Shown piece after piece: positions 1 through 64,000 of a DNA stretch of 64,000 nucleotides. The translations under genes were made by a program, and so were the position numbers. The DNA is from Aureimonas sp. ME7 (GTDB lineage: Bacteria; Pseudomonadota; Alphaproteobacteria; Rhizobiales; Rhizobiaceae), in assembly GCF_903970965.1 (NCBI RefSeq), contig NZ_CAJCKW010000001.1:186001-250000 (forward strand), written 5' to 3'. The notes under the pieces are model-generated. The model was given only the letters and a program-made list of their open reading frames with translations, did no database searches and was not told the origin of the DNA. Position 1 is the first letter of the stretch. Every line of letters starts with the position of its first letter.

Positions 1-213
1 CTCTCCTCCATCCTGCCCCACCCCCATGCCCGGATGGCAGACCGCGACCCGGCGATCCTGATTCTGCCCTTCGACGATCCCTCGCCCCCGCAGGCGGTCG
101 GGCTCGTGGTGCTGGACCGTCACCCGATGTCCTCGCTGACGCGTGCGATCCTCGCCTGCGTGCGCTCGGCGGAGTTTCGCAAGCGCATCGAGCCGCTGCG
201 CGGTGAGGGCTGA
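1..213 (+). CDS. LysR-type regulator, C-terminal fragment (cut by window start)
   Basis: The first 70 codons are open and end in TGA at 211-213. The peptide (ILILPFDDPSPP, then VGLVVLDRHPMSSLTRAIL) looks like the last part of a LysR-type substrate-binding domain, where a loop is followed by the closing helix. LysR regulators commonly sit next to Fds formate dehydrogenase operons, which supports the reading. It lies in the same direction as the transporter and formate dehydrogenase genes, 132 bases upstream. The DNA-binding end is outside the window, so the family call rests on a short tail and on context. Confidence 0.55.
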   Translation, partial: LSSILPHPHARMADRDPAILILPFDDPSPPQAVGLVVLDRHPMSSLTRAILACVRSAEFRKRIEPLRGEG

Positions 214-223
214 AACTCCTCCT

Positions 224-240
224 GATAGGATCGCTCTATC
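224..240. promoter_or_regulatory. Candidate LysR-type operator upstream of the formate operon
   Basis: The 17 bases GATAG-N7-CTATC form an inverted repeat and contain ATAG-N7-CTAT, which satisfies the T-N11-A rule of LysR-family binding sites. It lies 106 bases before the transporter start and just after the LysR-like gene. A TTGACT at 261-266 could be a -35 element, with only a poor -10 match 17 bases on. Binding by the adjacent regulator is inference. Confidence 0.45.
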
Positions 241-345
241 GTCGATCGAGTTTTGAACGTTTGACTCGTTCTAAGTTTGCGTCGAATTTGGGGAGATAAA
301 GAGGCACGGCCGAATTGCCGAAGCCTTGGGATTCCGGGAGGTTGG

Positions 346-2013
346 ATGAGTTCCGCAGCCGATGTCGCGCGCCCCGCAGGCGTGGGTTTTCTCGATCGTG
401 AAAACACCGTGGCCAAGGCCGGGTTCAACCGCTGGCTGATCCCGCCCTGTGCGCTCGCCATCCACCTGTGCATCGGCATGGCCTATGGCTTCTCCGTGTT
501 CTGGCTGCCCTTGTCGCGCGCCATCGGAATCTCGCAGCCCGTCGCCTGCGAGGGTATGACTCTCGCGACCGCCCTGTTCACGACGACGTGCGACTGGCGC
601 GTGTCGGACCTCCTGTGGATGTACACCCTGTTCTTCGTTGTGCTCGGCACCGCCGCCGCCATCTGGGGCGGCTGGCTGGAGCGGGCCGGCCCGCGCAAGG
701 CCGGCCTCGTTGCCGCCCTGTGCTGGTGCGGCGGCATGGTGATCTCGGCGATCGGCATCTACACCCACCAGCTCTGGCTGATGTGGCTGGGTTCTGGCGT
801 CATCGGGGGCATCGGCCTCGGCCTTGGCTACATCTCGCCCGTCTCCACCCTCATCAAGTGGTTCCCGGACCGGCGCGGCATGGCGACCGGCATGGCGATC
901 ATGGGCTTTGGCGGCGGCGCGATGATCGGCTCGCCCCTCGCCGACATCCTGATGCGCCGCTTCGCGAGCGCCGACGGCGTCGGCGTGTGGCAGACCTTCC
1001 TGGTTCTGGCCGCCGGCTACTTCGTGTTCATGGTGGCGGGTGCGCTCGGCTACCGCGTACCGCCTGAGAACTGGCGCCCGGCCGGCTGGACGCCGGCGGC
1101 CGGCGGCACCAAGATGATCGCCACCGGCGACGTCCACCTCAAGGACGCGCACAAGACGCCGCAGTTCTGGCTGATCTGGGTGGTGCTCCTCGTCAACGTC
1201 ACCGCCTCGATCGGCCTCATCGGCGTCGCCTCGCCGATGCTTCAGGAAATCTTCGGCGGGCGCCTGATCGGCGCGGCGGGCACCGGCTTCCTCGACTTCA
1301 CGCCCGAACAGCGCACGGCGGCCGCGGCCGTCGGCGCCGGCTTCGTCGGTCTCGTGTCGCTCTTCAACATCGGCGGGCGCTTCTTCTGGGCGTCCTTCTC
1401 GGACCGGCTCGGCCGCAAGGTGCTCTACGCCACGATCCTGGCGCTCGGCCTCGTGCTCTATGCCGCCGTGGTGCCGTTCTCGGCGTCCTCCGGCAGCGTG
1501 TTCCTGTTCGTCGCCGCGTTCTGCATCATCGCTTCCATGTACGGCGGCGGCTTCGCCACGGTGCCGGCCTATCTCGCCGACGTGTTCGGCACCAAGTTCG
1601 TGGGCGCCATCCACGGCCGTCTGCTGACCGCCTGGTCGCTCGCCGGCGTCTTCGGCGGCCTGATCACCGGCACGATCCGCGACAACAACATCGCCTCGGG
1701 CGTCCCGCGCGATCAGGTCTACCAGCCGATCTTCTTCACGGTCGCCGCGCTTCTGGCGGTCGGCTTCGTCGCCAACCTCCTGGTGCGGCCCGTGGCGCAG
1801 AAGTGGCAGATGCGCGAGGCGGCCAAGGGTGCGGCTCCGGTCGGCACCGCACCGGCCACCGTGGCCGCTGCCGCGCCGGCCCCGGCCTTCGGCGACTACG
1901 GCATCGGACGCGGCGGCTTTACGGGCCCCGCGATCCTCGCCTGGGTCGTGGTCGGCCTGCCGCTTCTCTGGGGCGTCTTCATCACCCTGCAGAAGGCGGC
2001 CGCCTTGTTCTGA
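346..2013 (+). CDS. Oxalate/formate antiporter-type MFS transporter
   Basis: A 555-residue polytopic membrane protein, probably an inner-membrane carrier of the major facilitator superfamily. About 12 hydrophobic segments are visible, with a central charged loop near residues 230-270. The glycine-rich motif around WFPDRRGMATGMAIMGFGGGA is typical of the oxalate:formate antiporter (OFA) group. The ATG at 346 has a good GGGAGG ribosome site; the open frame runs further upstream but has no better start. It sits directly before the formate dehydrogenase genes, so formate or oxalate uptake is a reasonable inference, though OFA members also carry other monocarboxylates. Confidence 0.8.
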   Translation: MSSAADVARPAGVGFLDRENTVAKAGFNRWLIPPCALAIHLCIGMAYGFSVFWLPLSRAIGISQPVACEGMTLATALFTTTCDWRVSDLLWMYTLFFVVLGTAAAIWGGWLERAGPRKAGLVAALCWCGGMVISAIGIYTHQLWLMWLGSGVIGGIGLGLGYISPVSTLIKWFPDRRGMATGMAIMGFGGGAMIGSPLADILMRRFASADGVGVWQTFLVLAAGYFVFMVAGALGYRVPPENWRPAGWTPAAGGTKMIATGDVHLKDAHKTPQFWLIWVVLLVNVTASIGLIGVASPMLQEIFGGRLIGAAGTGFLDFTPEQRTAAAAVGAGFVGLVSLFNIGGRFFWASFSDRLGRKVLYATILALGLVLYAAVVPFSASSGSVFLFVAAFCIIASMYGGGFATVPAYLADVFGTKFVGAIHGRLLTAWSLAGVFGGLITGTIRDNNIASGVPRDQVYQPIFFTVAALLAVGFVANLLVRPVAQKWQMREAAKGAAPVGTAPATVAAAAPAPAFGDYGIGRGGFTGPAILAWVVVGLPLLWGVFITLQKAAALF

Positions 2014-2027
2014 CGAAAACCCGAGGC

Positions 2028-2061
2028 GGCGGGGCACCGGGAGAGGGTGCTCCGCCCCTTT
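2028..2061 (+). terminator. Hairpin between the transporter and fdsG
   Basis: GGCGGGGCACC (2028-2038) pairs with GGTGCTCCGCC (2046-2056) with one G-U pair and a 7-base loop, followed by CCTTT. The run of T is too short for a strong terminator. It may reduce read-through from the carrier gene into the formate dehydrogenase genes, or protect the mRNA end. Confidence 0.35.
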
Positions 2062-2084
2062 CGAACATACGGGAGGAAAGAGCG

Positions 2085-2570
2085 ATGCTCGACAGAGCCA
2101 AAGGCTCCGTGCCGTTCGACGCCGAGCGCCTGGGCGAAATCCTGGCCGCCCATGCGGGCCGCCGGGGGGCGCTCCTGCCCATCCTGCACGACATCCAGGT
2201 CGAGTTTGGCATGGTGGACGATGCGATGGTTCCGTCGATCGCCGAGGCGCTGAACCTGTCGCGTGCCGACGTCCACGGCGTTCTCACCTTCTATCACGAC
2301 TTCCGCCGCGCGCCCGCCGGGCGCACGGTGGTCAAGCTTTGCTCGGCGGAAGCCTGCCAGGCGGCCGGCGGCCGGGCACTCCAGCGCGAGGCCGAGACGG
2401 TGCTGGGTGTGCCGATGAAGGCAACCAGCGGCGACGGCGCGGTGACGCTGGAGCCGGTCTATTGCCTCGGCCTCTGCTCCGTCGCGCCCGCCGCCATGGT
2501 GAACGGGCGCATCCATGGCCGCCTGACCGGCGATCGCCTGCGGACGATCCTCGGGGAGGCCGTGCGATGA
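2085..2570 (+). CDS. fdsG: Formate dehydrogenase gamma subunit (NuoE-like)
   Basis: 161-residue thioredoxin-fold [2Fe-2S] protein, the NuoE-like subunit of soluble NAD-dependent formate dehydrogenase. The four cluster cysteines are present as CSAEAC (C86, C91) and CLGLC (C127, C131), the NuoE spacing. The N-terminal helical part (ILHDIQVEFG, DVHGVLTFYHDF) also matches. It works with FdsB as the diaphorase module that passes electrons from formate to NAD+. The ATG at 2085 has a GGGAGG site. Its stop overlaps the fdsB start by four bases (ATGA), so the two are translationally coupled. Confidence 0.93.
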   Translation: MLDRAKGSVPFDAERLGEILAAHAGRRGALLPILHDIQVEFGMVDDAMVPSIAEALNLSRADVHGVLTFYHDFRRAPAGRTVVKLCSAEACQAAGGRALQREAETVLGVPMKATSGDGAVTLEPVYCLGLCSVAPAAMVNGRIHGRLTGDRLRTILGEAVR

Positions 2571-4156
2571 GCGCCCCCATCCGCATCTTCGTTCCGGGCG
2601 ACGCGGCCGCCGTGGCCGTCGGCGCCGACATGGTCGCCAGTTCCTTGCGCAACCTCGCCGCGCTCCGGGGCGTCGAGGTCGAAATCGTGCGCAACGGCTC
2701 GCGCGGCGCCCATTTCCTGGAGCCGCTGGTGGAGGTCGAGACGCCGATTGGGCGCATCGGCTACGGACCCGTGACGCCGGGCGACGTCGAGGGCCTCGTG
2801 GCCGCCGGCCTGTTCGAGGGCGGGGTGCACCCGCTTCGCATCGGCCGGCCGGAGGAGCACCCCTTCCTCGCGCGCCAGACGCGCTCGACCTTCGCCCTTT
2901 GCGGCATCGTCGATCCGCGCTCGGAAAGCGACTACCGCGCCCATGGCGGCTGGCAGGGCCTGCAAAAGGCGTTGAGCCAAAGCGCCGAGGACCGGGTGAA
3001 GACGGTCTCCGCCTCCGGCCTTCGCGGGCGCGGCGGCGCGGGCTTCCCGACCGGCATCAAGTGGGACACGGTGCGCCGGGCAGAGGCGCCCCAGAAATTC
3101 GTCGTCTGCAACGCCGACGAAGGCGATTCGGGCACCTTCGCCGACCGGATGACCATGGAAGGCGATCCGTTCCGTCTCGTCGAAGGCATGGTGATCGCCG
3201 CCGTTTCGGTCGGCGCGACCTACGGCTACATCTACATCCGCTCCGAATATCCGCATGCGATCGAGGCGATGGAGAATGCCATTCTCGCCGCGCGCCGCGC
3301 CAAATGGCTGGGCTCCGACGTCGGCGGCTCGGGTCTCGCCTTCGACATGGAGGTTCGGGTCGGAGCCGGCGCCTATGTCTGCGGCGAGGAAACCTCGCTT
3401 CTGAATTCCATCGAGGGCAAGCGCGGCATCGTGCGCGCCAAGCCGCCGCTGCCCGCGCTCCAGGGCCTGTTCGGCATGCCGACGGTGGTCAACAACGTCC
3501 TGTCGCTCGCCGCCGTCCCGGCGATCTTCGCCGATGGCCCCGAAGCCTACGAGCGGCTCGGCCTCGGGCGCTCGCGCGGCACCATGCCGGTGCAGCTCGG
3601 CGGCAACGTCCGGTACGGCGGCCTCGTCGAGGTGCCCTTCGGTATCACGCTCGGGGAACTGGTGAACGAGATCGGCGGGGGCACGGCCTCCGGGCGCCCG
3701 GTGCGCGCGGTTCAGGTCGGCGGCCCGCTCGGCGCCTACTTCCCTCCATCGCTCTTCGATACCCCCTTCGACTACGAGGAGTTCGCAAGCCGAGACGGCC
3801 TGATCGGCCATGGCGGCATCAGCGTGTTCGACGACACGGTCGACATGGCCCACATGGCGCGCTTCGCGATGGAATTCTGCGCAGCGGAAAGCTGCGGCAA
3901 GTGCACGCCCTGCCGCATCGGCGCGGTGCGCGGGGTCGAAACGGTGGACCGGATCCTTGCCAACCGCGAGGCCAAACGTCCGGTTCGGGACGAACTGACG
4001 CTGCTTGCCGACCTTTGCGACACGATGAAGTTCGGATCGCTTTGCGCGCTCGGTGGTTTCACACCCTACCCGGTGACGTCGGCAATGACGCATTTCCCGG
4101 AGGATTTCGACCTCGACGCTCGTCGCCTTCCGGCCGGGCTACAGGCCGCGGAATAA
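2567..4156 (+). CDS. fdsB: Formate dehydrogenase beta subunit (NuoF-like, FMN/NAD site)
   Basis: 529 residues. An N-terminal thioredoxin-like region (about 1-130) is followed by the NuoF-like core: FMN loop GRGGAGFPTG near residue 165, NADH region GAGAYVCGEETSLLNSIEG near 265, a SLBB-like stretch, and the [4Fe-4S] motif ESCGKCTPCRIG near 445. It accepts electrons from FdsA through FdsG and reduces NAD+. The length and the fused N-terminal domain match FdsB of soluble formate dehydrogenases rather than complex I NuoF. Cytoplasmic. Confidence 0.94.
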   Translation: MSAPIRIFVPGDAAAVAVGADMVASSLRNLAALRGVEVEIVRNGSRGAHFLEPLVEVETPIGRIGYGPVTPGDVEGLVAAGLFEGGVHPLRIGRPEEHPFLARQTRSTFALCGIVDPRSESDYRAHGGWQGLQKALSQSAEDRVKTVSASGLRGRGGAGFPTGIKWDTVRRAEAPQKFVVCNADEGDSGTFADRMTMEGDPFRLVEGMVIAAVSVGATYGYIYIRSEYPHAIEAMENAILAARRAKWLGSDVGGSGLAFDMEVRVGAGAYVCGEETSLLNSIEGKRGIVRAKPPLPALQGLFGMPTVVNNVLSLAAVPAIFADGPEAYERLGLGRSRGTMPVQLGGNVRYGGLVEVPFGITLGELVNEIGGGTASGRPVRAVQVGGPLGAYFPPSLFDTPFDYEEFASRDGLIGHGGISVFDDTVDMAHMARFAMEFCAAESCGKCTPCRIGAVRGVETVDRILANREAKRPVRDELTLLADLCDTMKFGSLCALGGFTPYPVTSAMTHFPEDFDLDARRLPAGLQAAE

Positions 4157-4168
4157 GGCGCTCGCCCG

Positions 4169-4415
4169 ATGAGCGACGCGCCCAAGACCCAAGGGACCGG
4201 CCTCGTACTTGCCCTCGATCGAGAAAACCTACGGGCAGCCGATCGAGCACTGGAAAGCCTTGATCCGGCAACGCGCCGGCTCGCAGCATATGGAGATCGT
4301 GAACTGGCTGAAAGCCGAGCACGGTCTTGGACACGGACACAGACACGCCCTCGTCGCCCACACGCTCGCCGAAACGGCGGGTAGCCAGGAGCCGATCCAT
4401 GAGCCTCGTTTCTGA
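4169..4415 (+). pseudogene. DUF4287 small protein, probably frameshifted by one extra G
   Basis: A small gene lies between fdsB and fdsA. From ATG 4169 the frame reads MSDAPKTQ and then leaves the family sequence. One base on, from 4194, another frame reads GPASYLPSIEKTYGQP and continues through EHWKALI and the EHGLGHGHRHALVAHTLAE end to a stop at 4413-4415. Dropping one G from the GGG at 4193-4195 joins them into MSDAPKTQGPASYLPSIEK, the layout expected for DUF4287 proteins often found in formate dehydrogenase loci. The only intact start in the downstream frame is TTG 4209, giving 68 residues. The end overlaps the fdsA start. Function unknown. Either a sequencing error, a true frameshift, or initiation at TTG 4209. 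Confidence 0.7.
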
Positions 4416-7272
4416 AACCGACTACGGCACGCCGGCGCGCCGCGCCGAGACGCAGGTGACGCTCACCATCGACGGCGAGACGATCACGGTTCCCGCCGGC
4501 ACGAGCCTGATGCGGGCCGCCGCCGAGATGGGCACCAAGATCCCGAAGCTCTGCGCGACCGACTCGCTCGAGCCCTTCGGCTCCTGCCGCATGTGCCTCG
4601 TCGAGGTGGAAGGCATGCGCGGCACGCCGGCCTCCTGCACCACGCTGGCGGCGCAAGGCATGGTGGTGCGCACCCAGACCGACCGGATCGCCAAGCTGCG
4701 GCGGGGCGTGATGGAGCTCTACATCTCCGACCACCCGCTGGACTGCCTGACCTGTTCGGCCAACGGCGACTGCGAGCTGCAGGACACGGCCGGAGAGGTC
4801 GGCCTTCGCGACGTGCGCTACGGCCAGCACGGGGAGAACCACGTCCACCGCCATGAAGCGGGCGGGCCGAACCCGCTCTTCATGGAAAAGGACCTGACGA
4901 ACCCGTACTTCCAGTACGACCCGTCGAAATGCATCGTCTGCTCGCGCTGCGTGCGGGCCTGCGAGGAGGTGCAGGGCACCTTCGCGCTGACGATCGCCGG
5001 GCGCGGCTTCGACAGCCGCGTCTCGCCCAGCCAGGGCGAGGACTTCTTCTCCTCTGAATGCGTCTCCTGCGGCGCCTGCGTCCAGGCCTGCCCGACCGCG
5101 ACCCTGATGGAGAAGTCGGTGGTCGCCATCGGCGTGCCGGAGCATTCCAAGGTCACGACCTGCGCCTATTGCGGCGTCGGCTGCTCGTTCAAGGCGGAGA
5201 TGCGGGGCGAGGAGTTGGTGCGAATGGTGCCCTGGAAGGACGGCAAGGCGAACCACGGGCATTCCTGCGTCAAAGGCCGCTTCGCCTACGGCTACGCCAA
5301 CCACCGCGAGCGCATCCTGAACCCGATGATCCGCGCCTCGACCTCCGAGCCCTGGCGCGAGGTGTCCTGGGAGGAGGCGATCGCCCACACGGCGTCCGCG
5401 TTCCGCCGCATCCAGGGCAAATACGGGCGCAACGCGGTCGGCGGCATCACCTCCTCGCGCTGCACCAACGAGGAAACGTTCCTCGTCCAGAAGCTGATCC
5501 GCGCGGGGTTCGGCAACAACAACGTCGACACCTGCGCCCGGGTCTGCCACTCGCCGACCGGCTACGGGTTGAAGACGACGCTCGGCACCTCGGCCGGCAC
5601 GCAGGACTTCGATTCGGTGGAGGATGCCGACGTCATCCTGGTGATCGGCGCCAATCCGACCGATGGGCATCCGGTCTTCGCCAGCCGCATGAAGAAGCGC
5701 CTGCGCGAGGGCGCTCAGCTGATCGTCGTCGATCCGCGCCGCATCGACCTCGTCAAGACGCCCCATGTCGAGGCCGCGCACCATCTGCCGCTGCGCCCCG
5801 GCACCAACGTCGCCGTCCTCACCGCCATGGCGCACGTGATCGTCACCGAAGGACTGGTGGACGAGGACTACGTTCGCACGCGTTGCGACCTCGAAGCCTT
5901 CGGGGCCTGGGCCGAGTTCGTGTCCGACGCTTCGCGCTCGCCGGAAGCCGTGGAGCCGATGACGCGCGTGCCGGCCGACGAGCTTCGCGCGGCCGCCCGC
6001 CTTTATGCCACCGGCGGTCGTTCGGCGATCTACTACGGGCTCGGCGTCACCGAGCATTCCCAGGGCTCCACCACCGTGATGGCGATCGCCAACCTCGCGA
6101 TGGCGACCGGCAATATCGGCGTGCGCGGCGCCGGCGTGAACCCGCTGCGCGGGCAGAACAACGTGCAGGGCGCCTGCGACATGGGCTCCTTCCCGCACGA
6201 ATTGTCGGGCTACCGCCATGTGTCGGACGACACGGCGCGCGCCCTCTTCGAAGGCATGTGGGGCGTCCGGCTCGACGACGAGCCGGGCATGCGCATTCCC
6301 AACATGCTGGACGCCGCCGTCGCCGGCGAGTTCAAGGGCATCTACATTCAAGGGGAAGACATCCTTCAGTCCGACCCCAACACGCGCCACGTCACGGCGG
6401 GGCTCGCCGCGATGGAATGCGTCGTCGTCCAGGACCTCTTCCTGAACGAGACGGCGGTGCATGCCCATGTCTTCCTGCCGGGCTCGACGTTCCTGGAAAA
6501 GGACGGCACCTTCACCAATGCCGAGCGCCGCATCCAGCGCGTGCGCCGCGTGATGGCGCCGAAGAACGGCTACGCCGACTGGGAGGTGACGCAGCTTCTC
6601 GCCAATGCCCTCGGCCTGCCGATGAACTACGCGCACCCGTCCGAGATCATGGCCGAGATCGCCTCGCTCACCCCGACCTTTGCCGGCGTATCCTACGAGC
6701 GGCTGGAGACGGAATCCCTGCAATGGCCGGTCACCGACAAGGCGCCGGCCGGCACGCCGCTGATGCACCTCGAAGGCTTCGTGCGCGGCAAGGGCCTCTT
6801 CGTGGTGACGGAATACGTTCCGACCGACGAGAAGGTCGGCCCGCGCTTTCCGCTGCTTCTGACCACCGGCCGCATCCTGTCGCAGTACAATGTCGGCGCG
6901 CAGACGCGGCGCACCGACAACGTCCTGTGGCACGAGGAGGACCGGCTGGAGATCCACCCGCACGACGCGGAAGAGCGGGGCATCCGCGACGGCTCCTTCG
7001 TCAAGGTGGCGAGCCGGGCGGGCGACACGACGCTGCGCGCGCTTCTGACGACGCGCGTCGCGCCGGGCGTCGTCTACACGACCTTCCACCATCCGCTGAC
7101 GCAGGCCAACGTCGTCACGACGGACTTCAGCGACTGGGCGACGAACTGCCCGGAATACAAGGTGACGGCGGTTCAGGTCTCGCCCTCCAACGGGCCGACC
7201 GACTGGCAGGAGCGCTATTCGAGCTTTGCCGAAACATCGCGCCGCGTGGCGCCCGCGGAGCCGGCGGAATGA
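4399..7272 (+). CDS. fdsA: Formate dehydrogenase alpha subunit (Mo/W-bis-MGD, Fe-S)
   Basis: 957-residue catalytic subunit of NAD-dependent formate dehydrogenase, oxidising formate to CO2. In order: an N-terminal [2Fe-2S] ferredoxin domain (cysteines in PKLC, SCRMC), a NuoG-like His/Cys cluster region (DCLTCSANGDCELQ), two [4Fe-4S] motifs (CIVCSRCVRACEE and CVSCGACVQACPT), the cluster motif CAYCGVGCSF of the molybdopterin domain, and the likely metal-ligand cysteine in RVCHSPTGYGL, so a cysteine and not a selenocysteine enzyme. A C-terminal molybdopterin dinucleotide-binding domain begins near residue 810. The ATG at 4399 overlaps the preceding small gene; upstream codons in frame belong to that gene's region. 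Confidence 0.95.
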   Translation: MSLVSETDYGTPARRAETQVTLTIDGETITVPAGTSLMRAAAEMGTKIPKLCATDSLEPFGSCRMCLVEVEGMRGTPASCTTLAAQGMVVRTQTDRIAKLRRGVMELYISDHPLDCLTCSANGDCELQDTAGEVGLRDVRYGQHGENHVHRHEAGGPNPLFMEKDLTNPYFQYDPSKCIVCSRCVRACEEVQGTFALTIAGRGFDSRVSPSQGEDFFSSECVSCGACVQACPTATLMEKSVVAIGVPEHSKVTTCAYCGVGCSFKAEMRGEELVRMVPWKDGKANHGHSCVKGRFAYGYANHRERILNPMIRASTSEPWREVSWEEAIAHTASAFRRIQGKYGRNAVGGITSSRCTNEETFLVQKLIRAGFGNNNVDTCARVCHSPTGYGLKTTLGTSAGTQDFDSVEDADVILVIGANPTDGHPVFASRMKKRLREGAQLIVVDPRRIDLVKTPHVEAAHHLPLRPGTNVAVLTAMAHVIVTEGLVDEDYVRTRCDLEAFGAWAEFVSDASRSPEAVEPMTRVPADELRAAARLYATGGRSAIYYGLGVTEHSQGSTTVMAIANLAMATGNIGVRGAGVNPLRGQNNVQGACDMGSFPHELSGYRHVSDDTARALFEGMWGVRLDDEPGMRIPNMLDAAVAGEFKGIYIQGEDILQSDPNTRHVTAGLAAMECVVVQDLFLNETAVHAHVFLPGSTFLEKDGTFTNAERRIQRVRRVMAPKNGYADWEVTQLLANALGLPMNYAHPSEIMAEIASLTPTFAGVSYERLETESLQWPVTDKAPAGTPLMHLEGFVRGKGLFVVTEYVPTDEKVGPRFPLLLTTGRILSQYNVGAQTRRTDNVLWHEEDRLEIHPHDAEERGIRDGSFVKVASRAGDTTLRALLTTRVAPGVVYTTFHHPLTQANVVTTDFSDWATNCPEYKVTAVQVSPSNGPTDWQERYSSFAETSRRVAPAEPAE

Positions 7273-7571
7273 GCGTGGGGGCGGAAGCCGAAAAACTCGT
7301 CACCATGGTGAACCAGGTGGCGCGCTTCTTCGAAAGCCAGGCGCACGAGCCGGGCGTCCTCGGCATCGCCGACCACGTCGCAGCCTTCTGGACGCCGCGC
7401 ATGCGCGAGGCGATCTTCCGCCACGTGGACGAAGGGGGCGTGAACCTCCGGCCCCTGGCGCTGGAAGGCCTCCAATCCTTGCGCGCCCGCCCGCCCAAGG
7501 CGGCGGCCGCCAAGCTGGAAGCGGCCGGCGGCGTGTCGGTCGGCACCGAACGGGGTTCGGACGCGGGCTGA
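7269..7571 (+). CDS. fdsD: Formate dehydrogenase delta subunit
   Basis: 100-residue small protein whose start overlaps the fdsA stop by four bases. The sequence (EKLVTMVNQVARFFESQ, then IADHVAAFWTPRMREAIFRHV) is that of the FdsD/NAD-dependent formate dehydrogenase delta family, a helical accessory subunit needed for a functional enzyme in related bacteria. A C-terminal Ala-rich tail is less conserved. No fdsC/fdhD sulfur-transfer gene is present in this window. Confidence 0.9.
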   Translation: MSVGAEAEKLVTMVNQVARFFESQAHEPGVLGIADHVAAFWTPRMREAIFRHVDEGGVNLRPLALEGLQSLRARPPKAAAAKLEAAGGVSVGTERGSDAG

Positions 7572-7712
7572 GGTCGCGAGGCGGCCGATGGGAAGCACTT
7601 CAAGGTTCGGGAACGCCCGTCCCATTGCGGTGTTTGCGGAAGGGGAACGGACCGGCCCGTTTCGAAGCCGCGTGAAGCCCGTGTCCACCCCGATCGATAG
7701 GGAAGCGCCTGT

Positions 7713-8105
7713 ATGTCCCGTTTTACCGGCGGCTGCCTCTGCGGCAGCGTTCGCATCTCGGCCGAGGGGGATCCCGATAGGGTCGGCCTTTGCCATTGCC
7801 TCGACTGCCGCAAGCACGGCGGATCCTTGTTTCACGCCTGCGCGATCTTTCCGCGGGGCGCGGTCGCGATCAGCGGGGAAACGCGCGAATATGCCGGGCG
7901 CTGCTTCTGCCCGACCTGCGGATCGTCGGTTTTCGGCCGCGGGGAGGGCGAGGTGGAGATCGCGCTCGGCGCCCTGGATGCGCCGGATCAGCTGACGCCC
8001 ACCTACGAGCTCTGGACATCGCGCCGCGAAGCTTGGCTTCCGGCGTTTCCCTTGCGTCATCGATACGAGCGCGACCGCGACGCGGCGTCTTGCTCCGAGG
8101 ATTGA
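7713..8105 (+). CDS. GFA family zinc protein (formaldehyde-activating enzyme-like fold)
   Basis: 130 residues with the zinc-binding cysteine pattern of the GFA/CENP-V fold: CLCGSVR near residue 8, CHCLDCRK near 27, and CFCPTCGS near 64. Family members include glutathione-dependent formaldehyde-activating enzyme, but most bacterial ones have unknown substrates. It follows the formate dehydrogenase operon by 141 bases, so a link to C1 metabolism is possible but not shown. Cytoplasmic; no signal peptide. Confidence 0.85.
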   Translation: MSRFTGGCLCGSVRISAEGDPDRVGLCHCLDCRKHGGSLFHACAIFPRGAVAISGETREYAGRCFCPTCGSSVFGRGEGEVEIALGALDAPDQLTPTYELWTSRREAWLPAFPLRHRYERDRDAASCSED

Positions 8106-8321
8106 GGCCCCCCGCTCTTTCCGCTGTTCCAGCTTGGTGCCCGTCGCCGCCGGCCCCACGCGAACGCCCTCCGGTTTTGAAGCGGGTGATCGATGCCATC
8201 GCTCGACCGCCCGCGACATAACGTCGTTTCGAGCCCGCTTCGATCCCCCGCGGGTGTCCCGTCCCGGTGCGATGTTGCATGGTCTGCGGGAAAAAAAACG
8301 GCGAATCTGGTGGGGCGCGAC

Positions 8322-9587
8322 ATGAACACGGCTAGGCGATATGCGATCTCCCTTCTGGGCGTGCTCGGGCTCACCTCCGGGGCCTTCGCACAGGAGCCCG
8401 TCACCCTCACCTTCGCCGCGCACTACACCGATACGGAGATGGCGCCGCTCACCGCCTGCTTCCGGCGATACGAGAGCGAAAACCCCGGCATCCGCATCGA
8501 CTATCGTCAGACGCCGATCGCCGACTTCATGCAGAACGTGATGACCTCGCGCGTGGCGGGCGCGAGCCCCGACATCTACAATGTGTATTCGATCTGGGGA
8601 AAGCGCCTCGTCGACAACGCCATCCTCGCCGAACCGCCTGAGGATATCGCCGACTTCATTTCGGCGAACTTCGAGGCGAGCACTGTCCGCTCCGCCGTGG
8701 TGGACGACCGGCTCTGGGGCATCCCGGCCGAGGTCGCCCTCTACATGCTGATCTACAACAAGAAGCTGTTCGCGGAGGCCGGCATCGCCGAGCCGCCGAA
8801 GGACTGGGCGGGAGTTCTGGACGCGGCCGCGAAAATCGCCAAGCGCGACGACCTCGGGCGTGTCGAGGTCGCGGGCTACGCGTTCGGGCCGAGCGTCGCC
8901 AACGCCGCCCATCCGTTCCGCACGCTTCTGTTCTCCAAGGGCACCTCGATCCTCACCGACGATCTCGCGGGCACGCATCTGACGGAAGCGCCCGCCGTCG
9001 AGATCCTCGAGGGCCAGGCGAAGCTCTTCCGCGACGGGCTCACCAGCGCCTCGCACCAGATCCGCGACTTTCCCGCCGGGCGCATCGGCATGATCATCGG
9101 CGCCAACTGGATGAAGCAGCTGATGCGCGAGGGGCTCGGCGACAAGCTCGACGAGACGGTCGGCGTCGCGCCCATTCCCGGCGGTCCGGACTGGAAGACC
9201 TATCAGTATTCCTTCTACCAGGGCGTCGACGCCAACAGTGCGCACGGGCCGCAAGCCTGGGCGCTTCTGCGTTGGCTCAACACGCCGCAAGACGAAGGCA
9301 AGCGCTCCTGCGTCGGCGACATGCTCGTGGCGCTCGGCAGCCTGACCGCCAACAAGGCCGATCTGGCCGCCTCCACGGCCGAGTTCGGCGACGCCTTCAC
9401 CGCGCCCTTCGTGGAAGCGCTACGCTCGGGCCGCGCGGTCGGCGATCCCAACATCGCCCAGACGCCGGAGATGGACCGCATCCTTCGCACCGCCATCGAG
9501 GAAGCTTGGCTCGGCCGCAAGAGCCCGGCCGACGCGCTGGCGGGTGCCGACCGCGAGATCACCGACCTCCTGGCGCTGCCGCAATGA
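8322..9587 (+). CDS. Extracellular solute-binding protein, sugar-type ABC importer
   Basis: 421 residues with a signal peptide (RRYAISLLGVLGL, cleavage near AFAQ) and a family-1 solute-binding fold: a VTLTFAAHYTD strand, IRIDYRQTPIADF, a central ASPDIYNVYS ligand-cleft region, and the GIPAEVALYMLIYNKKLF hinge segment typical of sugar-binding proteins. It feeds the two permeases just downstream. The ATG at 8322 directly precedes the signal peptide; the frame stays open upstream but that part has no signal-peptide character. Substrate unknown, probably a sugar or polyol. Confidence 0.88.
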   Translation: MNTARRYAISLLGVLGLTSGAFAQEPVTLTFAAHYTDTEMAPLTACFRRYESENPGIRIDYRQTPIADFMQNVMTSRVAGASPDIYNVYSIWGKRLVDNAILAEPPEDIADFISANFEASTVRSAVVDDRLWGIPAEVALYMLIYNKKLFAEAGIAEPPKDWAGVLDAAAKIAKRDDLGRVEVAGYAFGPSVANAAHPFRTLLFSKGTSILTDDLAGTHLTEAPAVEILEGQAKLFRDGLTSASHQIRDFPAGRIGMIIGANWMKQLMREGLGDKLDETVGVAPIPGGPDWKTYQYSFYQGVDANSAHGPQAWALLRWLNTPQDEGKRSCVGDMLVALGSLTANKADLAASTAEFGDAFTAPFVEALRSGRAVGDPNIAQTPEMDRILRTAIEEAWLGRKSPADALAGADREITDLLALPQ

Positions 9588-9624
9588 GACGGCGCTCCGG
9601 CCCGAACGGGCCTCGCGGGGGCGC

Positions 9625-10497
9625 ATGATTTCGGCCAAACGGCTGGCGCCCTACCTGTTCCTGGCGCCGACGCTCGTTCTGGGGTTCGTGTTCTTCGTCC
9701 TGCCGCTCGCCCTTTCGCTGGGGCTCAGCTTCATGACCTGGAATTCCTTGAGCCCGCCGCGCTTCGTGGGGCTCGCGAACTATCGATATCTCCTGACCCG
9801 CGACCCCTTGTTCTTCGATAGCCTTCGCAACACCGGCACCTTCGTCGGAGCGACGATCGCCTTCGGAGTGCCGCTGGCGCTGGGGCTGGCGCTCGCCTTC
9901 CGGCGCAGCCGTTTCAAGCGGATGTGGCGCAGCGCCTTCTGGCTTCCCACCGTCACCAATGTCGTGGCGGTCGCCTATATCTGGCAGTTCCTCCTGGCCG
10001 ACCCCTATGGCCTCATCAACCGGGCTTTGGGTGTCCTCGGGATCGCCGGTCCCGCCTGGCTGGCGGACCCCGCCTTCGCCATGTCGGCGCTGGTGCTCGT
10101 CTTCGTCTGGTTTCATGTCGGCCAGGACATGATGCTGCTCGCGGCCGGGCTCGACGGGATCGACGAGGCTTGCGAGGAAGCCGCCGAAATGGACGGGGCG
10201 GGGCCCTTGCGCGTGTTCTGGTACGTCACGCTGCCGCTTCTGAAACCCACGATCCTCCTCGTCGTGATGACCAACATGATCAAGGGCGTCGGCTATTTCG
10301 CGCTCATGCTGGTTTTGACCGGGGGCGGGCCGGTGAACACGACCAACGTCGCGGCGCTCCACCTCTACAACATGGCCTTCGGCGACCTGCGCCTCGGCAT
10401 GGCTTCGGCAGGCGCCTACGTGCTCCTCCTGATCGTCTTCGCCATCGCGCTCGTGCAACTGCGCCTGTCGCGCCGGGGCGGGCTCGAAGCATGGTGA
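9625..10497 (+). CDS. ABC sugar permease, MalF/UgpA type
   Basis: 290 residues with six membrane segments. The EAA signature is present as ACEEAAEMDGAGPLRVFWYVTLP near residue 190, the contact point for an ATPase. The N-terminal segment (LAPYLFLAPTLVLGFVFFVLP) is the usual first helix of this family. It begins 37 bases after the binding-protein gene and overlaps the second permease by seven bases. Confidence 0.9.
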   Translation: MISAKRLAPYLFLAPTLVLGFVFFVLPLALSLGLSFMTWNSLSPPRFVGLANYRYLLTRDPLFFDSLRNTGTFVGATIAFGVPLALGLALAFRRSRFKRMWRSAFWLPTVTNVVAVAYIWQFLLADPYGLINRALGVLGIAGPAWLADPAFAMSALVLVFVWFHVGQDMMLLAAGLDGIDEACEEAAEMDGAGPLRVFWYVTLPLLKPTILLVVMTNMIKGVGYFALMLVLTGGGPVNTTNVAALHLYNMAFGDLRLGMASAGAYVLLLIVFAIALVQLRLSRRGGLEAW

Positions 10498-11444
10498 ACG
10501 TCTCGCTCGCGGATGCGGCGGAAGAGCCGGCTGCCGAGAGTGCGGCAGTTCGCGAGGTCTCGGCCGCCCGCCGCCGGCGGGGCTGGCGCCTCGTTGCCGC
10601 GCTGGTGCTGGCGCTCGGCGCCGCCGTCATGGTCCTGCCGTTCGGCGATCTTCTGCTCGGCGCCCTCAGAACGCCCGCTGAGCGCCTGATGCGCCCGCCG
10701 GCCTACTGGCCGGCAACGCCGGTCTGGGGAAACTTCACCCAAGTCTTCGAGCGCTATCCCCTGTCGCTTTGGATCTTCAACAGCCTCGTCACGACGATCT
10801 CGATCACTTGTCTTCAGGTGGCGACCAGCGTCACGGCGGGCTATGCGCTCGCAAAATTCCGCTTTCGCGGGCGCGACCTCCTGCTGCGCTTCGTTCTCGT
10901 CGCGCAGCTCTTTCCGTTTTTCCTGTTCCTGATCCCGCTCGTCTTCATCCTGCGCTACTGGCCGCTTTTCGGCGGTAACGACTGGCTCGGGCAGGGCGGC
11001 ACCGGGCTCATGGGCACCTACGCCGCGCTGATCCTGCCGTTTTCGGTCTCGTGGTACGGCGTGTTCCTGATGCGCCAGTTTATGATCGGGGTGCCGGACG
11101 AACTTCTGGATGCCGCGCGCATGGACGGCGCGGGCGAGGCGCGCATCCTGTGGTCGATCGTCCTGCCGATCGTGCGGCCCGCTGCCGCCACGCTCGCCCT
11201 TTTCGTCTTCGTCTACCACTGGAACGAGGTGGCCTGGACGCTGACGGTGACGCAAAGCGCGCCCAGCCTCCAGACCGCGCCGATCGGCATCTACATGGTG
11301 CGCGGCGCCTTCGACACCGAAGCCCAGCTGTCGCTGCAGCAGGCGATGATCCTCGTCACCATCGCCCCGGTGATAGCAGCCTTCCTCTTCCTCCAGCGCT
11401 TCTACGTCAGCGCCGTGAACGGCCCCTCACGAAGGATGGGCTGA
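10491..11444 (+). CDS. ABC sugar permease, MalG/UgpE type
   Basis: 317 residues. An Ala/Arg-rich cytoplasmic N-terminus of about 40 residues precedes six membrane segments. The EAA loop is LLDAARMDGAGEARILWSIVLP near residue 205. Its start overlaps the previous permease. No ATP-binding gene follows: the next gene is on the opposite strand, and the last 18 bases overlap the 3' end of that YcaO gene. The importer must therefore share an ATPase encoded elsewhere, as MsiK-dependent systems do, or the ATPase gene has been lost or moved. Confidence 0.9.
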   Translation: MVNVSLADAAEEPAAESAAVREVSAARRRRGWRLVAALVLALGAAVMVLPFGDLLLGALRTPAERLMRPPAYWPATPVWGNFTQVFERYPLSLWIFNSLVTTISITCLQVATSVTAGYALAKFRFRGRDLLLRFVLVAQLFPFFLFLIPLVFILRYWPLFGGNDWLGQGGTGLMGTYAALILPFSVSWYGVFLMRQFMIGVPDELLDAARMDGAGEARILWSIVLPIVRPAAATLALFVFVYHWNEVAWTLTVTQSAPSLQTAPIGIYMVRGAFDTEAQLSLQQAMILVTIAPVIAAFLFLQRFYVSAVNGPSRRMG

Positions 11445-12977
11445 GCCGTCGGTTTCGAGGCTCCAGGCGACGTGGAGCGCTTCCGGCTCGCGGTAGAGCG
11501 GATAAAGCGGCCCAACCGCGCGATCCACCGCCGCCGTGTCGAGAAGCGGCTGACGGCCCCCTAAGCGCTCCAGGGCCTGCGGCGTCAGGCGCACGGGGCG
11601 CAGCGTCTCGCTTTCCTCGCCGAAGCGAATGAGATCGCTGCCGCTCTCGATCAGGCGCCGCGCGTTGCGCTCGCCGATGCGATAATAGCTCATCGTCTCG
11701 ACCTCGAGCCCGGGCACGATCACCTTGGCGACCCCGACGCTGCCGTCCGTGGGCGAGCCGTTCACCACCAGAACGTCGAAGCCTTGGGCTTCCAGCGCTT
11801 CGGCCGCAAAGCGCCCCTTTTCGCGGCTGGTGGCGAGCGGGGTGGCGGGCAGGTCGGCGAAGCGCTTCGTTGCGCGCCGGTCATAGACCGTGCCTTCCAG
11901 CGCGGCTCGGAGATCGTCCGCCGGGCGGGTCGCCCAGTCGCGCATCGCCGTGAAGGCGCGGCTTTCGCCTCCGACGAGGCTCGGCATGGCGTTGGCGAGG
12001 AAGTCTTCGATAAAGCCTGCCGGCGCGACGGCGCGCGCCTCGCTCATGCGTCCATGCGCATAGGCCTTGCGGACCCGGGCGGAGCAGAATTCCAGAAGCG
12101 CCTTGCGAAGCGCCACCCGGCGGTCGGGATCGCAGGCTTCGCCGCAGGCCGACAGCATGATCGGCTCTCGCGGACCCGATCCCGGCCGGTCGAAGCCGAC
12201 CACGTAGACATTGGCGAGCCCGAACGCGTCCGTGGCGAATTTCGGGATCACCTCGATGCCGCTTGCGTCGAGGTGGTGCAGGAGGGCGCGCGTCTCGTCG
12301 TCGAGATCCCCTTCGTCGATCTCGAGCACTTCGCCCCGGTCGAGCGCGCGGAACCCGAGACCGTTGCCGTCGCGCTGGAGAAGTTCGAGAAGCCCGTGGC
12401 CGATCGCCCAGTCGAGGTCGGGGCCCGCGCCGAGGCCGTTGGTGATGAGGGTGGTGAAGGGCTGGTAGCCTTCGGGCAGCTCGAAAGTATCCGTCGCCGC
12501 GACGTCCATCGGCACGAGGACCGGCTCATCCGTGCGACGGCGCCGCGCCTCGATCCAGGCGAGGGGTGTGTCCCGTGTGACGGGCGACCCGGCCGGGAGG
12601 CAGAGGGTCAGCGGGTCGACGATGCCGCTCTCGCCCCGCTCGCGCAGGAGTTCACTGTAGGAGCCGATCCACCGGGGCTCCTTCATGAGGCGCAGCGTCG
12701 GCAGGATCGCCTCGGCGATCTCGGCAAAGGCGCCGATGATCGCCGTATCGTCGTCGAACCCGTAGCCGTAGCCGGACGGAAGGTTGCCGGGCATGGCGCC
12801 CGCATCGTCAAGGAACAGGGCGACCTTCCAGGCCTTCACGCCGGTCCGGTCGAGACCCTGCAGGGGAAAGCCGACGAAGCGCCCCGGTGGAAGGGCATCG
12901 CGGTAGGCACGCGCGGCCGGCGGAAGTTCGGGCAGGCCCGTCATGCGTTGCGCGTTTTGCGTCGAGGTGTCAGCCAT
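11427..12977 (-). CDS. Stand-alone YcaO-domain protein
   Basis: 516 residues. The YcaO ATP-binding core is recognisable: TNGLGAG, then AIGHGLLELLQRDG (family pattern NG-x-AxG ... HxLxExxERD), and later VPGLEVETM. YcaO enzymes use ATP to activate peptide backbone amides, making azolines or thioamides, or help methylthiolate ribosomal protein S12. Here the second Glu of the E-x-x-E-R signature is Gln, and the C-terminus lacks the PxPxP end of azoline-forming members. No TfuA, dehydrogenase or obvious precursor peptide is next to it. Start at ATG 12977 (MADTSTQ) with an upstream AGGAACAAGGG; a longer form from 13016 is possible. Function unknown. Confidence 0.8.
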   Translation of the reverse strand: MADTSTQNAQRMTGLPELPPAARAYRDALPPGRFVGFPLQGLDRTGVKAWKVALFLDDAGAMPGNLPSGYGYGFDDDTAIIGAFAEIAEAILPTLRLMKEPRWIGSYSELLRERGESGIVDPLTLCLPAGSPVTRDTPLAWIEARRRRTDEPVLVPMDVAATDTFELPEGYQPFTTLITNGLGAGPDLDWAIGHGLLELLQRDGNGLGFRALDRGEVLEIDEGDLDDETRALLHHLDASGIEVIPKFATDAFGLANVYVVGFDRPGSGPREPIMLSACGEACDPDRRVALRKALLEFCSARVRKAYAHGRMSEARAVAPAGFIEDFLANAMPSLVGGESRAFTAMRDWATRPADDLRAALEGTVYDRRATKRFADLPATPLATSREKGRFAAEALEAQGFDVLVVNGSPTDGSVGVAKVIVPGLEVETMSYYRIGERNARRLIESGSDLIRFGEESETLRPVRLTPQALERLGGRQPLLDTAAVDRAVGPLYPLYREPEALHVAWSLETDGSAHPS

Positions 12978-13326
12978 CGTCCAACCCTTGTTCCTGCTGC
13001 GTCGGGGGGCGGCCAAGAAGCGCGGCCCCGTCCGCTTCCTAGCCGAGTTCGGCGCCCGGTCCGCTGCGGCATATCCGGCCGGATGCCGAGGCCGGGCGTT
13101 GCAGGCAGGGGTTGCGTGAACTGCCGGCCGGCCGAACCCTCAGCGGCAAGCTTAGAATGGCTCCATATCATAGTCGTTGTTATCGTCTCTAGGCTGAACT
13201 ATAAGCTCGGCACGAGCGTAACTGTTTTTTCGGGATCCCCATCTTGCCTGCCTTCGCCCATATCTTGCCGGCTGTCCGATCGATGGTTCGATCGTTTCGA
13301 GGCGGCAAGGTGCAGGGCGCGCTGTG
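12978..13326. other. Intergenic region between YcaO and fecI-like gene
   Basis: About 350 bases between divergent genes, so it must hold both promoters. I found no convincing gene; open frames here are low-complexity Arg/Pro-rich. The stretch 13151-13225 is relatively AT-rich, as expected for the sigma-factor promoter, and contains the candidate Irr-like box listed separately. Confidence 0.6.
13151..13167. promoter_or_regulatory. Weak candidate Irr/ICE-like iron box
   Basis: CTTAGAATGGCTCCATA matches about 13 of 17 positions of the iron control element as I remember it for rhizobial Irr (TTTAGAA-N3-TTCTAAA). It lies 160 bases before the FecI-type sigma factor gene, where iron control is expected. 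The match is imperfect and the right half is weak. Confidence 0.3.
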
Positions 13327-13848
13327 ATGCGGCTCGATCACTGGCTCGCCGATCTCTACCGCCGGCACCATCGCGAGCTCGTACGCTACACGACCCGCCT
13401 CGTCGGCGATCGGAGCGACGGCGAGGATGTGGCGCAGAACGCCTATCTGCGGCTGGCCGCGCGCCAGGCGGAAACCGCGATCGAGCGCCCGCGCAACTAT
13501 CTCTTCACCGCCGCGCGCACCGCCGCCTTCGACTTCTCCGCTCGGCAGCACGCCGAATGGCTCACCCGTGTGGACTGGGAGGACGCCGCCGAGCGCGTGG
13601 CCGGCGAGGATCCGGCGGAAGCCTTCGAACGGCGCGAGCGCATCCTGCGCCTGGCTCTCGTTCTCAACGAGTTGCCGAACAGCTGCCGGACGGCCTTCGT
13701 CCTCAACAAGATCGAGGGGCTGACGCATCGCGAGATCGCGGGGCGGCTCGGCATTTCCGTATCTATGGTGGAAAAGCACATCATGCGGGCGCTGGTTCAT
13801 TGTCGCGACGTGGCGCGCGATGAAGCTCGTTCCTCGACATCGCGTTGA
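13327..13848 (+). CDS. FecI-type ECF sigma factor
   Basis: 173 residues. Sigma region 2 spans RRHHRELVRYTTRLVGDRSDGEDVAQNAYLRL near residues 12-45, and region 4 spans the ELPNSCRTAFVLNKIEGLTHREIAGRLGISVSMVEKHIMRA stretch near 115-155, closely like FecI/PvdS iron-starvation sigma factors. It should direct RNA polymerase to the downstream receptor promoter when the FecR protein signals. GTG 13324 immediately precedes the chosen ATG. The FecR-like gene overlaps its 3' end. Confidence 0.9.
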   Translation: MRLDHWLADLYRRHHRELVRYTTRLVGDRSDGEDVAQNAYLRLAARQAETAIERPRNYLFTAARTAAFDFSARQHAEWLTRVDWEDAAERVAGEDPAEAFERRERILRLALVLNELPNSCRTAFVLNKIEGLTHREIAGRLGISVSMVEKHIMRALVHCRDVARDEARSSTSR

Positions 13849-14902
13849 GGGTAAATCCCGTCTCGGCCGTCTATGGCACGGAAGGCGGCATCCCGCTCGC
13901 TCGCGCAAGGCACGGACGACGTTGAGCGAAAACCAGTTGCCCCGACCTTTGCCCTCCCGGGAATTGTCCGACGAAGCGCTTCTGTTTCTGGTCCGGCTCC
14001 ATTCGGGCGAGAACGAGGACGAAGCGCGGCAAAGCTTCGCCGCCTGGCGCGCCCTCGGCCCCGAGCACGAGGCGGCGGCCAGCGAAGCCGAGGCGCTGTG
14101 GGCCGATGCCGGCCACGTCCACCGCGATCCCGCCTCCGGGCGCATCCATCCCGGGCGGCGCCGGGCGCGCCTGTCGCGCCGGCAGATCCTCGGCGGGGCG
14201 GCGGGGATTGCCGTGGCGGGCTTCGGGGCCGGCGTCCTTCGCTCCGTCCTGACGCCCTATCTCGCCGATCTCGCGACCGGCACCGGGGAAACGCGGGTGG
14301 TCGAGCTTCCCGACGGATCGCGCGCGACCCTCAACGCCCGAACCGCGCTGGACCTCAGCTTCGACGCCGCGGCCCGCATCGTCGAGCTCTTGGAGGGGCA
14401 GGCCTTCTTCGAGGTCGCACCCGACCCGGCGCGCCCGTTCGAGGTACGCCGGGGCGCAAGCTCGGTGCGCGCGCTCGGCACCGCCTTCGACGTCGATGCC
14501 GCGCTGCCCGGCGGGGCGTTGGCGATCGGCGTCGCCGAACATTCCGTGCGGGTTGCGGCGGGCGGTGCGGGGGAAGTGCTGGTTCTCCAGGAGGGCGAGC
14601 GGGTCGTCGTCGGCGGCGACGGGCGGATCGGAGCGGTGTCGCGGGGGGAGCGCGAGGCGGTCGCCGCGTGGCGAAGCGGCATCTTCACCGCGCAGGCGCA
14701 GCCGCTCGGCGAAGTGGTCGCCGCCTTGCGCGCCTATTATCCCGGCTGGGTCGTGGTGCGCGGCGAGGCGCTGGCCCGCCTGCCGGTCAACGCCGTTCTC
14801 GACCTTCGCCGACCCGGCGCCTCGCTGGACGCGCTGGCCGCCGGCTTGCCGATCCGCGTCCGGCGCCTGTCGGGCGTTCTCACCATCATCGATGCGCCCT
14901 GA
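13820..14902 (+). CDS. FecR-type anti-sigma/sigma regulator
   Basis: 360 residues from ATG 13820, which overlaps the sigma gene by 29 bases; a TTG at 13922 (LSENQLPRP) is an alternative that removes a basic, poorly conserved leader. After that come the DUF4880 anti-sigma region (DEALLFLVRLHSGENEDEARQSFAAW), one membrane segment (ILGGAAGIAVAGFGAGVL near residue 125), the periplasmic FecR domain (TRVVELPDGSRATLN, FDVDA) and a C-terminal STN-like region (QPLGEVVAALRAYYPGWVVV). It relays receptor occupancy across the inner membrane to the sigma factor. Confidence 0.88.
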   Translation: MKLVPRHRVEGKSRLGRLWHGRRHPARSRKARTTLSENQLPRPLPSRELSDEALLFLVRLHSGENEDEARQSFAAWRALGPEHEAAASEAEALWADAGHVHRDPASGRIHPGRRRARLSRRQILGGAAGIAVAGFGAGVLRSVLTPYLADLATGTGETRVVELPDGSRATLNARTALDLSFDAAARIVELLEGQAFFEVAPDPARPFEVRRGASSVRALGTAFDVDAALPGGALAIGVAEHSVRVAAGGAGEVLVLQEGERVVVGGDGRIGAVSRGEREAVAAWRSGIFTAQAQPLGEVVAALRAYYPGWVVVRGEALARLPVNAVLDLRRPGASLDALAAGLPIRVRRLSGVLTIIDAP

Positions 14903-15035
14903 CGATTTTTTTCGAAAAGCCCGAAGTTTTTGTTGAGGGAAAGGGTCCGCTTTCCCGTCTGCCATGGGTGAGGGATGGTCGAAGCTCGGCCGTGGGGACC
15001 CCTCCTGTCCAAACCTATCCGAGGGGATCGCTTTC

Positions 15036-17453
15036 ATGTCCGGACGTATCGCATCGCTGAAGACCGCCCTTGCCCTATCGACCGCGCTGGGGCTCGGCGT
15101 GCCCGGCGGTGCGGCCTGGGCGCAAGGGGCGAGCGCGGCATCGGCCGCGACGTCCTTCGACCTGCCCGCGCAGCCGCTCAGCCGCTCGCTCGCCGCCCTC
15201 GCGCGCGACACCGGGCTGCAACTCGCCTATCCCGCCTCGCTCACCGCCGGGCGCACCGCGCCCGCCCTTCGCGGTGCCTTCACGCGGGAAGCCGCGCTCG
15301 CCCGGCTTCTCGCCGGCAGCGGGCTCGACTACGAGTTCCGCTCCGCCGGCACCGTCGCGATCTTCGAGCCGGACGTGCGCGCGACCGGCAGCGTCGCGGC
15401 CGATGGCTCGATCGTGCTCGACACGGTGACGGTGGAGGGCGCCGGGGCGCCGGGCGTCGGGCTCGGCGGCGGCGTTGCCCAGGACGGCTATGTCGCCACC
15501 AGCGCCAGCGTCGGCACCAAGACGGACACGCCCCTCGTCAAGGTCCCGCAGGCCGTCAACGTCGTCACCCGCAAGCAGCTCGAAGACCGGCGCGTCCAGA
15601 CGCTGAAGGAAGCGCTGACCTATACGCCGGGCGTGCGCGTCGATGCGTTCGGCCTCGACAACCGGTTCGACGCCTTCTACGTGCGCGGCTTCGACGTGAC
15701 CTATACCGGTGTCTACCGCGACGGCCTGCGCGAGCTGAACGGCGTGTTCTCCTTGTTCAAGACCGAGCCCTACGGGCTGGAGGCGGTCGGCGTCCTCAAG
15801 GGTCCGAGCTCGGTCCTCTACGGGGGCGGCTCGCCCGGCGGCATCGTCAACCTCGTCACCAAGCGGCCGACCGACACGCCGTTCCGCGAGGTCGAGACGC
15901 AGGTCGGCAACAACGACCGCTACCAGGCCCAGTTCGACGTTTCGGGCCCGGTGGCCGGCAACGACAACGTCCTCTACCGCCTGACGGGGCTGGCGCGCAG
16001 CGCCGATACCGAGTTGCGCAGCGTGCCGGACGATCGCATCTACATCGCGCCCGCGCTCACCCTTCGCTCGGACGACGAGGCGACCACCTTCACGCTGCTC
16101 GGCGAGTATTCGCACTACGAGGTCGGCGGCAATCCCGGCATCTTCAGCGAGGACGGGCGCTTCACCGGCATCGAGTCCGGCGATCCGGCGCTCGGAACCT
16201 TCCTGCAGGACCAGGGCCGGATCGGCTACGAGCTGACGCACCGGTTCGACGAGACCTGGACCCTGCGCCAGAACGTGCGCTACGCCCATATCTACACCGA
16301 CTCGCCCTACACCTCGATCAACTTCATCCGTCCGGACCGCTTGTCGGCCTCCCGCTCGGCCGTGGTCGTCAACGACAAGTTGGACTCGTTCGCGATCGAC
16401 AACCAGGCGGAGGCGAAGTTCGCGACCGGCGCGCTCGACCATACGCTTCTGATGGGGCTCGACTACAATTCGGTCGACGTGCGCCACAAGATCGGCTTCG
16501 GCGAGGCGCCCGACCTCAACCTCGTGACGTTCAACTACGGCCAGCAGTTCATCCCGCGGCCGGGCTACAATTTCTACGACGTCACCACGCGCCAGAACCA
16601 GACCGGCGTCTACGCCCAGGACCAGCTGGAGTGGAACCGCTTCGTCCTGACGCTCGGCGGCCGCTACGACTGGTTCGACAACCAGGATCGCGCCAACGAC
16701 AACCTCGGCACGGACGGGGAGCAGGACGACAGCCAGTTCTCCGGTCGCGTCGGGCTCGGCTATCTCTTCGACAACGGCATCGCCCCCTATGTCAGCTATT
16801 CCACCTCGTTCACGCCCACGATCGGGCGCAGCTTCGAGGGCGACGCGTTCAAGCCGACCGAGGGCAGGCAGATCGAGGCGGGGGTGAAGTACCAGCCGAC
16901 CGACACGAACCTTTCGGCCAGCGCCGCCGTCTTCCACATCGTCCAGTCCAACGTTCTGGCGTCCGATCCGGACAACTTCAACTTCCAGATCCAGCGCGGC
17001 GAGGTGCGCTCGCAAGGCGTGGAACTCGAAGCCACGACGAGCCTGCCCTTCGGCGTGGACCTCACCCTCGCCTACACCTATCTCGACCTCGAGATCACGC
17101 AAGGCGACAATGCCGGCAACAGGCCATCCGGCATCCCCGAGCACAGCGTCTCGCTTTGGGGCGCCTATACGTTTTCCGATGGCCCCGCCGACGGTCTCGG
17201 CCTCGGTCTCGGGTTGCGCTACGAGGGCGAAAGCTTCGGCGACGACACCAACACGTTCCGGAACGACGACCGGCTTCTGGTGGACGCCAAGGCGTCCTAT
17301 GATTTCCGCCGTCTGAACCCGAAGCTGGAAGGCGCGGAAGCGCAGATCAACGTCAAGAACGTCTTCGACAAGCGCGAGCCGGCCTATTCCGGCGGCTTCG
17401 GCTACTACACCGAAGGGCGGCAGGTGATCGGCTCCCTGCGCTACCGCTTCTGA
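15036..17453 (+). CDS. TonB-dependent siderophore receptor with signalling domain
   Basis: 805 residues: signal peptide (cleavage after AAWAQG), a secretin/TonB N-terminal signalling domain (FDLPAQPLSRSLAALARDTGLQLAY, about residues 42-115), the plug (VPQAVNVVTRKQLEDRRVQTLKEAL, VLKGPSSVLYGGGSPGGIVN) and a 22-strand-type barrel ending in RYRF with terminal Phe. This is the FecA/FpvA class that both imports a ferric siderophore and signals to FecR, which fits the upstream sigma/FecR pair. The ATG at 15036 precedes the signal peptide. A small hairpin (14937-14956) lies in the leader. Confidence 0.94.
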   Translation: MSGRIASLKTALALSTALGLGVPGGAAWAQGASAASAATSFDLPAQPLSRSLAALARDTGLQLAYPASLTAGRTAPALRGAFTREAALARLLAGSGLDYEFRSAGTVAIFEPDVRATGSVAADGSIVLDTVTVEGAGAPGVGLGGGVAQDGYVATSASVGTKTDTPLVKVPQAVNVVTRKQLEDRRVQTLKEALTYTPGVRVDAFGLDNRFDAFYVRGFDVTYTGVYRDGLRELNGVFSLFKTEPYGLEAVGVLKGPSSVLYGGGSPGGIVNLVTKRPTDTPFREVETQVGNNDRYQAQFDVSGPVAGNDNVLYRLTGLARSADTELRSVPDDRIYIAPALTLRSDDEATTFTLLGEYSHYEVGGNPGIFSEDGRFTGIESGDPALGTFLQDQGRIGYELTHRFDETWTLRQNVRYAHIYTDSPYTSINFIRPDRLSASRSAVVVNDKLDSFAIDNQAEAKFATGALDHTLLMGLDYNSVDVRHKIGFGEAPDLNLVTFNYGQQFIPRPGYNFYDVTTRQNQTGVYAQDQLEWNRFVLTLGGRYDWFDNQDRANDNLGTDGEQDDSQFSGRVGLGYLFDNGIAPYVSYSTSFTPTIGRSFEGDAFKPTEGRQIEAGVKYQPTDTNLSASAAVFHIVQSNVLASDPDNFNFQIQRGEVRSQGVELEATTSLPFGVDLTLAYTYLDLEITQGDNAGNRPSGIPEHSVSLWGAYTFSDGPADGLGLGLGLRYEGESFGDDTNTFRNDDRLLVDAKASYDFRRLNPKLEGAEAQINVKNVFDKREPAYSGGFGYYTEGRQVIGSLRYRF

Positions 17454-17476
17454 GCGAGCGCGAGGGAGCGGCCGCC

Positions 17477-18352
17477 ATGTCCCCGGTGCTGCACCCCGCC
17501 GGCCTCACCGACACGGTGTTCTTCGACCTCGTGGGGGAGGACGGGGGGGAGCCCTGGCGCATCTTCCTCCATCGCCCGCCGGGGCCGGCGCCGGAGGGCG
17601 GCTGGCCGCTTCTGGCGATCACCGACGGCAACGCGATGATCGCCACCGCCGTCGACGCTGTGCGGGTGCAGGGGGCATATCCCGGCGGCACCAACGTGGC
17701 GCCGGGCGTCGTGATGGCGATCGGCTATCCGACGGAGGGCGCCTACGACCCTTGGCGCCGCTCCTTCGACCTGTCGCCTCCGCCCGGCCGTGCCTATCCG
17801 CCTTTCGCGGCGGACGGGCCGGAGGTGCGCACCGGGGGCGCCGATCGCTTTCTGCGCTTCATCGAGCGCGAAGCCTTGGCCGCGGCGGACGCGATCACCC
17901 CGATCAATCCGGCGCGGCGCACCTTGTTCGGCCATTCCTTCGGCGGCCTCTTCGCGCTCCATGCCCTGTTTTCGGGAACGCGGGCCTTCACCCGCTTCGT
18001 CGCCGCCAGCCCGACGATCGGCTGGGAGGACGGGGTGCTGACTCAAACGGAGCGCCGTTTTCTGGAAGCGCCGGCCTTGGGCGGGGAAGTGGTGGTTCAC
18101 CTGTCGGCGGGCGAATACGAGGGGGACGCGCTGGCCCCCTTCCAGTACGGGCGCGAGGACACGGCCGAACGGCTGGAAAGGGCGCGCACCGTTAGAACGG
18201 CGGCCTTGACCAGCGCCATGGCCGAGCGCCTCGCGCGTGTCCCGAACCTGCGCGTCCTTCACGAGACCTATCCCGGCGAAACCCATATGACGATGCTGCC
18301 GATCGCCGTTTCGCGAGCGGTGCGCGTCGCCTTTCCCGCCCGCGAGGACTGA
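17477..18352 (+). CDS. Alpha/beta hydrolase, ferric-siderophore esterase-like (IroE/Fes group)
   Basis: 291 residues. The nucleophile elbow GHSFGG near residue 155 and a late His in GETHMTM near 270 fit an esterase of the IroE/BesA/Fes type, with the N-terminal sandwich reading WRIFLHRPPGPAP. These hydrolyse trilactone or ester siderophores to release iron. Its position 23 bases after the receptor gene supports this over a generic esterase. No signal peptide, so cytoplasmic. The siderophore is not known. Confidence 0.82.
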   Translation: MSPVLHPAGLTDTVFFDLVGEDGGEPWRIFLHRPPGPAPEGGWPLLAITDGNAMIATAVDAVRVQGAYPGGTNVAPGVVMAIGYPTEGAYDPWRRSFDLSPPPGRAYPPFAADGPEVRTGGADRFLRFIEREALAAADAITPINPARRTLFGHSFGGLFALHALFSGTRAFTRFVAASPTIGWEDGVLTQTERRFLEAPALGGEVVVHLSAGEYEGDALAPFQYGREDTAERLERARTVRTAALTSAMAERLARVPNLRVLHETYPGETHMTMLPIAVSRAVRVAFPARED

Positions 18353-18483
18353 CGGCGGATCGCGAACCAAAGTATCGCGCAAGAAGATCAAGGAAGGAGC
18401 CGCCTCGCTTTTCTTGTCGCCTTCGGCCCTCTTCCATCGTAACGGACGAGGAAAAGGTTGTCGGCCGAGGGGAGCGTTGCGGA

Positions 18484-19131
18484 ATGGGGAATTCGATCGA
18501 GGGGGAAGGGCCGGCGGATCGCCGCCCGCTGGCCTCGCGCGGCACGCGCTGGGCGGGAGGGATGGCGCGGGCTCTTCTTCGCACGCGGGCGACGCCGAAC
18601 GGCATCTCGGCCACCGGCATCCTGTTCGCGGCCGGCGGCGGGCTCGCCTTCGCCTTCGCGCCGGGGCATCCGTGGCTGTTTCTCCTCGGCGCGTTCCTCG
18701 TCCAGATGCGCCTCCTGTGCAACCTTCTGGACGGCATGGTGGCGGTGGAAGGCGGGCGCGGATCGCCGACCGGCGCGCTCTTCAACGAGATCCCCGACCG
18801 ACTGGAAGACAGCGTCCTCTTGATCGGCTTCGGCTACGCGTCCGGCACACCCGAACTCGGCTTCGTGGCGGCGATCCTGGCAGTCCTGACCGCGTATCTC
18901 CGGGCCTTCGGCGCTTCGCTTGGCCTCGGCCAGGATTTCGGCGGGCCGATGGCCAAGCCCCAGCGCATGGCCGCGCTGACGATCGGCGGGGTCGTGGCCT
19001 TCCTCGAACTCGTCGTCCTCCATTCGCTTTACGTGCCGACCATCGTCCTCGCCGTCGTCCTTGCCGGAACGCTCTGGACCTGCCTGCGGCGCACCGCGCG
19101 CATGGCGAGAAGCTTGGAGGCGCGGCGATGA
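18484..19131 (+). CDS. CDP-alcohol phosphatidyltransferase family membrane protein (YnbA-like)
   Basis: 215 residues, several membrane helices. The active-site signature reads CNLLDGMVAVE-x6-TGALFNEIPDRLED: the canonical DxxDGxxAR-x8-GxxxDxxxD is altered at the first Asp (Asn) and the third (Asn), with the second and last kept. I recall such Asn-containing versions as a recognised subgroup that sits beside an acyltransferase and a CdsA-like protein, as here. It should transfer a phosphatidyl group from CDP-diacylglycerol to an unknown alcohol. It overlaps the next gene by four bases. Confidence 0.8.
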   Translation: MGNSIEGEGPADRRPLASRGTRWAGGMARALLRTRATPNGISATGILFAAGGGLAFAFAPGHPWLFLLGAFLVQMRLLCNLLDGMVAVEGGRGSPTGALFNEIPDRLEDSVLLIGFGYASGTPELGFVAAILAVLTAYLRAFGASLGLGQDFGGPMAKPQRMAALTIGGVVAFLELVVLHSLYVPTIVLAVVLAGTLWTCLRRTARMARSLEARR

Positions 19132-19733
19132 TCGACCATCTTCTCGTCGGCCTGTCGCGCTTTCTCGTCGGCGGGCGGCCGGACTGGATCGGCACGCAGC
19201 CCTCGCCCCGCCAGCGCATCTACTTCGCCAATCACGGCAGCCATCTCGACACGATCCTTCTCTGGGCGGCGATGCCGAAATCCTTGCGCGCCACCACCCA
19301 CCCGGTGGCCGCCGCCGACTATTGGGGGCGGGGGCGCCTTCGCCGGGCCATCGCGATCGGGCTCCTGAACTCGGTTCTCGTCGACCGCGCGGGCTCGGCG
19401 TCCGGCAAGGATCCGCTGGCCCCTTTGGAGGTCGAACTCGAGCGCGGCCATTCGCTGGTGATCTTCCCCGAAGGGACGCGGGGTGGGGAGCGGCTTCCCG
19501 GCCCGTTCAAGTCCGGCCTGTTCCGGCTGGCGACGCGCTTTCCGGAGGCCGAGCTCGTGCCGGTGTATCTGGAAAACCTGTCGCGCGCCTTCCCGCGCGG
19601 GGCGTTCCTGCCCGTGCCGATCTCCTGCCACGTGCGCATCGGGGCGCCGCTGCGGCTGGAGCCCGGCGAGGAAAAGGAGGCGTTCCTGGCGCGCGCGAGA
19701 AACGCGATCGTCGCCCTTTCGGAGGTGAAGTGA
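19128..19733 (+). CDS. 1-acyl-glycerol-3-phosphate acyltransferase-like protein (PlsC family)
   Basis: 201 residues with the acyltransferase motifs NHGSHLD (HxxxxD-type catalytic pair) near residue 35 and FPEGTRGGE near 117, with PVYLENL near 147. It would acylate a lysophospholipid or related acceptor at the inner membrane face. It sits between a phosphatidyltransferase and a CdsA-like gene, overlapping the first and leaving two bases to the second, so all three are one translational unit. Confidence 0.87.
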   Translation: MIDHLLVGLSRFLVGGRPDWIGTQPSPRQRIYFANHGSHLDTILLWAAMPKSLRATTHPVAAADYWGRGRLRRAIAIGLLNSVLVDRAGSASGKDPLAPLEVELERGHSLVIFPEGTRGGERLPGPFKSGLFRLATRFPEAELVPVYLENLSRAFPRGAFLPVPISCHVRIGAPLRLEPGEEKEAFLARARNAIVALSEVK

Positions 19734-19735
19734 CC

Positions 19736-20674
19736 GTGGATCCGACGCTTCTGACCCTTTTTGCCGGCCTCGTCGTGATCCTGGGCACCGCCAGCATCAC
19801 GGGCCGGGTCCTCGCCCGCCGGGTGACGAGCCCAGGCGGCCGGGCGACGGTGGACAATCTCAATGCGCGCATCCGCGCCTGGTGGCTGATGATCGCGATC
19901 TTTGCGCTCGCCTTCACCTTCGGCAAGGCGGTGACGCTGGTGCTCTTCGCACTGACCTCGTTCTATTGCCTGCGCGAGTTCATCTCGCTGACGCCCACGC
20001 GCCCCGCCGACCACCGGGCGCTGGCTTTCGCCTTCTACGTCTTCCTGCCCTTGCAATACGTCCTGATCGGGGTCGACTGGCAGTCGCTTTTTTCCATCGC
20101 CATTCCCGTCTACGCCTTTCTACTGCTGCCGGTCCTGGCGGTGCTGAAAGGGGAAACCGACGACTTCCTCGCCCGCACCGCGAAGGTGCAATGGGCCTTG
20201 ATGCTGACCGTCTACTGCATCAGCCACGCGCCGGCGCTGCTTCTTCTCAAGATCCCGGGCTTCGAAGGGCGGAGCGTCCTACTTCTCTTCTTCCTCGTCA
20301 CCGTGGTGCAGGCGAGCGATGTCCTCCAGTACATCTTCGGAAAGATCTGGGGTCGCCACAAGATCGCGCCGCTCGTCAGTCCGTCCAAGACCTGGGAAGG
20401 GTTCGTCGGCGGGGGAGTCAGCGCGACGCTTCTGGGTGCCGCCCTGTTCTGGATCACGCCCTTCGGGCCGCTGGAAGCTGGTGCCATGGCGGGCGCCATC
20501 GTGATCGCCGGCTTCTCGGGCGGGCTGGTCCTGTCCGCGATCAAGCGCTCCATGGGCGCCAAGGACTGGGGGCGGATGATCGAGGGCCATGGCGGGGCGC
20601 TGGACCGGATGGATTCGGTCACCTTCGCCGCCCCGCTCTTCTTCCACCTGACGAACTACTACTTCGTGCCGTGA
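19736..20674 (+). CDS. Phosphatidate cytidylyltransferase (CdsA/YnbB-like)
   Basis: 312 residues, about eight membrane segments. The CdsA signature is near the C-terminus: SPSKTWEGFVGGG near residue 218, then SAIKRSMGAKDWGRMIEGHGGALDRMDS near 265-290. It makes CDP-diacylglycerol from phosphatidic acid and CTP. The start is GTG 19736, two bases after the acyltransferase stop; no ATG is better placed. This is likely a dedicated copy serving the neighbouring phosphatidyltransferase, not the housekeeping CdsA. Confidence 0.87.
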   Translation: MDPTLLTLFAGLVVILGTASITGRVLARRVTSPGGRATVDNLNARIRAWWLMIAIFALAFTFGKAVTLVLFALTSFYCLREFISLTPTRPADHRALAFAFYVFLPLQYVLIGVDWQSLFSIAIPVYAFLLLPVLAVLKGETDDFLARTAKVQWALMLTVYCISHAPALLLLKIPGFEGRSVLLLFFLVTVVQASDVLQYIFGKIWGRHKIAPLVSPSKTWEGFVGGGVSATLLGAALFWITPFGPLEAGAMAGAIVIAGFSGGLVLSAIKRSMGAKDWGRMIEGHGGALDRMDSVTFAAPLFFHLTNYYFVP

Positions 20675-20707
20675 GAAGCAGCGTTTCCTGAAGGACGTGG
20701 CGGGCGC

Positions 20708-21670
20708 TCAGGCGACGCCGGCCACGAGTTCCTCGCTGCGCGCCCACAGCGCCTTCGCGCGCTCGCCGTCCGCCGCATAAGGGCGGACGCCGCCGCGAAT
20801 GCCCTCGCCGTCCTGCACGGCGGCGACCGCGCAGTCCTCGCAGTAGCGTCCGCCGACCTCGTCGGCTGCGGCGACGGCCGCCGCCCAGACCGTCGTTGCC
20901 GCCCCTTGCGGAATGGTCTTGTAGCGGAAGGGCGGTAGGCCGGCCGCCGCGTGCGAGGCGTCGATCCGCTCGATCAGCGCGGTTTCCTCGTCCGGTGTCA
21001 TGTGACGGGACAGTTCGGTGCGGATGCCGCCGGGGTGAACGGCGGCGGCCCGGATGCCGCTTGCCCGGAACCGGCGATCGAACTCGACGGCGAACAAGGC
21101 GTTGGCGGTCTTCGACCGGCCATAGGCGACCCAGGGGTCGTAGGGCGTGTGTTCGAAGTTCGGATCGGCGAGATCCACGTCGGCGAAGCGATGCCCGGCC
21201 GAGGACAGGGCGACGAGACGACTGCCCTCGCGCAGGAGCGGCGCGATGCGGTTCGCCAGAACGAAATGGCCAAGATGGTTGGTGCCGAACTGCGTCTCGA
21301 ACCCGTCCGCCGTCCGTCCGAACGGGGCCGCCATCACGCCGGCGTTCAGGATCACCGCGTCGAACGGCCGGCCGTCGGCGAGCAGTTGGTCGGCACAGGC
21401 GCGAACCGAGGCGAGCGAGGCAAGGTCGAGCTCTATGAGATGGAAGCTGCCGCCGCCATGCTCGGCCGCCGATCGAACGGGGGCCGTCGCGCCGTCCGCC
21501 TTGGCGAGGTCGCGCGCGGCGCCCACCACCTCGGCGCCGTGCGCGGCGAGCGCGCGGGCGGTCTCGATGCCGAGCCCGGCCGATGCGCCGGTGACCAGGA
21601 CGCGCTTGGCCGTCAGGTCGATGCCGGCGAGAACCTCGTTGGTCGTGGATTGAGCTCCGAATGGGGGCAT
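20708..21670 (-). CDS. Short-chain dehydrogenase/reductase
   Basis: 320 residues. Rossmann motif TGASAGLG near residue 27, NAG near 110, the catalytic YGRSK near 187 with its upstream Ser in ALSSAGH, and PGGIRTE near 215. The extended C-terminus (ESxAATTVWAA-like segment, then RYCEDC) is of the retinol-dehydrogenase/WWOX-like SDR group. It is divergent from the AraC gene at 21833, which probably controls it. Substrate unknown. Confidence 0.87.
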   Translation of the reverse strand: MPPFGAQSTTNEVLAGIDLTAKRVLVTGASAGLGIETARALAAHGAEVVGAARDLAKADGATAPVRSAAEHGGGSFHLIELDLASLASVRACADQLLADGRPFDAVILNAGVMAAPFGRTADGFETQFGTNHLGHFVLANRIAPLLREGSRLVALSSAGHRFADVDLADPNFEHTPYDPWVAYGRSKTANALFAVEFDRRFRASGIRAAAVHPGGIRTELSRHMTPDEETALIERIDASHAAAGLPPFRYKTIPQGAATTVWAAAVAAADEVGGRYCEDCAVAAVQDGEGIRGGVRPYAADGERAKALWARSEELVAGVA

Positions 21671-21832
21671 GGGTGATACACCTTCTCAAGCCGAGCCCGC
21701 CGGAAGCGGCCGGGTCTCGCCTTGTCGATATGGGCGGCGCGCTGCCCGGCCCCGTGCCCGATCGGATCGATTGCTTGCCTATTCCTATCAGCGAACTTGC
21801 GCGCCCGGCCGGAATTGCCGATCCTCCTTATC

Positions 21833-22723
21833 ATGCAGGACCTTCTCGATCGCATGACCCGGCGCATCCTGCGCCATGCCGACACCGATCATCGCAAAAC
21901 GGCGCTGCCGCGCGTCGGCTTCGGCATCTCGCGCGAGGCGGGCCGGGCGATGTCGTCGCACTACGAGCCGATGGCGTGCATCGTGCTTCAGGGCGCCAAG
22001 CAGGTGCTGATCGGGACCCAAGTCCTTCATTACGATGCGGCGACCTCGTTCGTCGCCTCGCTGGACCTGCCGGCCACGGGCTGCGTCACGCAGGCATCCG
22101 CGGACCGGCCCTATGTCGCGGCGGGGTTGGTGCTCGACCGCGAGCTCCTGTCGGCGATCGCGGCCGACATGCCGCCCGCGCCAAGCGGCGATCCGGTGCC
22201 GGGCTTCGGCGTCGCGCCGGTCACGATCGAGCTTCTGGAAGCCTTCGATGGGCTGATCGCGCTTTTGGAAAGGCCGGACGACGTCAGCTTTCTGGCGCCT
22301 TCGCGCGAGCGCGAGGTGCTGTATCGCCTGCTCCAGGGAACGCACGGGCCCATGCTGCGCCAGATCGGGCGCGAAGGCAGCCGCCTGTCGCGCGTGCGCC
22401 GAGCGATCGACTGGATCGCCGTTCACTTCGACCGGCCGATCCGAACCCAAACGCTGGCCGAGATCGCGGGCATGAGCGTTCCCTCGTTTCACCGCCATTT
22501 CAAGGCGGCCACCGCCATGAGCCCGCTGCAGTACCAGAAGCGGCTTCGACTCCAGACAGCGCGGCGGCTGGTTCTTTCGGACGGTGACGCCGGCCGGGCG
22601 GCCTATGCGGTGGGCTACGAGAGTGCCTCGCAGTTCAGCCGAGAATATGCCCGCCTGTTCGGCTGTCCGCCCTCGCGCGACGGCGCAGGGATGGAAGGGC
22701 GGCAAGCGGCGGAGGTGATCTGA
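21833..22723 (+). CDS. AraC-family regulator with AraC_N (PF06719-type) domain
   Basis: 296 residues. The N-terminal cupin-like domain (EPMACIVLQGAKQVLIGTQ, YDAATSFVASLDLP) is of the type found in AraC regulators paired with divergent oxidoreductase genes; the C-terminal two-helix-turn-helix domain includes LAEIAGMSVPSFHRHFKAATAMSPLQYQKRLRLQTARRLV and GYESASQFSREYARLFG. The 162-base gap to the divergent SDR gene would hold both promoters. The ATG at 21833 is chosen since the family N-terminus begins there. Confidence 0.87.
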   Translation: MQDLLDRMTRRILRHADTDHRKTALPRVGFGISREAGRAMSSHYEPMACIVLQGAKQVLIGTQVLHYDAATSFVASLDLPATGCVTQASADRPYVAAGLVLDRELLSAIAADMPPAPSGDPVPGFGVAPVTIELLEAFDGLIALLERPDDVSFLAPSREREVLYRLLQGTHGPMLRQIGREGSRLSRVRRAIDWIAVHFDRPIRTQTLAEIAGMSVPSFHRHFKAATAMSPLQYQKRLRLQTARRLVLSDGDAGRAAYAVGYESASQFSREYARLFGCPPSRDGAGMEGRQAAEVI

Positions 22724-22743
22724 CCAGGGTCTGCCCGACGGCG

Positions 22744-24351
22744 TCAGGCGCCGACCAGGGCGCGCGCCTCGGCCTGGGAAACGAGCTCGTGGGCGGACTG
22801 GCCCTGTTCGATGCCGGATTCCAGAAGCTCGGCATGGGCGGCCGAACCCGCGAAGCCGTCGGCGCTGACGGTCAGGCCCAACCCGTGGCCGAGGCCGGCC
22901 AGCGCGCGCACCATCCGGCCTGCGTCCGCGTCGCCGAGGCTTTCGGTGAACCGACGGTCGATCTTGACCTTGTCGATCCGGAATTCCTGCATGTGGTGGA
23001 GATTGGAATAGCCGGTGCCGAAATTGCCGAGCGCGATACCGACGCCGGCCGCGCGCAAGGGGCCGAGCGCGGTCCGGGCGGCGTCCAGATCGTAGACGAT
23101 GGTGCTTTCGGCGATCTCGATCTCCAGCCGGTTCGGCGAAAGGCCCGCTTGCCCAAGGATGTCCAGAATGCCGGCGGCCAGGGCGCGGTCCTTCAGCTGG
23201 CTCGGCAGGACGGCGACCGTCAGGAGAACGGAATCGGGCCATTCCATCGCGGCCGCGCAGGCCGAGGCGAGGATCCCGCGCGCCAGCTCGTGGATCAGAC
23301 CGGTTTCCTCCGCGATGGGAAGGAAACGCTCGGGCGGCACCGCGCCGCCGTCCTCGCCCTCCCAGGCGGGCACGGCCTCGAAGCCGACCACCGCACCGCT
23401 CGCCAGGTCGAAGGCGGGGCGGAACCGGGGCTGGATGCGCGTTTCGGCGAGCGCCCGCTTCAAGGCGCGCTCCATGCGCTCGCGCTCGCGCACGATCCGG
23501 TCCATGTCCTCCTCGAAGAAGCGGAAGGCGGAGCGCCGCTCCGCCTTGGCGCGGTATAGGGCGACGTCGGCCTTGCGGATGGCTTCGGCCGCATTTTGCG
23601 CGTCGCCCGGCAGGAGGGCGATCCCGATCCCCGTGCCGATCGGATGGGCGATCCGCCCCGTGCGGATCGGCTCCGACAGGGACTCGATGATGCGCAGCGC
23701 GATGCTGGAGGCGGCCTCCGGGCCCATCAGGTGGGGGGCCAAGACCACGAACTCGTCGCCGCCGAGCCGGGCGACGAGGTCGCCCTCGCGCATGGCGCGC
23801 AGGAGACGCTGGGCGACGATCACCAGAAGCTCGTCGCCGACGCTGTGCCCATGCGTGTCGTTGACCTGCTTGAAGCCGTTGAGATCGAGGATCAGGAGGG
23901 CATGGGAGGCACCGGCGGGGGGCGGGGAGGAGGCCGCGGTGCGCAGGGCCTCCTCGAACTGGCGCCGGTTGGGAAGGCCGGTCAGGGGGTCCTGATAGGC
24001 GAGTTCGCGCGCCAGTCGCTCGGCGGCGATGCGCCGGGTCATTTCCCGCTTCTGCTCGAAATAACGGCGCAGGGAGATGACGAGAAGCCCGAGCGCCAGA
24101 ACGCCGCCCAGAAGCAGGACCTCGTCGAGCTCCACGACCTCCTGGGCGGCGGTTTCATGGCCCTCCGTCATGAAGATATCGACCTCGAAGGCGATGTAGG
24201 TGAGCACCGCAAGGCTCGCGGCCAGAATTCCCAGATCGCGCAAGGCGGCACGCCAGCGCAGCAGCAGCCTGCGCGAGGGCGAGGACGCGCGCTCCTGCGC
24301 CCGACCGATGGTGCCGGGCATCCTGTCTTCGGTCGATAGCGTATCGGTCAT
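22744..24351 (-). CDS. Membrane GGDEF protein with degenerate EAL domain
   Basis: 535 residues. Two membrane segments (about 40-60 and 78-95) are followed by a GGDEF domain with intact GGDEF at 197-201 and the inhibitory RxxD site (REGD, 188-191), so it is probably an active, feedback-controlled diguanylate cyclase. The C-terminal EAL domain is eroded: EAL is EAV (325-327), the NxS metal Asn is lost (VAVLPSQ), DDFGTGYS is GNFGTGYS (442-449), and AEGVE is ADGFA. Metal binding should fail, leaving a c-di-GMP-binding or purely regulatory module. Cytoplasmic output; input domain absent beyond the membrane part. Confidence 0.9.
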   Translation of the reverse strand: MTDTLSTEDRMPGTIGRAQERASSPSRRLLLRWRAALRDLGILAASLAVLTYIAFEVDIFMTEGHETAAQEVVELDEVLLLGGVLALGLLVISLRRYFEQKREMTRRIAAERLARELAYQDPLTGLPNRRQFEEALRTAASSPPPAGASHALLILDLNGFKQVNDTHGHSVGDELLVIVAQRLLRAMREGDLVARLGGDEFVVLAPHLMGPEAASSIALRIIESLSEPIRTGRIAHPIGTGIGIALLPGDAQNAAEAIRKADVALYRAKAERRSAFRFFEEDMDRIVRERERMERALKRALAETRIQPRFRPAFDLASGAVVGFEAVPAWEGEDGGAVPPERFLPIAEETGLIHELARGILASACAAAMEWPDSVLLTVAVLPSQLKDRALAAGILDILGQAGLSPNRLEIEIAESTIVYDLDAARTALGPLRAAGVGIALGNFGTGYSNLHHMQEFRIDKVKIDRRFTESLGDADAGRMVRALAGLGHGLGLTVSADGFAGSAAHAELLESGIEQGQSAHELVSQAEARALVGA

Positions 24352-24541
24352 GACGGGAACTCGCGGGAAAGGCGCGGACCCGGATCACCCCCGGAACGAG
24401 CGCCGAACAGAACCACGGGGCATGGCCCTGCAGTAGATGTCTCAACCGGCGAAAAATGGAAGACAATCTGAGGTTTTGCCCCATGCCTTCGCCCATGTCG
24501 GGGAAGGGGGACGAGGATCTGCGCGCTCCCTTGTCGCCCCG

Positions 24542-24853
24542 TCAGCGTCCGGAGGGCGGCGCCGACCACATTTCGGCATCGTCGACATGGGCTTTGCGCG
24601 TCTTCTTGTCGTAGAGACAGAGCACCGCACGCGCCGAGCCCCGCGTTCGGTCCGATACCAGCATGGCGACCACGCCCACGCGGTCGTCGAACCCGACGAT
24701 CCGGGACGGGCGGGCGTTGCGCAAACCGCTGGCGGCAAGGCAGGCCTTCTCGACGCGGGCGTCGAACTCGGCCCATGCATCCGGGCTCGATGCGACGGCC
24801 GGTCCAACCGCAAGGGCGATGGCGAGGGCGGCGAGGCGGATTCGGTTCGTCAT
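24542..24853 (-). CDS. Small exported protein of unknown function
   Basis: 103 residues beginning MTNRIRLAALAIALAVG with a likely signal peptide cut near AVASSP. The mature part (AWAEFDARVEKACLAASG, then VGFDDRVGVVAMLVSDRT and VLCLYDKKTRKAHVDDAEMW) has two cysteines and resembles small periplasmic proteins of Hyphomicrobiales without assigned function. The frame stays open upstream to 25165, but that part overlaps the neighbour and lacks coding character. Same strand as the GGDEF gene, 190 bases upstream of it. Confidence 0.65.
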   Translation of the reverse strand: MTNRIRLAALAIALAVGPAVASSPDAWAEFDARVEKACLAASGLRNARPSRIVGFDDRVGVVAMLVSDRTRGSARAVLCLYDKKTRKAHVDDAEMWSAPPSGR

Positions 24854-24894
24854 GGAGTGTCGGTGCCTCTTCGGTAGCCTCTTACGGTGTTTTC

Positions 24895-26358
24895 TCAGCG
24901 CCGCCCGAACCATTGTCCGAGCGTCAGCGTCGACGCTTCGTCCGGGGGCGAGCGCCAGAATTCGGCGACCTCGGCCCGCCAAACCCGGAACGAGAAGCGG
25001 AAGCACCAGCGCAGGTGGGCACGAAGCTCCCGGTCGGGATGGGCGAGAGCGCGCGCGAGCGCACGGGGACGCGCGTGAACGGCCAGCTCCATCAGCTTCA
25101 CCAGGCAGAAGATCGCTGAGGCCGACAGGTGGCGCGAGGCGAGCAACTGGTTGCGATAGTCCCATTTGGCGAGATCGCGCTGGATCACGACGCGCCGCTC
25201 GTTGTCCGCCGTCCAGTCCGACCAGCGATGGGGCGTGACATACATCGCGTTCAGGAGATCGGGATCGTAGAGCGAGACCTGACGGATGGCGCGGGCGTAG
25301 TCGGCAAAGCGCTCCTCCTCGAAGCCGACGATATGGCCGAGCATGGACAGGATGCCGTGCTCGCGCAGGAGCGCCACCGCGCGCTGGTCCTCCATCGTGG
25401 TGGAGCCTTTGCGGATGGCCCGGAGCGTTGCGGGATCGGTGGTCTCAATCCCCATGAGGACGCAGATCATGCCGGCGCGCTTCATCAGGGGCAGGAGGTC
25501 GGCGTCGCGCACGATGTCGGTGGCGCGGATCGTGGCGAACAGGCGCACGGGCACGTTCTCGTCCGCCATCGCCTGGAGGAACTCGCGCCACAGGCGCTTG
25601 GAGGAGGTCGGGTTCTCGTCCGCCAGATCCACGAAACGGACGCCGTGGTTGCGGTGGAGGGAGGCGATCTCGGCGGCGACCGCTCGCGGGTCGCGGTAGC
25701 GCCACTTCGTCCAGAACTGGTACTGGCCGCAATAGGCGCAGGAATGCGGGCAGCCGCGCGAGAACTGGACGATGGCCGCGCGCCCGAGCCCGAAGCACTG
25801 GTAGAGGTCCCAGTTCTCGATCAGCTCCCAGCCGACGCGCCATTCGTCGAGGCGGCGCAGCATGGGTGCCGGCGCGTTGGTTTGGATGCGGCCGCCTTCG
25901 CCGCGGAAGGTGATGCCGGAAACGCCGGCAAGCGGCGCGCCCTCCAACAGGGCTTCCACCAGCGCCGATGCCACGGCCTCGCCTTCGCCGCGCACCACGA
26001 TATCGACCGCCGGTTCCTCGGCAAGGACGTCCTCGGCGTGATAGGTCGGATAAACGCCGCCATAAACGGTGACGACCTCCGGCAACGCTCGCTTGGCCGC
26101 GCGCATGACCTCGAGCGAGGCGGGGTGGGCGGGCGTCGAGCCGGCGTGTCCCGTCATCACGACGCCCGGCGCGAAGTCGGCGATCGCCCGCTCGATCTCC
26201 TCGGGCGAAAGATGGCCGCGTTCGGCATCCAGGAGGCGGACCTCGTGGCCGGCGTCGATCAAGGGGCCGCCGAGGCACAGGAGGCCGAAGGGAATCTGGT
26301 GCCCGACGCCGCGCGAGGTGAGCGAGAGGTAGGGCGGATTGACGAGGAGGATGCGGAT
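24895..26358 (-). CDS. BchE-like cobalamin-binding radical SAM protein with non-standard start
   Basis: An N-terminal B12-binding domain is followed by a radical SAM core with RGCPHSCAYCGQ (CxxxCxxC) and a BchE-type C-terminal region. BchE makes the fifth ring of bacteriochlorophyll anaerobically, but no photosynthesis genes are nearby and many non-phototrophs carry relatives of unknown role. The conserved start, RILLVNPPYLSL, is fully encoded, yet its expected first codon at 26356-26358 is ATC rather than ATG, with GGGAG ten bases upstream. No ATG, GTG or TTG lies between it and the upstream stop. The first standard start is TTG 26262, which would remove the first beta strand of the B12 domain (455 instead of 487 residues). 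Confidence 0.75.
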   Translation of the reverse strand: MRILLVNPPYLSLTSRGVGHQIPFGLLCLGGPLIDAGHEVRLLDAERGHLSPEEIERAIADFAPGVVMTGHAGSTPAHPASLEVMRAAKRALPEVVTVYGGVYPTYHAEDVLAEEPAVDIVVRGEGEAVASALVEALLEGAPLAGVSGITFRGEGGRIQTNAPAPMLRRLDEWRVGWELIENWDLYQCFGLGRAAIVQFSRGCPHSCAYCGQYQFWTKWRYRDPRAVAAEIASLHRNHGVRFVDLADENPTSSKRLWREFLQAMADENVPVRLFATIRATDIVRDADLLPLMKRAGMICVLMGIETTDPATLRAIRKGSTTMEDQRAVALLREHGILSMLGHIVGFEEERFADYARAIRQVSLYDPDLLNAMYVTPHRWSDWTADNERRVVIQRDLAKWDYRNQLLASRHLSASAIFCLVKLMELAVHARPRALARALAHPDRELRAHLRWCFRFSFRVWRAEVAEFWRSPPDEASTLTLGQWFGRR

Positions 26359-26385
26359 TTTGGAAAAACTCCCGGCGAACGTCTT

Positions 26386-26655
26386 TCAGGCTCTTGCGCG
26401 CGAGGTCGCTCGGACAAGGCCGAACGCCGCAAGGCCGCCCAGGATCGCGACGAGGGTTCGGGCGGCGAGCGAACCCGCCGGATCCGGCAGGCCAGGCGAG
26501 AGCAAGGCGTAGAGGAGCGTCGCGATCGCAACCCCGATGGCCTGGGAGCGGACGCTCGAAAGGGCCGCGATCCGGCGAAGAAGCCAGGCGATCAAGGCGC
26601 CCAGAAGCGCCGCTCCCAGAACAAGTCCCAGGATGCTTCCGATCAGCGAAGCCAC
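26386..26655 (-). CDS. Small inner-membrane protein
   Basis: 89 residues from GTG 26655, which has a strong AGGGAGG site five bases upstream. Three hydrophobic segments (LIGSILGLVLGAALLGALIAWLL, GVAIATLLYALLSP, LVAILGGLAAFGLV) make it an integral membrane protein. Function unknown. It ends 27 bases before the radical SAM gene in the same frame and direction, so the two probably share a message. Confidence 0.6.
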   Translation of the reverse strand: MASLIGSILGLVLGAALLGALIAWLLRRIAALSSVRSQAIGVAIATLLYALLSPGLPDPAGSLAARTLVAILGGLAAFGLVRATSRARA

Positions 26656-26691
26656 CGACACCTCCCTTGCCCGCTCGCCCTCTTGGGTAGC

Positions 26692-26710
26692 ACTCGCGGC
26701 AAGCGCGAGT
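26692..26710 (-). terminator. Hairpin downstream of the hybrid histidine kinase
   Basis: ACTCGCG and CGCGAGT form a perfect 7-bp stem with a 5-base loop, 32 bases after the kinase stop codon. A third CGCGAGT copy is at 26721-26727, allowing an alternative pairing. No T-run follows, so it may be a weak or Rho-assisted terminator. Confidence 0.3.
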
Positions 26711-26741
26711 AAACTGATATCGCGAGTTGTGGTGGGCGGAA

Positions 26742-28802
<2,061 letters not shown>

Positions 28803-29004
28803 GACCGGCGACCCCTGATCGCGTTCACGTGAGACTGCATGGTGCGCACTGCCTCGGTTTTGGCGACGCTTTGGGCCCGCCGCGTTCTCGAATCCCTGTT
28901 GGAAGGCTCATAGAAGAAAACGGCAGGTTCCAACAAGCAATGGTGAGCACCGGGGTACGTGTAGACGCCTACCGTCCCCCCCGTTTCGGTGCCATAGAAG
29001 GGGC

Positions 29005-29592
29005 ATGACGCAGTCTCAGCCCACGCCCGCCCAGCCGAACGATCTCGAAGCCATCGACCGGTCGATCGGCGAGGAGATGGCCGAGGCGCGACACCACCCC
29101 GCCGTGCGCTTCCTCGGCTGGCTGAGCGAGATCGCCGACCAGCCGCAGCTCGCCTCGGTCTGCGGCCTCACCGTTCTCCTCGGCCTCGTGCGCCGGGACG
29201 AGCGTCTGGCCGCGACCGGGCTGCAGATGCTGGGGGCGCACGCGCTGGCGACCTTCGCCAAGAGCTGCCTGAAACGGGCGATCAACCGGACGAGGCCGAA
29301 AGTGGCGGTCGAGGAAGGGCGCTACGAGATGGAGCTCGGGACAAGCCGGAACGGCGACGACCAGTCCTTTCCTTCCGGCCACACGGCAGGCGCCGTCGCC
29401 GTGGCGGGCGTCGTCGCCCTGCGCCATCCGGCGGCGGCGTTGCCGGCCTGCGCCCTGGCGCTCGGCGTGTCGGCGATCCAGGTGCCGCGAGGCAAGCACT
29501 ATCCCGGCGACCTGGCGGCGGGCGTGGCGATCGGCGTTCTCGCCTCCGGTCTCGTTCTCGCCGTGTCGAAAGCGATCCGCGACGGGCGCTGA
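29005..29592 (+). CDS. PAP2-family phosphatase
   Basis: 195 residues with the three phosphatase motifs: KRAINRTRP near residue 92, PSGHT near 125, and a final segment SAIQVPRGKHYPGD near 157-170. It probably dephosphorylates phosphatidic acid, lysolipid or isoprenyl phosphates at the membrane. The ATG at 29005 has an AGAAGGGG site. A stand-alone gene; it might complement the lipid unit at 18.5-20.7 kb, but nothing in the sequence links them. Confidence 0.87.
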   Translation: MTQSQPTPAQPNDLEAIDRSIGEEMAEARHHPAVRFLGWLSEIADQPQLASVCGLTVLLGLVRRDERLAATGLQMLGAHALATFAKSCLKRAINRTRPKVAVEEGRYEMELGTSRNGDDQSFPSGHTAGAVAVAGVVALRHPAAALPACALALGVSAIQVPRGKHYPGDLAAGVAIGVLASGLVLAVSKAIRDGR

Positions 29593-29629
29593 GGGAAGCG
29601 GGCTGCGAGTGTCTGGCCTGTCGGCCGGG

Positions 29630-29649
29630 AATGTGACAAGTATCACATT
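29630..29649. promoter_or_regulatory. Perfect palindrome upstream of deoR
   Basis: AATGTGA-CAAGTA-TCACATT has perfect 7-base arms and a 6-base spacer, the geometry of a CRP-type site (TGTGA-N6-TCACA). It lies 78 bases before the deoR start. It may be a CRP/FNR-family site or the operator for DeoR itself; alphaproteobacterial use of CRP in sugar control is limited, so the protein is uncertain. Confidence 0.6.
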
Positions 29650-29727
29650 CGACAACGGGGCAACCGGGATCGTCTCCGATTCATCCGCGAGACCGCTTCC
29701 CCGTTCATCTGGAGCTCGCCGCCGCCG

Positions 29728-30480
29728 ATGTCCAAAGCCCAGATGAAACGCATCGATGCGCTCGGCCAGGCGATCGCGGCTCGCGGCGTCCTGCATCTGC
29801 GCGAGGCGGCCGGTCTTCTCGGTGTTTCGGAAATGACGGTGCGCCGCGATATCGCCGCCCATTCCGGCCGCTTCGCCTATCTCGGCGGCCATATCGTCAA
29901 CGCGGCGGATCTCGGCGGAGGCGGCACCGCCTACGATCTGGCCAGCGAGGCCGACAGCCACGCGCGGGCCAAGCGCCAGGCCTGCACCCACGCGCTGGCA
30001 CTTCTCCATCCCGGCGAGACGATCTTCGTCGATTGCGGCACGACGCTGGTGCATCTCGCCGAACAGATCCCGGACGACCTTCCCCTCACCGTGGTGTGCT
30101 ACTCGCTCAACGTCGCCGACCCCCTGCGGGCCAAGCCGGCGGTGCGCCTCGTGCTGCTCGGCGGCGTCTACCAGCCGGGGTCGGATTCGTTCTCCAGCGA
30201 GGACAGCCTGGCGAGCCTGAGCCGGATCGGGCTCGACGCCGCCTTCGTTTCGGCCGGCGGCATCCATGCCGAGCGCGGCGTCAGCTGCTCGCATTTTCAC
30301 GAGGTCGGCTACAAGAAGCGCGCCATGGCCGGGGCCACGCGGCGCTATCTCGTGGCCGACCGCTCCAAGCTCGACCGCGTCCGCCCGGCCTTCTTCGCGG
30401 GTTTGAGCGAGTTCGACGCCTGGGTCTCGGAAGACGGGGTGGAAGCACGCTCGCAAAAGGGGCGCACGATCTCCGCTTGA
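29728..30480 (+). CDS. deoR: DeoR-type repressor of deoxyribose/deoxyribonucleoside use
   Basis: 250 residues. N-terminal helix-turn-helix (LREAAGLLGVSEMTVRRDIAAH, about 28-50) and a C-terminal sugar-phosphate-sensing domain with the typical IFVDCGTTLVHLAEQIP and LVADRSKLDRVRPAF segments, closely like enterobacterial DeoR. The effector should be deoxyribose-5-phosphate. It lies 96 bases upstream of deoC in the same direction and probably represses that operon and itself. Confidence 0.85.
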   Translation: MSKAQMKRIDALGQAIAARGVLHLREAAGLLGVSEMTVRRDIAAHSGRFAYLGGHIVNAADLGGGGTAYDLASEADSHARAKRQACTHALALLHPGETIFVDCGTTLVHLAEQIPDDLPLTVVCYSLNVADPLRAKPAVRLVLLGGVYQPGSDSFSSEDSLASLSRIGLDAAFVSAGGIHAERGVSCSHFHEVGYKKRAMAGATRRYLVADRSKLDRVRPAFFAGLSEFDAWVSEDGVEARSQKGRTISA

Positions 30481-30516
30481 CGAGTCGGCCCTCCGTTCGA
30501 TACGGATTTCACAAAT

Positions 30517-30530
30517 GATACGATCGTAAC
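30517..30530. promoter_or_regulatory. Candidate DeoR operator upstream of deoC
   Basis: GATACGATCGTAAC is a 14-base palindrome broken only at one symmetric pair, 46 bases before the deoC start. It shares TGATAC and a nearby ACAT with the palindrome before deoR, which supports one protein binding both. Confidence 0.45.
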
Positions 30531-30576
30531 ATCCGGTGTTCGCCCTGCGAAACCGGATGGTGGAGGAGGCTAGCCG

Positions 30577-31584
30577 ATGTCGGTCCATGCAATGGCCGCC
30601 GCGCCGCGCGAACCGGGGGACGCGCCATCGGGCGCCGTGCCGCGCAACGAGGGCATGCCGCTCGACGAGGCCTGGCTGACCGGAGCGCGGGTGAACCTGT
30701 CGGCGGCCGAGCGCCGCGTCGCAACCCTGCCCGGGCGCCGCTCGGTGAAAAAGGACGCGCAGGCCGGCTGGCTTCTCAAGGCCGTCACCTGCATCGACCT
30801 CACGACATTGTCGGGCGACGACACGGAAGGGCGCGTGCGCCGCCTTTGCGCCAAGGCGCGCTCCCCGATCCGGCCCGATCTTCTCGAAGCCATGGGCATG
30901 GAAGGTCATGGCATCACCACGGGAGCGATCTGCGTCTACCACCGCTTCGTGGCGGCGGCCGTGGATGCTCTGGTGGGGAGCGGCATCCCGGTCGCGGCCG
31001 TGTCCACCGGCTTTCCGGCGGGTCTTTCCTCGCACGAGGTCAAGATCGCTGAGATCGAGGACTCGGTTCGCGACGGGGCGGCCGAGATCGACATCGTGAT
31101 CACGCGCGAGCACGTCCTGACCGGCAACTGGCAGGCGCTCTACCAGGAGATGCGCGACTTCCGAAAGGCGTGCGGGCCGGCCCACGTCAAGGCGATCCTG
31201 GCGACGGGCGACCTGAAGACGCTGCGCAACGTCGCCAAGGCCTCGCTCGTCTGCATGATGGCGGGCGCCGACTTCATCAAGACCTCGACCGGCAAGGAGG
31301 GCGTCAATGCGACGCCGCTCGTCACGCTCGTCATGCTGCGGCAGATCCGCGAGTATTTCGAGCGGACGGGGTTCACCGTCGGCTACAAGCCCGCCGGAGG
31401 CATCTCGGCGGCGAAAGACATCCTCACCTACCAGTTCCTGATGAAGGAAGAGCTCGGCCGACGCTGGCTGGAGCCCGACCTCTTCCGGGTGGGCGCGTCC
31501 AGCCTTCTCGCCGATATCGAGCGGCAGCTCGAGCATCACGTCACCGGCCGCTATTCGGCCTTCCACCGACACGCGGCAGGGTGA
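30577..31584 (+). CDS. deoC: Deoxyribose-phosphate aldolase
   Basis: 335 residues; cleaves 2-deoxyribose-5-phosphate to acetaldehyde and glyceraldehyde-3-phosphate. The Schiff-base lysine is in DFIKTSTGKEGVN near residue 230, with the supporting lysines in VKAILATGDL and GYKPAGGIS. About 70 extra N-terminal residues are poorly conserved, as in longer eukaryote-like DeoC forms. Cytoplasmic. Four bases separate it from the aldehyde dehydrogenase gene, which can take the acetaldehyde on. Confidence 0.93.
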   Translation: MSVHAMAAAPREPGDAPSGAVPRNEGMPLDEAWLTGARVNLSAAERRVATLPGRRSVKKDAQAGWLLKAVTCIDLTTLSGDDTEGRVRRLCAKARSPIRPDLLEAMGMEGHGITTGAICVYHRFVAAAVDALVGSGIPVAAVSTGFPAGLSSHEVKIAEIEDSVRDGAAEIDIVITREHVLTGNWQALYQEMRDFRKACGPAHVKAILATGDLKTLRNVAKASLVCMMAGADFIKTSTGKEGVNATPLVTLVMLRQIREYFERTGFTVGYKPAGGISAAKDILTYQFLMKEELGRRWLEPDLFRVGASSLLADIERQLEHHVTGRYSAFHRHAAG

Positions 31585-31588
31585 GACG

Positions 31589-33976
31589 ATGAGCGTGGCC
31601 CACTATTTCGACACGATGGACTACGGCCCGGCCCCGGAAGCGGACGGGGCGGCGCGCGACTGGCTGAAGCGCTTCGAGGGCGGCTTCGGCCACTTCATCG
31701 ACGGCGCGTTCCGCGAAGGTCTCGGGGGTGAAACCTTCCAGACTTTCGAGCCCGCGACGGGCCAACCGCTGGCGCGGCTCGCATCCGGCACGGCCGCCGA
31801 CGTCGATGCGGCCGTGGATGCCGCGCGCCGCGCGCAAGGCCGATGGGCGGCGCTCGGTGGCCATGCGCGGGCGCGCCATCTCTATGCGCTGGCGCGGATG
31901 GTGCAGCGGCACGGGCGGCTTCTCGCCGTTCTGGAGGCGATCGACAACGGCAAGCCGATCCGCGAAACGCGCGATCTCGACGTGCCGCTCGTCGCGCGCC
32001 ACTTCTACCATCATGCCGGCTGGGCGCAGCTTCAGGACACCGAGTTCGCCGGCTACTCGCCGCTGGGCGTCGTCGGGCAGATCATCCCGTGGAACTTCCC
32101 GCTCCTGATGCTGGCCTGGAAGATCGCCCCGGCGCTGGCGCTCGGCAACACGGTGGTCCTGAAGCCGGCCGAATACACCTCGCTCACCGCGCTGCTCTTC
32201 GCCGAGCTGGCCAGCGAAGCCGGCCTGCCGGACGGCGTTCTCAACGTCGTCACGGGCGCGGGCGAAACGGGCGCGGCGCTCGTCGACCATCCCGGCATCG
32301 ACAAGATCGCCTTCACCGGCTCGACCGAGGTCGGGCGCCAGATCCGCGAAAGGACGGCCGGCTCCGGCAAGAAGCTGACGCTGGAGCTCGGCGGCAAGTC
32401 GCCCTTCATCGTCTTCGATGACGCCGATCTCGACGGCGCGGTGGAAGGCGTGGTCGACGCCATCTGGTTCAACCAGGGGCAGGTCTGCTGCGCCGGCTCG
32501 CGCCTTCTCCTGCAGGAAGGGATCGCGCCCGAATTCCTGCGCCGTCTCGAACGGCGCATGGGAACGATGCGCGTCGGCTCGCCGCTCGACAAGGCGGTCG
32601 ACATGGGCGCGATCGTCGATCCCGTGCAGCTTCGCCGCATCGAGGAATTGGTGGCGGCAGGCGTCGCGGAAGGCGCCAAGCTGATCCAGGCTCCGGCCGA
32701 TCTGCCGGCCGGCGGCTCGTTCTATCCGCCGACGCTTCTCACAAACGTTCATCCGAGCTCCACCGTGGCGCGCGAGGAAATCTTCGGCCCCGTCGCCGTC
32801 GCGATGACCTTCCGCACGCCCGACGAGGCGGTGATGCTGGCCAACAACTCGCGCTATGGCCTCGCTGCCAGCATCTGGAGCGAGACGGTGGGCTTGGCGC
32901 TCGACATCGCGCCGAAGATCCAGGCGGGCGTCGTCTGGATCAACGCCACCAACCTCTTCGACGCGGCGGTCGGCTTCGGCGGTTACCGCGAAAGCGGGTT
33001 CGGCCGCGAGGGCGGGCGCGAGGGTGCGCTCGAATACCTGAAACCCGACGCCTGGGCGAAGCGGACCCCGCGTGAGAGCGCGGCGCCGTCGGAGCCCGGC
33101 GCCCGGCCCCCGCGCGGCTTCGACCCCGTCGCGCTCGACCGGACGGCCAAGCTCTTCATCGGCGGCAAACAGGCTCGGCCGGACGGCAACGGCTCGCGGG
33201 TGATCCGCTCAAGCTCCGGCGCGATGGTCGGCGAGGTCGGCGAGGGCAACCGCAAGGATATCCGCAACGCGGTGGAAGCCGCACGCAAGGCCGAAGGCTG
33301 GGCGCGGGCCTCGACGCATGCGAGAGCGCAGATCCTCTACTATCTCGCCGAGAACCTGTCGGCGCGCGGAGCGGAGTTCGCCGCGCGGATCGCCAATTCT
33401 ACGGGCGCGAGCCGGGGGGATGCCGAGCGCGAGGTGGAGGCGGCGGTGCAACGCCTCTTCACCTACGGCGCCTGGGCCGACAAGTTCGACGGGGCCATCC
33501 ATTCGCCTCCGCTTCGCGGCGTGGCGCTGGCGCTCCACGAGCCGATCGGCACGGTCGGCGTCGTGTGCCCGGACGAGGCGCCGCTTCTCGCCTTCGTCAG
33601 CCTCGTCGCGCCGCTGGTCGCCACCGGCAACCGCGTGGTGGCGGTGCCGAGCGAGCGCCATCCGTTGAGCGCGACCGACCTTTATCAGGTGTTCGAGACG
33701 TCCGACCTGCCGGCCGGGGTCGTCAACATCGTCACCGGCGCGCGCGAGGCGCTGACCCGCGATCTCGCCGCCCACGACGATCTCGACGCGCTCTGGGTGT
33801 TCGGCTCGGCGGAAGCTTCGGCCACGGCCGAGCGCCTGTCGATCGGAAACCTCAAGCGCACGCTCGTCGACGACGGGCTGACGCTCGACTGGTACGATGC
33901 GCGAGCAGCCGAGGGCCGCATCTTCCTCATCCAGGCGGTGCAGGTGAAGAACGTCTGGATTCCCTACGGGGACTGA
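31589..33976 (+). CDS. Two-domain aldehyde dehydrogenase (ALDH16-like)
   Basis: 795 residues. The N-terminal domain (about 30-490) is a complete ALDH with E266 in LELGGKSP and the catalytic C300 in NQGQVCC. A second, partial ALDH domain (about 520-795) lacks a catalytic cysteine, and a Pro/Arg-rich linker joins them. This architecture matches the ALDH16 family, whose bacterial members keep an active first domain. The position right after deoC points to oxidation of acetaldehyde to acetate. It is not a fusion artefact: one continuous frame covers both domains. Confidence 0.85.
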   Translation: MSVAHYFDTMDYGPAPEADGAARDWLKRFEGGFGHFIDGAFREGLGGETFQTFEPATGQPLARLASGTAADVDAAVDAARRAQGRWAALGGHARARHLYALARMVQRHGRLLAVLEAIDNGKPIRETRDLDVPLVARHFYHHAGWAQLQDTEFAGYSPLGVVGQIIPWNFPLLMLAWKIAPALALGNTVVLKPAEYTSLTALLFAELASEAGLPDGVLNVVTGAGETGAALVDHPGIDKIAFTGSTEVGRQIRERTAGSGKKLTLELGGKSPFIVFDDADLDGAVEGVVDAIWFNQGQVCCAGSRLLLQEGIAPEFLRRLERRMGTMRVGSPLDKAVDMGAIVDPVQLRRIEELVAAGVAEGAKLIQAPADLPAGGSFYPPTLLTNVHPSSTVAREEIFGPVAVAMTFRTPDEAVMLANNSRYGLAASIWSETVGLALDIAPKIQAGVVWINATNLFDAAVGFGGYRESGFGREGGREGALEYLKPDAWAKRTPRESAAPSEPGARPPRGFDPVALDRTAKLFIGGKQARPDGNGSRVIRSSSGAMVGEVGEGNRKDIRNAVEAARKAEGWARASTHARAQILYYLAENLSARGAEFAARIANSTGASRGDAEREVEAAVQRLFTYGAWADKFDGAIHSPPLRGVALALHEPIGTVGVVCPDEAPLLAFVSLVAPLVATGNRVVAVPSERHPLSATDLYQVFETSDLPAGVVNIVTGAREALTRDLAAHDDLDALWVFGSAEASATAERLSIGNLKRTLVDDGLTLDWYDARAAEGRIFLIQAVQVKNVWIPYGD

Positions 33977-33980
33977 CCGC

Positions 33981-34265
33981 TCAGGCCGAACGGCGGCGCG
34001 TCGCGGCGAACACCACGGCGCCCGCCGCGACGCCGGCCAGCGCCCACTTGAAGGGAAGGACGTCGGCGGTTTCGGAGCGGATCGGCAGAACCGTCACCGA
34101 GCCCCGGTCGTTCTCGACGCCCATCTTGCCGTCCGCCTTGGCGGCGGCGATCTCTTCCGGCGACACGACCCATTCCGCGCCGCGCCGATTGTCGAGCGTC
34201 ATCCAGCCGAAACCGACGGCGAGGGCGACCACGAGGGCGAGGACGAGACGGACGGGAAGAGACAT
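33981..34265 (-). CDS. Small membrane-anchored protein of unknown function
   Basis: 94 residues with an N-terminal membrane segment (VRLVLALVVALAVGFGWM) and a C-terminal one (WALAGVAAGAVVFAATRRR) around a polar region with repeated acidic residues. I do not recognise the family. Convergent with the ALDH gene, four bases between stops. The ATG at 34265 is the start of the clear signal-like segment; the upstream part of the frame adds a basic leader. Confidence 0.55.
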   Translation of the reverse strand: MSLPVRLVLALVVALAVGFGWMTLDNRRGAEWVVSPEEIAAAKADGKMGVENDRGSVTVLPIRSETADVLPFKWALAGVAAGAVVFAATRRRSA

Positions 34266-34382
34266 GGGAAAACCGGTCCTTGAAGGGTGATCGTTCGCAA
34301 GGCGAAGCATCCCTCTAGCAGGAAGCTCGACTTCTTGCTCGTGCCGTGCCCGAAAACGTCGCAGCCTTGCCGGCGCGCGCGC

Positions 34383-35162
34383 TCAGCCCGGCAGCGACCC
34401 GATCGCGCGCCCCCCGTCGCGCCCGAGCGCCACGCCGCTGCGGCCCTCCTCCAGCATACGCGCACCGAGGTCCTCGATCTGGCGCGCGGCGCGCTCGATG
34501 GAGAGACCCCCTTCCCGGATGTTGGAGATGCAGTTGCGCCGCGAATCGGGCGTGCCGGGCTTCGGATCGAAGGTCAGATAGGCGCCGAGGCTATCGGCCG
34601 CCGACAGGCCGGGCCGCTCGCCGACCAGCACCAGCGCGATCCGGGCACGAAGGGCGGCCCCCGCCTCGTCGCCGAGCGCGACGCGCGCTTCCCGCGCCAG
34701 GACCACCGGGGCGAGGCGCCAGCCGCGCGCTTGCGCGATGGCCGAGACGCGGGCGGCGAGCGGGCCGGCGTTCAGTGTGACGGCGGTGGCCGAGAGCCCG
34801 TCCGCGATCACAATGCACAGGTCGCTCGGAGCTTCTGCGGCCTCGGACAGGCGGGCGCTCGCCTCGGGCGACAGACGGCGGCCGAGATCGGGGCGGCGCA
34901 GGTATTCGGCTCGATCGCGCACGAGGCTTTCCGCCTCCGCGACGGTCAACCCGCCTCCTTCCAGAAGCTCACGGACCGCCGGCCAGTCGACCTTGGTCCA
35001 CACCGCCTCGCGCGCCCGCGCATGGTCGAGGAGGAAGCGCTGGTGCGCCCCCGTCGGCACCCCGCCGCCGGCATGGCCGAGCGCGACGCGCGCCGCCGTC
35101 AGCCGCCGGAGGTCGGGCGCGGCGATGCGTTCGGGCGGCGCCCCGTCGTCCCGGTCGCTCAT
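34383..35162 (-). CDS. eutC: Ethanolamine ammonia-lyase small subunit
   Basis: 259 residues; the EutC family is recognised by LTAARVALGHAGGGVPTGAHQRFLLDHARAR near the N-terminus, CIVIADGLSATAV near 130, LVLVGERPGLSAADSLGAYLTF near 200 and RRNCISNIREGGL near 225. With EutB it forms the adenosylcobalamin enzyme that splits ethanolamine into acetaldehyde and ammonia. The ATG at 35162 overlaps the eutB stop by four bases. Confidence 0.93.
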   Translation of the reverse strand: MSDRDDGAPPERIAAPDLRRLTAARVALGHAGGGVPTGAHQRFLLDHARAREAVWTKVDWPAVRELLEGGGLTVAEAESLVRDRAEYLRRPDLGRRLSPEASARLSEAAEAPSDLCIVIADGLSATAVTLNAGPLAARVSAIAQARGWRLAPVVLAREARVALGDEAGAALRARIALVLVGERPGLSAADSLGAYLTFDPKPGTPDSRRNCISNIREGGLSIERAARQIEDLGARMLEEGRSGVALGRDGGRAIGSLPG

Positions 35163-36559
35163 GCCGCCCCCAGCGCCAGCGCCTGGTGGCCGAGACGGGC
35201 GGCGAAGTCGGCCAGAAGCCGGGGCGGGGCGCCGAGCCGCCCGGCCGGGTCGAGAATGCCGGTCTCGATGAGCCATCGCTCGAACTCGGGCGCCGGACGA
35301 CGGCCCAGCGTCTGCCTCGCGAAGGCGGCGTCGTGGTGCGACAGCGACTGGTAGTTCAGCATGATGTCGTCGGCGCCTGGAACGGTGATCACGAAGTTGA
35401 CCCCGGCCGCCGCCAGAAGCATCAAAAGCGCGTCCATGTCGTCGCCGTCGGCGTCGGCATGGTTGGTGTAGCAGACGTCCACCCCCATCGGCAGGCCGAG
35501 GAGCTTGCCGCAGAAATGGTCCTCCAGCCCGGCGCGCAGGATCTGCTTTCCGTCGAAGAGGTATTCCGGGCCGATGAAGCCGACCACCGTGTTGACGAGA
35601 AGCGGGTCGAACTCGCGCGCGACGGCGTAGGCGCGCGCTTCCATCGTCTGCTGGTCGACCCCGAAATGGGCGTCGGCCGACAGCGCCGAGCCCTGGCCGG
35701 TTTCGAAATACATGAACTGGCCGTCCTCAGGGCAGCGCTTGAGCGCGCGGGCCGCATCCCGGGCCTCGCGCAGAACAGCCAGATCGACGCCGAACCCGGT
35801 GTTGGCTTTTTCCGAGCCGGCGACGGACTGGAACACGAGATCGACCGGCGCCCCGCTCGCCATCGCCTCCAGCGCCACGGTGACATGGCCGAGGCAGCAG
35901 GTCTGGGTGGGAATGGCGAGACGCTCGCGCAATTCGTCCAGGAGCTGGACGATGCGGACGTAGTCCTCCACCGTGTCGGTCGCCGGGTTGACGCCGATCA
36001 CCGCGTCGCCCGAGCCCAGAAGCAGCCCGTCCAGCGCCGAGGCGAGGATGCCGGCCGTGTCGTCGGTCGGATGGTTCGGCTGGTTGCGCGTGGACAACCG
36101 TCCGCCAAGGCCGATCGTGGAGCGGAAGCGCGTGACGACGCGGCGCTGGGCGGCGATGGCGACGAGATCCTGCAGGCGGCAGAGCTTGGACACGGCGGCC
36201 GTCATTTCCGGCGTCAGCCCATAGGCGAGCGCGGCGATGGCCGGCCCCTTGGCCGCAAGCAGCCATTCGCGCAAGGCTCCGACCGTCAGGCTCGATACGG
36301 GTGCGAAGGCTTTCTCGTCGAACTGACGCTCGATGAGGTCGGACACCTCGTCCTCCTCGCCGGGGATCAGTTCCTCGGCCAGAAACGCCCGCAAGGGCAG
36401 ATCGGCGAGCGCCATCTGCGCGGCAAGGCGCTCCACCGGGCCTTCCGCCGCGATGCCCGCCAGCTGGTCGCCCGAGCGCTCGGGGCTCGCCTTGGCGAGA
36501 AGCTCGGCCAGCGTCGCGAAGCGGAACACGGTGTTCTCGACCGTATGGGCGTAAGGCAT
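35159..36559 (-). CDS. eutB: Ethanolamine ammonia-lyase large subunit
   Basis: 466 residues, full length for EutB, a TIM-barrel B12 enzyme. Characteristic segments: STIGLGGRLSTRNQPNHPTDD near 150, GDAVIGVNPATD near 190, FMYFETGQGSALSADAHFGVDQQTMEARAY near 295-320 and CYTNHADADGDDMD near 375. Catalyses the radical deamination with EutC. No eutA reactivase, eutH transporter or microcompartment genes are nearby, so this is the simple catabolic form seen in many proteobacteria. A longer frame to 36760 is open but not conserved; start MPYAHTV at 36559. Confidence 0.94.
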   Translation of the reverse strand: MPYAHTVENTVFRFATLAELLAKASPERSGDQLAGIAAEGPVERLAAQMALADLPLRAFLAEELIPGEEDEVSDLIERQFDEKAFAPVSSLTVGALREWLLAAKGPAIAALAYGLTPEMTAAVSKLCRLQDLVAIAAQRRVVTRFRSTIGLGGRLSTRNQPNHPTDDTAGILASALDGLLLGSGDAVIGVNPATDTVEDYVRIVQLLDELRERLAIPTQTCCLGHVTVALEAMASGAPVDLVFQSVAGSEKANTGFGVDLAVLREARDAARALKRCPEDGQFMYFETGQGSALSADAHFGVDQQTMEARAYAVAREFDPLLVNTVVGFIGPEYLFDGKQILRAGLEDHFCGKLLGLPMGVDVCYTNHADADGDDMDALLMLLAAAGVNFVITVPGADDIMLNYQSLSHHDAAFARQTLGRRPAPEFERWLIETGILDPAGRLGAPPRLLADFAARLGHQALALGAA

Positions 36560-36858
36560 CGCTTGGCCTTTGCGAAAAGCGCCATCGACCGGAAGCGTCC
36601 GGCCGACGGGGACCCAAGAGGTAGCAGCCGCTTTCGCGCCACCGCAAGCCCGCGCCCGGTTCGGGGGGCTTCCAGAATGCCGGGCGTTCTGGCGCCTCTC
36701 GTCCTCGGCGCTCCATCCACCAAGCGGGCAGCAAGGCCTTGCCAGGATTCGAACGGGCAACCGGCAGCCCGGCGAAAGACGCCTGGACGGATCAACCGGT
36801 GCTTGCGGCGCATCCGCATCCTCTCATAAGGTCGGCTGAGGGATCGGGGAGGGGTGTG

Positions 36859-39800
36859 ATGCGAAACGTTCGGCTTCTGGCGGGCTTGGCTTTCGGCTGG
36901 ACCCTCGCGCTCGCATCGCTCGGGGGCGCGTCGGCGCAGGAAGGCGAGCGCACGATCGTCGCCGCGCCCGACGCCGACTATTACGGCCACGACTACGACA
37001 TCATGAAGGATGCCGACCAGAACCTCTGCGAGACCGCGTGTCTGGCGGACAACCAGTGCCGCGCCTTCACCTTCAACACCGCCAAGGGCTGGTGCTTCCT
37101 GAAGAACGACGTCGGCGAGCTGCGCGCGGCGGCCGGCGTCGTGTCCGGTCGGATCGCTGTCGCCGCCCCGCCACAAGCCGTCGCCGAGCGCGAGCGCGAA
37201 CGCATGGCCGAGCTCGCCCTTCTTCCGCGCGAAAGCCTCGACGCCGCCCGCCAGTTCCGTCTGGCGCTGGCCGAGGAGGAGCGCGATCGGTCGATCCCGG
37301 CCGGCGAGGCCCTGTGGCCGGCCGCCGACGCCGCGCTGGAGCGCTTCGACTACGGCTCGGCGATGACCGCCTATCGCGAAGCGCTGCGGCGCGACGGGCA
37401 ATCGGCGCGCGCCTGGCTCGGCCTTTCCGTATCCAGCCTCCTCTTCACCTCGGACGACGGGCAAGCGCGGCAGGCGGCGCGCGAGGTGCGCCAGCCGGCC
37501 GCGATCAACGCCTACCTGACGGCGGGCGAGGACCGCGAAAAGGCGGCGGCGCTGGATTTCGTCGCGCAAGGATTTGCGGCCGACGACGACTGGCGGCAGG
37601 CCATCCGCACGTGGCGCGCGGCGCTGGCGATCGCGGAGCGGCCCGACGCGCGAAAGCGCTTGGAGGCGGCCGTTGCCGAGCACGGCTTTCGCATCACCGA
37701 CAACACGGTCGACAACAACGCCGCCGCCCCGCGTATCTGCCTGAACTTCTCCGAGCCGCTCGAGCCCTCCTTCACCGCCGGCGAAACGGCGGGCGACTTC
37801 CTCCAAGTGGACGGCGGCGGCGCGCTTCCCGTCTCGGCCAGCGGCTCGCAGCTCTGCGTCGAGGGCGTCACCCACGGCGCGCGCTACCGGCTGGTGGCGC
37901 GCCAGGGCATTCCGGCGGCGAGCGGCGAGGTCCTGGCGAAGAACGTCGAAGTGTCGGTCTACGTGCGCGACCGCGACCCCTCCGTGCGCCTGTCGGGCAA
38001 CGCCTATGTGCTGCCGGCGGGGGGCGAAGCCTCGATCCCGGTGACGAGCGTCAACACGGACACGATCGAGGCGCGGCTCCTGCGCGTCGGCGACCGCGCG
38101 CTGGCCCGAACCGTGGGGGCCAGCCGCTTCCTGCGCCAGCTCGAAACCTACGAGCTCGACGAGGTGTCGGAAAGCGACGGCGAGGCGGTGTGGTCCGGCT
38201 TCATCGATGTGAAGCGCGCCGCCAACGAGGAGGTGACGACCGCCATTCCCGTCGCCGAGATCCTGAAGGAGCGCCAGCCCGGCGTCTACATCCTGTCGGC
38301 CAAGGCGAAGAATGCGCGCTCGGGCGACGATACGCCGGCGACGCAGTGGTTCGTCCTGACCGATATCGGGTTGACGAGCTTTTCGGGCGCGGACGGCTTC
38401 CACGTCTTCGCCCGCTCGCTCGGCAGCGCCGAGCCGATCGCGGGCGCCAAGCTCGACCTCGTCGCCGTCAACAACGAGATCCTCGGCACGGTCGAGACGG
38501 ACGCGGCCGGCCATGCCCGGCTCGCGCCCGGCCTCCTGAAGGGAACGGGCGGCGACCGGCCGGCGCTTCTGATGGCGAGCGGCGAAGCGGGAGACTTTTC
38601 CTTCCTCGACCTCACCGCCTCGCCCTTCGACCTCGCCGACCGGGGCGTGGAGGGGCGCGAGCCGGCGGGCGCGCTCGACGTCTTCCTGACCCCTGAGCGC
38701 GGCATCTACCGGACGGGCGAGACGGCTCATCTCACCGGGCTCCTGCGCGACGGGCGGGGGGAGGCAGCAGGCGATCTCACAGTGACCGCGATCCTGAAGC
38801 GCCCGGACGGCGTCGAGGATCGGCGCGCGGTGATCGAGGCGCGCGACGCCGGCGGCCTCGTCTGGGACGTGCCGCTCGCCGCTGGCGCGATGCGCGGCCT
38901 TTGGACGGTCGCCCTCCATACCGACCCGAAGGAGCCGGCGCTCACGACCACGAGCCTGCGCGTCGAGGACTTCGAGCCGGAAAAGATCGACTTCGATCTC
39001 AAGCTTCCCGAAGCGGCGATCGACCCCGCCGCCCCGCCGCCGATCGACGTGGACGTGCGCTATCTCTTCGGCGCTCCGGCGGCCGGTCTCGAAGTCTCCG
39101 GCGAAACGGTCGTGAGCGTCGCCGATGGGCTCCCCGCCTATCCCGGCTACCGCTTCGGTCTCGCCGACGATGCGCCGACGCCGACGCGCCTGCCCTTCGA
39201 CGGAGACGTCACGGACGAGGCGGGCAAGGTGCTCGTCGCGCTGGCACCCCTCGAGCTTCCCGCGACCACCAGGCCGCTCCAGGCCTCCGTCCAGATGCGG
39301 GTGACGGATGCCGGCGGGCGCCCGGTAGAACGGTCGGAGACGCGGCCGCTTCTGGGCGATCAGGCGCGCATCGGCGTGCGCCCGCTGTTCGACGGGGCGG
39401 TGCCGGAGAACGGGCAGGGCGGCTTCGATCTCGTCGCCGTCGGCCCCGACCGGGCGCGCACGGAGCGCTCCGGCGTCGAATGGGTGCTGAACAAGGTCAC
39501 CACCGACTACCAGTGGTATTCCTCGGCTGGGCGCTGGAACTACGAGCCGGTGGAGCGCCGGGCGCGGGTGGCGAGCGGCCGGGTGGATCTGGGCTCCGCC
39601 GATCCGGCGCGGCTGTCGCTGCCGGTGGAATGGGGTTCCTACGAACTTGTCGTCAACGATCCCGGCGGCAAGACGCTGCCCGCCAGCGTCGCCTTCGAGG
39701 CCGGCTGGTATGTCCAGCCGAGTTCGGCCGAAACGCCCGACATCCTGAAACTGTCGCTCGACAAGCCGCGCTACCGCGTCGGCGAGACGGCGGTGGTCCA

Positions 39801-42342
39801 TGTTGAGCCGCGCTTTGCCGGCAAGGCCGAGATCCTGGTGATGGACGAGCGCGTGGTCGCGACGGTGGCCGCCGACATTCCGGTGGAGGGTGCCGACATC
39901 GAGATCCCCGTCACGCGCGACTGGGGGCCGAGCGCCTATGTCGCGGCGGTCCTGTATCGCCCGATGGATCTGGCTGAGAAGCGCATGCCCGGCCGCGCGC
40001 TGGGGCTCGCCCATGCCGGTGTCGATCCGGGCGAGCGCGCGCTTGGCGTCTCGATCGAGGCGCCCGAGCGCATCGCGCCGCGCACCGCGCTCGATGTGGC
40101 CGTGCGCCTCGGCAACGTCCAGCCGGGAGAAACCGCCTTTGTCACGCTGGCGGCGGTGGATGTGGGCATCCTCAACATCACCGGCTTCACGCCGCCCTCG
40201 CCCAAGGACCATTACTTCGGCCAGCGCCGGCTCGGCGTCGAGATCCGCGATCTCTACTCGCGCCTGATCGACCGGATGCAGGGCGCGCCGGGCTCGGTGC
40301 GCTCCGGTGGCGACGCCGGCGCGGACGGCTCGCGGCCGCCGCCGATGGACGATCTCGTGTCCCTGTTTTCCGGGATCGTCACGGTGGATGCCGACGGTGA
40401 AGCGCGCGTGTCGCTCGACGTTCCCGACTTCAACGGCACCTTGAAGCTGATGGCGCTCGCCTGGTCGAAGACCGGCGTCGGCGAGGCGAATGCCGACGTC
40501 CTGGTGCGCGACCCCGTGGTGGCGCAGGTGAGCCGGCCCACCTTCCTCAGCCCCGGCGACCATTCGCGCATCCAGATCGATCTCAACCACGTGGAAGGGC
40601 CGGCGGGGACCGTCCATCTCAGTCTGACGGGCGGCGAAGGAGCGCTTCGCATCGAGGCGAACACTGAGAGCGATCTCCAGCTCGAGCCGAACGGGCGGGC
40701 GCGCCTGCTCGTGCCGGTCGAGGCGCTCGCGCTCGGCGATGCGGCGATCGAGCTGGCTTTGCGCACGCCCGGCGGCGAGGTTCTCACCAAGAGCTTCACC
40801 CTGCCGGTGCGCTCCATCCAGCCGCGCGAGGTCAAGAAGAGCCGCTTCGAGATCGCGGCCGGCCAATCGCTCGAACTCGGGCCCGACGTCCTCGCCGACT
40901 TCCAGGCGGGAACGGGCCGCGCCACCTTGTCGGTGACGCGCTTCGGTGGGTTCGACGTGGCGGGCGTCGTCGCCGCGCTCGATCTCTACCCCTATGGCTG
41001 CACGGAGCAGCTGACGAGCCGCGCCCTGCCGCTTCTGTATCTCGACGAAACGGTGCTGGCGGCGGGCCTGCCGGGAACCGGCGACGTCGCCGAGCGCATC
41101 CAGACGGCGATTGGAGGCGTTCTCGCCAACCAGAGCTCCTCGGGCAGCTTCGGGCTGTGGGCGCCGGGCGGCGGCGATCTCTGGCTCGACGCCTATGTCA
41201 CCGACTTCCTGACCAGAGCTCGGGAAACCAGGCATCCGGTGCCGGACGAAGCTTTCAGCCTCGCGCTCGACAATCTCGCCAACCAGATCGCCTATCTTCC
41301 CGATGCGCCCGACTGGTCGCAGGCGGCCTATGCCTACTACGTGCTGGCGCGCAACGGCCGGGCGGCGATCGGCGACCTGCGCTACACCGCCGACAACGCG
41401 GCCGCCGGCTTCAAGACACCGCTCGCCCAGGCCCAGCTCGGCGCGGCGCTGTCCTTCTACGGCGACGCCTCGCGCGCCGGCTCGCTGCTGCGTCAGGCGG
41501 CGGCGAATGCGGCGGCCTTCAGCGACGTCGTCAACCGCGGCGACTACGGCACCCCCTTGCGCGACGGGGCGGCGGTGGCGACGCTGGCGCTGGAAACCGG
41601 TGTGGAAGGCGTCGACCTGACGCCCCTGATCACGCAGATCGGCGCGGCGCGCGATCACAAGCGCTACACGTCCACGCAGGAGGACGTGTGGTCGCTTCTC
41701 GCCGCCCATGCGGCGCTCGCCAGCCAACCGCCGAGGCTGGAGATCGACGGCGCCGCGCACGAGGGCGGGTATTCGCAGACGCTCGATTCCGGGCGTCTCG
41801 CCGGCGGTCTCACCATCGCCAATCGCGGCGAGGCGCCGGTCTCGGTCGCCGTCACGGTCGCCGGTGTGCCGACCGTCGCCCCGCCGGCCGAGGTTTCGGG
41901 CTACGAGATCGCTCGCAGCTACTACACGCTGGATGGCGAGCCGGCCGACCTTTCCACGATCGCGCAGGGCGATCGGCTGGTGGCCGTTCTCGACGTCCAG
42001 CCGGTGGACGGGCAAGCCGCGCGCCTGATGATCGACGACCCGCTTCCCGCAGGTCTCGCGATCGACAATCCCGCGATTCTCAAGGGCGGCGACGTCGCCG
42101 CCCTGGACTTCCTGGAGCTGACGGGCGAGGCCGCCCATACCGAGTTCCGCGCCGACCGCTTCGTCGTGGCGGTGGACAAGCCCGCGAACTCGACGAGCGC
42201 CATGCGCTTCGCCTACATCGTGCGCGCCCTGTCGCCCGGCGAGTTCGTGCATCCGGCGGCAGTGGTGGAGGACATGTACCGGCCCGAGCGGCGCGGGCGC
42301 ACCGACGAGGGCCGCGTGTCGGTCGTCGGTCCGCTGCGCTGA
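36859..42342 (+). CDS. Alpha-2-macroglobulin family protein with PAN domain and thioester
   Basis: 1827 residues, a periplasmic protease-trapping protein. Signal peptide (cut near GASAQE), an N-terminal PAN/apple-type Cys-rich domain (CETACLADNQCRAFTFNTAKGWC, about 55-85), a helical repeat region, then macroglobulin MG domains, the thioester motif YGCTEQ with C1381, and the C-terminal thioester-containing helical domain. The thioester is the kind that covalently attaches to an attacking protease. The ATG at 36859 has GGGGAGGGG upstream. It is paired with PBP1c, 17 bases away, the usual yfhM/pbpC arrangement. Length is typical for bacterial A2Ms of this type. Confidence 0.93.
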   Translation: MRNVRLLAGLAFGWTLALASLGGASAQEGERTIVAAPDADYYGHDYDIMKDADQNLCETACLADNQCRAFTFNTAKGWCFLKNDVGELRAAAGVVSGRIAVAAPPQAVAERERERMAELALLPRESLDAARQFRLALAEEERDRSIPAGEALWPAADAALERFDYGSAMTAYREALRRDGQSARAWLGLSVSSLLFTSDDGQARQAAREVRQPAAINAYLTAGEDREKAAALDFVAQGFAADDDWRQAIRTWRAALAIAERPDARKRLEAAVAEHGFRITDNTVDNNAAAPRICLNFSEPLEPSFTAGETAGDFLQVDGGGALPVSASGSQLCVEGVTHGARYRLVARQGIPAASGEVLAKNVEVSVYVRDRDPSVRLSGNAYVLPAGGEASIPVTSVNTDTIEARLLRVGDRALARTVGASRFLRQLETYELDEVSESDGEAVWSGFIDVKRAANEEVTTAIPVAEILKERQPGVYILSAKAKNARSGDDTPATQWFVLTDIGLTSFSGADGFHVFARSLGSAEPIAGAKLDLVAVNNEILGTVETDAAGHARLAPGLLKGTGGDRPALLMASGEAGDFSFLDLTASPFDLADRGVEGREPAGALDVFLTPERGIYRTGETAHLTGLLRDGRGEAAGDLTVTAILKRPDGVEDRRAVIEARDAGGLVWDVPLAAGAMRGLWTVALHTDPKEPALTTTSLRVEDFEPEKIDFDLKLPEAAIDPAAPPPIDVDVRYLFGAPAAGLEVSGETVVSVADGLPAYPGYRFGLADDAPTPTRLPFDGDVTDEAGKVLVALAPLELPATTRPLQASVQMRVTDAGGRPVERSETRPLLGDQARIGVRPLFDGAVPENGQGGFDLVAVGPDRARTERSGVEWVLNKVTTDYQWYSSAGRWNYEPVERRARVASGRVDLGSADPARLSLPVEWGSYELVVNDPGGKTLPASVAFEAGWYVQPSSAETPDILKLSLDKPRYRVGETAVVHVEPRFAGKAEILVMDERVVATVAADIPVEGADIEIPVTRDWGPSAYVAAVLYRPMDLAEKRMPGRALGLAHAGVDPGERALGVSIEAPERIAPRTALDVAVRLGNVQPGETAFVTLAAVDVGILNITGFTPPSPKDHYFGQRRLGVEIRDLYSRLIDRMQGAPGSVRSGGDAGADGSRPPPMDDLVSLFSGIVTVDADGEARVSLDVPDFNGTLKLMALAWSKTGVGEANADVLVRDPVVAQVSRPTFLSPGDHSRIQIDLNHVEGPAGTVHLSLTGGEGALRIEANTESDLQLEPNGRARLLVPVEALALGDAAIELALRTPGGEVLTKSFTLPVRSIQPREVKKSRFEIAAGQSLELGPDVLADFQAGTGRATLSVTRFGGFDVAGVVAALDLYPYGCTEQLTSRALPLLYLDETVLAAGLPGTGDVAERIQTAIGGVLANQSSSGSFGLWAPGGGDLWLDAYVTDFLTRARETRHPVPDEAFSLALDNLANQIAYLPDAPDWSQAAYAYYVLARNGRAAIGDLRYTADNAAAGFKTPLAQAQLGAALSFYGDASRAGSLLRQAAANAAAFSDVVNRGDYGTPLRDGAAVATLALETGVEGVDLTPLITQIGAARDHKRYTSTQEDVWSLLAAHAALASQPPRLEIDGAAHEGGYSQTLDSGRLAGGLTIANRGEAPVSVAVTVAGVPTVAPPAEVSGYEIARSYYTLDGEPADLSTIAQGDRLVAVLDVQPVDGQAARLMIDDPLPAGLAIDNPAILKGGDVAALDFLELTGEAAHTEFRADRFVVAVDKPANSTSAMRFAYIVRALSPGEFVHPAAVVEDMYRPERRGRTDEGRVSVVGPLR

Positions 42343-42359
42343 CCGGGAAACGCGCTGCG

Positions 42360-44441
42360 ATGGGCCGCGCCCGGTGGTGGACGCTCGCGGCCGTGGCAGG
42401 CGTCCTGATCGGAACGGCGGCGGTCGGCGGGACCCTGGCCGAGCGCGCCATCGAGGCGCGCGTCGCGGCCCTGCGCGAGCCCGAAACGGGCTTCGCCGTA
42501 GAAGCGCGCGACGGAACGCTCCTGCGCGCCTTTGCCGCCGGGGACGGGCGATGGCGCATGGCGGCGGGCGTCGGGGATGTCGATCCGCGCTTCCTGCGCA
42601 TGCTGCAGGGCTGGGAGGACAAGCGGTTCGAAACCCATGGGGGCATCGATCCGACCGCGCTCGCACGTTCCGCCTGGGATTCGCTGCGCCACGCCCGGCT
42701 GGTGTCGGGCGGCTCGACGCTGACCATGCAGGTGGCGCGGCTTCTCCAGCGCCTGCCGACCGGCAGCGTCAGCGCCAAGGGCCAGCAGATCCTCGGCGCC
42801 CTCGCCCTGGAGCGGGCTCGCACCAAGCCGGAGATCCTGTCGCTCTACCTGACGCTCGCGCCCTATGGCGGCAATATCGAGGGCGTGCGGGCGGCGAGCC
42901 TCGTGTGGTTCGGCCACGAGCCGAAGCGCCTCACCGCCGGCGAGGCAGCGCTTCTCGTCGCCCTCCCGCAATCGCCCGAGCGCCTGCGCCCCGATCTCCA
43001 TCCCGAGCGCGCGCGCTTAGCGCGCGACCGCGTCCTCGATCGCATGGCGGCGATCGGCGTGCTCGCGCCCGAAGAAGCGGCCCGCGCCCGGCGCGAGGCG
43101 ATCCCGACCCGGCGCCGGGAGATGCCGATGCTGGCAGCCCATGCCGCCGCCGACGCACGCGAGCGCACGGTTCGGGAGCGAAGCGGGCGGCCGTCCCGGC
43201 GGCTGACGATCGACGCGGCGCTTCAGGCGCGCCTCGAAGCCTATGCGCGGGAAAAGGCGGCGACGCTGCCCAGGCCCCAAAGCCTTGCCATCGTCATCGC
43301 CGACTACCGGACGGGCGAGATTCTGGCCACGGTCGGCTCGCCCGACCTCTTCGACGCCGGGCGGCAGGGCTATGTGGACCTGACGAAAGCCGAACGCTCG
43401 CCCGGCTCCACGCTGAAGCCGATGATCTACGGCCTCGCCTTCGAGCGGGGCGTCGCCCATCCCGAATCCCTGATGGACGACCGCCCGACCTCGTTCGCCG
43501 GATACACGCCCGGCAATTTCGACGGCCGCTTCGAGGGCACGATGACCGCGCGCCGGGCGCTGCAGCTGTCGCGCAACCTGCCGGCCGTGGAGCTTCTGGC
43601 CGCCGTCGGCCCGGCGCGCCTCACTGAACGCATCCGAAGGACGGGCGCCACGCTCGAGCTCGGCAGCCGCACGCTGCCGGGCCTGGCGATCGGCCTCGGG
43701 GGCCTCGGCATCTCGCTGGAGGATCTCGTTCGCCTCTACGCCGGCATCGCCAACGGCGGCATGGCCAAGCCGCTGCGCATCGACGCCGATCCCCTGGCAG
43801 CCCTCCAGGCGGGTCCCGGCCGGCGCATCCTGTCGGAGCAGGCGGCGTGGTACGTCGCGTCGATTCTGGCCGGCGCGCCCGCTACCGCCAAGGGGTCGCC
43901 CGGCACGATCGCCTTCAAGACCGGCACCTCCTTCGGCTATCGCGATGCCTGGACGCTGGCCTTCGACGGGCGCCACGTGGTCGGCGTCTGGCTCGGGCGC
44001 CCGGACGGGGCGCCGGTGCCGGGTCTCGTCGGGCAGGATGCGGCGGTGCCGGTGATGCGCGACGTGTTCGCGCGGATCGGGCCCGCCGTCCGGTTGCCGG
44101 GGCCGCCGCCGGGGATCATGGCCAGCGCCGCCCGCCTGCCGCCCGCCATGCGCCACCTGTCGGCCAAGGGCGGGCGGGCGAAGGCCGACGCGCCCGAGAT
44201 CGTGTTTCCGCCCAATGCCGCGCGCGTCGAACTCGGGCTGGCGGGAGGGCAAGGCGCCGATCTCGACCTGAAGGTTCGCAACGGTCGCCCGCCCTTTACC
44301 TGGTATGTCGACGGACGGGCGGCGCTCACCGGCTTGTTTGGCCGCCAAGCCGTCTGGCACCCGCGCGAGCCGGGCTTCGTGGAGATCTCGGTGGTGGACG
44401 CGGCGGGCGGCGCCGCGACGACGCGGGTCTTCCTGGAATAG
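42360..44441 (+). CDS. pbpC: Penicillin-binding protein 1C
   Basis: 693 residues. An N-terminal membrane anchor is followed by the GT51 transglycosylase domain (catalytic E86 in GWEDKRFETHGG, STLTMQVARLL) and a transpeptidase domain with S350 in SPGSTLKP, S404 in SRN and K520 in KTGTS. The C-terminal BiPBP-type domain (NGRPPFTWYVDGRA) is characteristic of PBP1C. With the alpha-2-macroglobulin it forms a proposed cell-wall repair and defence pair. Confidence 0.94.
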   Translation: MGRARWWTLAAVAGVLIGTAAVGGTLAERAIEARVAALREPETGFAVEARDGTLLRAFAAGDGRWRMAAGVGDVDPRFLRMLQGWEDKRFETHGGIDPTALARSAWDSLRHARLVSGGSTLTMQVARLLQRLPTGSVSAKGQQILGALALERARTKPEILSLYLTLAPYGGNIEGVRAASLVWFGHEPKRLTAGEAALLVALPQSPERLRPDLHPERARLARDRVLDRMAAIGVLAPEEAARARREAIPTRRREMPMLAAHAAADARERTVRERSGRPSRRLTIDAALQARLEAYAREKAATLPRPQSLAIVIADYRTGEILATVGSPDLFDAGRQGYVDLTKAERSPGSTLKPMIYGLAFERGVAHPESLMDDRPTSFAGYTPGNFDGRFEGTMTARRALQLSRNLPAVELLAAVGPARLTERIRRTGATLELGSRTLPGLAIGLGGLGISLEDLVRLYAGIANGGMAKPLRIDADPLAALQAGPGRRILSEQAAWYVASILAGAPATAKGSPGTIAFKTGTSFGYRDAWTLAFDGRHVVGVWLGRPDGAPVPGLVGQDAAVPVMRDVFARIGPAVRLPGPPPGIMASAARLPPAMRHLSAKGGRAKADAPEIVFPPNAARVELGLAGGQGADLDLKVRNGRPPFTWYVDGRAALTGLFGRQAVWHPREPGFVEISVVDAAGGAATTRVFLE

Positions 44442-44462
44442 AAGCCCGTCCTGCAGGAAAAG

Positions 44463-44496
44463 GCGGATCGGCGACGGCTTGGCCGTCGCCCTCCGC
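44463..44496 (+). terminator. Strong hairpin downstream of pbpC
   Basis: GGCGACGGC (44470-44478) and GCCGTCGCC (44482-44490) form a perfect 9-bp stem with a 3-base loop, extended by an outer GCGGA/TCCGC pair. No T-run follows. Best read as the transcript end of the macroglobulin/pbpC unit, 21 bases after the stop. Confidence 0.55.
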
Positions 44497-44680
44497 TTCC
44501 GAACGGCCTTCCCCCTAGAAGTCCGTCCGAAAAGTCCGCCGGGTCGGCTTGTCGGGTCTTTCCGTCGGCCTCATCGTTGCCGATTCGCCGCCGATGCCGC
44601 CGGCATCGACTGCGTTCGGCGCCTCGACCGCGGCGAAAATCCCTCGCCGATCCTCCGCCCGAGACTTTTCGGATGTGCGC

Positions 44681-45562
44681 TCAGACCAGTTCGTATGCTC
44701 GCAGGATCGCGCGGATCTTCTCGTCCTGCGCCGCGTCGGGAAGAAGCGCCGGCTGCCGGCTGGCGCCGACGGAAGCGTCCATCAGGTAGAGCGCGCGCTT
44801 CACCAGCGCGGGGGGGTAGCCGAGCGCGTAGAGGTCCTTGCGGAAATTGCCGAAGATCGCCTGCTGGCGGGCCGCTTCCGCCTCGTCGCCGGCGTTGAAG
44901 GCGGACAGGATGGCCGCGAGCACGCCCGGCATGACGTTGCCGAGCCCGGAGATGCAGCCGGCCGCCCCGTTTCGGAGCGACCAGTGGACGAGGTGATCGG
45001 GCCCGGAATACACGGCAAATCCCGGATGCTCGCGCCCGACGCCGAGATAGGCTTCCAGCGTTTCCTGCGCGCCGCCCGAATCCTTGATGCCGGCGATGTT
45101 GCCGTGGCCGGCGAGCCGGGCGGCGGTTTCGGGCTCGATATGGTTCTGGGTGCGGGCCGGGATGTCGTATAGATAGACCGGCGTTTGCACCCCGTCGGCG
45201 ACGGTGGAGAAGTGGCGGATCAGCCCGTCCTGCGTCGTCTGGATGAAGAAGGGGGTGATTACGGCGATGCCGTCGACGCCGATCCGATCGAACTCGCGTG
45301 CGAGTTTCATCGTCTCGAAGGTGGCGGGCATACCGGCATTGACGATGACCTTGGCCACGCCCGCCACCTCGTCCACGACGGCCTCGGTCAGCTGCACCTT
45401 CTCTTCGAAGGTGAGGGCCGTGAAGTCGCCGTTGGTGCCCGCGCACATGATGTTGTTGCCGGCCTCGACCTGACGCCGGACCTGGCGGCGCGTCGCCTCG
45501 AAGTCCAGGGTCTCGTCGTCGCGAAAGCACGTCACCAGGGCGACGAAGGCGTCTTTGGTCAT
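44681..45562 (-). CDS. DapA/N-acetylneuraminate lyase superfamily aldolase
   Basis: 293 residues, a TIM-barrel class I aldolase of the dihydrodipicolinate synthase superfamily. The Schiff-base Lys is in IAGIKDSGG near residue 162 and the catalytic Tyr in YLYDIPA near 135. The carboxylate-binding GTTGE loop is GTNGDF here, so the substrate need not be pyruvate plus semialdehyde as in lysine synthesis; the genomic setting argues for a sugar-acid lyase or dehydratase. Last gene of the minus-strand acid-sugar set, 41 bases after the alcohol dehydrogenase. Confidence 0.85.
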   Translation of the reverse strand: MTKDAFVALVTCFRDDETLDFEATRRQVRRQVEAGNNIMCAGTNGDFTALTFEEKVQLTEAVVDEVAGVAKVIVNAGMPATFETMKLAREFDRIGVDGIAVITPFFIQTTQDGLIRHFSTVADGVQTPVYLYDIPARTQNHIEPETAARLAGHGNIAGIKDSGGAQETLEAYLGVGREHPGFAVYSGPDHLVHWSLRNGAAGCISGLGNVMPGVLAAILSAFNAGDEAEAARQQAIFGNFRKDLYALGYPPALVKRALYLMDASVGASRQPALLPDAAQDEKIRAILRAYELV

Positions 45563-45603
45563 GGGGCAATCTCCCGGGAAGCGATCGGTCGGCAAGGGAG
45601 CCA

Positions 45604-46764
45604 TCAGAGGGCTCGGGTGTAGATCGCCGAGATGTCGTCCTGCGTCATGTCGCGCGGGTTGTTGTCGAGAAGGCGGCGGATGGCATGTGCCTCGCGGGCC
45701 ATGGCGGGCAGGTCGTCCTCCGGCACGCCGAGCGCCGACAAGCGCATCTCGCAGCCGAGATCGGCGCAGTAGCGATAGGCCGCGTCGAACGCCGCGCCCT
45801 CGCCGGGCCCGACCGAGAGACCGAGCGCATCGAGGACGGCGGCGGTCTTTTCGGGCCGCGCGGGCGCGTTGAAGGCGAGCGTATGGGGGAAGACGAGGGC
45901 GTTGGCCGCCCCGTGGGCGATGTGGTGGCGCGTGCCGAGCGGATAGGCGACGGCATGGCCCGCCGTGGTGTTGACGGGGCCGAGGCAGAAGCCGCCATAG
46001 AGCGAGGCGAGGCAGAGGCCGGCGCGCGCTTCGAGGTCGGACCCGTCGGCGATGGCGCGGGCGAGGAAGCGCCCGACGAGCCGGACACCCTCCAGAGCGT
46101 ACATGTCGATGAGCGGATGGGCCTTCTTCGACGTGAAGGCCTCGACGCAGTGCGCCATGGCATCGACGCCGCTGGCGGCGGTGACGCCGGCGGGCAGCGT
46201 CAGCGTCAGATCGGGGTCGATGATCGCGATGTCGGCCTGGCAGTGGAGGCTTTGGACGGCGAGCTTGTTCTGCGTGGCCGGGTCGGTCACGAGGGCGCGG
46301 GTGCCCGCCTCGCTGCCCGTTCCCGCCGTCGTCGGGATCTGGGCGAGGAGGGCGCCCTTGGCGCGCACCTTCTCGGGGCCGACGACTTCGGCGAGCGTCT
46401 GCCCCGAGCCGGGCAGAACCGCGACGAGCTTGGCGAGATCCATGGCCGAGCCGCCGCCGAAGCCGATCACGAGTTCGGGCCTCACCGCTTCGGCGATCGC
46501 CAGCGCGGCTTCGAGGTTGGGAATGTCCGGCTCGGGCCTCACCTCGCCGAACACCGTGACCTCGCCGGAAAGGTTGAGCGCGGAAACGCGCGCCGCGTTG
46601 AAGGCGTCGGCGACGACGAGAATGCGCCGCACGCCCCGCCCGGCCGCCCATTCGCCGATCGTCGCCGCTTGTCCCGATCCGAAGCGGATGACGGCGGGGC
46701 GCTGGATCTCGATCGGGGCGGCGAGCGTCGTCGTTTCCACGGCCGGAGTGTGATGCAGGTTCAT
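45604..46764 (-). CDS. Iron-containing alcohol dehydrogenase
   Basis: 386 residues, group III metal-dependent alcohol dehydrogenase. The NAD-binding GFGGGSAMDLAK near 100, TTAGTGSEAG near 145, and the metal ligands in DAMAHCVEAF (near 200), GHAVAYPLG and HHIAHGAANA (near 270-290) are all present. It should oxidise or reduce a small hydroxy or aldehyde intermediate, NAD(P)-linked. Maleylacetate reductases are relatives, but no aromatic pathway is here. Thirteen bases separate it from the PdxA-like gene. Confidence 0.88.
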   Translation of the reverse strand: MNLHHTPAVETTTLAAPIEIQRPAVIRFGSGQAATIGEWAAGRGVRRILVVADAFNAARVSALNLSGEVTVFGEVRPEPDIPNLEAALAIAEAVRPELVIGFGGGSAMDLAKLVAVLPGSGQTLAEVVGPEKVRAKGALLAQIPTTAGTGSEAGTRALVTDPATQNKLAVQSLHCQADIAIIDPDLTLTLPAGVTAASGVDAMAHCVEAFTSKKAHPLIDMYALEGVRLVGRFLARAIADGSDLEARAGLCLASLYGGFCLGPVNTTAGHAVAYPLGTRHHIAHGAANALVFPHTLAFNAPARPEKTAAVLDALGLSVGPGEGAAFDAAYRYCADLGCEMRLSALGVPEDDLPAMAREAHAIRRLLDNNPRDMTQDDISAIYTRAL

Positions 46765-46777
46765 TGCCCAATCCTCC

Positions 46778-47803
46778 TCAAAGCGCCCGGGCGCCGGCCA
46801 GGCGCTCGGCGTAGTCGATCGCCTCGATGAGGCTGAGCTCGTTGGCAATGCCCTGGCCCGCGATGTCGAAGGCGGTGCCGTGGTCGACCGAGGTGCGCAC
46901 GATCGGCAGGCCGAGCGTGATGTTGACGCCCGACAGGGCGTCCCAGGTGCCGGTCTCGGGGTTGACGTGGAAGCCGAGAAGCTTGACCGGCACATGGCCC
47001 TGGTCGTGATACATCGCGATCACCGCGTCGTACTGGCCGGCGCGCAGCTTGACGAACACCGTGTCGCCGGGGATCGGGCCGACCACGTCGAACCCGTCCG
47101 CCACGGCCTTCGCGACAGTGGGCACCGACACCGCGTCGTCCTCGTGCCCGAACAGGCCGCCTTCGCCCGCATGCGGGTTGAGGGCGGCGACCGCGATGCG
47201 CCGGCGGGGCAGGCCGAGCGCGCCGAGCGCCTCGTCGGTACGCTCGATCACGAAGCGCAGGCGCTCGGGCGTCAGGCGCGCGGCGACGTCCTTGAGCGCG
47301 ACATGGGTGGTGAGGTGGCTGACGCGCATCCCGTCATGGGCGAGCATCATCACCGAGCCGCGCGAGCCGGTGAGCTCGGCCAGCATCTCGGTGTGGCCGG
47401 CATAGTGGTAGCCGGCCTTGTTGAGCGCTTCCTTGTTGAGAGGAGCGGTGACGATGCCCCCGACGCGCCCGCCCTGCGCCAGACGCACGCCGCGCTCCAC
47501 CGCCAGATAGGCGAAGCGCCCGGCATCCGCCGACAGAATGCCCGGTCGGATCGGCTCGCCTTCGGGGCCGGCCTGAAGGCAGGCGAGCGCCGGCCAGTCG
47601 GCGGCGTCCTCCTCGACCTCGGCAAAGGCGACCGGGTCGCCCAAAGCGTGCGCCGCGCTCTGGAGGGCGGCGTTGGAGCCGATCACCACGAGGCTGAGGT
47701 CCCCCGCCTCGATCCGGTCCCGCAACTTGGCGCAGGCCTTGACGATGATCTCCGGGCCGATGCCGGCCGGATCGCCCATGGTGATCGCAAGGGGAAGCTT
47801 CAT
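46778..47803 (-). CDS. pdxA2: PdxA2-type phospho-acid-sugar dehydrogenase
   Basis: 341 residues of the PdxA family, with the opening AITMGDPAGIGPEIIVKA, metal-ligand His in AGHTEML near 139, MYHDQGHVPVK near 270 and VDHGTAFDIAG near 300. The vitamin B6 enzyme oxidises 4-phospho-hydroxythreonine; the PdxA2 subgroup, found beside a DUF1537 kinase, oxidatively decarboxylates a four-carbon acid-sugar 4-phosphate to dihydroxyacetone phosphate. The four-base overlap with the kinase gene here makes the PdxA2 role much more likely than B6 synthesis. Confidence 0.85.
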   Translation of the reverse strand: MKLPLAITMGDPAGIGPEIIVKACAKLRDRIEAGDLSLVVIGSNAALQSAAHALGDPVAFAEVEEDAADWPALACLQAGPEGEPIRPGILSADAGRFAYLAVERGVRLAQGGRVGGIVTAPLNKEALNKAGYHYAGHTEMLAELTGSRGSVMMLAHDGMRVSHLTTHVALKDVAARLTPERLRFVIERTDEALGALGLPRRRIAVAALNPHAGEGGLFGHEDDAVSVPTVAKAVADGFDVVGPIPGDTVFVKLRAGQYDAVIAMYHDQGHVPVKLLGFHVNPETGTWDALSGVNITLGLPIVRTSVDHGTAFDIAGQGIANELSLIEAIDYAERLAGARAL

Positions 47804-48921
47804 GGGGCTCGAACTCCGAAAGGGCGCCCGCATACGGGCGCCAGAAGGCCTTGAAGGAAGTCCGGCGCGCCGAAGGCACCGGATTTGGAAAGGGTGAGCG
47901 TGCCGTCCCAGCGCCCGCCGACGAGGCGCGAGCGGGCGATGCCGGGCGCGACCTCGCCCGCGACGTCCAGCCGATCGACGCCCAGTCCCTCGCAGAGCGA
48001 GCGCAGCGTTTCCCCGCCCGCGACGACCAGGGTTCCGGGGGCGTCGAGGCGAAGGGCGAGGGCATCGAACCGCTCAGCGATCCGACGCGCCGCCGCTCCG
48101 CGATCCGTACCAGGCGGCAGCGCCACGGTGACGAAGGCGGCGCCGCGTTCGGCGAGGCGACGCGCCAGCGCATCGACCCCGTCGTGGTCCTCCTCGCCGA
48201 GTTCCAAGCGATGGTCGGCGACGGCGCCGAGCTGCCCGAGCATCACCGGATGATCGGTGCCGAACAGCCCGAGAAGCGGAGCGGCGATATCGATGCCGGA
48301 GGCGGAGGGCGATGCGCCCCGGCGGCGTGCCAGCGCGCCGGCAAGACCCGCGCTGCCGACCCAGAGCACGTCGTCGAGATCGATGCCGACGATGCCGTCG
48401 AGATCGGCGTCGGTCTCGGCGTCGAAAAGGGTGATGCCGGGTTCGATCGGCACGCCGGTCGCGGTGCGGCGCACGCGATGTCCGAACGCTTCGAGACGCG
48501 CGCCCAGATCTCCGGCGAGCGGTTCAAACGCGCCGTCCGGGCCGCTAAGACCCTGCCGGCCGCCGCGCGTCAGGCGGCCTTGCGCGGGGAAGGCGGGGGC
48601 GACGACGCAGTGACGGAAGGGCCGCTCGCGTAGGATCGCGTCGATCTCCTCGGCTTCCGAGCCGCGCAGGAGGCTGTCGATCTTCTTGAAGGCGAGGGCG
48701 TCGGACTGCGAGAAGAAGGGTCCTGCAAGTCGTCGAACGATGTCGGCCGCCGATGCCGCCGAGACTTCGCGGGTTCCGGTGTCGAGGGCGAGGGCCCCCG
48801 GTCGACCTGCCAGAGCGCTCCGCCAGCCGACCGGAACCGGCATCGACGGGCTTGCGAACGCCGCGGCGCTGTCCAGAGCACCTGTCAGGTCGTCAGCCAT
48901 GAGGCGGAGGGAGGGGAACAT
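47800..48921 (-). CDS. Four-carbon acid-sugar kinase (DUF1537)
   Basis: 373 residues. The N-terminal ADDLTGALD near residue 9 is the hallmark of the DUF1537 kinase family, followed by FKKIDSLLRG near 80; the C-terminal nucleotide-binding domain has VAGGETLRSLCEGLG near 310 and SKSGAFGAPD near 350. Family members phosphorylate D-threonate, L-threonate or D-erythronate. Which acid is used here cannot be read from the sequence. It overlaps pdxA2 by four bases. MFPSLRL is kept as the start because family N-termini extend a few residues before ADDLTGA; ATG 48900 is the alternative. Confidence 0.87.
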   Translation of the reverse strand: MFPSLRLMADDLTGALDSAAAFASPSMPVPVGWRSALAGRPGALALDTGTREVSAASAADIVRRLAGPFFSQSDALAFKKIDSLLRGSEAEEIDAILRERPFRHCVVAPAFPAQGRLTRGGRQGLSGPDGAFEPLAGDLGARLEAFGHRVRRTATGVPIEPGITLFDAETDADLDGIVGIDLDDVLWVGSAGLAGALARRRGASPSASGIDIAAPLLGLFGTDHPVMLGQLGAVADHRLELGEEDHDGVDALARRLAERGAAFVTVALPPGTDRGAAARRIAERFDALALRLDAPGTLVVAGGETLRSLCEGLGVDRLDVAGEVAPGIARSRLVGGRWDGTLTLSKSGAFGAPDFLQGLLAPVCGRPFGVRAP

Positions 48922-49736
48922 CGCAGAACGTGGAGAAATGGATCGATCAAACGCGGGAAGCTAAACAACTTGCCTAAAACATGTCAACATGTCATTTGAT
49001 GCTTGGTCTCGTTGAGCTTGGTCCCGCCGCATCGGCGGCTGGGTGGGTGGCGAGCCCTTTGGATTCGGCCGTTTCGCTTCCAAGATCGCTCCGCTTCCTC
49101 GGAAGCCGGTCCCGACACCCCTTCGAAATCAGTCCTTCCGGGGGGGCGTCGACTGGGTGTGTCGTGAAACGCAAGCCTGGAGATCGCCGTCCCTCGGCAC
49201 GACGGATCTCCGTCGGCGCCACGCGAAAGGCAGGGGCGAAACGGGGTAGGGACGTCCCGTGCCGATATCCCGTGCGATGGGACGTTCTCTTCAGGGTCGA
49301 TCCGTCGGGTGAGCCCTACCTCGCTCCGTTCGCCTCCGGCCTTGTTTCGCCGAGCATCCGGTTCGCTCGCAAGCCTTATGGAGCCAGCATATGGGGCGAT
49401 CGGATTGCCCGGCCGCGAAGCTGGAGCGAGGGTTCCGTCGAGGAGTGAAAGCTCGGCATGCTCGGCGCTCGGTTCGCCGCTCCCGTTCCGAAGGCCGTGT
49501 CCGACTCTTTCCGGCAGCGAAGGTCCCTGCCGCATCCCGAAAGGGTGGGGCGAACGGGATTGGAGGCCCTTCGACAAGGCGGCGTCTCCGCTCGCGAGAA
49601 CGATGCAGGGCGCGAGGAGGGCGCGATGGCGTCGCATCGTGACCGACGAGCAACGCTGCGGCGGAGCGAAAGCGCCCCGACGCGGAGCAGGCGTCCGCAG
49701 GACGATGACGACTCTTCGACCCGGCCGGAAAACGCT
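48922..49736. other. 815-base spacer between the kinase operon and the GntR gene
   Basis: No convincing gene. Several open frames cross it on both strands, the longest 217 codons on the minus strand, but they are Arg/Pro/Ser-rich without family resemblance, and codon use is unlike the neighbours. The part next to the kinase gene holds the promoter and operator at 48979-48994. The rest may be a leader, decayed sequence or an unrecognised RNA; I see no clear structure that decides this. Confidence 0.5.
48979..48994. promoter_or_regulatory. GntR-type operator, site 1 (kinase operon)
   Basis: Two tandem copies of ACATGTCA form this site, which contains the palindrome ATGTCAACAT (48981-48990). 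It is 58 bases upstream of the DUF1537 kinase start. Read on the minus strand it matches sites 2 and 3 near 51.8-51.9 kb (core TTGACA flanked by an AT-rich side), which makes it the first of three probable targets of the GntR protein at 49.7-50.5 kb. Confidence 0.65.
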
Positions 49737-50480
49737 CTAGAGCGACAGGTCGAGAAGGCGTCCTTCGAACAGGCGTTCCAGCGAGCCCTTGAGATGGGCG
49801 TGCATGCGGGTGGAGGCCGCGACCTCGTCGCCCGTGCGGATCGCCTCGAAGATGCCGGTGTGCTCGGCGAACACGCGCTGGAGCCCAGGGGTCGGGCCCA
49901 TCAGCGTCAGCCCGTGCAGCTTCATGCCGACGGCGATGTGCTCGCGCAGCGCCTGAAGGGCCGACAGGTGGTAGTGGTTGTTGGCCGCCTTGGCGACGGA
50001 GATGTGGAAGGCGAAGTCGGCGTCCTCGCGGTGGCGGTGCTGGCGGGTCGCGTCGTCCATCATGGCGAGTGCCGCCTCGATGCGCGCCAGCGCCTCGTCG
50101 TTGCGCCGGCGCGCCGCATAGGCCGCCGCTTCCGGCTCGATCGTCAGGCGGAACTCGTAGCAGCGCTGGATGTCGGCGATGGTTTCCACCGGCGCGAAAC
50201 CGAGCTGCTGGACCGCCGGCGCGCCCCGAGCCGGCCGTGCGAAGGAGCCCGCGCCGCGCCGCGAGTAGACAAGGCCCTCGCCGCGCAGGCGCTCCAGCGC
50301 CTCGCGCACGATCGGACGCGACACGTCGAACTGGGCGGCAAGGTCGTATTCCCCCGGCAGTCGTTCGTCGGCGCCGTAGACCCCCGTTCCGATCCGCTCC
50401 TTCAGCGCCTCGTAGACGCGCTCCGAAAGGGGGCTCGCGGGCGCCGGACGCGCCACGACCTCTTCGGCACTCGGCTTCAT
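49737..50480 (-). CDS. GntR-family (FadR/FCD) regulator
   Basis: 247 residues. An N-terminal winged helix (LSERVYEALKERIGTGVYG, LPGEYDLAAQFDVSRPIVREALERLRGEGLVYSRRGAGSF) and a C-terminal FCD ligand domain with metal-binding His in DFAFHISVAKAANN, and HTGIFEAIRTGD. FCD regulators bind acidic sugars or organic acids. It lies between the two minus-strand arms of the acid-sugar locus and is the natural candidate for the three ATGTtgACAT-type operators. Confidence 0.9.
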   Translation of the reverse strand: MKPSAEEVVARPAPASPLSERVYEALKERIGTGVYGADERLPGEYDLAAQFDVSRPIVREALERLRGEGLVYSRRGAGSFARPARGAPAVQQLGFAPVETIADIQRCYEFRLTIEPEAAAYAARRRNDEALARIEAALAMMDDATRQHRHREDADFAFHISVAKAANNHYHLSALQALREHIAVGMKLHGLTLMGPTPGLQRVFAEHTGIFEAIRTGDEVAASTRMHAHLKGSLERLFEGRLLDLSL

Positions 50481-50571
50481 GCGGGTTCGTCCTTTCGAGT
50501 TGCGGGGAGGCCAAGATGACAGGAAAGCCGGGGGCAGAAAAGCTCGGGAGCCCTTCCGCCGCCCGGAGGCG

Positions 50572-51789
50572 TCACCGGGCGCCGGGCTCGGGGGTGCCGG
50601 ACTGGGCGGCGAGCCAGCCGGGCGCAAGGCGCACGTGCCGGATCGCCCGCCGCTTGTAGGTGAAGGCGATATGGATCGTCCCGTCCGGGGCTTCCAGAAG
50701 CACGGGATAGGACAGTTCCTCGTTCCGCCCGTCCCCCGAATCGTTGGATAGGCACGCGCCGGACGAATCGGCGATCACATGGCGCTCGGAGAACGTCCGC
50801 CCCTCGTCTGTGGACAGGCAAAGGGCGAGCGGAGCGCGCGGAACGCCCCAGATCGGCGAGCAGCCGCCCTCGGCATCCGGACGCGTGTCCGCCTCGCCGA
50901 GCTCGTCGTAGAGCGACCGGCGGCGGTCGGCGGAGGTGGTCGCCGAACTCGGATTGCACACCATGGCGATGCGCCCATCACGCAGGCGCACGACGCCGAT
51001 GGAGGAATTGTTGTTGGGAACGTCCGTCGGCCGGGGCGCATCCCAGGTTCGCCCGCCGTCGAGGCTTTGCGAGCGATACACGAAATCGGCCTGCCGACGG
51101 CGATAGAAGGCGACCATGCGCTCGCCCCCGAGCGGCACGATCGTCATGTGGACGCAGCCGATCGAGCCGGGAACTTGCATGAGATCCCAGGTGCGACCAC
51201 CGTCCGTCGTGGTCGCCACGCCCGCCGTGTCGTGGCTCCCGGTCCAGCGCATGCCCGCCGGCGCGATGCAGCGAAACACCGGCAGAAGCCATGCGCCGTC
51301 GCCCCGCTCGACGAGCGGCGCGCGCACGAATGTGCCGCGCGGCAGCGGCAGAAGCTCCGGCTCGCCGCCCGCGATCCGCCCGTGCGGCGAGGTGAGCGCG
51401 CGCCGCCGCAGCACGCACTCGTCCTGGTTTCCCGACACCTGGGCGGTGTGGATCAGCATCAGGACGCCGTTTCGATCCTTGAACAGGACGGGGTTCTGTT
51501 CGGAGCGCTCCGGATCGTTCGACAGGGCCACGGCCTCGGACCAGCGCGCGGTGCCGGGCGCCAGGCTCGACAGGTGGATCGAAATGTCGGACTTGCCTTC
51601 CAGCGTGCCGCCGAACCAGGCGCAGAGCAGCGTCCCGTCCGCCATGAGCTTCAGAAAGGCCGCGTGGTTCTGGATCATCGGCGAGGGGATGAGGGCGTCG
51701 GAGCGCAGCCCCTCCTCGCGGGACAGCTCGCCCGTCATGCCCTTGGCGATATCCTCGATCGCGGCCTTCGCATCCAGCAGCGCGCCCAT
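50572..51789 (-). CDS. Cytoplasmic BNR-repeat (sialidase-fold) protein
   Basis: 405 residues, a beta-propeller of the BNR_2/exo-alpha-sialidase type. Asp-box repeats are visible: TTDGGRTWD near 195, SLDGGRTWD near 246 and STDEGRTFSE near 335; NHAAFLKLMADGTLLCAWFGGT near 40 is the usual first blade. There is no signal peptide and no FRIP motif, so this is not an ordinary secreted sialidase. Proteins of this kind occur in sugar-acid gene sets of Hyphomicrobiales, role unknown; an intracellular glycosidase or lyase-like role is possible. Ninety-one bases upstream of the GntR gene. Confidence 0.75.
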   Translation of the reverse strand: MGALLDAKAAIEDIAKGMTGELSREEGLRSDALIPSPMIQNHAAFLKLMADGTLLCAWFGGTLEGKSDISIHLSSLAPGTARWSEAVALSNDPERSEQNPVLFKDRNGVLMLIHTAQVSGNQDECVLRRRALTSPHGRIAGGEPELLPLPRGTFVRAPLVERGDGAWLLPVFRCIAPAGMRWTGSHDTAGVATTTDGGRTWDLMQVPGSIGCVHMTIVPLGGERMVAFYRRRQADFVYRSQSLDGGRTWDAPRPTDVPNNNSSIGVVRLRDGRIAMVCNPSSATTSADRRRSLYDELGEADTRPDAEGGCSPIWGVPRAPLALCLSTDEGRTFSERHVIADSSGACLSNDSGDGRNEELSYPVLLEAPDGTIHIAFTYKRRAIRHVRLAPGWLAAQSGTPEPGAR

Positions 51790-51841
51790 GGTCGATCTCC
51801 CTCGTTCGAAATCTCCCGAACTTCGCTTCACCTTATAAAAT

Positions 51842-51851
51842 ATGTCAAGTT
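51842..51851. promoter_or_regulatory. GntR-type operator, site 2 (BNR gene)
   Basis: ATGTCAAGTT lies 53 bases upstream of the BNR gene start, directly beside an AT-rich TATAAAAT. On the minus strand it reads AACTTGACAT followed by ATTTT, aligning with site 1 (ATGTTGACAT then GTTTT) and site 3 (ATGTTGACAA then CTTTT). Confidence 0.6.
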
Positions 51852-51937
51852 GTTGTGCGACGGAGTGCCTATTTCACGCTCCGCTGCGGAGGAAAAGGCT
51901 GGGATATGGAGCAATCGGATGGCATCGTGCTCATGCC

Positions 51938-51947
51938 ATGTTGACAA
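51938..51947. promoter_or_regulatory. GntR-type operator, site 3 (ABC importer operon)
   Basis: ATGTTGACAA lies 115 bases upstream of the peptide-type binding-protein gene. The TTGACA within it could also be the -35 hexamer of that promoter, so a bound repressor would block RNA polymerase. Sequence shared with sites 1 and 2. Confidence 0.6.
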
Positions 51948-52061
51948 CTTTTCGTCCCGGCGACATCCTTTGCCCGATACAGGTTCCGCGTCCCGTCCGA
52001 TCCGCCCCGAAACGGGGAGCGCGGCGGCCGCAACGCCCGCGCAACGATTTGGGAGGATCGC

Positions 52062-53564
52062 ATGAAAGGCCTATCGCTCGCCTTCGCCGCCTTGCTGGCG
52101 ACCACTGCCGGCGCCTTCGCGCAAGGCTCGACCGACATCACCGTGGTGCTCGACGAGGAGCTCGATCTCGTCGAGCCCTGCATGGCGACGCGCTCCAATA
52201 TCGGCCGCGTGATCCTGCAGAACATCTCCGAAACGCTGACCGAGCTCGATACGAAGAACGGCGGCGCGGTGGCCGGGCGGCTGGCCGAAAGCTGGGAGGA
52301 CCGGGGCGAGGGCACCTGGCGGTTCAAGCTGCGCGAGGGGGTCAAGTTCTCCGACGGAACCGCTTTCGACGCCGCCGACGTGAAGCACTCGCTGGAGCGC
52401 GCCACGAGCCCGAAGATCGCCTGCGAAAGCTCGCGCTACTTCGGCGACACCAAGCTGTCGGCCACCGTGGTCGATCCCGGCACGATCGACATCAAGGCCG
52501 AGCCGCCGCAGCCGATCCTGCCGCTTCTCATGTCGGTGCTGACGATCGTGCCGGAGGAAACCCCGGTCGAGTTCACCCGCCAGCCGGTCGGCACGGGCCC
52601 CTATGTCCTGTCGCAGTGGAACCCGGGGCAGAACATCGTCCTGACGCGGCGCGACGACTACTGGGGCGAGGCGCCGAAGGTCACCAAGTCGACCTACGTG
52701 TTCCGCTCCGATTCGGCCGTGCGCGCGGCCATGGTGCAGGCGGGCGAGGCGGATCTCGCACCCTCCATCTCGGTGCTGGAGGCGACCAATCCGGCGACCG
52801 ACTTCTCCTATCCGAACTCCGAGACCATGTATCTGCGGATCGACACCTCGATCCCGCCGATGAACGACAAGCGCGTGCGTCAGGCGCTCAACATGGCGAT
52901 CGACCGCACCGCCTTCATCGGCTCGCTGCTGCCGGAGGGCACGGAGCCGGCCGTCGCCATCGTGCCGCCGACGACGCTCGGCTGGAACAAGGACGTGCAT
53001 GTTCCCGCCTACGACGTGGAAGGGGCCAAGGCACTCCTCGAGGCGGCGCGCGCCGACGGCGTTCCGGTGGACACCCCGATCGAGCTGATCGGGCGCACCA
53101 ACAACTACCCCAACGCCACGGAGGTCAACGAGGCCATCCAGGCGATGCTCCAGGATGCCGGCTTCAACGTCCAGCTGCGCATGCTGGAAGTCGCCGAACA
53201 GGAGCGCCTCTACTCCAAGCCCTACCAGGAAGGGCGCGGCGTCCAGCTCCTGTCGGTGCTGCACGACAACGCCAAGGGCGACCCGGTCTTCTCGGCCTTC
53301 TTCAAGTATCATTCGGACGGACGCCAGTCCGGCATTTCCGACCCGAAGACGGACGACCTGATCACCCGCGCAAGCGCCGCCACCGGCGAGGAGCGCGCCA
53401 AGCTCTGGTCCGAACTCTTCGCCCATGTGCACGACGACGTCGTCGCCGACGTTCTCCTGTTCCACATGGTCGGCTTCGCACGCGTTGCCGAGCGGCTCGA
53501 CTTCCGCCCCTCGATCGCCACCAACTCGCAGCTCCAGTTGTCCGAGATCGGCTTCAAGCCCTGA
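52062..53564 (+). CDS. Peptide/opine-type ABC substrate-binding protein
   Basis: 500 residues. Signal peptide (LAFAALLATTAGAFAQ) and a family-5 solute-binding fold: VILQNISETLTELD near 45, AESWEDRGEGTWRFKLREGVKFSDGTAFDAADVKHS near 75-105, RQPVGTGPYVLSQWNPGQNIVLTRRDDYWG near 170-200, and DKRVRQALNMAIDR near 270. It feeds the DppBCDF-type importer downstream. Some family-5 systems carry sialic acids or other acidic sugars rather than peptides, which suits the locus, but the substrate is unknown. The ATG has a GGGAGG site. Confidence 0.9.
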   Translation: MKGLSLAFAALLATTAGAFAQGSTDITVVLDEELDLVEPCMATRSNIGRVILQNISETLTELDTKNGGAVAGRLAESWEDRGEGTWRFKLREGVKFSDGTAFDAADVKHSLERATSPKIACESSRYFGDTKLSATVVDPGTIDIKAEPPQPILPLLMSVLTIVPEETPVEFTRQPVGTGPYVLSQWNPGQNIVLTRRDDYWGEAPKVTKSTYVFRSDSAVRAAMVQAGEADLAPSISVLEATNPATDFSYPNSETMYLRIDTSIPPMNDKRVRQALNMAIDRTAFIGSLLPEGTEPAVAIVPPTTLGWNKDVHVPAYDVEGAKALLEAARADGVPVDTPIELIGRTNNYPNATEVNEAIQAMLQDAGFNVQLRMLEVAEQERLYSKPYQEGRGVQLLSVLHDNAKGDPVFSAFFKYHSDGRQSGISDPKTDDLITRASAATGEERAKLWSELFAHVHDDVVADVLLFHMVGFARVAERLDFRPSIATNSQLQLSEIGFKP

Positions 53565-53577
53565 AGGCTGCCGCTCG

Positions 53578-53620
53578 AGCGCCCCGCCCCGATGCGGGCG
53601 GGGCGCTTTCGTTCTTTCCG
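53578..53620 (+). terminator. Intra-operon hairpin after the binding-protein gene
   Basis: AGCGCCCCGCCC (53578-53589) pairs perfectly with GGGCGGGGCGCT (53596-53607) across a 6-base loop, followed by TTTCGTTCTTT. This is a strong Rho-independent-type terminator placed between the binding protein and the permeases, so it probably gives more binding protein than membrane components, as in other ABC operons. Confidence 0.8.
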
Positions 53621-53643
53621 CCCCAAGCCTTCCAGAGGTCGCC

Positions 53644-54558
53644 ATGCTTCGCTTCGTCAGCCGGCGGGTTCTCGCCAGCTTCGTCTCGCTTCTCGGCCTC
53701 GTGGTCATGGTGTTCTTCCTGTCGCGCCTGACGGGAGACCCGACCGACCTGTTCCTGCCCATCGACGCGACGGAAGCGATGCGCGAGCAGTTCCGCGCCA
53801 TCCACGGGCTGAACGATCCGCTCGTCGTCCAGTTCGGTCGATACGTGTGGGATCTCCTCCATCTCGACTTCGGCGACTCGATCCGGCGCGCGCGCCCGGC
53901 GATCGACGTCGTCCTGGAAGCCTTCGCCTGGACCTTCCAACTCGCCGTCATCACCATGGCGCTCGTCGCGGTCTCGGCGACGGTGATGGGCTCGCTCGCC
54001 GCCTTCTGGGTCGGGCGCCCGTTCGACCGGGTCGTCACCTTCGTGTCGCTGGTCGGCGCCTCGGCGCCCGATTTCTGGATCGCGATCGTCGCGATCGTCC
54101 TGTTCTCGATCAATCTCGGGCTCCTGCCGACCTCGGGCACCGGCGGGTGGCAGTTCTGGATCCTGCCCGTCGCCGTTCTCTTCATCCGCCCCTTCGGGCT
54201 GATCGTGCAGGTGGTGCGCGGCTCGATGATCTCGGCCCTGTCGTCCCCTTACGTGAAGACGGCGCGGGCCAAGGGCGTCAGGAACCGGCCGATCATCTTC
54301 GTCCACACGCTGCGCAACGCGATGCTGCCCGTCGTCACCGTGATGGGCGACCAGGCCGCCGCGCTTTTGAACGGCGCCGTGGTGGTGGAAACGATCTTCG
54401 GCTTTCCGGGCGTCGGCAAGCTGATGATCGACGCGATCCTGCAGCGCGACTTCAACGTGATCCTGGCCGCGATCATGGTCACGGCGCTCGCGATCTTCGT
54501 CATGAACCTTCTGATCGACCTCGCCTATCTCCTGCTCGATCCCCGGATCAGGACCTGA
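53644..54558 (+). CDS. ABC permease, DppB type
   Basis: 304 residues, six membrane segments. The N-terminal RRVLASFVSLLGLVVMVFFLSRLTGDP is typical of DppB/OppB. The ATPase-contact loop is SPYVKTARAKGVRNRPIIFVHTLRNAMLPVVT near 200-230. It begins 79 bases after the binding-protein gene, beyond the hairpin. Confidence 0.92.
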   Translation: MLRFVSRRVLASFVSLLGLVVMVFFLSRLTGDPTDLFLPIDATEAMREQFRAIHGLNDPLVVQFGRYVWDLLHLDFGDSIRRARPAIDVVLEAFAWTFQLAVITMALVAVSATVMGSLAAFWVGRPFDRVVTFVSLVGASAPDFWIAIVAIVLFSINLGLLPTSGTGGWQFWILPVAVLFIRPFGLIVQVVRGSMISALSSPYVKTARAKGVRNRPIIFVHTLRNAMLPVVTVMGDQAAALLNGAVVVETIFGFPGVGKLMIDAILQRDFNVILAAIMVTALAIFVMNLLIDLAYLLLDPRIRT

Positions 54559-54563
54559 GGACC

Positions 54564-55503
54564 ATGGCCGCTTCCCCGCTTCCCGCCGCCGCTCCGCTCG
54601 CCGGCGACGCCGCCCCGATTCTGCCTGAGCGCCCGGCGTTCCAGCGCTTCGCCGCCATGCTCTGGCGCGATAAGGTCGCCCTCGGTGCGGCGCTCGTCCT
54701 GGTCCTCGTCGTGTTCTGCGCCCTGTTCGGGCCCGCGCTCCTCGGCGAGGCCGCCACCAAGCAGAACCTTCGCGGGCGCAACCTCGCGCCCTTCACCCTC
54801 GATCAGGGCTGGCTCTTCGTCCTGGGCGCCGACCAGCTCGGCCGCTCGCTCTTCGCGCGCATCGTGGTCGCCGCGCAGAACACGATGATGGTGGCCGCCG
54901 GCGCGGTTTTCTGCTCCGCCCTCATCGGCACTGTGCTCGGCCTCTTCGCCGGCTACGGGGGCAAGAGGACGGGCGAGACGATCGCGCGGCTCGCCGACGT
55001 CATCATGTCCTTCCCCTCGCTGCTTCTGGCGGTGATCGTCCTCTACGTTCTCAGCCCTTCCGTCCTGAACCTCGTCGTGGTCCTGGCGATCACGCGCATC
55101 CCCGTCTATCTCCGCACGACGCGGGCCGAGATTCTGGAGCTGCGCGAGCGCATGTTCGTGCAGGCGGCCAAGGTCATGGGCGCGAGCCACCGGCGCATCA
55201 TGTTCCGGCACATCCTGCCGATGGTGCTGCCGACGCTTCTCACCATCGCCACGCTCGACTTCGCCTTCGTGATGCTGGCCGAAAGCTCGCTGTCGTTCCT
55301 CGGCATCGGCATCCAGCCGCCCGAGATCACCTGGGGTCTGATGGTGTCCCAGGGGCGGCCCTACCTCAACAACGCCTGGTGGCTGGCCTTCTGGCCGGGG
55401 CTGGCGATCATCCTGACCACCATGTCGCTGAACCTCCTGTCGGGCTGGATGCGCATCGCGCTCGATCCCGTGCAGCGCTGGCGCCTGGAAGGGGGCAAGA
55501 CCC

Positions 55504-55511
<8 letters not shown>
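54564..55511 (+). CDS. ABC permease, DppC type
   Basis: 315 residues. A cytoplasmic N-terminal part (about 1-35) precedes six membrane segments. The DppC signature includes LGADQLGRSLFARIVVAAQNTMMV near 90 and the contact loop VQAAKVMGASHRRIMFRHILP near 205. The final eight bases overlap the ATPase gene start. Confidence 0.92.
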
Positions 55512-57105
<1,594 letters not shown>

Positions 57106-57210
57106 GGGGCTTCGGCGGGGAAACGCCCGTCGCGGCCCGTCGCGGCGCGCGCGGATCTCGGCTACATCGTTTCGCCATGGCCGACGGCTGAGGACGAAGA
57201 AGCCCTTTCG

Positions 57211-57939
57211 ATGACGATGTTTCCCCTCGATGCGATCGAGGCCGTCCTGTTCGACAAGGACGGCACGCTGATCGACTATCACCGGTCCTGGGAGCCGACG
57301 AACCGCCGCGCGGCCAAACTCGCCGCACGGGGCGACGAGGCCCTGGAGCGCCGGCTCCTCCAACTCGGCGGCACCGATCCCGAAACCGGCGTCACCCGCG
57401 CCGGTAGCCTCCTGGCGGCCGGCAACACCAGCGAGATCGCCGATGCTTTCATCGCGGCCGGAAGCCTGTTCGAGCCCGGCGATCTCGTGGCCCGACTCGA
57501 CGCGCTCTTCATCGCGGCAGCCGATGACGCCGTGCCGGTCACCGATCTCGCGGCCCTGTTCGCGGCGCTTGCCGGCCGCGGGCTGGCGATCGGCATCGCC
57601 TCCAGCGACAGCGAGGCCGCGATCCGCCGGCTCCTCCATCTCACCGGCGCCGAGCCCTTCGTCGGCTTCGTCGCCGGCTACGACAGCGGCCACGGAGCCA
57701 AGCCCGGCCCCGGAATGCTCATCGGCTTCTCGCGAAGCATCGGCGTCGCGCCGGAGCGGATCGCCGTGGTCGGCGACAATCTTCATGATATGGAGATGGG
57801 GCGGGCCGGCGGCGCGGGCTTGCGGATCGGCGTCCTGACGGGCACGAGCACCGCGGAAGACCTGATGCCCACCGCCGACCTTTGTCTGCCGAGCGTCGTC
57901 GAACTGGCCGAGCGGTTGGCAGGCCGGTCGGCGGCGTGA
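57211..57939 (+). CDS. HAD-superfamily phosphatase
   Basis: 242 residues. HAD motif I is FDKDGTLID near 14-22 (nucleophile D and general acid D), motif II is the Ser in IASSDS near 130, motif III is a Lys in GAKPGPGM near 153, and motif IV is GDNLHDMEMG near 188. Like phosphoglycolate phosphatases, it should remove phosphate from a small sugar phosphate. Its place between the importer and the dehydrogenases suggests a role in this pathway. The substrate is unknown. Confidence 0.87.
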   Translation: MTMFPLDAIEAVLFDKDGTLIDYHRSWEPTNRRAAKLAARGDEALERRLLQLGGTDPETGVTRAGSLLAAGNTSEIADAFIAAGSLFEPGDLVARLDALFIAAADDAVPVTDLAALFAALAGRGLAIGIASSDSEAAIRRLLHLTGAEPFVGFVAGYDSGHGAKPGPGMLIGFSRSIGVAPERIAVVGDNLHDMEMGRAGGAGLRIGVLTGTSTAEDLMPTADLCLPSVVELAERLAGRSAA

Positions 57940-58027
57940 ACGGAGCGGCCCCGGCAGCGCTTCCGCGCCGGCCGAAACCGGGGCATGAAGGGTGGAAGAC
58001 CCGCCTCACCAGGAAAGACGATTACCG

Positions 58028-59500
58028 ATGTCGCCACGCTTCGAAGCCCCCTCCTATATCCACGGCCAGCGCTTCGAGCCGGCTGGCGGGCAGCCGTTCC
58101 GGAGCGTGAATCCGGCGACGGGCGAGGTGCTGGCCGAGGCGCGGGGCGCCGGGGCGGCGGAGGTCGAGCGCGCGATCGAGAGCGCGGGCGAGGCGCAGCG
58201 CGAATGGGCGGCGATGACGCCGGTCGAGCGGGGGCGCATCCTGAACCGGGCGGTGGCGATCCTGCGCGAGCGCAACGACGAACTGGCTCATCTGGAAACG
58301 CTGGACACCGGCAAGCCGATCTCCGAAACGGGAAGCGTCGACATCGCGACCGGGGCGGATGTCCTCGAATACTACGCGGGTCTGGCGCCGGCGATCGAGG
58401 GCGTGCAGGTGCCCTTGCGCGAGACGAGCTTCTTCTACACGCGCCGCGAGCCGCTGGGGCTGGTCGCCTCGATCGGCGCCTGGAACTATCCCATCCAGAT
58501 CGCCCTGTGGAAGTCGGCCCCGGCCTTGGCGGCCGGCAACGCCGTGATCTTCAAGCCGAGCGAGGTGACGCCGCTCACCGCCGTGGCGCTCGCCGAGATC
58601 TACCGCCAAGCCGGCCTGCCGGCGGGCGCCTTCAACGTCCTCCAGGGGCCGGGCGCCGACGTCGGGAAGCTTTTGACGGGCGACCCGAGGATCGACAAAG
58701 TGTCGTTCACCGGCAGCGTCGCCACGGGCAAGGCGGTGATGGCGAATGCCGCCGCCTCGAGCCTGAAGGAGGTGACGATGGAGCTCGGCGGCAAGTCGCC
58801 GCTCCTGATCCTGCCCGACGCCGATCTCGACCGCGCCGCCGACATTGCGATGATGGCCAACTTCTACAGCTCCGGCCAGGTCTGCACCAACGGCACGCGC
58901 GTCTTCGTGCCGAGCACCCTGAAGGCCGCGCTGGAGGACAAGCTTCTGGAGCGCGTTGCGCGCATGCGCATCGGCGATCCGCTGGACCCTTCGGTGAACT
59001 TCGGACCGCTCGTCAGCTTTGCGCATATGGAGCGCGTGCTGGGCTTCATCGAGGCGGGCAAGCGGGAGGGCGCCACGGTTCTGACCGGCGGTCATCGCCT
59101 GGGCGGCGAGCCGTTCGATCGCGGCGCCTTCGTCGCGCCCACCATCTTCACCGACTGCCGCGACGAGATGACGATCGCGCGCGAGGAGATCTTCGGGCCC
59201 GTCCTGTCCATTCTCGCCTATGACGAGATCGAGGACGCGGTGAGGCGCGCCAATGCCGGTCCGTTCGGGCTGGCGGCGGGTGTCGTGTCGCGCGATCTGG
59301 CGCTCGCGCACCGCATCGTCCATCGTTTGGAGGCGGGCATCTGCTGGATCAACACCTGGGGCGAGTCGCCGGCCCAGATGCCGGTCGGCGGCTTCAAGCA
59401 GTCCGGCGTCGGGCGCGAGAACGGCATCCCGACGCTTCTCGCCTATACGCAGGTGAAGTCGGTCCAGGTCGAACTCGCCCCATTCGCCTCCGTGTTCTGA
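58028..59500 (+). CDS. Betaine-aldehyde-dehydrogenase-like aldehyde dehydrogenase
   Basis: 490 residues, a complete [17 protein letters not shown] near 153, LELGGKSP near 248 (catalytic Glu), [12 protein letters not shown] near 284 (catalytic Cys) and EEIFGPVLS near 385. Closest by eye to BetB, which oxidises betaine aldehyde to glycine betaine. It precedes a BetA-like gene by 43 bases. No betI or betC is here, so the pair may act on a sugar-derived alcohol instead. The ATG at 58028 is used; the frame extends a few codons upstream. Confidence 0.85.
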
Positions 59501-59543
59501 AGCCAGAACGCCCGCCCCTTTCCGCCAACGACGGTTCGAGCCC

Positions 59544-61196
59544 ATGACTTCGAGGGAGTACGACTACATCATCGTCGGGGCCGGCTCGGCCGGCAACGTG
59601 CTGGCCGCCCGGCTGACGGAGGACCCCGGCACCACCGTCCTGCTTCTCGAAGCGGGTGGGCCGGACTTTCGCATGGACTTCCGCACCCAGATGCCGGCGG
59701 CGCTCGCCTATCCCCTGCAGGGCCGGCGCTACAACTGGGCCTATCTCACCGATCCCGAGCCGCACATGAACAACCGGCGCATGGAATGCGGCCGGGGCAA
59801 GGGGCTCGGCGGCTCCTCGCTGATCAACGGCATGTGCTACATCCGCGGCAACGCGCTCGACTACGACGGCTGGGCCGAAATGCCGGGCCTGTCCGACTGG
59901 AGCTATCTCGACTGCCTTCCCTATTTCAAGAAGGCGGAAACGCGCGACATCGGGGCCGACGACTACCACGGCGACGACGGGCCGATCCGCGTCACGACGC
60001 CGAAATCCGGCAACAACGAGCTTTTCGCCGCCATGGTCGAGGCCGGGGTCGAGGCGGGTTATCCGCGCACCGACGATCTCAACGGCTACCGGCAGGAAGG
60101 CTTCGGCCCGATGGACCGGACGGTGACGCCGCAGGGGCGCCGCTCCTCCACGGCGCGCGGCTATCTCGACACGGCGCGCGGACGCGCGAACCTGACGATC
60201 GTCACCTATGCGCTGGCCGACCGCATCCTGTTTTCGGGCCGGCGCGCGGTGGGCGTGTCCTGGTTTCGGGGGACGGAACGGGAGGAGGCGCAGGCCGCGC
60301 GCGAGGTGGTGGTGTCCAGCGGGGCGATCGCCTCGCCCCAGCTTCTCCAAAGGTCGGGCGTCGGGCCGGCGCCGCTCCTGCGCGAGCTGGAGATCCCGGT
60401 GGTCGCCGACGTGCCGGGCGTCGGCGAGAACCTCCAGGACCATCTGGAGCTCTACATCCAGTATCACTGCACCAAGCCGGTCTCGCTGGCGCCGACGCTG
60501 AAGCGCCTCAACCAGCCGGCGATCGGCGCCGAATGGATGCTGCGCGGCACCGGGGTCGGGGCGAGCAACCAGTTCGAGGCCGGCGGCTTCATCCGCTCCG
60601 AGGACGCGTTCGCCTGGCCCAATATCCAGTATCATTTCCTGCCCGTCGCGGTGAGCTACAACGGTCGCAACGCGGTGGACGACCACGGCTTCCAGATGCA
60701 TGTCGGCTCCATGCGCTCGCCGAGCCGGGGCAGGGTGCGCCTCCTCTCGCGCGACCCGCGCGAGCACCCCGGCATCCTCTTCAACTACATGTCGCACGAG
60801 CAGGACTGGCGCGAATTCCGATCCGCGATCCGCATCAGCCGCGAGATCGTGGCGCAGAAGGCGCTAGACCTCTATCGCGGCGAGGAAATCTCGCCCGGCC
60901 GCGACCTCCAGACCGACGACGAGCTCGACGCCTTCGTGCGCGCGCATGGCGAAACCGCCTATCACCCATCCTGCTCCAACCGGATGGGCGAGGACGACAT
61001 GGCGGTGGTGGATGGGAGCGGCCGGGTGCACACCCTGGAGGCCCTGCGCGTCGTGGATGCCTCGATCATGCCGATCATCGTGACGGGAAACCTCAACGCC
61101 CCGACGATCATGATGGCCGAAAAGATCGCCGACCGGATGCGCGGGCGCTCGGCCCTGCCGCGCGCCGACGTGCCCTATTACGTGGCGGGCCGGTAG
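59544..61196 (+). CDS. Choline-dehydrogenase-like GMC oxidoreductase
   Basis: 550 residues. FAD-binding [17 protein letters not shown] near the N-terminus, GMC signature 1 [20 protein letters not shown] near 82, signature 2 [15 protein letters not shown] near 255, and the active-site His/Asn in [11 protein letters not shown] near 475 and [12 protein letters not shown] near 515. By eye closest to BetA, oxidising choline to betaine aldehyde, though GMC enzymes also oxidise polyols. Cytoplasmic or membrane-associated. Confidence 0.87.
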
Positions 61197-61321
61197 GGGC
61201 CGTGCTCAAGCCGCTCTCAACAAAACGGGAGCGGCGTTGCCGGGGCGGGCGCCGGGTTTAGTTCGCTGGGAAACGGGGCGCCGCGGGGCGGCCCGGCTCT
61301 TCCCGCGAGGAACTCTCGAAT

Positions 61322-62629
61322 ATGCGATCTTCCCTTCTTCTCACCGGCCTTGCCGCGCTCCTCGCCGGCACGGCGCTTGCGGGCCCTTCGCTCGCCCAGG
61401 ATACCAACAGCCAAGGCGAGCGCCTGCCCCATGTCGACGGCAACGCCCCGGCGACCGGTGCGGGCCAAGCGGCGACCGGCGAGCCGGTGGAAACCGAGGC
61501 CGCCAACGCGCCGGACCAGAAGCCCGCCTTCGCCGCCCAGACGCGCGCGCCCCAGCCTGCCGACATGCCGGAGGTGAAGACCGCCCTCGTCGCCGAAGGC
61601 CTGCCGAACCTCTGGGCGCTGGAGTTCATGGCCGACGGCCGCATGCTGGTGACCGCCAAGGAGGGCAAGCTCCTGATCCTGCCGGCGGACGGCAAGGGCG
61701 AGCCGGTCGAGGTGTCGGGCGTGCCGGAGGTCGCCTCCGCCGGCCAGGGCGGGCTTCTCGACGTGGCGCTCGGCCCCGACTTCGCCAGCGACGGGCTGGT
61801 GTTCTTCACCTTCTCCGAGCCGCGCGGGGCCGAGGGCAACGGCACCTCGCTCGCCCGTGCCAAGCTGACGGAGACGAACGGCTCGGCCGCGCTGGAGGAC
61901 ATGGATGTCATCTTCCGGCAGACGCCGAGCTACGACGGCGACAAGCATTTCGGCTCGCGCATCGTGTTCGACGGGCAAGGCCACCTGTTCCTGGGCGTCG
62001 GCGAGCGCTCCGACGAGCCGATCCGCGACCAGGCGCAGAACCTCGATTCGGGCCTCGGCAAGGTGTTCCGCATCAATGCCGATGGCTCGATCCCGGACGA
62101 CAACCCCTTCGTCGGACGGGACGGGGCGCTGGACGCGATCTGGAGCTACGGCCACCGCAACATTCAGTCGGCGGTGCTCGGCCCCGACGGCGCGGTCTGG
62201 ACGATCGAGCACGGCGCGCGCGGCGGCGACGAGCTCAACCGGCCGGAAGCGGGCAAGAACTACGGCTGGCCGGTGATCACCTACGGCGTGTCCTATGGCG
62301 GCCAGCCGATCGGCGAGGGCATCACGCAGACGGACGGCATGGAGCAGCCGGTCTACTACTGGGACCCGGTGATCGGCCCCTCCGGCATGGCGATCTACGA
62401 GGGGACGGAGTTCCCCGAATGGAAGGACGCGATCCTGGCCGGCGGCCTCGTCGCGCAGGGGCTGGTGGTGCTGCGCATGAACGAGGACGGTCAGGTGGCG
62501 AGCGAGGAGCGCGTGCCGCTCGAAGCGCGCATCCGGGACGTTAAGGTCGGGCCGGACGGCGCAGTCTACGCGGTCACCGAAACGCGGGGCGGGGGCGGCT
62601 CTACCATCCTGCGCCTCACCAAGGGCTGA
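61322..62629 (+). CDS. PQQ-type soluble aldose/sugar dehydrogenase
   Basis: 435 residues with a signal peptide (LAALLAGTALAGPSLAQ). The six-bladed propeller of the glucose/sorbosone dehydrogenase family shows EGLPNLWALEFMADGRMLVTAKEG near 95, GLLDVALGPDF near 145, HFGSRIVFDGQGHLFLGVGERSD near 210, YGHRNIQSAVLGPDGAVWTIEHGARGGDELN near 278-308 and YGWPVITYG near 317. It should oxidise a sugar in the periplasm with PQQ as cofactor. A Pro/Ala/Thr-rich spacer of about 60 residues follows the signal peptide. Confidence 0.87.
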   Translation: MRSSLLLTGLAALLAGTALAGPSLAQDTNSQGERLPHVDGNAPATGAGQAATGEPVETEAANAPDQKPAFAAQTRAPQPADMPEVKTALVAEGLPNLWALEFMADGRMLVTAKEGKLLILPADGKGEPVEVSGVPEVASAGQGGLLDVALGPDFASDGLVFFTFSEPRGAEGNGTSLARAKLTETNGSAALEDMDVIFRQTPSYDGDKHFGSRIVFDGQGHLFLGVGERSDEPIRDQAQNLDSGLGKVFRINADGSIPDDNPFVGRDGALDAIWSYGHRNIQSAVLGPDGAVWTIEHGARGGDELNRPEAGKNYGWPVITYGVSYGGQPIGEGITQTDGMEQPVYYWDPVIGPSGMAIYEGTEFPEWKDAILAGGLVAQGLVVLRMNEDGQVASEERVPLEARIRDVKVGPDGAVYAVTETRGGGGSTILRLTKG

Positions 62630-62636
62630 GGATCGC

Positions 62637-63623
62637 TCAAGCGCCGCGCCGGCTGGTTTCGGACGGAAGGCAGCCGTAGCGCGTCCGGTAGCGGCGCGAA
62701 AAGTCGCTGAGGTGGAAGAAGCCCCAGCGGTAGGCGATCTGCGACACGTGGAGGCGCCCGGCATTGGCCTGGAGGTCGGCATGGGCGCGCTCCAGCCGGC
62801 GCTCCAGGATGTAGCCGATCGGCGTCTGGCCGGTCTGCGAGCGGAAGCTCGCCTGCAGCGTGCGCACGCTGGCGGCGGCCGCGCGCGCGATCTGCGACAC
62901 GGTGATGGGCTCGGCCAGATGCGCCTCGATGAAGTCGAGCGAGCGGGCGACGACGCGCGCCGCGTTCTCCTCGCCGTGGCCGTGCCACCCCTCCTCCTGC
63001 GGCCAGGCGGCGAGGATCTGGTTGAGGAGAAGGTCGTGCAGGAGCGGCGTGGACAGGGCGTTCGCGCCCTCGTCCAGATCGCCGGCGAGCCGCCTCATCG
63101 TATGGGCGAGCGCGCGCATCGGCAGGCTCGACAGATCCGCCAGCGGGCGAAAGGCGGGACGGCGCGACCCGGTCAACACCTCGAGGCGCTCCTCCAACGC
63201 ATGGGCGCGGATGTTGCAGTGGACGACCTCGGATCGCGGGGCGCAGCGCGTGCGCAGGATCCGAGATGAACGGATCAGCGAGGCCTGGCTCGCGTCGGCC
63301 GTGTAGGCGAAACCATCGGCGTCGCGGGCGAAATGCCCGCGCAGGGGAACGCTCAACGTGTAGACGTTCTCGTCGAAGCGCGGCAGGCTTTCGAAACCCG
63401 TGACGGAACGCATGCGCCAGACCGAAACGTCCGGCCCGATCGTCCCTTTGAGATCGAGATCGGGCGCCTCACGCCCCACCGCGCGCAGGCGGATGGGGCA
63501 GGTGAGAGCCGCGTTGATCCGGTCGAAGCCGTCGTTCCCGGCGACCGTTTCCCGATACGAGCGGAAGGGCGAGGGCTTGGATCCCCCGATCGAGGAAGCC
63601 TCCATGGCGACGGCGTGATACAT
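62637..63623 (-). CDS. AraC-family regulator
   Basis: 328 residues. The N-terminal ligand domain (YTLSVPLRGHFARDADGFAYTADASQASLI) is of the AraC_binding_2 kind, and the C-terminal helix-turn-helix pair includes ITVSQIARAAAASVRTLQASFRSQTGQTPIGYILERRLERAH and AYRWGFFHLSDFSRRYRTRYG. ATG 63623 is preceded by GGACGGGG; ATG 63605 is an alternative without a ribosome site. Convergent with the PQQ dehydrogenase gene, seven bases between stops. Target unknown. Confidence 0.85.
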   Translation of the reverse strand: MYHAVAMEASSIGGSKPSPFRSYRETVAGNDGFDRINAALTCPIRLRAVGREAPDLDLKGTIGPDVSVWRMRSVTGFESLPRFDENVYTLSVPLRGHFARDADGFAYTADASQASLIRSSRILRTRCAPRSEVVHCNIRAHALEERLEVLTGSRRPAFRPLADLSSLPMRALAHTMRRLAGDLDEGANALSTPLLHDLLLNQILAAWPQEEGWHGHGEENAARVVARSLDFIEAHLAEPITVSQIARAAAASVRTLQASFRSQTGQTPIGYILERRLERAHADLQANAGRLHVSQIAYRWGFFHLSDFSRRYRTRYGCLPSETSRRGA

Positions 63624-63847
63624 CGGTCGATACCCCGTCCGGAAACGGCGGCCCCGCTTCGGGCGACCGATCCGCCCGCCGCAAGGCGAGCATCGGCCGA
63701 GAGCGAGCACCCGTGTTCGCTCTGTCGTTGTGATACAACCATGCATTCAATCGTGCGCGAAATAAATCGCCGGAATCCTATTATTTTCGTAATGGTCCGT
63801 TCCGAAATCTCGAACCAGGGGTTGCGCCGCGTCCGGGTAGCTGCCGC
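63624..63847. other. Intergenic region between AraC gene and the ABC ATPase fragment
   Basis: A marked AT-rich patch at 63750-63800 within high-GC sequence probably holds the AraC gene promoter (transcribed leftwards). I see no gene here. Confidence 0.5.
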
Positions 63848-64000
63848 TCAGGCCGGAACGGCGACGGGCTCCGGCCGGCCGGGATGGCGCATCACGGCCA
63901 TGTCGAGACCGTAGATCGCCTTGAGCGACGGAGCGGTGACGACCTCCTCAGGCGTTCCGCGCGCGACGAGACGCCCGTTCTTCAGCGCCATGATCTCGTC
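63848..64000 (-). CDS. ABC ATP-binding protein, iron-siderophore type, C-terminal fragment
   Basis: Fifty codons open to the window edge, ending in TGA at 63848-63850. The text (DEIMALKNGRLVARGTPEEVV, then LKAIYGLDMAV) is the tail of a FepC/FhuC/BtuD-type ATPase after the ATP-binding core: the switch-region continuation and the small C-terminal domain. The catalytic motifs lie outside the window. Iron-siderophore uptake is the likeliest role. Confidence 0.75.
   Translation of the reverse strand, partial: DEIMALKNGRLVARGTPEEVVTAPSLKAIYGLDMAVMRHPGRPEPVAVPA

Follow-up and report, generated by a model that had tools for sequence, protein, structure and literature searches.

The gene of a B12-binding radical SAM protein in Aureimonas sp. 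ME7 appears to start at a conserved near-cognate AUH codon, here ATC, where initiation would be inefficient and probably kept in check by IF3, in the manner of infC, sigR, cvfC1 and ccpN; weighing the sequences compared, we give this reading a probability of roughly 0.8. The codon itself, its recurrence in other genomes, the lack of canonical starts and the protein-level selection just downstream of it are observed directly in the window, the 64,000-nucleotide stretch of DNA that was analysed, and in its relatives.

The ATC codon and its reading frame

The initial annotation had pointed to an ATC where an ATG is expected, to a GGGAG ten bases in front of it, and to the lack of any ATG, GTG or TTG back to the stop of the preceding gene. 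All of this was confirmed on the minus strand, where the in-frame TGA (26388-26386) lies ten codons 5' of the ATC (26358-26356) and is separated from it by nine sense codons (AAG ACG TTC GCC GGG AGT TTT TCC AAA), none of them a canonical start. Downstream of the ATC the frame continues with CGC ATC CTC CTC GTC AAT CCG CCC TAC and stays open for 487 codons until a stop at 24897-24895. The first canonical in-frame start is, as had also been claimed, the TTG at 26262-26260, and when all frames are considered from -60 to +14 around the ATC, a TTG at -59 is the sole canonical triplet (Table 1).

Table 1. Features at and around the proposed start codon, with positions in the window.
Feature	Position	Strand	Remarks
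B12-binding / radical SAM protein gene	24895..26358	-	487 codons and stop, read from ATC
ATC, proposed near-cognate start	26356..26358	-	Five close homologues have ATG in this column, two have ATC or ATT
GGGAG, Shine-Dalgarno-like	26369..26373	-	Ten bases 5' of ATC; duplex -6.6 kcal/mol
In-frame TGA, which also ends the small hydrophobic ORF upstream	26386..26388	-	
TTG, first canonical in-frame start (codon 33)	26260..26262	-	
Conserved N-terminal part of the B12 domain (codons 2-32)	26263..26355	-	Lost under canonical gene calling

First codons of the homologues

Close relatives were obtained from a scan of genome contigs (L002 and L003), and genome searches contributed further homologues (L004, L005, L024-L026 and L029) together with 18 distant rows (L006-L023). 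Because L024 is the L002 genome again, identical around the start, it was counted once, giving eight distinct close genes with the window's included, seven of which (all except the broken L003) share 61-91% pairwise identity. A near-cognate ATH codon stands at the same place in three of these eight, namely ATC in the window, ATT in L002 (Rhizobiales bacterium, G1188) and ATC in L004 (G311), their genomes belonging to one family and two genera; the first codon is ATG in L003, L005, L025, L026 and L029. None of the 18 distant rows has an ATH at the start codon (15 ATG and 3 TTG), and the two plasmid relatives looked at among the 11 matched begin with TTG (Sphingobium) and ATG (Allocoleopsis). 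The 'bchE' CDS of the Sphingobium plasmid (L042:5995-6115) is annotated from 6115, while in-frame homology begins at TTG 5995-5997, and judging from this alignment the deposited protein seems to be without 40 N-terminal residues.

In-frame stops were found 10, 6 and 12 codons 5' of the ATH codon in the window, L002 and L004, respectively, and no ATG, GTG or TTG lies between that stop and the conserved N-terminus in any of the three. Neither do the relatives begin at the equivalent of TTG 26262, the outcome that had been named as speaking against an ATC start; the close homologues have either ATG or ATH in the ATC column.

Selection on the N-terminus

Judged from pairwise codon comparisons, codons 2-32 (31 codons) are under strong purifying selection, with synonymous sites near saturation: pN and pS were 0.060 and 0.78 between the window and L002, 0.068 and 0.81 between the window and L004, and 0.030 and 0.75 between L002 and L004, and in the rest of the three ATH genes pN was 0.098-0.174 and pS 0.70-0.75. 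Within codons 2-16, each pair of ATH genes has synonymous changes in 8-11 codons and nonsynonymous changes in 1-2. The low pN against near-saturated pS over codons 2-32 indicates that, in each of the three genes, selection acts here on the protein that this frame encodes. Near-cognate codons common to the three within the first 34 codons occur at codons 1, 3 and 22; of these, it is codon 1 that stands in the column of the ATG of the sister genes and is preceded by a Shine-Dalgarno (SD) sequence.

A shorter protein translated from a downstream canonical codon, TTG 26262 in the window, is what a mechanical ORF caller picks, but we consider it very unlikely that this is the protein made. The first downstream canonical starts are found at non-homologous positions (codon 33 in the window, 50 in L002 and 18 in L004), the codons skipped are those under protein-level selection, and the SD sequences are weaker there than at the ATH codon (-5.0, -2.6 and +0.7 kcal/mol in the same order, compared to -6.6, -10.0 and -7.0 kcal/mol), the energies having been calculated with what we take to be the anti-SD sequence. 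Canonical start calling would accordingly remove 32, 49 or 17 residues from the three proteins.

Shine-Dalgarno sequences and upstream flanks

Each of the three ATH codons has an SD sequence at a workable spacing, although that of the window is the least convincing, being only moderate and at a long spacing. Positions within the gene with an SD sequence at least as strong as that at the ATH codon numbered 34 of 390 in the window, 8 of 390 in L002 and 13 of 390 in L004. The five ATG genes gave -4.0, -7.1, -5.9, -1.6 and -5.9 kcal/mol, so stronger SD sequences at ATH than at ATG amount to a tendency in few genes with overlapping values, the ATG sister L025 (-7.1) equalling two of the ATH genes. 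In pairwise comparisons in register, only 7, 10 and 11 of the 30 bases 5' of the ATH codon are identical, showing that the codon is kept where the flank is not. Two short stretches, cacttgacggttgt followed by gtggaacgtc, are common to L002 (1380-1412) and the start-proximal region of L004, where they sit approximately 65-112 bases 5' of the start and are perhaps part of a promoter.

Upstream frames

A small hydrophobic ORF (26386-26661, with a GTG start placed by eye) precedes the gene in the window, shares its frame and terminates 27 bases 5' of the ATC; a Pfam search with it gave one match, which was below the cut-off. Ribosomes might conceivably enter the gene by readthrough of the TGA, by reinitiation after this ORF or by frameshifting, and some observations lend themselves to such a route: the shared frame in the window, an in-frame ATG 13 codons 5' of the TGA of L002, and, in every ATH gene, another frame that passes the start without a stop and contains upstream canonical starts (+1 in the window, with TTG at -173, -74 and -59; +2 in L002, with TTG at -109, -94 and -70; both offsets in L004, which thereby shares one with L002). 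Entry of this kind nevertheless has only a slight chance of being correct, since L004 has TAG as its upstream stop where the window and L002 have TGA, the upstream stretches are dissimilar, and the window has no canonical start upstream in the +2 frame, so that a single offset cannot serve all three ATH genes. Translational coupling to the small ORF could rather assist initiation at the ATC than replace it.

In gene neighbourhood, G311 resembles G1188, and G037 resembles G1179. Among the matches listed, and aside from the gene itself and the ORFs that overlap it, similarity of neighbours to the window was confined to a single GGDEF/EAL gene that matched weakly, and we therefore draw no function from the context. 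In four syntenic neighbour pairs of G311 and G1188, six of the eight genes start with ATG and two with TTG, which is not a strong control, since only canonical starts are available to the caller.

Distribution and history of the ATH state

The codon counts and a tree of 24 proteins left out L024 (the same as L002), L003 with its broken frame, and L023, the match of which breaks off at residue 382, close to the end of a contig. In this tree the ATH genes of the window, L002 and L004 cluster in a single group (support 76/64) that needs a single change, a number as low as this arising in 1 of 500 label shuffles, and the group was recovered in 72% of 200 bootstrap trees; clade support is thus modest, and the ATG gene L026 could fall inside the group. 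A C-terminal tree made from the downstream piece of L003 and 12 of the 24 rows also returned the ATH group (76/81; 3 of 500 shuffles as low) on an unresolved backbone. In the homologue of Pseudoroseomonas deserti (L003, 1501-2957) a frame change near residue 154 splits the gene, either through a sequencing error or because the gene is broken. The simplest reading of the trees would be a single origin of the ATH state, which was then kept with ATC and ATT swapping, and two separate origins are also conceivable.

Of 21 genomes in the window's genus, one has the gene, and searches at E 1e-160 of 397 genomes of the order and 385 of the class, both samples of larger groups, returned the window's own only. 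The genera of G1255 (1 of 1 genome) and G1196 (1 of 17) did not enlarge the close clade; genus g18 gave 5 of 39 genomes at 1e-160, in the family of G1196, 2 of 249 sampled genomes matched at 1e-120, and a family search at 1e-80, also on a sample, gave 21 of 394.

This patchy distribution, the broken frame of the ATG relative L003 and the reported inefficiency of ATH starts (PMC13009471) would suit a decaying or silent gene that has lost its start codon. However, all three ATH genes have full-length frames with an intact cluster motif, and in codons 2-32 as well as in the remainder pN is low while pS is near saturation. Decay would not be expected to last over such a divergence, which leaves this explanation hardly any weight. 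A base-call or assembly error that hides a true ATG deserves equally little credit: only one assembly of the species was compared, but an error in the window alone, which can be imagined, would leave L002 and L004 unexplained, and three errors at one codon, with ATT and ATC in two other genomes that have different flanks, are not credible. The comparison with close relatives, which had been proposed as a check, found ATT in L002 and ATC in L004 at the same codon, each with its own SD sequence and without canonical starts, as is expected neither from a base-call error nor from a fresh mutation. Hence, out of the three possibilities first offered (a rare ATC start, a start-codon mutation or a base-call error), the relatives largely favour the rare ATC start and speak against the other two.

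The protein and its resemblance to BchE

Both the B12-binding (73.2 bits) and the Radical_SAM (74 bits) domains of Pfam were matched above their cut-offs, and the CxxxCxxC motif is found at residues 203-210, placing the window protein among the B12-binding radical SAM proteins; the motif is likewise present in L002 and L004. The distant homologue L013 has no match to CxxxCxxC, and the other 23 of the 24 rows tested have one. The protein had been described as BchE-like, and this holds as a resemblance, BchE (the anaerobic cyclase of Mg-protoporphyrin ester) being its best NCBIfam match (residues 2-455, E 3.6e-128), but not as an assignment, as the score of 428.5 bits stays under the 481.35 bits of the BchE equivalog TIGR02026. 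The structure predicted from an alignment of two rows was of poor quality (mean pLDDT 47.8), and the strand that it places at residues 2-6 was given no weight; none of four PDB sequence matches extends to the N-terminus of the window protein.

Proposed initiation at AUC and the probable role of IF3

With the AUH start as the preferred reading, a ribosome positioned by the SD sequence would begin at AUC with initiator tRNA, giving a protein that begins with formyl-Met and keeps the B12-binding domain whole. AUC would pair at the first two bases and mismatch at the third, making initiation inefficient; IF3 should restrain it, and the gene would be held at low output. We infer initiation at AUC, its low efficiency, its dependence on IF3 and any benefit of low output. 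The evidence for the ATH state comes from three independent sequences in the searched genomes, and the enzyme clade would have kept this state, with ATC and ATT swapped, in at least three species of two genera.

IF3 is described as destabilising initiation complexes on codons other than ATG, GTG and TTG, and infC as encoding this discriminating factor and autoregulating through its own start (PMC5472188). The homologous first codon of infC is ATT in all six genomes that we inspected (the window's own, G311, G1188, G037, G1179 and G1177). In G1177 (L034) no canonical start lies between it and the upstream stop, and the frames of the remaining five extend further and contain canonical codons at least 20 codons upstream, so that the ATT there rests on homology. 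From the ATT in all six, it is probable that IF3 in these bacteria permits AUH starts to be used, albeit weakly. Near-cognate starts in Staphylococcus aureus are reported to give approximately 10% of the AUG reporter output in poor medium, and the ccpN start up to 30% in rich medium (PMC13009471).

A more speculative proposal, which we put forward tentatively and think rather doubtful, is that the AUH start acts as a translational governor, with IF3 discrimination setting the output of this Rhizobiales B12 radical SAM clade. If true, a costly and probably oxygen-sensitive enzyme would be tied to the state of IF3 and the ribosome, and hence to translation capacity, as the metabolic-enzyme counterpart of infC autoregulation.

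Comparison with known near-cognate starts

To our knowledge, conserved starts other than ATG, GTG or TTG have been described for only a few genes of bacteria. One non-infC gene, pcnB of Escherichia coli, is reportedly limited by its AUU start; it resembles the window gene in this respect, but encodes another protein. Replacement of an ancestral AUG by AUU was given for 1 of 61,358 starts in one reconstruction (PMC5622118), and among the matches listed in the openly licensed literature, titles and the openings of abstracts contained no report of a radical SAM or BchE gene with an unusual start. The conserved near-cognate starts of cvfC1 in Staphylococcus (AUU) and ccpN in Staphylococcus and Bacillus (AUA) are similar to that of the window gene and are described with strong SD sequences (PMC13009471). 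In contrast, they belong to Firmicutes genes, one for a small protein and one for a regulator, and were demonstrated by ribosome profiling and reporters, whereas the window gene is known from its sequence. A misannotated near-cognate start is the common feature with sigR of Streptomyces, reported as genus-wide, with a strong SD sequence and with repression by IF3 through its GTC start (PMC5472188); unlike the window gene, sigR encodes a sigma factor, and its GUC start is genetically proven. As for infC (AUU, AUC or AUA), its product is IF3, which autoregulates (PMC5472188), whereas the window product is an enzyme for which feedback is not evident; on the other hand, both keep a near-cognate ATH start across species, and infC does so with an ATT in the window's own genome. 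Conserved near-cognate starts are already known as a kind, of which the present gene appears to be a further member, adding an enzyme gene of Alphaproteobacteria that has ATC and ATT variants and, in its ATG sister genes, natural controls.
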